Assembly (NCBI GenBank): GCA_938045315.1
Contig: CALINM010000239.1
Location: 1-36,089 of the forward strand
Source: an uncultured bacterium
GTDB lineage: Bacteria > CALINM01
Direction: 5' to 3'
Length of the DNA: 36,089 nt
The notes beneath the pieces were generated by a model, which ran no database searches, had not been told where the DNA came from, and worked only from the letters and a program-made list of their open reading frames with translations. Positions within the stretch are counted from its first letter, which is position 1. Every line of letters begins with the position of its first letter. The position numbers were made by a program, and so were the translations under genes. Positions 1-36,089 of this stretch are shown here, piece after piece.

Positions 1-721
1 TAGAATGAATTATGATTTTATTTTTTTTGAAGTGGGTAAAAAGTATTTTCAATCCCTTGATAATGGTGGATCTTATAAGGAAAAAAAAGTTTTAGGACTT
101 ATTTTTTCTGGCAATTACAAAGCTAAAGAATGGTATGGAGGAGAGGAAAAATTTGACTTTTTTATTGTAAAAGGGTTTATAGAAAGCGTATGTGAGAGAA
201 TTTGTAAAAATAGAATTAAAGTTAAAAAGGTTGAAGGTGCTAAATTTAGTTTCTTGCATCCTGTTGAGGCATCTTTGATATTGCTAGAAAATAAAGAAAT
301 AGGTTTTTTTGGTAAATTACATCCCCATGTAGCTGAAAAATGGGATTTTAGAAAGGATGTTTTTGTCGCTGAGATAGATCTGGATTTATTGAAGAAGTTT
401 TTTGAGAAGCGCGAGAACATATACTTTAGCATATCAAGATATCCATGGGTTGATAGAGACATTACAATAATTGTTGATGATAGAATAACATATGATGAAA
501 TTATGACAGTTTTATTAAAATACTCTGGTGATTTGGTGAAAAATATAAAGCTTGTTGATTTATATAAGGGTGATAAGATAGGAACGAATAAGAAAAGTCT
601 TACTTTTAAACTCATTTATCAGCATAAAGAAAGGACTTTAAGTGATGAAGAAGTAAATGAAGAAAATAGCAGGATTGCTAAATTTTTAATAGAGCATTTT
701 AATGCTGAATTTCCAAAATAA
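1..721 (+). CDS. pheT: Phenylalanyl-tRNA synthetase beta subunit, C-terminal part (5'-truncated by window edge)
   Basis: C-terminal anticodon-binding (FDX-ACB) pattern 'SRYPWVDRDITIIVDD...LVDLYKGDKIGTNKKSLTFKLIYQHKERTLSDEEVNE'; followed by an HU/IHF gene as in pheT-ihfA loci. Frame is open to the window edge. Confidence 0.93.
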   Translation, partial: RMNYDFIFFEVGKKYFQSLDNGGSYKEKKVLGLIFSGNYKAKEWYGGEEKFDFFIVKGFIESVCERICKNRIKVKKVEGAKFSFLHPVEASLILLENKEIGFFGKLHPHVAEKWDFRKDVFVAEIDLDLLKKFFEKRENIYFSISRYPWVDRDITIIVDDRITYDEIMTVLLKYSGDLVKNIKLVDLYKGDKIGTNKKSLTFKLIYQHKERTLSDEEVNEENSRIAKFLIEHFNAEFPK

Positions 722-736
722 GTTAGGAGTTTAATC

Positions 737-1015
737 ATGACTAAACAAGATTTGATTCGGATGATGATGGAAGAATTAGGTTATTCAAGGAGAGATTCTA
801 AAACCTTAATTGACAAAGTATTTTCTATAATGATTCAATCATTTTTAAAAAAGGAAAGTGTTAAAATAACCAATTTTGGCAATTTCATTGTTAAGACAAA
901 AGGTAAGAGGATAGGAAGAAATCCGAAAACCAAAGAAGAATATATTATTAAAGATAGGGCTGTTGTAGTATTTAAACCCTCAGTGGGGCTTAGAAAAGAG
1001 TTAAAAATGAAATAA
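737..1015 (+). CDS. ihfA: HU/IHF family DNA-binding protein (IHF-alpha-like)
   Basis: 'VKITNFGNFIVKTKGKRIGRNPKTKEEYIIKDRAVVVFKPS' beta-arm signature; position after pheT. Confidence 0.88.
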   Translation: MTKQDLIRMMMEELGYSRRDSKTLIDKVFSIMIQSFLKKESVKITNFGNFIVKTKGKRIGRNPKTKEEYIIKDRAVVVFKPSVGLRKELKMK

Positions 1016-1017
1016 GT

Positions 1018-1326
1018 ATGGAGCTAAAGAAGAAGTATTATAAGATTGGCGAAGTTTGTAATATGGTAGGGATAAGACCATATATGTTAAGATACTGGGA
1101 AAAAGAGATAAAAGATATAAGGCCTTCAAGATCACTAAATAATCAGAGATTATATCCTCAAGAAGTGGTTAAAAAGATTATACAGGTAAAAAAGCTAACA
1201 GATGAGGGATTTAAGCTTAATGCAATTAAAGAAAGGTTATCTGAAAGAGCAGTAAAAAACGAATACAATTTACTTTTAGACATAAAAAAAGATTTGATTA
1301 AAATTAAAAGTTTGTTAGAATTATAA
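1018..1326 (+). CDS. MerR-family transcriptional regulator
   Basis: 'YYKIGEVCNMVGIRPYMLRYWEKEIKDIRPSRSLNNQRLYPQEVV' winged-helix MerR N-terminus. Confidence 0.88.
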   Translation: MELKKKYYKIGEVCNMVGIRPYMLRYWEKEIKDIRPSRSLNNQRLYPQEVVKKIIQVKKLTDEGFKLNAIKERLSERAVKNEYNLLLDIKKDLIKIKSLLEL

Positions 1327-1332
1327 GCTGTT

Positions 1333-1406
1333 CGGGATGTAGCGCAGCCTGGTAGCGCACACGCTTGGGGTGCGTGTGGTCGTGGGTTCAAATCCCGCCA
1401 TCCCGA
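1333..1406 (+). tRNA. tRNA-Pro (anticodon GGG)
   Basis: Acceptor CGGGATG pairs with CATCCCG; anticodon arm CACGC-TTGGGGT-GCGTG; T arm GTGGG-TTCAAAT-CCCGC. Followed by A(discriminator)-C-TTTTTT; CCA not encoded. Confidence 0.95.
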
Positions 1407-1411
1407 CTTTT

Positions 1412-2392
1412 TTAAATACCTAACATTAATGCCAGTCCAAGGAAATCTCTATCTAATTTTTTCTTACTCATGGCCACTTCTTCTAAGGGTGTAGCAGTAA
1501 TTTGAGATTTTTGTAATCCAACCATTATGTTGTGTTTGTTTTCTATAAGATGTTCTACAGCGGCTCTTCCTAATCTACTGGCAAGAAGTCTATCAAATGC
1601 TGTTGGTGAACCGCCACGCTGGATATGTCCCAAAACACTAACCCTTATTTCATAACCAATTTTATCCTTGAGTTTATTTGCAATTTCATGGGCACTACCT
1701 GCACCTTCAGCAACAATTATAATTGCGTTTGTACCACCTTCTTCAAATCGTTTTTTTAAAGATAGCTCTACTTTTTCAAGATTTAAAGGTGCTTCAGGGA
1801 TTAAAGTATATTCTGCACCTGAGATAATCCCTGCAACTACTGCTAAATATCCGCAATTTCTGCCCATCACTTCTATTATAAAGGCTCTCTCATGGGATGT
1901 AGCAGTATCTTTTATGGCATCTGTTGCCCAAAGTATAGTATTTAAAGCAGTATCAACTCCTATTGCCATGTCAGTAAAAGGAATGTCATTATCAATAGAT
2001 GCTGGTATACCGACACATGGAATGCCTTGTTTTTCTAATGCTATTGCTCCTTTAAGGGATCCTTCTCCGCCTATTATAATCATTCCGTCTATTTCTAAAT
2101 TTCTTAAATTTTTTGCTGCTTTTTTCTGATTTTCCACATCAAGAAATTCAGGGCATCTTGCTGTTTGAAGTATAGTACCACCCTTTTGCATTATTCCACT
2201 AACGGAACGAGCATAAAGAGGATAATGAATATTTTCAAGAATCCCTCTGTATCCTTTTGAAAAGCCAATTACTTCTAATCCATTGTAAATAGCTGTTCTA
2301 ACAGCGGATCTTATTGCTGCGTTCATGCCAGGGCAATCACCTCCCGATGTCATAATACCAATCCTTTTTGGTCTTGTGCTCATTTTCAACAC
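1412..2392 (-). CDS. pfkA: 6-phosphofructokinase
   Basis: 'IGIMTSGGDCPGMNAAIRSAVR', 'IIIGGEGSLKGA', 'PASIDNDIPFTD', 'VEVMGRNCGYLA'-like motifs. Confidence 0.94.
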   Translation of the reverse strand: MLKMSTRPKRIGIMTSGGDCPGMNAAIRSAVRTAIYNGLEVIGFSKGYRGILENIHYPLYARSVSGIMQKGGTILQTARCPEFLDVENQKKAAKNLRNLEIDGMIIIGGEGSLKGAIALEKQGIPCVGIPASIDNDIPFTDMAIGVDTALNTILWATDAIKDTATSHERAFIIEVMGRNCGYLAVVAGIISGAEYTLIPEAPLNLEKVELSLKKRFEEGGTNAIIIVAEGAGSAHEIANKLKDKIGYEIRVSVLGHIQRGGSPTAFDRLLASRLGRAAVEHLIENKHNIMVGLQKSQITATPLEEVAMSKKKLDRDFLGLALMLGI

Positions 2393-2420
2393 CCCTCATT
2401 TTTATATTGTTTTACTTTAG

Positions 2421-2448
2421 AGTATAAAGTACTTTCTGATAAAGTCAA
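2421..2448 (-). promoter_or_regulatory. Putative sigma70 promoter of pfkA
   Basis: Minus strand TTGACT (2448-2443), 16-bp spacer, TATACT (2426-2421), upstream of the pfkA start. Confidence 0.55.
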
Positions 2449-2480
2449 TAAGGATTGTTAATTTATTTATTAAAATTACT

Positions 2481-3622
2481 TTAAAATCTTAACTTTACAA
2501 AGGGTGTTCCAATAATTCCATTGGCCTTTACTACAGCCCTATCAGGTGAAACCTTTAGAACTAATCCAGCAACCACGTCCTGAGAACCTGCAGAATATTC
2601 TATGGTCACCTCTTTTTTATCTTTCTCAAGGAGTTCTTTTTCCGGGTCTATATCTTTATGGGCTATTACACCCCTCCATCCTTTTCTTTTATCAAATTCT
2701 CTGAGGCCCTTCTCAGTGCCTTCTGAGCTGCTAACTGCATCTTTCTGTCTAGAGTAGTATAGACCATTAAACAACCCTTATGGACCATATCCTCTCCATA
2801 TCTGGAGATAAGATATTTTTTTACATATCAAGAAAATAATGATTGACGAATATACCGGATTTTGAGCCTGCAATCTCAACAGGCTGGGATGATACTCTTT
2901 CAAATTCTTCCTTACTTAGAAAACCAGCCTCCTTCATTCTGGAGAGGACATAAAGTTGACGATCCCTTACCCTGACGATATTGTTATAGGGACTGTATAG
3001 ATTTTGGTGCCCTTATAGGTCCTGTCAGGAGGGCTGCTTCATGCGCCTTAAGCTGCCTTGCTGACTTTCCAAAATATATCCTTGATGCCATCTCGATACT
3101 ATAGGCACCATGCCCGAAATAGACCCTGTTAAGTTACTGTTCAAGTATTTCCTCCTTTGTCATATTCTTTTCAAGTCTGATTGCAAGGAGAGCCTCCTTG
3201 ATCTTTATTGAGAGTGTCCTTTCTGGACTCAAAAACATTACCTTGGCGAGCTGCTGAGTGATTGTGCTTCCACCCTGTTTGATCTCTCCATGAAGGATAT
3301 CCTGTATCAAAGCCCTTGTTATGGCTATAAAATCAAGACCGCCATGTCGCCAGAATCTTTCATCCTCTGTTGCTACCACTGCATCTATGACATAACGAGG
3401 TGTATCCTTTTTAGATACATGAATTCCTCTTTCAATCGCAAGCACTCCTATAAGGACATTATCATTGGCAAAGACCTTTGCTCCTTTATAGCTCTTATGA
3501 GCCGTTATCTCTTCTATGCCAGAGTTTCCTTTGGCAATGGCAAGATAGTCTGCTCCTGAAAGACTGAATAAGATAAAAAGGCTGAGGAAGAAAATAAAAA
3601 GAGTCTTTTTCTTTTTTATTTA
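2481..3622 (-). pseudogene. mrcA: Penicillin-binding protein 1A (transglycosylase domain plus linker), frameshifted and C-terminally truncated
   Basis: Minus-strand 'VIDAVVATEDERFWRHGGLDFIAITRALIQDILHGEIKQGGSTITQQLAKVMFLSPERTLSIKIKEALLAIRLEKNMTKEEILEQ*LNRVYFGHGAYSIEMASRIYFGKSARQLKAHEAALLTG', continuing in shifted frames to 'KGLREFDKRKGWRGVI'. No transpeptidase domain follows. Confidence 0.9.
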
Positions 3623-3716
3623 ATAATTATACCTGCTGTAAAGACATGAGTTCAAGACAACTCTATTTTGCCTTGCACCTTGTAGTTGCAGGTTTTTTTG
3701 TGATTTAAGCATAGCA

Positions 3717-3998
3717 TTAAAAAAAGAAGGTCTTTATTAAAAAAGCTACAACTCCCATAAGATTTAATACAACAATGAGATATAGCCAGTCTATTCTCTT
3801 ATTAACATCATCAAAGCGTTTGTTGATACTTTCATTCATGGAATCAAATCGTTTATGGATGAGGCCAAGCTCTGCCTTGATTTCTCTAATCTCACCATGT
3901 ATGAGGTCAAGCTCACGAAATACAAAGGTGAAGGGATCTGCCCTTTATAAATACTCCTCTCTTTTTTCTTCTGTTTTCTTTTCTTCTGTCTGGGGCAT
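3717..3998 (-). pseudogene. Small coiled-coil plus C-terminal transmembrane protein with one in-frame TAA
   Basis: Minus-strand translation MPQTEEKKTEEKREEYL*RADPFTFVFRELDLIHGEIREIKAELGLIHKRFDSMNESINKRFDDVNKRIDWLYLIVVLNLMGVVAFLIKTFFF*. Not in the ORF track because of the internal stop. Confidence 0.65.
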
Positions 3999-4321
3999 AA
4001 CTTATATTACTATGATATTAGTCTTAGTGTCAAGCAAGTCTTGGAACGGGGTAGTGTCAAGATCTCTGTGTAAATTCATCTAAGGGTTTAATCCTCCATT
4101 TATCATTTAAATGACTGATTACTGCATAGACGATTCTCTCTATAAAGGCTGTATTGTTAAAGCAGCTTAACTGTTACTTCGCCACCGCATGAATTAAGAC
4201 AGAGCTTTAATGCCAGATTCTATAACAGAACTGCGGCCTACCCATAATATTGCATTTTCTATTTGCTGGTGTAAGCTTACACAGGAGCCAAAATCTATGT
4301 ATTTTTTTAGCATCCTCTGGT

Positions 4322-5305
4322 ATGACACTGGATATAGAATTTTATCAGGGTAAAAGGCACCTTCCAGCCGTTGTCTTTATTCATGGTCTCGGGATGGATA
4401 AAACCCTCTGGACATCTATCTGCGATGCAAGGATTGCTGGAGGGCTTTTACCATTCAGCCTTCTGCTTAAAGAAAGACCTCAGGAGATTAAACTTTCCAG
4501 ACCACCTCTTATCAAACCAGAACCGGTTACTACCGGTAATTCACCACTATATCTGAGTACTTCCTACCATGACCTGAGGGAAGAGGGTTATAGTGTAATT
4601 GCCCGGTTTCAGAGAAGGCCGGTTGGACCTGTAAGTGTTGCTATTGATGAACTCTATCAGGTCATTGAGTTTATCTCATCCCTTACGGATAGAGGTGTTA
4701 TCCTTATAGGGCATAGCAGAGGTGGATTAGTTGCAAGAAGATATGTGGAAATTCATGGTATAAAGAGGATCTGCGGGATTATAACCATTGCAACTCCTCA
4801 CAGGGGTAGCACCATGGCAGAATGGGTCAGATATCTATCAACCGCCACCGCTGCACTTAATCCTTTGCTGAGGTATCTGCCCGAGGGAAAGGCATCAAGG
4901 ACCTTAAAGAGGATCAATGATTTTTTTAAAAGTGAGGCCATAAAGGAATTACTTCCTGAATCCTCTTTTATAAAATCTCCAAGACCTGTAAAAGGAATAA
5001 AATTTTTCTCTGTAGCAGGAACAGATCCTCACCTTTTCAGTCTTTACAGATGGGATACAGGAAAAGTAAATAACGATTTTATCTTAAGAGCGGAAGAAAT
5101 CTTTTCATTCCCTGAATCTCTGATCCCTCTTATCCCTGAAAGGCATATACCTCCTGAGTGGAGGAGTGGTTCTGGAGATGGGCTCGTCAGTCTTGAAAGT
5201 GCAAGGTTTGAAGACTGTGGCGAATTCAGAGTCAGCCATGCTAAGATTTTAATTGACAGCGAGGTCAGGGCTTATATAAGGAGGGTGGTAAGGGATCTAT
5301 CATGA
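4322..5305 (+). CDS. Alpha/beta hydrolase, lipase-like
   Basis: 'VVFIHGLGMDK' oxyanion loop, 'GVILIGHSRGGLVARRYVE' nucleophile elbow, 'ITIATPHRGSTMAEW', late His in 'RVSHAKILID'. ORF track start is 4250; the ATG at 4322 fits domain homology better. Confidence 0.85.
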   Translation: MTLDIEFYQGKRHLPAVVFIHGLGMDKTLWTSICDARIAGGLLPFSLLLKERPQEIKLSRPPLIKPEPVTTGNSPLYLSTSYHDLREEGYSVIARFQRRPVGPVSVAIDELYQVIEFISSLTDRGVILIGHSRGGLVARRYVEIHGIKRICGIITIATPHRGSTMAEWVRYLSTATAALNPLLRYLPEGKASRTLKRINDFFKSEAIKELLPESSFIKSPRPVKGIKFFSVAGTDPHLFSLYRWDTGKVNNDFILRAEEIFSFPESLIPLIPERHIPPEWRSGSGDGLVSLESARFEDCGEFRVSHAKILIDSEVRAYIRRVVRDLS

Positions 5306-5385
5306 ATCTCTCCTTTGCACTGATAATCACAGGTCTTGCTTTAAATATTGTTTTACTTATTCTCTTAATTAAAGGAAGTAGGTAG
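5302..5385 (+). CDS. 27-aa single-TM micro-ORF overlapping the hydrolase stop (ATGA); possibly truncated
   Basis: MNLSFALIITGLALNIVLLILLIKGSR*. Its stop codon lies in the GTAGCCGC repeat. Confidence 0.4.
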   Translation: MNLSFALIITGLALNIVLLILLIKGSR

Positions 5386-5419
5386 CCGCACGCTTCCAGC
5401 CTGCGAATGGTGGAAATAC
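5382..5419 (+). repeat. GTAGCCGC-type dispersed repeat, copy 1
   Basis: GTAGCCGCACGCTTCCAGCCTGCGAATGGTGGAAATAC; a divergent inverted copy lies at 9133-9173. ACAGGCT-GGA-AGCCTGT hairpin follows at 5433-5449. Confidence 0.6.
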
Positions 5420-5478
5420 ATAAAAGCATTAAACAGGCTGGAAGCCTGTTCTACCAGCTTGCAGCTACCAGCTCTTAA

Positions 5479-5570
5479 TAGAGCAGTAGAGCAGCAGAGC
5501 AACAGTTAAATGATAGTAAGAAAAAAACTTCCTCAATAAAAACTGCTGATCTACTGCTCTGCTGCTCTAT
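5479..5570. repeat. Imperfect long inverted repeat, arms 5479-5501 and 5547-5570
   Basis: ATAGAGCAGTAGAGCAGCAGAGCA versus reverse complement of the right arm, ATAGAGCAGCAGAGCAGTAGATCA. Confidence 0.65.
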
Positions 5571-5598
5571 CTGTCGCACTATCGCACTGTCGCACTAC

Positions 5599-5785
5599 GA
5601 ATTTAGAGGGCATAATACCCTTTCAGAGCCAACAATTTCAGTAGGGGCAACCCTTGCGGTTGCCCTTAAAAGGGTAGGGGTAACACTTGCAATTGCCCTC
5701 AAAAGGGGCGGTGTAACCCTTGCGGTTGCCCTCAAAAGGGCAGGGGCAAGCCCTGCCCCTACTTGCACCATATTTTTGAAGAGCC
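5599..5785 (+). repeat. Dispersed repeat copy A: GTAGGGGC...GCCCCTAC element (5641-5762; three 33-bp units plus a 23-bp end unit) with flanks shared with copy B
   Basis: Units GTAGGGGCAACCCTTGCGGTTGCCCTTAAAAGG / GTAGGGGTAACACTTGCAATTGCCCTCAAAAGG / GGCGGTGTAACCCTTGCGGTTGCCCTCAAAAGG / GCAGGGGCAAGCCCTGCCCCTAC. Confidence 0.93.
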
Positions 5786-6005
5786 GAAATAATTTATTCC
5801 CGTGCACTTCGTAGATGAAGGAATTTTACCCTGTTTAATTTTCTTTAAGTTGCGGTTGTTTCTTTCTCTTTATATAAGACTGGAAAGAGGTTGAACCTTT
5901 TACTAAGACCCCATTTGCTTTTTCCCTTTTAAGACCCTGCTAACCAAACATTATTTGGAGAATTTGTTAACTTGACTTTAAAATTTCTCGGGTATATCAT
6001 AAAGT

Positions 6006-7241
6006 ATGCTTATAAAAAGAGAGATATTTCCTGTTCTTCTTGAGCATCTGAGTAGAAAAGAGATAACCCTTATTGTTGGTCCAAGACAGGCTGGAAAGAC
6101 GACTCTTATGAATCTTCTTCAGGAAGAGCTAATCAAGAAAGGTGCAACGACCTTATTTATGAGCCTTGATTTTGAGAGGGATATGCCATTTTTTCGTTCA
6201 CAGCAGACCCTTATTGAAAGATTAAGTCTGGAATTCGGCTCTCAGAAGGGTTTTGTCTTTATAGATGAGATTCAGAGGAAAAGGGATGCTGGTCTGTTTC
6301 TGAAGGGCATTTATGATATGAATCTTCCCTATAAATTTATTATTTCTGGCTCTGGAAGTCTTGAGCTGAAGGAAAAAATTCACGAATCCCTTATTGGAAG
6401 AAAAAGGCTCTTTGAATTAAATACCCTATCCCTGAAGGAATTTATAAATTTTAAAACAGCCTATAAATATGAAGATAGGCTCAAAGAATTCTTCAGGATA
6501 GATCCTCTGGCAAAGGATCTTCTTATGGAGTATATGAATTTTGGTGGCTATCCAAGGGTTGTACTTGAGAATAGGCTTAATCAGAAAATCGCTGTAATTG
6601 ATGATATCTATAGAAGCTATTTAGAAAAAGATATATCATTTCTTCTGAGATTAGAGAAAATGGATGCATTGAAGGATTTAGTTAAACTTCTTGCAGCCCA
6701 GATAGGGGGCCTGGTCAATCTCACAGAACTGTCCTCAACCACAGGCATAAGCATTCCTACTCTGAAGAATTATCTTTATTACCTTGAAAAGACCTTTATC
6801 ATAAAACGGGTTACACCTTTTTACAGAAATATCAGAAAGGAGATAACAAAGTCACCTGTTTTTTATTTCTATGACATGGGACTAAGAAATTTTGCCATTG
6901 GTCAGTTTGGAAGATTGGATACAATCAATATGGGGTTTCTATTTGAAAACCTTATATTCAATCTCCTTAAAGAGAGGTTTCCAGAGGTAGATATCCATTT
7001 CTGGAGAACCACTGATGGTGCAGAGGTGGATTTTATAATAGAATTCCCTGACAGTATTATCCCTGTTGAGGTAAAGTTTAAAGAACTAAAAGAAACAAGG
7101 ATAAGTCGCTCTCTTAAGAGTTTTATCCTTAAATATTCACCTTCTTAGGCATGGATAATAAACCTTTCACTTAAGGAAAAAGAAAGGATTGAAAAGACCC
7201 TTATAAGATTTTTGCCCTTCTGGGAGTTATTAAAGACCTGA
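6006..7241 (+). pseudogene. AAA_14/DUF4143-type ATPase with a single in-frame TAG near the C-terminus (7146-7148)
   Basis: Walker A 'IVGPRQAGKTTLMN', Walker B-like 'FVFIDEIQ', 'IISGSGSLELKEKIHESLIGRK', 'FWRTTDGAEVDFIIE...PVEVKFKE'. After TAG the frame continues AWIINLSLKEKERIEKTLIRFLPFWELLKT* to 7241. Confidence 0.88.
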
Positions 7242-7348
7242 TAATAGTGTCATTACCTTACCTGATTATCTCCCGTGTTTGAGGTATGTTAATAAATCCA
7301 TATTACTTTTATCTTAATCTGCCCAGTTCCCTGCATGTTTTATAAATA

Positions 7349-7678
7349 TCAATCTCTCTTTAACTCCTTCTTCAGAGCTTCAATGGCATCTGCAGTCTTG
7401 TCTGTGGCATAGAGTTTTGCTGATAGCTCTTCTCCTAATAAATCATAACCCACATTGATATACAGGGCTTGATAGATATATTCACCTACCTTAACCAGAT
7501 TGTTGAGTTTTATTAATCTTTCACATGAATTTTGAGTCTTGATTATTTTTGCAAAAAGGTCACTAATATCCAGTCAAGCATCCAGGAACTTTCTTGACAG
7601 ATAAACATCATTTTTTACCTGTTCTGTTAGGGTCTTAGCCTGGTCAAGTTCTCTTGTATATCTGTCAAGTGATAGAAA
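7349..7678 (-). pseudogene. Remnant of a helical protein gene with one in-frame TGA; 5' end cut off by the IS relic
   Basis: Minus-strand SLDRYTRELDQAKTLTEQVKNDVYLSRKFLDA*LDISDLFAKIIKTQNSCERLIKLNNLVKVGEYIYQALYINVGYDLLGEELSAKLYATDKTADAIEALKKELKRD*; abuts the IS end at 7679. Confidence 0.6.
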
Positions 7679-8105
7679 GAGGGTGTTTCAAAATTAACCT
7701 AAAGACTTTTATAACCTAACCAGGTATAAGGAAAAACAAAAATTTAACTAAGGCAAGTAAGCCAGCCATATTCCACAAGATAAACATGCCCAGCACCATA
7801 AGCTTTGCCATATGCTACCTCTTAAGACCCAAATAACTCCCATATTCACCTTTTACACTACCAAAAACCTGCTCTATACAATATCTACCCTTTAATACCC
7901 TCTCCTTCGTAGTAGGGGCGCGGCATGCTGTGCCCCTACACCTCTGATTAGCCCTCTAACTAACCCCAAACCTAACCTTCAGCTTCACTGTATTCCTTGA
8001 ACAAACTATAAGCTCATATCCCATACTCTCCATCTCCTCAAATACTTTAACCTTATTATAGTCCTGATGTCTTTGCCCAAAGCTAAACAACTCTTTATTA
8101 AGTTA
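7679..8105 (-). mobile_element. Relic (3' part) of a DDE-transposase insertion sequence, same family as 12072-12981
   Basis: Minus strand aligns by eye to 12610-12981 ('KGRYCIEQVFGSVKGEYGSYLGLKR', 'MAKLMVLGMFILWNMAGLL'). Terminal GAGGGTGTTTCAAAATTAACC matches the other copy's IR. Confidence 0.85.
7912..7939. repeat. GTAGGGGC palindromic element, 28-bp solo copy D, inside the IS relic
   Basis: GTAGGGGCGCGGCATGCTGTGCCCCTAC, absent at the equivalent place in the second IS copy. Confidence 0.88.
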
Positions 8106-8256
8106 CATGCGAAGTGAATTAGTGAGTTAGTTAAAGCATTTGCCAATTAATTTGCTCCTCTTTAAGCCTGCTGTTATCTACTGGTGCGGACATTTAGTCT
8201 CAGGATAAGTTATTTGTTACCTCATGCACTCTGTTATCCGCCGATGTAGACTGAAA

Positions 8257-8487
8257 TCATTTTAAAGGTTCCTTGAATTTCTCTATCGTTAAATCAGCAT
8301 CTCTGAGAATTTTTACCAAAGTTTTGGGATGAAGGATTTTTCCTAAATGATAAGGAACTGTTGCCTTCTTGCCTTCTTTGTTCTTATATATCTTGTGGCT
8401 TCTACCTTGTCATGAAAAGAAAAATCCACCCTTTTCCAATACTTTGATTTGATCAGCCGCAGTTACCCTTGGTAGTTTTTCACCCAT
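8257..8487 (-). pseudogene. hicA: HicA-type toxin with in-frame TGA at codon 26
   Basis: MGEKLPRVTAADQIKVLEKGGFFFS*QGRSHKIYKNKEGKKATVPYHLGKILHPKTLVKILRDADLTIEKFKEPLK*; HicA G-SH-K-Y and VP-H motifs. Confidence 0.87.
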
Positions 8488-8708
8488 ACTGCTACGTCCA
8501 TCAAGGTAAGACTTACTGATTCCGCCTGAGGAATTTCTTCACCGCTTTCAATTCTGTCTTCTACATTAAGGCCAATACCATGTTTGATATTTTTCAAAAC
8601 TTCTTCATAAGTATCACCCTGAGCATAGCAGCCCTGAAGTTCAGGGGAAAGGGCAAAATAGCCTTCACTGTCTTTTTCAACAACTACTGAGAACTTATAT
8701 GCACTCAT
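8463..8708 (-). CDS. hicB: HicB-type antitoxin
   Basis: 'FSVVVEKDSEGYFALSPELQGCYAQGDTYEEVLKNIKHGIGLNVED' HicB-fold N-terminus; overlaps hicA start; RBS-like ggaggc upstream. Confidence 0.88.
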   Translation of the reverse strand: MSAYKFSVVVEKDSEGYFALSPELQGCYAQGDTYEEVLKNIKHGIGLNVEDRIESGEEIPQAESVSLTLMDVAVWVKNYQG

Positions 8709-9132
8709 TTTTTTTTGCCTCCTCTTCCTGCTATCCTTATTTTTATTTCTTTTTTGGAATTGGATGATGCCACCCCTTTGTAACGTGACAGACTATTGCA
8801 CTTGGTTGCCTGAGGAGTGATAGTAAAACAACCCATACACATTTTCTTCCAAATTTGTAAGAAAGAGAGGGGCGTATTATTGCGTCCATTAGCATTATAA
8901 TCCAGTGACAGAGAAAAAAGACCTACACGGACAAATATATCAACTCAGGTAATCCCAAACATGCCTGAACAACTCCCTATTTTTATTGACCATCACTACC
9001 CCATAATTGATATTCTCCTCGGAGGGGGACTGAAAGTTGGATAGTTTACTTATAGCTTAAATCCATCCAATTGTCATGAACATCTGAGAGCTTGCAATCC
9101 CCCAGTTTTCTATCTTTAGCTAGTAGTTTTTT

Positions 9133-9173
9133 GTATTTCTACCATTTATCTCAGGATTCCTGCCTGCGGCTAC
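9133..9173 (-). repeat. GTAGCCGC-type dispersed repeat, copy 2 (divergent)
   Basis: Minus strand GTAGCCGCAGGCAGGAATCCTGAGATAAATGGTAGAAATAC versus 5382-5419. Confidence 0.5.
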
Positions 9174-9267
9174 CTCACTTCCTTTACATAAAACCCTTGA
9201 AATCCTAAAAGCTTTATGAGATAATTTAACTGTTGCATCTGTCTGGGTTACCATCCTTTTCTGGCGA

Positions 9268-9424
9268 GAATTTAGAGGGATAATACCCTTTCAGAGCCAA
9301 CAATTTCAGTAGGGACAACCCTTGCGGTTGCCCTTAAAAGGGTAGGGGTAACACTTGCAATTGCCCTCAAAAGGGCAGGGACAAGCCCTGCCCCTACGTG
9401 CTTGCACCATACTACTGAAGAGCC
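9268..9424 (+). repeat. Dispersed repeat copy B: GTAGGGAC...GCCCCTAC element (9309-9397; two 33-bp units plus a 23-bp end unit)
   Basis: Near-identical to 5599-5785, including flanks gaatttagaggg...caatttca and ttgcaccata...gaagagcc, but lacks one 33-bp unit. Confidence 0.93.
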
Positions 9425-9470
9425 TTATTTTTATTAAAATAAATAAAAACATCTACAAGGAGGTTGAGCC

Positions 9471-10604
9471 ATGAGAGGATTTAAGTTTTTCTAGTTTTTG
9501 GTTGTGCTTTTGATGGTTTTAGGAGTTTTAGTATCAGGAACTTTTGCCCAGAAAAAGGGTAAGCAGGAGAAACCAGAAGAAACAGAGGTTGAAACAGTTA
9601 ATATTGTTGAGGCATTGGAAAAGGGTTTAATAGAGGCTGAGGCAAGGGGTGCTGGATTGGAGGCTGTAAATGTTGTGGTAAAGCGAAAGTTGGAAAAACC
9701 ATTAAAGGTGTTTGTTCCGGTAGGAACCTTTTTTGTAAATCCTGGAAAGGCTCAAAATATGGTAGCAACAAAAGATATAGTTATTGACCTTACACAGAGG
9801 AAAGAAGCCTCTTATAGTGTTCCTTCAGCCTCTGCTAATGTAGACAGGGATGTTCCAGGCAGTGACTCTAAATTTAGAATTGTTGTTGCCCCTGAATCTG
9901 AAGAACTTAGAAAACTTATGGAAGTAATTGCAAGGGAAAAGCCTTCAACTAAAGTAAAGCAGGTGGCTGTATGGATAGTAACGGATGATATTACAGGAGG
10001 AAAGCTTGACTCAAGGTATGTGAGTCGTCCTGCTTTTCTGCCTTTTGGTGGTTCACCAGCTGCCTCTGATGAAGATGTAGTAAGGGCAATATCACTTGTT
10101 GAAAGGGCAGGTATAGATGTTACACAAAAAGCAATTGTTAAAGAGAGGGTATCTGCGCTAAAAGGATTAGTATCTGAAGATAAAAAGGCTGGAGACTACT
10201 CAGCAAAGCTCCTTGGTTATCAGAAAGAGAAAGATATAAACAGCTTTAGGTTAGAGACATTAATCTCTGCACTGAAGGATGGAGAATGGGCTGTCCTCAG
10301 GGCAGCAGCAGAGGCACTTAAAAAAATCACAGGTAGAGATTTTGGCGAAAATTACGATAAATGGAACAACTGGTGGCAGGAAATAAGGGAAGGTTTAAAT
10401 AAAATTAGGAGGGATTGTAAAATGGCGAGATGGAATTTTTATTTGAGGATAGCAGCATTTCTTCAGATACACAGTTTATTAAATTTCTGTAGCAATAAAT
10501 CAGAATATCCTGATAGTTCAGAACCACCTACCATTGGTGATGGTAAACCTCAGAATTTTAAAATCGTAGGGGCTGCCCCTGCTGCTGCCCAAAATGCAGT
10601 TTAA
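9471..10604 (+). pseudogene. Secreted protein of unknown function, HEAT-like C-terminal segment; TAG at codon 8 and an apparent in-frame fusion to a second short gene start
   Basis: RBS aaggagg then ATG 9471: MRGFKFF*FLVVLLMVLGVLVSGTFAQKKGKQ... Track ORF starts at TTG 9498. A second RBS (AGGAGG) plus ATG lies in frame at 10422. Confidence 0.65.
10566..10582. repeat. GTAGGGGC-type element fragment E at the 3' end of the upstream ORF
   Basis: GTAGGGGCTGCCCCTGC; encodes the terminal VGAAPAAAQNAV-like tail of the ORF. Confidence 0.55.
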
Positions 10605-10730
10605 AATCCTTTGGGCAAGACTGTGCTGAGCCCCTTCAAATTTTTGGGCGATTTGGGAATTGCCTTTATTGGTTTAATATCTCTTTAAAAACTTTAAAAA
10701 CGACTCAGCTTTTCAAAAAGGGGGTTTATT

Positions 10731-11168
10731 ATGCAGGCAAAAAGGTTTAGAAGTGGGATGCTCTGGAACGATGAATTTACTGGAAACTTGGCCATCTTTT
10801 GCAGTGATGAAAGGTTTGTCAACGCAACTTTGGAGTTCCTGAAGCGTCAACTTGGCATTGATAGTTGTGATTTGATGGTTGTTGCTGGCGGTCCGGCTTT
10901 TATCCCTAATATCGAAATTGCTTTGATGGATAGACTTGACCTACTTCTTGAAGCCCACAAAGTCAAACAAGTCATCTTCATCGCTCACGATGATTGTGGT
11001 TATTACAAACACCTTCACAAAGGTTTGCCGCCTCAAACTCTCAAAGAAAAACAGCGTGAGGATCTTCTATCAGCCCTGATAAAGCTTCAATCAAAGAGCA
11101 TCAAAGTGAGAGCCTTCTTTGCGTTCGTTGATAGCGGAGAAGTCATCTTTGAAGAGGTTAAATTATAA
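10731..11168 (+). CDS. Compact beta-carbonic-anhydrase-like zinc protein (145 aa)
   Basis: C-x-D-x-R ('FCSDERF') and H-x-x-C-G ('IAHDDCGYY') zinc/active-site pattern of beta-carbonic anhydrases, plus 'VVAGGPAFIP'. RBS-like ggggg upstream. Confidence 0.65.
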   Translation: MQAKRFRSGMLWNDEFTGNLAIFCSDERFVNATLEFLKRQLGIDSCDLMVVAGGPAFIPNIEIALMDRLDLLLEAHKVKQVIFIAHDDCGYYKHLHKGLPPQTLKEKQREDLLSALIKLQSKSIKVRAFFAFVDSGEVIFEEVKL

Positions 11169-11272
11169 TACACCAGAAGCTTTGGTAGGTAAAAAGGTTT
11201 AGTATTTGGGTCAAAACATTCGCTCATGGAACCAAGCTATTGCGTCAACTTTTGGGACTTAGAGGACAAGCT

Positions 11273-11410
11273 GTAGGGGCAGGGCTCGCCCCTTGCTCCA
11301 ACAGATGAAACTTTTGTGGCAATTCATGAATTACCCTGCGGATTTTAAACTTCTGGGCACGGCGTGCCGTGCCCTTACAGGAAATGGGCAGGGGCAAGCT
11401 CAGCCCCTAC
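11273..11410. repeat. GTAGGGGC...GCCCCTAC element C (138 bp, internally different from A/B)
   Basis: Starts GTAGGGGCAGGGCTCGCCCCT, contains the perfect stem GGGCACGGC-GT-GCCGTGCCC (11355-11374), ends GGGCAGGGGCAAGCTCAGCCCCTAC. Confidence 0.8.
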
Positions 11411-11420
11411 TTGCTCTATG

Positions 11421-12027
11421 GCTGGATATTTCTCTTCTACTGTAAAATATGCATAAAAATTTTCATTTCTTAGCCTTATCTCCACTGTGTATGCTTCACA
11501 AGAAAAGACTAAGGCTTATATTTGATTTTCTCTGTCTCCTGCTGATATTCTTGCATGTATGTATTGCCTTTCTCCTATGTTTATACGCAAGTATAAGCCG
11601 TTTTCCCTTATCTCTATTCTTAAGTTTTGATTACCCTTTGAATGCTTTTGTACTATGCTATAAAGATTGCCTGTTCTTTTATCATACCACTGGATTTTTA
11701 ATTCTTCATACTTCTTGCCATTTATATGTCTTTTTCTTAGCTTTTCAAATAGAGCACTTCATCCAAAGATTACCTTCTTAGTGCTCATGTTTAACTCCTT
11801 TAGACTTTTCATTAAAGATTGTGCTTTGACTATGGCTGAATGGGAATATATTGCGTTAAGATTAAAGTTTGCTTAAAGGGTTTTTCTTAGGGTATTTAAG
11901 TTCATTTTTTCAAGTAATCTCTGGTAGGCGTATCTATAAGCTGAAGACCATCGTCTTGTGAGGTCTTTTAAGATTTCTATATCTTTTTGGTTATCAAAGA
12001 GAAGATTACCATGTATGGTTTTCATTT
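11421..12027 (-). pseudogene. tnpB: TnpB (IS200/IS605-type OrfB) relic, N-terminal part only, several stops
   Basis: Minus-strand MKTIHGNLLFDNQKDIEILKDLTRRWSSAYRYAYQRLLEKMNLNTLRKTL*ANFNLN...KKVIFG*SALFEKLRKRHINGKKYEELKIQWYDKRTGNLYSIVQKHSKGNQNLRIEIRENGLYLRINIG...NENFYAYFTVEEKYP; no RuvC-like C-terminus before element C. Confidence 0.72.
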
Positions 12028-12071
12028 GTTAGTATGTGTGCTCTGAATATATCTTTTGTCAAGTATTTTAA

Positions 12072-12981
12072 GAGGCTGTTCCAAAAATCCCGAAAGTATG
12101 AGAAACTAATATTCTATGTGGTGCAGAAGTTTAACAACACTTAAACCAAAAGAAATCTATAGCCTTATCAAACAATTCTACAAAGAACACCCACCAGAAA
12201 AACAAAAAAAGAGGAAGACCAAGAAAATACCCAGAAGAACTAATACTGTTACTGCTACTGCTAAAAATCACACTAAACGCAAGCTACAGAAAACTACTAT
12301 CCATAGCCCAAGAACTTTATCCAGATGAACAACTACCATCACTAAGAGGAGAAAGGAGAGGAGCCATATGCTATGGTAGATGGAACAGGCATGGGATACA
12401 ATACACCCTTTTATCTCAGGGATAAACGAGGTCTAGGGATAAGGAAGATTAGCTCGCATGTGAAGATAATTGCCTTGTGTTATTGGCAAGGAGGTAGGAA
12501 CTGGGTGGTTGATGTAGAGATAGGAAAGGCTTATAGCGATGAAGGGAAGCTATGCATGGAGTTATTGGAAAAGAGAAAGGAGGGATTACTTCCTTATGGC
12601 ACTAATATAGTGGGTGATAAGTTGTATGGTATGAGGGTAATGTATTAAAAGAGATGGAAAGTCTTGGATATAAGCCTATAGTTTGTTCAGAGGATACGAC
12701 GAGAGTGAAGGTTAAATCAAAGGAAAGGAAGAGGGCTGATCAGAGGGCTAAGGAGAAGGAAGAGATATTGAAGGGTAGGTATCGGATAGAGCAAGTATTT
12801 GGTAGTATAAAGAAGGCATATGGGAGTTACTTGTATGTTAAGAGGGAGCATATGGCAAAGCTTATGGTGTTGGGTATGTTTATCTTATGGAATATGGCTG
12901 GTTTGCTTAGCTTGGTTAAATTTTTGTTTTCTTTTACCTGGTAATATTTTGGAGTTATTAGGCTATTTTTAAAACATCCTC
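12072..12981 (+). mobile_element. IS4/IS5-like DDE insertion sequence, internally deleted and frameshifted
   Basis: Terminal IRs GAGGCTGTTCCAAAAATCCCG (12072-12092) and reverse complement GAGGATGTTTTAAAAATAGCC (12961-12981). Frames give RGRPRKYPEELILLLLLLKITLNASYRKLLSIAQELYPDEQLPSL, VDGTGMGYNTPFYLRDKRG, GDKLYG, YRIEQVFGSIKKAYGS. Confidence 0.88.
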
Positions 12982-12990
12982 ACTTTTCCA

Positions 12991-13019
12991 TTGTAGTATT
13001 TAAGCCAAAATTATATAAT
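12991..13019 (+). promoter_or_regulatory. Putative phoU promoter
   Basis: Weak -35 TTGTAG, 17-bp spacer, perfect -10 TATAAT, 29 bp before the phoU ATG. Confidence 0.45.
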
Positions 13020-13048
13020 TTACTAAATCAAAAAAATTTGGAGTGTAT

Positions 13049-13735
13049 ATGATTGAAGGGCACATTTATAAATCCTTTGATAAGGAACTTAAAGAGTTAA
13101 AAGAAAAGCTTCTTTATGAAGGTTCTCTTGTGGAGAGGGCTATTAGAGATGCTATTAAGGCATTGCTTGAAAGAGATTCATCTTTAGCAGAAAAGGTTAT
13201 AAGTGATGATGATGTGGTGAATGCAAAAGAAGTAGAAATTGATGAGTTTTGTCTTAAGTTACTTGCTTTAAGACAACCTGCTGCAAGAGATTTAAGATTT
13301 ATAACTACAGCTATCAAAATTAATTATGATTTAGAAAGAATTGGTGATATGGCGGTTAATGTATGTGAAAGGGTTCTGGAATTGAATCAAGAACCTCAGT
13401 TAAAACCTTATATAGACCTTCCTAAAATGGCTGAAACAGTCCAATTAATGGTTAAGGAGAGTTTAGATGCTTTTGTTAAAGAAGATGTGGAATTAGCGTG
13501 GAAGGTAACACGTGATGACGAAATAGTAGATCATCTTCATGATCAAATTTTTCGAGAACTGTTAACATATATGATGCAAGATTTCAAGGCGGTATCGAGA
13601 GCTACAAGACTGCTTTTTATTTCGAAATACCTTGAAAGAATTGCAGACCATGCTGTGAATATTGCAGAACTAGTTATTTTCATGGTAGAAGGAAAAATTG
13701 TAAGACACTTAAAGACACCTGAAGAGAATAAATAG
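13049..13735 (+). CDS. phoU: Phosphate transport system regulator PhoU
   Basis: 'LRQPAARDLRFITTAIKINYDLERIGDMAVNVCERVLEL' and 'LLFISKYLERIADHAVNIAELVIFMVEG' PhoU repeats. ATG at 13049 preferred over the 13043 track start because of the upstream ggag. Confidence 0.93.
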   Translation: MIEGHIYKSFDKELKELKEKLLYEGSLVERAIRDAIKALLERDSSLAEKVISDDDVVNAKEVEIDEFCLKLLALRQPAARDLRFITTAIKINYDLERIGDMAVNVCERVLELNQEPQLKPYIDLPKMAETVQLMVKESLDAFVKEDVELAWKVTRDDEIVDHLHDQIFRELLTYMMQDFKAVSRATRLLFISKYLERIADHAVNIAELVIFMVEGKIVRHLKTPEENK

Positions 13736-13841
13736 AGTATAGATTTTTTTCATTTTATTTTAGTTTTTTGCTCATATTACCTGAAGTACCTATGCACATA
13801 AATGATATTTGGTAAATATTGTTGCTTCTACTTCTATAATG

Positions 13842-14087
13842 TCCTTTACAGAAAAAATAGAAGAATATTTTATAGTGGGGCATCCTGAAATAATAGTTAT
13901 TGTTCAATCCGATAAGTCTACAGCGAGTATTCAAGCGTGTTTGAATGGAACTGTTCATATATATGTCATCAAGAGAATTAAAAATTCAGTATCTGATTAT
14001 ACAGGCTCTATGTTGCCTGGTGAGCTTATTAAGTTTTTTGAAACATTACAAATTTTAAGCTTTCCAAAACATTTTAAAACCGAATAG
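13842..14087 (+). CDS. Hypothetical small protein
   Basis: Open frame MSFTEKIEEYFIVGHPEIIVIVQSDKSTASIQACLNGTVHIYVIKRIKNSVSDYTGS...; no family recognised; no clear RBS. Confidence 0.45.
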   Translation, partial: SFTEKIEEYFIVGHPEIIVIVQSDKSTASIQACLNGTVHIYVIKRIKNSVSDYTGSMLPGELIKFFETLQILSFPKHFKTE

Positions 14088-14147
14088 TATACAAAAGGAG
14101 GATTTGGTTAACTTTAAAAACATTTAATCTTCTTAGACCAAAAGTGT

Positions 14148-14175
14148 TTGACAAAATTACTTTTTTCATTATAAT
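14148..14175 (+). promoter_or_regulatory. Consensus sigma70 promoter of the DUF177-rpmF-fab operon
   Basis: TTGACA (14148-14153), 16-bp spacer, TATAAT (14170-14175), 29 bp before ATG 14205. Confidence 0.8.
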
Positions 14176-14204
14176 AAACAAGTTATATTTGAAGGATTGT
14201 AAGG

Positions 14205-14723
14205 ATGAAAATTTTATTAAAGGATATACTTTTTGAAGAGATTGAAAGGCAGTGGGATGAATCAGTTGATGATGCAAATGCCCTATTTAATGTGGAGCCA
14301 CACAATACGATTAAAATGATCGAACCTTTTCATGTTATTATGAAGTTGTATAGAATTGGTGATAATGTTGATATAAGAGGAAGGTATACGGGTAGGCTTG
14401 AATTTGTTTGCGATAGGTGTTGTGAGAAGGCTATAAAAAATTTAGAAGAAAGCTTTCATTATATATTACAGCCTAAAAAAAATGATGAGGAAAGTATTGA
14501 AGAGGGAGATGAAGAATTAGAGATAGGTTATTATGAAGGCGATGAGATTGATTTATCTGAACTTGCTATCGAGCATCTTATGCTTTCTATTCCTATTAAA
14601 ATGCTTTGTAAAGATGATTGTAAAGGTATCTGTCCCTATTGTGGAGAGAATAAAAACGAATATGAATGTGATTGTGATAAGAAAAAAGGTTACTCAAATC
14701 CCTTTGCAATATTAAAAAATTAA
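14205..14723 (+). CDS. DUF177/YceD family protein
   Basis: 'GRLEFVCDRCCEKAIKNLEESFHYIL...DEIDLSELAIEHLMLSIPIKMLCKDDCKGICPYCGENKNE'; immediately upstream of rpmF as is typical. Confidence 0.88.
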   Translation: MKILLKDILFEEIERQWDESVDDANALFNVEPHNTIKMIEPFHVIMKLYRIGDNVDIRGRYTGRLEFVCDRCCEKAIKNLEESFHYILQPKKNDEESIEEGDEELEIGYYEGDEIDLSELAIEHLMLSIPIKMLCKDDCKGICPYCGENKNEYECDCDKKKGYSNPFAILKN

Positions 14724-14733
14724 GGAGTTAACA

Positions 14734-14916
14734 ATGCCAAATCCATTTAAAAGACATACTCGATCAAGAACAGGTAAAAGAAGGGCACATGATGCACTTT
14801 CAGCACCAAGCTTAGCAAAGTGTAGTAATTGTGGAGAAACGAAACCTCCACATCAAGTTTGTCCATCATGTGGATATTATAAGGGTAAAAAAATCCTTCA
14901 AACTGAAGAAGCTTAA
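14734..14916 (+). CDS. rpmF: 50S ribosomal protein L32
   Basis: 'MPNPFKRHTRSRTGKRRAHDAL...KCSNCGETKPPHQVCPSCGYYKGKKIL'. Confidence 0.97.
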   Translation: MPNPFKRHTRSRTGKRRAHDALSAPSLAKCSNCGETKPPHQVCPSCGYYKGKKILQTEEA

Positions 14917-14927
14917 AGCAAGACTAT

Positions 14928-15947
14928 ATGATAATCGCAGTTGATGCCATGGGTGGCGATAGGGCTCCCCATGTTACTGTTGAAGGTGCCTGTTTAGCTG
15001 CTGAAGAGCTGGAACTGACAATTGCTCTTGTGGGTGATAAGGATATAATTGAGCCACTACTCGAGGAACATAAGTATAAAAAAAGAAAGGGCTCTATTGT
15101 TGTTGTGCATGCCCCAGAAGTAGTTTCTATGAGTGAATCACCATCTTATGCATTGAGAAAGAAAAAAAACTCTTCAATCAGTTTAGCTCTGGAAATGGTT
15201 AAAAAAGGGGAAGCAGATGCGGCTATAAGTGCAGGAAATTCTGGGGCAATGATGGCATTTTCTATGTTCGTTATGAAAAGGCTTTCAGGTGTTGAAAGGC
15301 CTGCAATTGCAACAGTTATGCCAAATATCAATGGTGCGACTGTTCTTGTAGATGCGGGTGCAAATGTTGATTGTAAACCAACTAATCTTGTTCAGTTTGG
15401 TATTATGGGTGCAGCTTATGCATCAACAATACTTGGGGTTAAATTGCCAAGAGTAGGGCTTTTAAGCAATGGTGAAGAAGAGGAAAAGGGTACGGATTTG
15501 ACAAGAGAAGCCCATGAATTGCTTAAGAAAACCCCTCTTAATTATATAGGTTATATTGAAGGTAGAGATATATTTAAAGGAACTGTAGATGTAGTAATTT
15601 GTGATGGTTTTACAGGTAATATTGTTCTCAAGGTAGCTGAAGGGGTAGCTTATGCAATTACAAATATATTAAAAGCAGAAGCCAATCAATCTTTATTTAG
15701 TAAGCTGGGTTTTGTTATTGCAATGCCAGCTCTAAGGGCTTTAAAAAAGAAGATTGATTATGAAGAATACGGAGGTGCTCCACTTTTAGGTATAGATGGT
15801 ATAAGCATTATTTGTCATGGATCTTCATCGTCTTATGCAATTAAAAATGCGATTAGATATGCTAAAGAATGCGTGGAAAAAAAACTGAATACTATCTTGA
15901 AAGTGGAAATGGAAAAATATTCTAAGGGGTTAAACGAAGAAAACTAA
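14928..15947 (+). CDS. plsX: Phosphate acyltransferase PlsX
   Basis: 'IIAVDAMGGDRAPHVTVEGA...SAGNSGAMMAFSMF...GLLSNGEEEEKGTDL...VICDGFTGNIVLKVAEG'. Confidence 0.97.
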   Translation: MIIAVDAMGGDRAPHVTVEGACLAAEELELTIALVGDKDIIEPLLEEHKYKKRKGSIVVVHAPEVVSMSESPSYALRKKKNSSISLALEMVKKGEADAAISAGNSGAMMAFSMFVMKRLSGVERPAIATVMPNINGATVLVDAGANVDCKPTNLVQFGIMGAAYASTILGVKLPRVGLLSNGEEEEKGTDLTREAHELLKKTPLNYIGYIEGRDIFKGTVDVVICDGFTGNIVLKVAEGVAYAITNILKAEANQSLFSKLGFVIAMPALRALKKKIDYEEYGGAPLLGIDGISIICHGSSSSYAIKNAIRYAKECVEKKLNTILKVEMEKYSKGLNEEN

Positions 15948-15961
15948 AGAGGTATTAAATA

Positions 15962-16942
15962 ATGAAAAAACCTGTTATTACGGGTATTGGTGCTTATGTG
16001 CCAAAGGGAATTTTAACAAATAAAGATTTAGAGAAGATTGTGGACACAAGCGATGAATGGATAACAACGAGAACAGGTATTCAGGAAAGAAGAATTGCTG
16101 CTGAAAATGAAACTGCTTCAGATTTGGCATTAGAAGCAGCGAAAATAGCATTAAAAAGGGCTGGAGTAAGGGCAAGAAATTTAGATTATATAATTTTTGC
16201 AACAGCTACACCAGATATGTTGTTTCCCTCTGCAGCATGTATACTTCAACATAAATTAGGTGCAAAACATGCAGCATGTTTTGATATTGCTGCAGGATGT
16301 TCTGGATTTATCTATGCTCTTTCGATAGCTGAAAAATTTATTGTTTCTGGTGATGCGAATAATATTCTTGTGGTAGGGGCTGAGGTATTAAGTAGAATTG
16401 TTGATTGGAGCGATAGATCAACCTGTGTGCTCTTTGGAGATGGCGCAGGTGCAGTTGTTATTAGCGCTATGGATGGTGATCGTGGCATTATATCAACCAT
16501 GTTAAGATCTGATGGTAGTTATGGAGATCTGCTTAAGTTACCTGGTGGGGGTAGTCTTTATCCCGCTTCTCATGAGACAGTTGACAACAAACTCCACTAT
16601 ATAAAAATGCAGGGTAATGAAGTTTTTAAAAAGGCTGTGAAAGCTATGGAAGACATCGCAGCGGAAATCCTGGAAAAAAATGGTTTCCAGGGGAAAGACG
16701 TGGATTTACTTGTTCCCCATCAAGCAAATTTAAGAATTATTTCAGCTGTTCAAAAGAGGGTAAATATCCCTGAAAATAGAACATATATAAACATTCATAA
16801 ATATGGTAATACATCTGCAGCTTCAATACCAATAGCTCTTTATGAAGCTTCTGAAAGGGGATTTCTTAGAGAAAGGGATTTAGTTTTATGCGTTGCCTTT
16901 GGAGCTGGTTTTACATGGGGAGCAGGGTTAATAAGATGGTAA
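15962..16942 (+). CDS. fabH: 3-oxoacyl-ACP synthase III
   Basis: 'SDEWITTRTGIQERRIA', 'FDIAAGCSGFIYAL', 'LVPHQANLRII', 'INIHKYGNTSAASIPIAL'. Confidence 0.97.
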   Translation: MKKPVITGIGAYVPKGILTNKDLEKIVDTSDEWITTRTGIQERRIAAENETASDLALEAAKIALKRAGVRARNLDYIIFATATPDMLFPSAACILQHKLGAKHAACFDIAAGCSGFIYALSIAEKFIVSGDANNILVVGAEVLSRIVDWSDRSTCVLFGDGAGAVVISAMDGDRGIISTMLRSDGSYGDLLKLPGGGSLYPASHETVDNKLHYIKMQGNEVFKKAVKAMEDIAAEILEKNGFQGKDVDLLVPHQANLRIISAVQKRVNIPENRTYINIHKYGNTSAASIPIALYEASERGFLRERDLVLCVAFGAGFTWGAGLIRW

Positions 16943-16979
16943 TTTTTTTATTGGAGGCATAAAAAAATAGGAGGGAAAG

Positions 16980-18155
16980 ATGAGTTTAGCAGAGTTTTTT
17001 TTAAATGAGGATCAAAAGTATATAAAGAATTTAGCAAAAAAGATAGCAAAAGAACAAATTCTACCTGTAAGAGCTCATCTGGACGAAAATAATGAGTTCC
17101 CTACAGAAATTTTAAAACATATTGCTCAGGCAGGGCTTTTTGGTATTTATATCCCCGAAGAATATGGTGGTTTGGGTTATGGTTCCTTTGAAAATTGTTT
17201 AGCTATAGAAGAACTAAGCTGGGGGTGTTTAGGAGTATCAGTTAGTTTTGCAGCAAGTGGTCTGGGGTCGTATCCCATATTGCTTTTTGGGACGGAAGAG
17301 CAGAAGAAAAGATATCTCCCAGATATAGCTAAGGGAACAAAATTAGCTGCCTTTGGCTTGACAGAGGCAAGCGCAGGGTCTGATGCAGGTGGCATTGAAA
17401 CTACAGCAGTTAAGGATGGGGATTATTACATCATAAATGGTACAAAACAGTGGATAACAAATGGTGGTGAAGCAGATGTTTATACAGTAATAGCAATGAC
17501 AAATAAAGCAAAGGGGCCAAGAGGGGCTTCAGCATTTATAGTAGAGAAGGGGACACCGGGTTTTACTTTTGGTAAAAAAGAAAACAAATTGGGGATTAGA
17601 GCGTCTGCAACAAGAGAGCTCATTTTTCAAGATTGTAGAGTTCATAAGGATAACTTAATTGGCGGTCGAGAAGGTATAGGATTTATCGTTGCAATGAAGA
17701 CCTTTGATATGACAAGACCGGGAATTGGAGCACAGGCAATTGGTGTTGCTCAGGCAGCTCTTGATGTAGCATGTGATTATGCAAGGGAAAGACACCAATT
17801 TGGAAAACCAATAATTTCTTTTCAGGCAATACAGCACATGTTAGCAGACATGGCAACCCAGTTAGAAGCTGCAAGAGCACTTGTATATCAGGTAGCAAAG
17901 TATATTGATGCTGGTGGTAAGGATTTTTCTAAATATTCTGCCATGGCTAAGGTTTTTCCATCTGATATGGCTGTTAAGGTTGCATTAGATGCCATACAAG
18001 TACTTGGTGGATATGGATATATGAAAGAATATCCTGTTGAGAAGATGTTAAGAGATGCTAAGATACTTCAGATTTATGAGGGGACCAATCAGATTCAAAG
18101 AAATGTCATTGGGCAAGAACTAATCAAAGAATATGCCAGTAAAAGGGAAAAATAA
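16980..18155 (+). CDS. Acyl-CoA dehydrogenase family protein
   Basis: 'FGLTEASAGSDAGG', 'WITNGGEADVYTVIA', 'RERHQFGKPI', 'VLGGYGYMKEYPVEKMLRDAKILQIYEGTNQIQRNVI'; catalytic-type Glu in IYEGT. Confidence 0.94.
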   Translation: MSLAEFFLNEDQKYIKNLAKKIAKEQILPVRAHLDENNEFPTEILKHIAQAGLFGIYIPEEYGGLGYGSFENCLAIEELSWGCLGVSVSFAASGLGSYPILLFGTEEQKKRYLPDIAKGTKLAAFGLTEASAGSDAGGIETTAVKDGDYYIINGTKQWITNGGEADVYTVIAMTNKAKGPRGASAFIVEKGTPGFTFGKKENKLGIRASATRELIFQDCRVHKDNLIGGREGIGFIVAMKTFDMTRPGIGAQAIGVAQAALDVACDYARERHQFGKPIISFQAIQHMLADMATQLEAARALVYQVAKYIDAGGKDFSKYSAMAKVFPSDMAVKVALDAIQVLGGYGYMKEYPVEKMLRDAKILQIYEGTNQIQRNVIGQELIKEYASKREK

Positions 18156-18158
18156 ATT

Positions 18159-19115
18159 ATGGTAAAAAGAAAGTTTGCCTTTATTTTTCCTGGGCAGGGA
18201 TCTCAATATGTTGGGATGGGTAGAAAGCTTTATGAGGCCCATCCTGAAATTAAAGCAATCTTTGAAATGGCTGATGATATACTTGGTTTTAAAATATCCG
18301 ATTTGTGTTTTAATGGTCCAGAAGATAAATTAAGACTCACTGAAAATACACAGCCCGCTATTTTACTTGTGAGCATTGCAGCATACAGTTATATGGAAAT
18401 GAGAAGCAACATAATAACCAAAGCCGATTTTTTAAGCGGTCATAGTTTGGGTGAATATTCAGCTCTAGTAGTTAGTGGAAGTCTAAAATTAGAAGATGCT
18501 TTAAAGCTTGTTAGAGCTCGTGGTAAATACATGCAGGAAGCAGTACCAGTGGGTGAAGGGGCAATGGCAGCGATACTTGGAGCTGATGATAGTCTGGTTG
18601 AAGATGTTTGTTTAGAAGTGACCAAAAAATGGGGATATGTGGCACCAGCAAATTTTAATTCACCAGGACAAATAGTTATATCCGGTAAAATTGAAGCAGT
18701 AAATAAAGCCATAGAACTGTTAAAAGCAAAGGGCGTTAAAAGGGCTGTTTTACTCCCTGTTAGTGCTCCATTTCATAGCGAATTGATGGTTGATGCAGGA
18801 AAACGTCTTCACAATGACTTTAATGAAATAAACATTAAAGCTATGACCATCCCTGTGGTATCTAATGTCACAGGCAAACCATATGAAAACGAAGAGAGTA
18901 TAAAAAAACTACTAATAGACCAGATTACAAAACCCGTTAGATGGGTTGATTGTGTAAAATATATGTATTCTAATGGCGTTAGAGATTTTATTGAAATTGG
19001 TCCCGGGAAGGTTCTTTCTGGTTTAGTAAAAAGAATTTGTGAAGATGTTAATGTTTATGCACTGGAACATCCCTCTGAAATTGATATTTTTTTAGAAAAT
19101 TTGAAACAGGAGTAG
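18159..19115 (+). CDS. fabD: Malonyl-CoA:ACP transacylase
   Basis: 'FIFPGQGSQYVGMGRKLYE', 'SGHSLGEYSALVVSG', 'APFHSELM', 'IEIGPGKVLSGLVKRI'. Confidence 0.97.
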   Translation: MVKRKFAFIFPGQGSQYVGMGRKLYEAHPEIKAIFEMADDILGFKISDLCFNGPEDKLRLTENTQPAILLVSIAAYSYMEMRSNIITKADFLSGHSLGEYSALVVSGSLKLEDALKLVRARGKYMQEAVPVGEGAMAAILGADDSLVEDVCLEVTKKWGYVAPANFNSPGQIVISGKIEAVNKAIELLKAKGVKRAVLLPVSAPFHSELMVDAGKRLHNDFNEINIKAMTIPVVSNVTGKPYENEESIKKLLIDQITKPVRWVDCVKYMYSNGVRDFIEIGPGKVLSGLVKRICEDVNVYALEHPSEIDIFLENLKQE

Positions 19116-19120
19116 CAATA

Positions 19121-19867
19121 ATGCTGGATTTAAAAGAAAAAGTGGTTTTTGTAACAGGTGGTTCCCAGGGTATTGGTGCTTCAATAGTTAAGGCTTTTTA
19201 CAAGTATGGATCCAGAGTTTATTTTTGTGGCAGGAGTGAGGAAAAGTTAATTAGTCTATGTAAAGAATTAAGTGAAATTGGTAATGGGAATTGTGGTTAT
19301 TTTATTGGAGATGTTAAAGATTATAAAAAAATAGAAGAAATGCTTGATAAACTAATCAAACACGAAGGGAGAATTGATATTCTCGTTAATAATGCGGGAA
19401 TAACAAGGGATAATATCATTCTTCGCATGAAAGAAGAAGAATGGGATGAGGTTATAAACACGAACTTAAAAGGGGCTTTTTTCTTTACAAAAGTGGCTCT
19501 AAAGTATATGATAAAACAAAAAAGCGGAAAGATAATTAATATATCTTCAGTGGTAGGTAGCATGGGTAATCCAGGGCAGGGAAATTATTGTGCATCTAAA
19601 GCTGGGATAGAAGGTTTTACAAGGGCAATAGCAAGGGAAGTTGCATCAAGGGGGATTACAGTTAATGCAGTTGCACCGGGTTACATTGTAACACCTATGA
19701 CAGAAAAATTACCTGAAGAAGTTAAAAATAATCTCATGAATATGATACCTTTGGGAAGGTTGGGCAAGCCAGAGGATATTGCTAATGCGGTATTATTTTT
19801 AGCATCATGTATGGCTGATTATATAACTGGACAGGTTCTCCATGTAAATGGTGGAATGTACATGTAA
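19121..19867 (+). CDS. fabG: 3-oxoacyl-ACP reductase
   Basis: 'VTGGSQGIGASI', 'LVNNAGITRDN', 'NYCASKAGIEGFTRAIAREVASRGITVNAVAPGYI'. Confidence 0.96.
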   Translation: MLDLKEKVVFVTGGSQGIGASIVKAFYKYGSRVYFCGRSEEKLISLCKELSEIGNGNCGYFIGDVKDYKKIEEMLDKLIKHEGRIDILVNNAGITRDNIILRMKEEEWDEVINTNLKGAFFFTKVALKYMIKQKSGKIINISSVVGSMGNPGQGNYCASKAGIEGFTRAIAREVASRGITVNAVAPGYIVTPMTEKLPEEVKNNLMNMIPLGRLGKPEDIANAVLFLASCMADYITGQVLHVNGGMYM

Positions 19868-19888
19868 AAAAATATAGGAGGTGATTAA

Positions 19889-20131
19889 ATGACATCAGCA
19901 GAAATCGAAAAGAAAGTAAAAGAAATTATAGTTCAACAGCTAAATGTGAATGAGGATGAGGTAAAGTTAGAAGCTTCATTCATTGAAGATTTAGGAGCTG
20001 ATTCACTGGATACTGTTGAGTTAGTGATGGCTTTCGAAGAGCAGTTTGGGTTAGAAATCCCCGATGAGGATGCTGAAAAAATAAGAACTGTAAAAGATGC
20101 AGTTGATTATATTGCAGCAAAATTAGCCTAA
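19889..20131 (+). CDS. acpP: Acyl carrier protein
   Basis: '[45 protein letters not shown]'. Confidence 0.98.
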
Positions 20132-20136
20132 AATAA

Positions 20137-20164
20137 AAAAAGGGGGATTATAATCCCCCTTTTT
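20137..20164 (+). terminator. Perfect 28-bp palindrome with 3' T-run between acpP and fabF (bidirectional terminator or attenuator)
   Basis: AAAAAGGGGGATTA|TAATCCCCCTTTTT; 6 bp after the acpP stop, 16 bp before the fabF ATG. Confidence 0.85.
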
Positions 20165-20180
20165 AATAAGAGGGTAAACT

Positions 20181-21416
20181 ATGAGAAGAGTAGTAGTTAC
20201 CGGTGTTGGCATGGTATCGCCCTGTGGAAATAGCTTAAAAGAAAATTGGGATAATATAATTAATGGGCGTTCAGGTATAGGATTAATAACAAGATTTGAT
20301 ACAAAAGATTTTCCTGCAAAAATTGCAGGTCAGGTAAAGGGATTAAATCCTGAAGATTATGTGGATAAAAAGGATGCAAGAAGATTGGATTTATTTTTAA
20401 TTTATGCTCTTGCTTCTGCAAAAATGGCAATGGAAGATAGCGGACTTGTAATAAACGAAGAGAACGCTGAAAAAGTAGGAGTTATGGTAGGTGCAGGGCT
20501 CGGTGGATTGTTAACAATAGAAAAATACCACCAGGCACTTCTTGAAGGTGGTCCCAAAAAAGTATCTCCCTTTTTTATACCCTATAGCATAGTAAATATG
20601 GCTCCAGGATTAATTTCTATGGAATATGGTGCAAAGGGCCCAAATCTTTCAGTAGTTACTGCTTGTGCTACATCTACTCACTGCATAGGTGAAGCCTTTG
20701 AATGCATTTTAAGGGGTGATGCAGATGCTATGATTGCAGGTGGTGCTGAGGCAACAATAACACCTCTGGCGATTGCTGGTTTTTGTTCAATGAAAGCTTT
20801 ATCTACAAGAAATGATGAACCTACAAAGGCTAGTAGACCCTTTGATAAAGATAGAGATGGATTTGTTATGGGTGAAGGAGCTGCAATTTTAGTCCTCGAA
20901 GAATTGGAGCACGCAAAAAAAAGAGGGGCAAATATTTATGGTGAAATAATTGGTTTTGGTCTCACTTCGGATGCTTATCATATGACTGCACCATCACCTG
21001 AAGGGGAAGGTGCATATCGTTGTATGAAAATGGCATTAAATGATGCAGGTTTATCACCTGATAAAATTGATTATATCAATGCTCATGGAACATCAACATA
21101 TTACAATGATTTATTTGAAACAATAGCTATAAAGAAACTATTTGGTGAAAGGGCATATAAGATACCAATCAGTTCAACAAAGTCTATGACGGGACATTTA
21201 TTAGGTGCAGCAGGCGCTGTAGAGGCTGCATATACATTGATGGCTTTAAAAACATCTATAATACCACCCACAATTAATTATGAGACATGTGATGGAGAGT
21301 GTGATCTTGATTATGTTCCCAATACAGCAAGGGAACAAAAGGTTACGTATGCTCTGTCAAATTCTTTTGGATTTGGTGGTACTAATGCGACCTTAGTTTT
21401 TAAAAGATTCGAATAG
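20181..21416 (+). CDS. fabF: 3-oxoacyl-ACP synthase II
   Basis: '[17 protein letters not shown]', '[16 protein letters not shown]', '[11 protein letters not shown]', '[17 protein letters not shown]', '[17 protein letters not shown]'. Confidence 0.97.
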
Positions 21417-21424
21417 AGGAAAAT

Positions 21425-23137
21425 ATGAGGATATGTATCGGAAGTGATCATAGGGGTGTTAATGTAAAAACTCATTTGAGTGGTTTTTTAAGAGATAGGG
21501 GTTTTGTTGTGGATGATATGGGTACATATAATGGTAATGGTTCTGTTGATTATCCTGATTTTGCTGTTAAAGTGGCTGGTGCGGTAAGTAGTGGTAAAGC
21601 AGATTATGGTATTCTCATATGTGGAACTGGTATTGGTATGTCAATTGTGGCTAATAAATTCATAGGTATCAGGGCAGCGCTAGTTCATGATTCAGAAACT
21701 GCCCGTTATGCTAAAGAACATAACAATGCTAACATACTTGTTATCGGTGGTAATCTAATTGATGAAAAGAGTGCTGAAGAAATAGTAAATGTATGGTTGT
21801 ATAGCAAGTTTGAAGGTGGGCGACACCAAAAGAGAATTGAGAAAATACTTGAATTGGAAGAGAGTATTAAGACCAGGTACAATGTTGTAGATATAATAGG
21901 CAAAGAAGATCCTTTCCTTGCATCTTTAATAGATAGGGAATTAAAAAGACAACAGGAGACACTTGTTCTTATAGCTTCTGAAAATCTTGCAAGTAAAGCT
22001 GTCCTGGCTGCACAGGGTAGTGTTTTTACAAATAAATACGCTGAAGGTTATCCTAAAAAAAGGTATTATGGTGGTTGTGAAGTGTGTGATGAAATAGAGA
22101 GTATAGCTATTGAAAGGGCAAAAATGCTTTTTGGTGCTGATCATGCAAATGTTCAACCCATATCTGGTTCTGCAGCAAATTTAGCAGCATATTTTTCAAT
22201 CATAAATCCTGGTGATACAATTTTAGCTATGAAATTGGCCCATGGGGGGCATTTGACACATGGTGCCCCAGTTAGTGTAACAGGTAAAATCTTTAATGTC
22301 ATCAGTTATGGCGTGAGAAAAGAAGATGGGTTAATTGATTATGATGAAGTGGAGATGTTAGCAAGAAAACATAAACCTAGGCTTATTGTTGCTGGAGCGA
22401 GTTCATATTCAAGAATTATTGATTTTAAAAGATTTAAAGAGATTGCTGATGCTGTAGGAGCATATTTCATGGTTGATATGGCTCATATAGCCGGGCTCGT
22501 TGCTGCAGGTGTTCACCCTTCACCTATTCCATATGCAGACATTGTGACAAGCACAACTCACAAAACTTTGAGAGGGCCAAGGGGTGGTTTTATACTTTGT
22601 AAAGAAGAGTTCAAAGAAAAAATTGATAAAGCTGTTTTTCCTGGATTACAGGGTGGTCCACTTATGCATACTATTGTAGCAAAAGCTGTAGCTTTTAAAG
22701 AGGCTATGAGTGAGGAATTTAAAAGCTATCAAAGACAGGTAGTGAGAAATGCTCAATCCATGGTAGATGTTTTTCATAAAGAGGGATTTAAGGTTGTATC
22801 TGGTGGTACTGATAATCATATGTTTCTCCTTGATTTATCATCTCTGAATATTACAGGGAAAGATGTTGAGACACTTCTTGAGTCAATAAATATTGTTGTA
22901 AATAAAAATGCTATTCCCTTTGACCAAAAACCACCAACTCAAACATCAGGTATTAGAATTGGGACACCCTTTATGACAAGTAGAGGGATGAAGGAAGAAC
23001 AAGCCAGGGAAGTTGCAGCTATAATATCTGATGCGATAAAAAATCATATAAATAAGGATTATTTAAGTAGCCTTAGAGAAAGAATAGTAGCCCTTTGCTG
23101 CAGATTTCCTGTATATGGGGAAACTTTTAAGTGCTAA
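21425..23137 (+). CDS. rpiB-glyA: Bifunctional fusion: ribose-5-phosphate isomerase B (N-term) and serine hydroxymethyltransferase (C-term)
   Basis: N-term '[12 protein letters not shown]...[28 protein letters not shown]'; C-term '[38 protein letters not shown]...[16 protein letters not shown]'. One uninterrupted 570-aa frame. Confidence 0.93.
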
Positions 23138-23571
23138 GACCTTCATGGGATGAATATTTTTTAGAAATAGCTAAAATTGTTGCTAAAAGGTCTACCTGTT
23201 TAAGAAGGCATGTGGGTGCTATTCTTGTTAAAGATAAAAGAATACTTGCAACGGGATATAATGGAGCACCTTCTAATATAAGACATTGTTTAGATGTGGG
23301 ATGTATAAGGGAGAGAAAAAATATTCCTTCGGGTGAAAGACATGAACTATGTAGAGGGATTCATGCAGAGCAAAACCTTATAATTCAAGCTGCCTATCAT
23401 GGAGTACCCATATCTAATTCAATCCTTTATTGCACGAACTTTCCTTGTTCGATCTGCGCTAAGATGGTCATTAATGCAGGTATTGTGAGAATAGTTTATC
23501 TCGAAGGTTATCCCGATCCCCTTTCAGAAGAACTCATAAAAGAAGCAGGTATTCAGGTTGAAAAAAAATGA
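23131..23571 (+). CDS. Deoxycytidylate deaminase family (ComEB/dCMP deaminase)
   Basis: '[25 protein letters not shown]', '[11 protein letters not shown]', '[18 protein letters not shown]'. GTG start overlapping the glyA stop. Confidence 0.92.
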
Positions 23572-24032
23572 GATGTCCTTTTTGTGGATTTGAAGAAGAT
23601 AAGGTTTTGGATTCTCGTGCAAGCAAGGACAAAACAGAGATTAGAAGAAGAAGGCAATGCATTAAGTGTGGAAGACGATTTTCTACCAGAGAAACTATCG
23701 TATTAAGTTTCCCAGCAGTAATTAAAAAAAACGGTACCAGAGAACCCTTTGATTCAGAAAAGATTAGAAATGGGATTAAAAAAGCCTGTGAGAAAAGGCC
23801 AATTGGGATGGAGCAGATCAATGATATGGTTAAGAGAATAGAACAGTATTGTATAGAATATGGTGAAAACGAAATTCCTTCGTCTGTTATAGGTGAATTT
23901 GTAATGGAAGAATTAAAGAATATTGACCATGTTGCATATGTTAGATTTGCTTCTGTATATAAGGAATTTAAAGACCCTGCACAATTTATGGAAGCTTTAA
24001 AACAGCTAAAGAATCATAAAAAGATAAAATGA
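23568..24032 (+). CDS. nrdR: Transcriptional repressor NrdR
   Basis: '[42 protein letters not shown]' zinc ribbon plus ATP-cone. Confidence 0.97.
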
Positions 24033-25102
24033 AAAAATCTCACGAATTTTACATGAATAAAGCCTATCAGCTCGCCAGGAGAGGATTAGGATTAGTTTCC
24101 CCAAATCCATGTGTTGGTGCCATATTAGTGGATAAAGAGGGAAATATAATATCCATGGGGTATCACAAATATTTCGGTGGGCCTCATGCTGAGGTCGAAG
24201 CTTTAAGAAATTTAGATAAAAAAATACTTAAAGATGCTACACTGTATGTAACTTTAGAGCCTTGCTGTCACTACGGCAAAACACCACCGTGTACTGAATT
24301 AATTGTTAGTAGAGGAATTAGGAAGGTAGTTGTAGGTGTTGAAGACAAAAATCCTTTGGTGATGGGCAAGGGTGTAAGAAGATTAAGGGAAGCGGGTATA
24401 AATGTTGTTGTGGGCGTTATGCAAGAAAAGCTGGAAGAATTTTACAAACCTTTTTTCAAATATATAACCCTAAAACAACCTTATATTACACTTAAAGTGG
24501 CGCAAAGTTTAGATGGTAAAAATAGTGTAAAGGAGGGTAACAAATATCTTGTTTCAGAAGAAACTTTAAAATATGTACATAAGTTAAGATTTTATTCTGA
24601 CGCAATAATGGTTGGAATAAATACTGTTTTGAAAGATAATCCAAGACTAGATATTAGATATGGTAGAAAAAAACCCCTTTTAAAAGTTGTTCTTGATACA
24701 CACGGAAAAATACCAATTAATTCCAATATTTTCATGACAAATGGAAATGTTATTATTTACACCACAAACATAAGAAAGAAAAAAGAGCATGACAATGAAG
24801 AAGTTGTATATATCGGTAAAAAAGGAGAATATTGCAATATTCAAGAAGTTTTATGTGACCTTGGTAAAAGGGGAATTCAAAATCTACTTGTGGAAGGTGG
24901 TGGTACATTGTCGTATGAACTGTTAAAAGATAAACTAGTAGACAAATTAATTCTCATATTAAGCCCCTATATTATTGGTGGTAAAAATTATCTGTCATTT
25001 AGTGGTGAAGGATTTACGAGTCTTGATAAGTCAATCTTTCTTAACAACTACTTCATTAAGAAAATTGGTAGAGACATACTAATAACAGCAAATTTACTTT
25101 AA
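24029..25102 (+). CDS. ribD: Bifunctional riboflavin biosynthesis deaminase/reductase RibD
   Basis: 'GLVSPNPCVGAILVD', 'GGPHAEVEAL', 'TLEPCCHYGKTPPCTELI', 'PYITLKVAQSLDGK'. Confidence 0.96.
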   Translation: MKKSHEFYMNKAYQLARRGLGLVSPNPCVGAILVDKEGNIISMGYHKYFGGPHAEVEALRNLDKKILKDATLYVTLEPCCHYGKTPPCTELIVSRGIRKVVVGVEDKNPLVMGKGVRRLREAGINVVVGVMQEKLEEFYKPFFKYITLKQPYITLKVAQSLDGKNSVKEGNKYLVSEETLKYVHKLRFYSDAIMVGINTVLKDNPRLDIRYGRKKPLLKVVLDTHGKIPINSNIFMTNGNVIIYTTNIRKKKEHDNEEVVYIGKKGEYCNIQEVLCDLGKRGIQNLLVEGGGTLSYELLKDKLVDKLILILSPYIIGGKNYLSFSGEGFTSLDKSIFLNNYFIKKIGRDILITANLL

Positions 25103-25139
25103 ACTTGTTTTTATAATTCTTACATTTTATTATGTTAAT

Positions 25140-25799
25140 ATGTTTACAGGAATAATAGAAGATAGGGGTATAATTTCTGATGTTTATTTTAGTGGAAGTT
25201 ATGCAAGGATTAGTGTAAAAACAAAAGTTGTATCAGAGGGAGTTAATATAGGTGATAGTATTGCTGTAAATGGTATATGTCTTACTGTAACAGATTTAAC
25301 AAAAGATTCTTTTTTTGCTGATATTTCAGAAGAGACGTTAAAAGTAACCACAGCAAAAAGCTTCAAAAAAAGTCAAATTGTTAACATCGAGAGAGCAGTT
25401 AGGCTAAGTGACAGATTATCGGGACATATAGTGACCGGGCATATAGATACATGTGGGATTATCAATGAAAAAAAAGGAGACAGAAACTTCTGTGTTTTTT
25501 CAATTAGTATTGATAAACCAGAAATGCTTAAATATGTTATACACAAGGGCTCTATAGCTATAGATGGAATAAGTTTAACTGTTAATGAAATTTTTAAAAA
25601 TTACATAAGGTTAAATATTATACCCCATACCTTGGAGAAAACTAATCTGGAGTTTTTAAAAGTGGGTGATAGAGTAAACATCGAATTTGATATAATTGGT
25701 AAATACATTGAAAGGTTAATTAATTACAGAGAAAATTTAAAAGATATTACAGAAGAGTTTCTGATTAAATCTGGATTTGGTGGAGGGATTACAAAATGA
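25140..25799 (+). CDS. ribE: Riboflavin synthase alpha subunit
   Basis: '[12 protein letters not shown]', '[11 protein letters not shown]', '[14 protein letters not shown]', '[11 protein letters not shown]' duplicated lumazine-binding domain. Confidence 0.96.
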
Positions 25800-26998
25800 T
25801 AAGAGAAAAGATTGGCAAAATACTCGATCATTTTAAAGAAGGTGGCATGATTATACTTGTTGATGATGAAGATAGAGAAAATGAAGGTGATTTAGCAGTA
25901 GCGGCTGAGAAGGTCACACCAGAAATTATTAATTTTATGGCTACTTATGGAAGGGGACTTATATGTTTAGCCCTTGATGAAAGCATAGTAAAGCAATTAG
26001 ATCTCCCCATGATGGTAACAAGAAATACTTCTCGTTTTGGAACGGCTTTTACTGTATCTATTGAAGCTAAAAAAGGTGTTACAACAGGTATATCTGCCCA
26101 TGATAGAGCAACAACAATACTTACCGCGGTGAATCCCAATGCTACACCCGATGATATTGTAACACCTGGACATGTTTTTCCTCTCAAAGCAAGAAAAGGT
26201 GGGGTATTGGTTAGAGCAGGACAGACAGAAGGTTCTGTAGATTTAGCAAGATTGGCTGGGCTCAGGCCAGCAGCTGTAATTTGTGAGATTATGAAAGATG
26301 ATGGCACCATGGCAAGAATGCCAGATTTAGAAAAATTTTCAGAAAAGTTCAATATACCCATCGTTACAATCGCTGACATCATAGAATATAGAATGAGGAC
26401 GGAAAAACTTGTGAGAAAAATTGCTGAAGCTGAACTTCCCACAGCTTTTGGTGAATTTAAGATAATAATTTATGAAAATGACATAGAGCCAGGGGAACAG
26501 GTAGTTTTAAAAAAAGGTGAATTTAGCCCCGATGATGAAGTTTTGGTTAGGGTACATTCTGAATGTCTTACTGGCGACGTTCTTCATTCTTTAAGGTGTG
26601 ATTGTGGTGCCCAGTTACATAAAGCTATGGAGATGATTGAAAAAGAAGGCAAGGGCGTAATTTTATATTTACCTCAAGAAGGAAGGGGCATCGGTCTTTT
26701 AAATAAAATAAAAGCCTATGCTCTTCAAGATCAGGGTAAAGATACAGTTGAAGCAAATGAAGCATTAGGATTTAAAGCAGATTTACGTGATTATGGCATA
26801 GGAGCCCAGATACTTCTTGATCTTGGAATAAGAAAGATCAGGCTTATGACAAATAATCCCAAAAAGATAAGAGGACTGGAAGGATATCATTTAAAAATTG
26901 TTGAAAGAGTTCCAATAGAGATACCACCAAACAGGTTTAGTGAGAATTATTTAAAGACAAAAAAAGAAAAAATGGGTCATTTAATAGAAAATATTTAA
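25796..26998 (+). CDS. ribBA: 3,4-DHBP synthase / GTP cyclohydrolase II
   Basis: '[21 protein letters not shown]', '[21 protein letters not shown]', '[20 protein letters not shown]'. Confidence 0.97.
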
Positions 26999-27010
26999 AA
27001 GGAGTTAAAA

Positions 27011-27472
27011 ATGAAAATTTTGGAAGGTAAATTTGAAGGGAAAGGCCTAAAAATTGCAATTATTGTAAGCAGGTTTAACAGTTTTATAACAGAGCAACTT
27101 TTAGCAGGAGCATTGGATTGTCTTAAAAGAAATGGTGTGGAAGATAATAATATAACAGTTGTTAAAGTACCTGGTGCATACGAAATTCCTGTAGTTTGTA
27201 AAAAAATGGCTGAAAGTAACTTTGATGCAGTCATAGCTTTAGGTGCAGTAATAAGGGGGAACACACCTCACTTTGATTATGTAGCCGCAGAAGTTTCTAA
27301 AGGAGTAGCTCAGGTGGGCCTGGAAACAGGTAAACCAATTATTTTTGGTGTATTAACCACAGATACTATTGAGCAGGCAATTGAAAGAGCAGGTACAAAA
27401 GCGGGTAATAAGGGTTTTGAAGCAGCTCAAAGTGCAATTGAAATGGCAACATTAATGAGGTCTCTTAAATAA
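27011..27472 (+). CDS. ribH: 6,7-dimethyl-8-ribityllumazine synthase
   Basis: '[14 protein letters not shown]', '[10 protein letters not shown]', '[17 protein letters not shown]', '[27 protein letters not shown]'. Confidence 0.97.
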
Positions 27473-27891
27473 TGGGATTGAGAAGAAGAGCGAGAGAAGC
27501 AGCTTTAAAAATTCTTTATCAAATTGAGATGTCTGGATATAACCCGGAAGAATGTATGGATTCCTATTGGAGTACCCTGGGTGATAGTCAAGAAATAAGG
27601 GAATTTACTAATTTTTTAGTTCGAGGAGTTAGTGATTTTTTAACATCAATAGATGAAAAGATAAAAAAATCATCCATTAACTGGAGAATTGATAGAATAC
27701 ATAAAGTTGATTTAAGCATTTTAAGGCTTGCCGTATTTGAAATGTTTTATACACAAGAAACTCCTTACAGGGTGGTTATAAATGAAGCCATTGAATTGGC
27801 AAAAAAATATGGCACAGATAATTCACCATCTTTTATAAATGGTATATTAAATAATATTGCACAAACGCTTGTAAACAATGAAGAATCATAG
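27472..27891 (+). CDS. nusB: Transcription antitermination factor NusB
   Basis: 'RRRAREAALKILYQIEM...VDLSILRLAVFEMFY...PYRVVINEAIELAKKYGTDNSPSFINGILNNI'. Confidence 0.96.
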   Translation: MGLRRRAREAALKILYQIEMSGYNPEECMDSYWSTLGDSQEIREFTNFLVRGVSDFLTSIDEKIKKSSINWRIDRIHKVDLSILRLAVFEMFYTQETPYRVVINEAIELAKKYGTDNSPSFINGILNNIAQTLVNNEES

Positions 27892-28294
27892 TGAAATCCC
27901 CAAAAAATATAAATTACTCATGTGGAACTATCCTCTGATTATTATACCTTTAGTCAACGAACTGCCTTTACAAGGTATAACAGGTTTAATAGATTGGTGG
28001 ATGGGAGGAGAGCTGACACATATAATTAAGGATGGAAAATTTAAATGTAATTATGGGGAACAATTGCTATTCTTTTCCGATCGTCTAAGAGTTAATAAGA
28101 ATTTTTTACTTTTTGGTCTTGGAAATCACAATTTATTAGAAAAAAGTGCTCTGGAAAAATTTTCTGAGGATTTAAGAGGTGGTATAAGATCCCTTAAAGT
28201 AAAAAGTTTTGCACTTTTGTTAAATTATAATGGTATAGATGAGCAGCTTTTAAGCAGATTTTTTAAAGAGTTTGCGATAGATATTTATACTTAA
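27878..28294 (+). CDS. Peptidase M17 N-terminal (macro-like) domain protein lacking the peptidase domain
   Basis: 'LPLQGITGLIDWWMGGELTHIIKDGKFKCNYGEQLLFFSDRLRVNKNFLLFGLG' resembles stand-alone M17-N domains. Confidence 0.6.
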   Translation: MKNHSEIPKKYKLLMWNYPLIIIPLVNELPLQGITGLIDWWMGGELTHIIKDGKFKCNYGEQLLFFSDRLRVNKNFLLFGLGNHNLLEKSALEKFSEDLRGGIRSLKVKSFALLLNYNGIDEQLLSRFFKEFAIDIYT

Positions 28295-28338
28295 TTTTAT
28301 AAATTTTTATAAAATTTAATAAAATTTAAAAAAAATAG

Positions 28339-28367
28339 TTGACATATATCTATAACTCTGGTAACAG
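28339..28367 (+). promoter_or_regulatory. Candidate promoter of the XRE-pil operon with A/T-tract upstream element
   Basis: Consensus TTGACA at 28339, poor -10 (TAACAG) at 17 bp; preceded by AAATTT/TAAAATTTAA tracts at 28291-28335. Confidence 0.35.
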
Positions 28368-28379
28368 TAGATTATAAAA

Positions 28380-28595
28380 TTGGGAAATTTTAAGATGTCT
28401 AAGAACAGGGTTTTAGAGTGGAGAAAAAAGTTATTAATGAGCAGATCTGAGTTAGCGAGAAGGTCTGGATTATCTATTGTTACGATAACCAGAATAGAAA
28501 ATGGTAAACCCTGCAGAATGGATACTATGAAGAAAATTCTTCATGGGTTAGGTCTTTCAGTAGAAGATAAAAGCAAGGTTTTTTTAGAGGACTAA
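28380..28595 (+). CDS. XRE-family HTH regulator (small)
   Basis: 'RVLEWRKKLLMSRSELARRSGLSIVTITRIENGKPCRMDTMKKILHGLGLS'. An ATG at 28395 (MSKNRV) is an alternative start. Confidence 0.85.
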   Translation: MGNFKMSKNRVLEWRKKLLMSRSELARRSGLSIVTITRIENGKPCRMDTMKKILHGLGLSVEDKSKVFLED

Positions 28596-28599
28596 TAGA

Positions 28600-29655
28600 A
28601 TGTTTTTTAAAACGAAAAAAGAAATTTTTGGTTTAGATATAGGTTCTCATTCAATCAAACTCATAGAGTTAAAAAAGAGTAAAAGGAGCTACAAGCTAAA
28701 AACTGCGGGGATTAAATTTCTTCCCAAAGATACCATAATAGATGGTTCTATAATGGACTCAACAACTTTTATAGATACTTTACGCAGCTTACTTTCAGAG
28801 GCCAAACCATCAACGAAATTTGTTGCTCTTTCTGTTTCAGGTCAGGGGGTTATAGTAAAAAAAATTAATGTTCCCTTTATAACAGAAGAAGAATTAGCAG
28901 ATGCAATTCAATGGGAAACAGAGCAATATTTACCTTTTAGTATTCAGGATGTTTATTGTGATTTTAAGATTTTAGGTGAAAGTACCGAAATTCAAGGCCA
29001 GTTAGATGTGTTACTTGTTGCTGCAAAAAAAGATCTTGTAGATGATTATCAACATGCCGTTAGAGAAGTTGGATTAGAACCGCTAGTTGTTGATATAGAT
29101 GCCTTTGCTATGCAGAACATGTATGAATTAAATGAGTCTCTATCGGAAGATAAAGTAGTAATGTTGGCTAATTTGGGAGCAAGTTTTACAAACATAAATA
29201 TTGTTAAAAATGGGAATTCTCTTTTCACCCGTGATATAATTTGGGGAGGTAATAAAGTAACAGAATCATTGCAAAAAAATTTTGCCATTACTTTTGAAGA
29301 TGCTGAATCTGTAAAATGTGGTAAACCAGCTGAAGGTTTAGATATTAATGAGGTTTCGACAATTATTGCACAGGAGATTGATAATATTGTAAATGAAATG
29401 CAAAGAACTATCAACTTTTTTTACAATTCCTATCCTAATGATGTGATTGATAAAATGGTATTATATGGTGGTACAGCCCATCTAGCAGGATTAATTGATG
29501 CCTTAAAAAATAAATTAGGTCTCGTTGTTGAACTTGGAAATCCCTTTAAAAGAATAGCGGTTGATGATTCTTTCTGGAATAGGGGACTTCAGAATTATTC
29601 AATTCAGACTGCTATAGCAGTTGGCTTAGCAATAAGAAGGCTTGGAGACAGATGA
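28600..29655 (+). CDS. pilM: Type IV pilus assembly protein PilM
   Basis: 'FGLDIGSHSIKLIELKKSKRSYKLK', 'AIQWETEQYLPF', 'VVLVDIDAFA'-like, 'MVLYGGTAHLAGLIDAL'. Confidence 0.95.
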   Translation: MFFKTKKEIFGLDIGSHSIKLIELKKSKRSYKLKTAGIKFLPKDTIIDGSIMDSTTFIDTLRSLLSEAKPSTKFVALSVSGQGVIVKKINVPFITEEELADAIQWETEQYLPFSIQDVYCDFKILGESTEIQGQLDVLLVAAKKDLVDDYQHAVREVGLEPLVVDIDAFAMQNMYELNESLSEDKVVMLANLGASFTNINIVKNGNSLFTRDIIWGGNKVTESLQKNFAITFEDAESVKCGKPAEGLDINEVSTIIAQEIDNIVNEMQRTINFFYNSYPNDVIDKMVLYGGTAHLAGLIDALKNKLGLVVELGNPFKRIAVDDSFWNRGLQNYSIQTAIAVGLAIRRLGDR

Positions 29656-30200
29656 TAAAAATAAATTTATTACCCTATCGGGACATACAAAAGAAAGAAA
29701 AAATATGGCAACAAATTTTCATAATGATAGGTGGTGTTTTATTAGGCTTGATTATTGTCATAGCGGTTCATCTTCAGTTGAGGAGTATGATTTCGAACTA
29801 TGAAAAAAATGGTGAAGCACTCAAATCAGAGATAAAAGATTTAGAAAAAAAAATAGGGGAAATGGATAAAATTAAGGCGCAGAAAGGAGAGATTGAAAGA
29901 AAGTTAAGTGTAATTGATAAATTAAATACTGAAAGAATGAAAATTGTTATTCTTTTATATAACATGGGAAGTATTGTGCCAGAAAATTTATGGTTGACTT
30001 CCCTTTCTGACAAGGGTAATGAGTTAATTTTAGATGGAGAAGCATTATCTGGCAATGATGTCTCTTTGTTTATGAAAAGACTTGAAGGTATTAATGAATT
30101 TTCAAAGGTTAACCTTATGTCAATGGACCAAATTCAAAAGGGTGATAATAAAGTTGTTAAGTTTATTTTTAAAATAGAGAAGGGAAAAAGTGGCTCTTAA
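29652..30200 (+). CDS. pilN: Type IV pilus assembly protein PilN
   Basis: 'MIKINLLPYRDIQKKEK' start, one TM, coiled coil; position. Confidence 0.93.
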   Translation: MIKINLLPYRDIQKKEKIWQQIFIMIGGVLLGLIIVIAVHLQLRSMISNYEKNGEALKSEIKDLEKKIGEMDKIKAQKGEIERKLSVIDKLNTERMKIVILLYNMGSIVPENLWLTSLSDKGNELILDGEALSGNDVSLFMKRLEGINEFSKVNLMSMDQIQKGDNKVVKFIFKIEKGKSGS

Positions 30201-30840
30201 TCTTAAATTTGATTTTAAAAATATTAATTTAGAGGGCATATTAAAATTACCTTTAAAAGTTAAGCTAACAATTGTTATTGGTATAGTACTATTAATTTGG
30301 ATACTTTATGGATCATTAGTAGGATATTCTAACGTAATAAGGATACAAAATTTGAAGAAAGAGATTGAAGACTTGACTATAAAGAGAGATGCAAAGAAAA
30401 AAGATGCTTCTCAACTGCCAAAACTTAAAGAAGAAGTAAGGAATCTGGAGAAAGCTCTGGCTTATTCTATGACAGTTTTACCCAATAAGGAAGAGATACC
30501 AAATTTGTTAGATACCATTGTTAATAATGTAAGAATTCATAATCTCGAAATTTTAAGCTTTAAACCCGAACCTGAGGTTAAAAAAGATTTTTATGCAGAA
30601 ATACCATTAACAATGAAATTTTCTGGTAATTATAAAGATATAGGAGAGTTTTTGCAAACAATTGGACGGTATCCAAGAATAATAAATGTGTCTAACATAA
30701 CACTAAAGGAACCTAAATTGAAGGGTAATAAAGTTATTTTAACAGCGGAAATTAAAGCTTATACATATAGATTTTTAAAAGATGATGAATTACCAAAGCC
30801 ACAACAACAAAAAAGCGGCCAGCAGGGGCAGAAAAAGTGA
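30190..30840 (+). CDS. pilO: Type IV pilus assembly protein PilO
   Basis: TM plus coiled coil and 'EIPLTMKFSGNYKDIGEFLQTIGRYPRIINVSNITL'. Confidence 0.93.
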   Translation: MALNLKFDFKNINLEGILKLPLKVKLTIVIGIVLLIWILYGSLVGYSNVIRIQNLKKEIEDLTIKRDAKKKDASQLPKLKEEVRNLEKALAYSMTVLPNKEEIPNLLDTIVNNVRIHNLEILSFKPEPEVKKDFYAEIPLTMKFSGNYKDIGEFLQTIGRYPRIINVSNITLKEPKLKGNKVILTAEIKAYTYRFLKDDELPKPQQQKSGQQGQKK

Positions 30841-31373
30841 AGTGTAAAAAATTATGTTTTTTTAGTCTCTTTATTGCGTTAATTTTGTTTCATGCTTGTA
30901 AGCAGGAATCATCAGATAATGCTACAACACCGGAAAAAAAATCTGTTTTTAAAGCTTCTACGTCTAAAAATACTCAACAAACTACCTTTCATAATCTATC
31001 TTCCAAGATTGCTTCAATGCCTAAATACTCTTTTTCAGGGATTAAGGATCCCTTCTATACCACTCTTTTGCAAACAGAAACTAAGGAGAAAAAACTTACT
31101 CAGATTAAAGGTAAACCGTTGCCAACTCAAAAATATGAGATTGATAGATATAACTTAATAGGTATAATGTTAAGAAAGCAAGGAAGTAGCGCAATTTTTG
31201 AAGACCCAGAAGGAAAGGGATGGGTTTTAAAAGAAGGTAGTTTCATTGGTAATGAAGGTGCAAGAATTAAAAGCATTAAGCAAGATACGGTTATAATTGA
31301 AGAGCCAGTAATTGACAATTCAGGAAAGGTAAAATATGTGGAAAGAAGTATTACCATCAAAAAGGTCCCTTAG
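30837..31373 (+). CDS. pilP: Type IV pilus lipoprotein PilP
   Basis: Lipoprotein-like start 'FIALILFHACKQ'; 'YSFSGIKDPFYTTL...YEIDRYNLIGIMLRKQGSSAIFEDPEGKGWVLKEGSFIGNEGARIKSI'. Confidence 0.93.
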   Translation: MKCKKLCFFSLFIALILFHACKQESSDNATTPEKKSVFKASTSKNTQQTTFHNLSSKIASMPKYSFSGIKDPFYTTLLQTETKEKKLTQIKGKPLPTQKYEIDRYNLIGIMLRKQGSSAIFEDPEGKGWVLKEGSFIGNEGARIKSIKQDTVIIEEPVIDNSGKVKYVERSITIKKVP

Positions 31374-31383
31374 GAGGGAAGTT

Positions 31384-34077
31384 ATGGGTTTTAAAGTCAC
31401 AAAGTTAGCTTTTTTGGTATGCCTTTTTGTTTTCATCGGTATGCCATTTAATAGAGCGATCGGGATTGAGATAGAAAAATTAAGATTGAATATTAGTAGT
31501 GTCGACTTTCAGGAACTGGATGAGGCTTTGAAATTTACATTAAAAGCGGAAAAATCTATAAATTTTACAAGCTATATTCAAGAAAATCCCTGGAAATTGA
31601 TTGTTGAACTACCAGTTGTTGATATTAGTAAATTTTCAGGTGATAAGGTGATAAATAAAGGGATAGTTCAAAGCTATTCAATACAGCAAAAGGGAAAAAA
31701 TGAAAATTATACAGGTGTTTTAGAAATAAATTTTACTTCAAGACCTCGATACAACATAGAGAAGATCGATAAGGGCATAGTTATAACTGTAAGTAAAAGT
31801 TCCTATGCAAAAAGTGAGGAGAAAAATTTAGAAAATTCCTCGCGCATATCAATTAAGAATGTGATTTATTCTGGAGAGGGAAATAAGTTTATTATGATTC
31901 TTGAAACCACCGGGAAGCCAGAGTTTCTTAACTACACATTAAATAATCCTTTAAGGATTGTTTTTGATATAACTAATGCAAGCTATGAACATCCAAATAA
32001 TGAATTTATTGTTAAAAACTCTTTCATCAGTGGCATAAGGGTAGATAGATTTCCTGGGATGACGAGAATGTTTGTAGATGTTTCTTCAGGGAAGCTGCCT
32101 GTTTTTGTTCCAAAGGCTGAAAATAATAAGTTAATTATTGAATTTGCTTTAGATGATGAAAAAGAATCTTTAAAAAAAGTGGCAAATATTGATGCTGTTG
32201 ATTTTTCTGTAAGAAATGGCATGACCCAGATTAGGGTAAAGAAAGCTGGATATCAGGACTTTAAAGCATTAAAGTTGAAAGAAACAGTGCTAGTTTTCGA
32301 TATTAGTAATGTAAGTGTTAACAAAACTATTCAGAAAACTTATGATACATCTGAAGCAAGCGATTTACTTAAGAGTTTTACAATTTATCAATTAAAACCT
32401 ATGGAGGAAAATAAAGCAAGGATTGTTATCGATTTGAAAGGAGCTTTTCCTTATCGGAGTTATAAGGAAGGGGATGATTTAGTCCTTGAATTCTATAAGG
32501 AAGTTCCAATTGCTCAGGCAAAAAAAGAAGAGTCAATTAAAACAAGAGAAATTATAGCACAAAAAGATACTTCTGAATCTACGCAAATTGTAGTGAAAAA
32601 GGAAGATACTTCAATAGCACAAAAATCTGATCAGCAAGAGAAAAAGCAGGAAGAAATAAAAATAAAGGAAGAAGTTAAGCAACCTTCTACAGAAATAAAA
32701 GTTTCTATAAAATCAAAGCAAGAAGTACCTGAGACAGCCACTCAACAACAGCAATACAAAGGCATTCCAATTACAATAACACTAAAAGATGCAGATATTC
32801 AGCATATATTGAAACTCCTTGCAGATGCTGCCAGAGAAGATGGTCAGATATTAAACATTGTGGCAAGCGATGACGTTAAAGGAAAACTAAGTATTCAGTT
32901 AGAGAAAGTGCCGTGGGATCAGGTTCTTGATCTTGTTCTTGAGGTAAATAACCTGGGAATGAAAAAAATCGGGAATATAATAAGAATTATGCCAAAAGAA
33001 AGGCTTAAAAGGGAACAAGAAGAATTACTTGCTGCTAGTAAAGTTAAAGAAAAATTAGGTACCCTGGAGTTAGAGATAATTCCTATAAATTTTGCAGAGG
33101 CTCAAGAGTTAGTTGATAAGATTAAGCCACTTTTAAGTTCCAGGGGTACCGTTAGTGTGGACAAAAGGAATAATTCTCTTATAATTAATGATTTAAAAGA
33201 ATACATTATTGAAGCCAAAAAATTAATTACAAAGCTTGATAACCCACCACAGCAGGTAGTAATAGAAGCAAGAGTAGTTGAAGCAGCATCTGATTTTTCG
33301 AGGGAGATTGGTATTCAATGGGGAGTTAGATATGCACAAAATTACAATAATAATTACAGATGGGGTATATCAGGGCCTGGGACGAGAGCCGATACTACAA
33401 CCAATACAGTAGATATTTTAACCGGCATAGGTGGTACAGGCCTTTTAAGTCCACCTGCTCCAGCTGTGCCATATTTTGTTAATTTACCAGCTACTATAGG
33501 ACAGGGTGCGGGGGGTGGTATAAACTTTGCTCTTGTAAATCTCAAATCCGGGCATGCCCTTGACATTCAGCTAAGTGCCTTAGAAAATCGTGGTATGGGT
33601 AAAATCCTTTCGAGACCAAAGATCACAACTCTAAATAATGTGGAGGCAAATATTCAACAGGGCTCATCTATACCTTACGAAACCCTCTCTGATAAAGGTA
33701 CTCAAACCCAGTTTATTGATGCAAATCTTCAGTTGACAGTTACACCCAGGATAACGCCTGATAACTCTATAATTTTAAAAGTTAAAGTAAGTAATAATAA
33801 TCCCAATACTTCTTTAAGAAGTGCAAGGGGAGTTCCCAGTATTGATAAAAATGAAGCGACCACAGAGATACTTGTTAGAGATGGTCAGACTATTGTAATT
33901 GGTGGTATTATAAGAAATAAAGAATCAGTCTCTAAAAATGGTATACCCTTTTTGATGGATATACCTGTAATTGGCTGGCTTTTTAGAAAGGAAATTAAAA
34001 CTGTTGAAAATAGAGAACTTCTTATTTTTTTGACACCTAATATTGTTAAGAAAATTACAGAAACTGAAGCTTCATGA
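31384..34077 (+). CDS. pilQ: Type IV pilus secretin PilQ (AMIN-domain N-terminus)
   Basis: AMIN-like repeats, STN/secretin N regions, 'RPKITTLNNVEANIQQGSSIPYET...VTPRITPDNSIILKVKVSNN...EILVRDGQTIVIGGII'. ATG 31384 with aggaggg RBS preferred over 31336. Confidence 0.96.
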   Translation: MGFKVTKLAFLVCLFVFIGMPFNRAIGIEIEKLRLNISSVDFQELDEALKFTLKAEKSINFTSYIQENPWKLIVELPVVDISKFSGDKVINKGIVQSYSIQQKGKNENYTGVLEINFTSRPRYNIEKIDKGIVITVSKSSYAKSEEKNLENSSRISIKNVIYSGEGNKFIMILETTGKPEFLNYTLNNPLRIVFDITNASYEHPNNEFIVKNSFISGIRVDRFPGMTRMFVDVSSGKLPVFVPKAENNKLIIEFALDDEKESLKKVANIDAVDFSVRNGMTQIRVKKAGYQDFKALKLKETVLVFDISNVSVNKTIQKTYDTSEASDLLKSFTIYQLKPMEENKARIVIDLKGAFPYRSYKEGDDLVLEFYKEVPIAQAKKEESIKTREIIAQKDTSESTQIVVKKEDTSIAQKSDQQEKKQEEIKIKEEVKQPSTEIKVSIKSKQEVPETATQQQQYKGIPITITLKDADIQHILKLLADAAREDGQILNIVASDDVKGKLSIQLEKVPWDQVLDLVLEVNNLGMKKIGNIIRIMPKERLKREQEELLAASKVKEKLGTLELEIIPINFAEAQELVDKIKPLLSSRGTVSVDKRNNSLIINDLKEYIIEAKKLITKLDNPPQQVVIEARVVEAASDFSREIGIQWGVRYAQNYNNNYRWGISGPGTRADTTTNTVDILTGIGGTGLLSPPAPAVPYFVNLPATIGQGAGGGINFALVNLKSGHALDIQLSALENRGMGKILSRPKITTLNNVEANIQQGSSIPYETLSDKGTQTQFIDANLQLTVTPRITPDNSIILKVKVSNNNPNTSLRSARGVPSIDKNEATTEILVRDGQTIVIGGIIRNKESVSKNGIPFLMDIPVIGWLFRKEIKTVENRELLIFLTPNIVKKITETEAS

Positions 34078-35264
34078 GATATCTATCATCTGGAGAGTCT
34101 CACGGTCCAAAACTAACCGTGATACTAGATGGCTATCCTGCTGGAGTCTCTATAGACCCTTCATTTGTTCAAAAAGAGTTAACTCGAAGAAAGGTAGGTT
34201 ACGGTCGTGGGAAACGTATGCTTATAGAAGATGACAGGGTGAATTTTACTTCTGGCTTACGTTTTTCAGAAACAACTGGTTCTCCCATATGTATGGAAAT
34301 CGAAAACAAAGATTTCTGTAACTGGAAAGATATAATGGATCCCTTTGCAAGCTATAGTGATAAAAAAGCTGTATATAAACCAAGACCTGGACATGCAGAT
34401 TTATCAGGATTAATAAAGTATGAGAGAAGGGATATAAGAGATATTCTAGAGCGGGCAAGTGCTCGAGAAACGGCTTTAAAGGTTGCTGTTGGTGCTTTAT
34501 CAAAAATACTACTTTCAAATTTTGATATTAAAGTATATAGCTGGGTTTGGCAAATAGGAGGAGTAGGTTTAAATTGGAGTGATGAGCTTTTGCAATTACT
34601 TAATAAAAAAAGGGATGTTAAAATGCTTCATAATATGGCTGAGAAAAATGATTTAAGAATTCCCATTAAAGATAGAAAAAGTGTATATGAAAAGATTGAT
34701 TTTGCAAAAAAAGAGGGAGATTCTTTAGGTGGGGTTTTTACTGTGGTTGTAAAAGGTGTTCCAATAGGTCTTGGGTCACATATACAATATGATAAAAAAC
34801 TTGATTATAAATTAGCGGGAAACTTGATGTCAATTCCAGCTGTAAAAGCTGTTTCAATAGGTGGTGGATTCTTTTCTTCCCAGCTTACGGGTAAAAATTT
34901 TCATGATGCCATATTTATTAATAAAAGTGGAATTTTCAGAAAAACTAACTATGCAGGTGGTATAGAAGGTGGTATTTCTAATGGAGAAGATATTGTTATT
35001 ACCTGCTTTATGAAACCTATACCTACTTTACTAACACCCCTTCCTTCTATTGATTTTAAACATGGGAAATCATCAGAGGCAGTCTATGAAAGGTCAGATA
35101 TTACAGCTGTTCCAGCCTGTTCAGTAGTGGCTGAAGCTGTGGCTGCTTTTACAATAGCTGATGCATTTACAGATAAATTTGGGAAGGATACTCTTCAGGA
35201 GATAAAAAGAAACTTTAATTCCTATCGGAAAATCTTGAATAAAATATGGAAAAAATTTACATAA
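34074..35264 (+). CDS. aroC: Chorismate synthase
   Basis: 'MRYLSSGESHGPKLTVILDGYPAGV', 'RPGHADLSGLIKYERRDIRDILERASARETA', 'GGIEGGISNGEDIV'. Confidence 0.97.
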   Translation: MRYLSSGESHGPKLTVILDGYPAGVSIDPSFVQKELTRRKVGYGRGKRMLIEDDRVNFTSGLRFSETTGSPICMEIENKDFCNWKDIMDPFASYSDKKAVYKPRPGHADLSGLIKYERRDIRDILERASARETALKVAVGALSKILLSNFDIKVYSWVWQIGGVGLNWSDELLQLLNKKRDVKMLHNMAEKNDLRIPIKDRKSVYEKIDFAKKEGDSLGGVFTVVVKGVPIGLGSHIQYDKKLDYKLAGNLMSIPAVKAVSIGGGFFSSQLTGKNFHDAIFINKSGIFRKTNYAGGIEGGISNGEDIVITCFMKPIPTLLTPLPSIDFKHGKSSEAVYERSDITAVPACSVVAEAVAAFTIADAFTDKFGKDTLQEIKRNFNSYRKILNKIWKKFT

Positions 35265-35770
35265 TAGGATTTATGGGATCTGGCAAAACTACTGTTGGTA
35301 AAATTCTTGCAAAAAGATTAGGTTGGCGTTTTATAGATGTGGATGATGTTATAGAAACAAGAAAAGGACTTTCCATAAAGGAGATATTTAATAATTTTGG
35401 TGAGAAGTATTTTAGAGAATTAGAAAAAGAAGTATTATTAACGTTTGTCGACTTTCAAAGAGTAGTTGTATCGGTAGGAGGGGGGCTACCAGTTTATTTC
35501 GATAATATGGAGTTTATGTTAGAAACAGGTTTTGTTGCATACCTTGAGGTGGATGAAGATATTTTACTTGATAGACTAAATCAAAAGAATGAGAAGCTAA
35601 AAAGACCTCTTGTTATTAGAAATGATAGAGATAAACTAATCAACCTTCTTCAAGAAAGAAAGAAGTTTTACGAAAAGGCACATATAAAAATAAAATGTGA
35701 TGTTAAGAGGCCATCTCAAATTGCTAAAGAGATTATCGAGAGTTTCCTGTTATGGAAGAAATCTCATTGA
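35246..35770 (+). CDS. aroK: Shikimate kinase
   Basis: 'IIGFMGSGKTTVGKILAKRLGWRFIDVDDVIE', 'FRELEKEVL', 'VVSVGGGLPV'. Confidence 0.96.
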   Translation: MEKIYIIGFMGSGKTTVGKILAKRLGWRFIDVDDVIETRKGLSIKEIFNNFGEKYFRELEKEVLLTFVDFQRVVVSVGGGLPVYFDNMEFMLETGFVAYLEVDEDILLDRLNQKNEKLKRPLVIRNDRDKLINLLQERKKFYEKAHIKIKCDVKRPSQIAKEIIESFLLWKKSH

Positions 35771-36089
35771 TATTTAGTTCAAAAATAAGGTCTGTAAAAA
35801 TTTTTACCGGGATGTATGCATTACAAGCAATTTCAAAGATCATCAATGACAATTACAGTAGCAAAGTAGTAATAACTAATAAAACTATCTGGAAAATATG
35901 GAAAAATTACTTTGAAGAAAACATTAAAGATTTTTTTGTTTATCAAATAGATGATGGAGAGAAATATAAAAACTATAAGACTATTTCCAAAATATATGAA
36001 TTTCTTTTAAATGTGGGTGCTACCAGGAAAACTGCTCTTATTGGTTTTGGTGGTGGTGTAGTTGGAGATATTACTGGTTTTGTAGCATC
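35752..36089 (+). CDS. aroB: 3-dehydroquinate synthase, N-terminal part (truncated by window edge)
   Basis: MEEISLIFSSKIRSVKIF...'YQIDDGEKYKNYKTISKIYEFLLNVGATRKTALIGFGGGVVGDITGFVA'; follows aroK. Confidence 0.92.
   Translation, partial: MEEISLIFSSKIRSVKIFTGMYALQAISKIINDNYSSKVVITNKTIWKIWKNYFEENIKDFFVYQIDDGEKYKNYKTISKIYEFLLNVGATRKTALIGFGGGVVGDITGFVA

Follow-up and report, generated by a model that had tools for sequence, protein, structure and literature searches.

Palindrome inside a decayed transposase gene

The window (the whole stretch of DNA analysed, 36,089 nucleotides) contains two copies of one insertion sequence (IS). The first, at 7679-8105 on the minus strand, is a relic of the 3' half of the IS with an IS5-like DDE transposase gene and further internal stops, and the second, at 12072-12981 on the plus strand, is frameshifted, matches DDE_Tnp_1 (PF01609) and has weak IS5-family matches. 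The ends of the second copy, GAGGCTGTTCCAAAAATCCC (12072) and GGCTATTTTTAAAACATCCTC (12961-12981), resemble imperfect terminal inverted repeats by eye. A preliminary description of the locus had placed a palindrome inside the first relic, and our analysis confirmed it at 7912-7939. As written in that description the 28-base palindrome is GTAGGGGCACAGCATGCCGCGCCCCTAC, the reverse complement of the plus strand, which reads GTAGGGGCGCGGCATGCTGTGCCCCTAC.

The palindrome consists of a GTAG foot, a GGGC/GCCC stem, the core GCGGCATGCTGT with two G.T mismatches in the stem, and a CTAC foot. It fits the pattern GTAGGGGC-N12-GCCCCTAC with 0 mismatches, where 0.03 matches are expected by chance in the window even if three mismatches are allowed, and it is the sole occurrence of an exact TAGGGGC-N0-25-GCCCCTA in the whole 1.86-Mb assembly. 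The hairpin is predicted to fold as single-stranded DNA with -8.8 kcal/mol. Rfam gave no match across 5200-13100 of the window. A MITE or other non-autonomous derivative of a DDE IS was considered and rejected, as GTAGGGGC is by inspection unlike the IS ends (GAGG.TGTT...) and no duplication is definable. We identify the palindrome as a double-foot REP (GTAG...CTAC) of about 28-30 nt, non-autonomous and putatively handled as a single-stranded DNA hairpin by a cognate enzyme.

To compare the two copies, the reverse complement of 7679-8056 was aligned to 12631-12981. The alignment showed 73% identity with the palindrome in the 7.9-kb copy only, and BLAST with the joined flanks of the palindrome crossed the junction in the 12.6-kb copy at 77%; the empty site lies at about 12747-12752. 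The copies had been described as close to a filled and an empty site, and it holds that only one of them has the palindrome, but they are paralogous and not orthologous, strongly diverged and both decayed. The minus-strand reading of the element, (T)GTAGGGGCACAGCATGCCGCGCCCCTAC(T), encodes the peptide CRGTACRAPT. In the transposase frame the filled copy reads RANQR CRGTACRAPT T KER VLKGRYCIEQVFGSV (later residues LKGR) and the empty copy RADQR AKEKEEILKGRYRIEQVFGSI (in summary form RADQR-AKEKEEILKGR), with the codons AGG / TGT AGG GGC ACA GCA TGC CGC GCC CCT ACT / ACG AAG GAG ... AGG GTA and AGG / GCT AAG GAG AAG GAA GAG ATA, respectively. The net length difference is +24 nt in the filled copy. 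This is most simply explained by 30 nt gained in frame (the element and two bases) and, separately, 6 nt lost from the adjacent GA-rich GAGAAGGAAGAG tract. What was earlier taken for the replacement of a few bases is better read as an effect of alignment; given the divergence, some four bases may have been lost at the junction, but the data do not require it. As the copies are only 73-77% identical the exact junctions cannot be fixed, and no target duplication is definable.

Relics of the same IS family are also present on contigs C103 and C9 of the assembly. The two further relics on C103 are without the segment around the insertion site, so the genome holds one informative empty copy. Unfilled sites had also been hoped for in related genomes; neither the same-genus nor the same-family genomes yielded the IS, and hence no unfilled orthologous site was found there. 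No IS relatives were found in viral contigs, and an all-against-all comparison of the fetched loci for further empty sites returned RAYT paralogues and repeats only. Another genome, G012, has 17 distant IS relatives, approximately 40% identical over 88 residues and with frames mostly open over 320 aa. The GTAGGGGC...GCCCCTAC palindrome is absent from the loci of all 17; its natural presence in intact copies is what the preliminary description had named as decisive against insertion. Because these loci are without it, insertion into the IS gene is a better polarity than ancestral presence. This is supported in three ways: by the 12.6-kb paralogue without the element, by the palindrome-free relatives in G012, and by the occurrence of the same 28-mer type with sharp edges in unrelated flanks of many phyla. 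The reverse order of events, with a palindrome present in the IS from the start and lost from the 12.6-kb copy by precise excision, has in our view a very small probability. IS200/IS605-type HUH transposases excise precisely, which together with the single informative empty copy in the genome would fit such a loss, but an ancestral palindrome is at odds with its absence from the 17 loci and with the very many unrelated contexts in which the element type occurs.

REPs at 5.6-11.4 kb and the search for a helper

A canonical GTAG-footed REP cluster at 5641-5762 has a period of ~33 nt, an inverted last unit and the outer ends GTAGGGGC...GCCCCTAC. A second cluster, at 9309-9397, is 92% identical to it over 115 nt of flank and first units; these near-duplicates (5600-5770 and 9270-9400) have ~40 nt of flank in common. 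Further along the contig there are a GTAG-footed REP on the plus strand with a decayed 3' end (11273-11293, GTAGGGGCAGGGCTCGCCCCT), a decayed double-foot copy (11355-11379, GGGCACGGCGTGCCGTGCCC followed by TTAC) and an inverted GTAG-footed REP on the minus strand (11386-11410, GTAGGGGCTGAGCTTGCCCCTGCCC). The decayed double-foot copy has the 20-base core with 1 mismatch, with 0 expected by chance, and a z of -4.15 for its single-stranded DNA fold. The canonical REP pattern gave 8 matches in the window, as compared to 0.01 expected. At 10566-10590, GTAGGGGCTGCCCCTGCTGCTGCCC at the 3' end of a HEAT-repeat ORF may be an in-frame REP remnant (VGAAPAAA), or chance.

In the 1.86-Mb assembly, intact GTAG-footed REPs (GTAGGGGC..GCCC) were found at 7 distinct sites, all at 5641-11410 of this contig, and double-foot copies amount to the intact one at 7912-7939 and the decayed one at 11355-11379. 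Among the relatives, the same-genus genome G001 has none of these sites and G002 has one weak match. No Y1/RAYT gene was found in the assembly, which is a 244-contig draft and 92% complete, or in the two relatives (G000, G001 and G002; Pfam Y1_Tnp and protein searches). What is seen here is not an active REP/RAYT system (REPtron), as no tnpA_REP gene was found and the copies are neither numerous nor spread along the chromosome, the intact GTAG-REPs lying within one ~6-kb stretch. This confinement, as well as the presence of just two double-foot copies, one of them decayed, speaks against active transposition within the genome. That the element is or was mobile, as first proposed, is shown for the family rather than for the present genome.

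The lack of a RAYT, the 7 REP sites on one contig and their absence from the same-genus genome argue for an element deposited by a helper that is not now present, perhaps in a donor, with the island imported or surviving as a block. Since the intact REPs lie in one ~6-kb island of an assembly without RAYT, the insertion may have happened in the donor. The restriction of the REPs to 5641-11410 in the whole assembly makes an imported island possible: the REP would have inserted in a REP-rich donor, the 5.3-12 kb stretch would then have been acquired as a block, and nothing would have moved in the lineage. This is a variant of our best explanation with regard to place and time, not to the identity of the element, and we give it only slightly less than an even chance; arrival together with a REP-rich island is no less probable than movement within the lineage. 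Apart from the RAYT-free genome and the location of all 7 sites, with none in G001 and one weak match in G002, it agrees with a stretch that is partly richer in G+C than its flanks and full of relic sequence. On the other hand, the IS is otherwise known only from the present genome (relics on C103 and C9) and thus looks resident, no plasmid matching the REP island was found, and REP clusters can simply be local. The same restriction to one stretch, in a window that is one contig of a 244-contig draft, could result from an assembly or binning artefact in which a REP-bearing stretch from another organism was joined to the contig, but with relics of the same IS family on other contigs of the assembly we consider this very unlikely.

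Double-foot REPs and RAYT genes in other genomes

Using an exact core-specific pattern, we found the core type of the 7912-7939 element in 118 or more stretches, which lie in GTDB contigs of ~20 phyla. These include Gemmatimonadota, Chloroflexota, Cyanobacteria, Nitrospirota, Omnitrophota, Bacteroidota, Planctomycetota, Acidobacteriota, Deltaproteobacteria-labelled MAGs, Myxococcota, Peribacteria, a Euryarchaeota-labelled MAG and others. Copies of the family have sharp GTAG/CTAC borders and unrelated flanks, with a mild preference for T before and A after. Among the matches listed, 118 of 126 cores are perfect palindromes, as compared to 38% if half-cores were independent (our own arithmetic from half-core counts). 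A relaxed palindrome pattern was present in 86 of 290 genomes with up to 159 copies, and a reversed control pattern gave 0-4 matches in the richest genomes. In 2.9 million viral contigs the core type was found in 11 stretches, and in plasmids ACGGCATGCCGT was found in one Nostoc megaplasmid only and GCAGCATGCTGC in none.

Several copies lie within genes. At L196:4267, in a Planctomycetota MAG, a palindrome is in frame in tsaD, and by comparison with solved TsaD structures the protein has 9 inserted residues there (VGARHAVPL region); at a distance of 1.2 kb there is a RAYT whose palindrome has another core. At L119:2567 a palindrome is in frame in rsmG, and the protein is just 2 residues longer there than solved homologues, as if an existing loop had been replaced. 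In-frame palindromes were also found in CheA-like and kinase genes, and at L173 the palindrome is nested in the middle of a larger inverted repeat (gcggcattgcgct/.../agcgcaatgccgc) into which it was inserted. For seven palindromes of genome G203, flanks were sought in other species of the genus; no clean empty site was found, and the gaps at the orthologous positions are occupied by different palindromes or by inverted repeats of other kinds. At one orthologous intergenic site of one genus (L297, L302, L304 and L305) the palindromes have different cores by species, which is turnover in place, by covariation or replacement. Conserved terminators might be kept in this way, and the 7912-7939 hairpin does form, so we considered a transcription terminator or RNA hairpin that is not mobile and arose in place by mutation or slippage. 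This is hardly credible for an element inside a coding relic, where a 30-nt in-frame gain fits a pan-phylum consensus at both feet and core, and whose family is dispersed with sharp borders.

To look for a link to RAYT genes, we used a consensus-like RAYT-like HUH protein query composed from loci in hand, with a small bias from one included linker peptide. Matches were found in 94 of 290 genomes and the palindrome in 86, with both in 55 (odds ratio 7.5, p=3e-13, the latter indicative only as the genomes are not independent by descent). The link was further seen within the genes: 22 of 45 RAYT-like genes, chosen by protein similarity and not by palindrome, have a near-perfect palindrome at most 40 codons after the HUH motif, as compared to a single one in 20,118 bases from other parts of these ORFs, which served as control. 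In G050, which has 71 copies, nearly all among the matches listed have the core GGTTCGCGAACC, the core of the copy inside its own RAYT gene. In G140 five RAYT regions were examined, and none of them contained the commonest cores among the matches listed. RAYTs with the core type of the window occur in Nitrosomonas halophila Nm1 (L171:1221-1808; GRGTACRAPT), two Chlorobiaceae MAGs and Desulfuromonas (VGAQHAAPL), and window-type cores are carried in frame by the subclass 2.4-like tnpA_REP genes at L171, L108, L166 and L134, where they lie between the HuH and Y motifs. The RAYT-like carriers match one family only, NCBIfam NF047646, mostly split in two stretches and with 58.6-69.9 bits, below the curated cut-off of 80; with Pfam Y1_Tnp they score just above or just below its cut-off. 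In G049, a 5-Mb single contig with 24 copies, many of GAAAAATTTTTC type, the group 4-like RAYT query has no match among the matches listed, and ten other Y1_Tnp matches are present.

Origin of the insertion and relation to known systems

We conclude with high confidence that the best explanation of the 7912-7939 element is a double-foot REP inserted in frame, with a RAYT-type helper that is now absent. The REP entered the IS5-like DDE transposase gene at a lysine-rich part that precedes (lies upstream of) the conserved (R)YRIEQVFG segment, and would have been moved there as a single-stranded hairpin by an HUH/Y1 transposase of the RAYT group 4 / TnpA_REP subclass 2.4 type. The in-frame insertion would add 30 nt (peptide CRGTACRAPT), and the DDE transposase is the target only. 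Either the helper has been lost since, or the insertion was made in a donor rich in REPs and came in as part of the REP island. Our results show what type of element this is, the polarity of the insertion, the dispersal of the family and its link to RAYT genes in other genomes; a RAYT as the mover, and the place and time of insertion, are what we infer.

What began as an oddity seen by eye is now a documented pair of filled and empty copies for a double-foot REP family, in a lineage without the transposase. For the window itself the interest is modest, and the pattern across phyla is the more interesting of the two. Group 4 RAYTs are putative movers of such palindromes, and the wider pattern makes this directly testable, since in G050 the gene-borne palindrome equals the copies dispersed there, identical cores occur in ~20 phyla, and palindromes lie in frame in TsaD, RsmG, CheA-like and kinase genes. 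Possibly, though we propose this tentatively and give it less than an even chance, one double-foot type (cores GCAGCATGCTGC and ACGGCATGCCGT) and the group 4 RAYTs carrying it have crossed between phyla many times and deposited in-frame peptides (VGARHAVPL, VGAQHAAPL, CRGTACRAPT) in conserved genes, and the window holds a dead-end deposit imported without the helper.

Rickettsia palindromic elements (RPE) and Nostoc small dispersed repeats (SDR) are tiny palindromes that insert in frame or nest in other repeats. They resemble the 7912-7939 element in size and insertion habit. The R. conorii RPE was tagged CGTC, not GTAG, by Di Nocera et al. (PMC3733652). The GTAG-tagged REPs of the same survey (Di Nocera et al. 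2013) have in common with our element a GTAG foot and a small palindrome, occur as dimers and clusters, and are reported within genes; however, their tag is unpaired at one end, whereas that of the 7912-7939 element pairs with CTAC at the opposite end, and the 5.6- and 9.3-kb clusters fit them better. In the E. coli TnpA_REP/REP system (PMC8266576) the substrates of an HuH/Y1 enzyme are single-stranded palindromes with a conserved motif in front of them, and by analogy the same may hold here, but E. coli REPs are bulged, imperfect palindromes, unlike the double-foot REP. Among the papers listed by a letter search of the literature, none was found that mentions the string GTAGGGGC as a repeat; double-foot REPs themselves are described (PMC6006769). 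Quentin et al. (2018, PMC6006769) assign to subclass 2.4, equal to RAYT group 4, double-foot REPs, in-frame REPs in tnpA_REP between HuH and Y, and the motifs NH[IFV]H / WQ / YIxNNP. Our element agrees with these REPs in its GTAG and CTAC feet on one palindrome, in the GGG/CCC stem base and in the many phyla of its family, which in other genomes has in-frame copies inside a transposase gene with the motifs NHxH, WQ and YIxNNP. It differs in its very low copy number and in its position in a DDE transposase relic of a RAYT-free genome. As subclass 2.4 was described in this way by Quentin et al., the double-foot REP kind is known, and what is new is a stranded copy in a genome without its helper.
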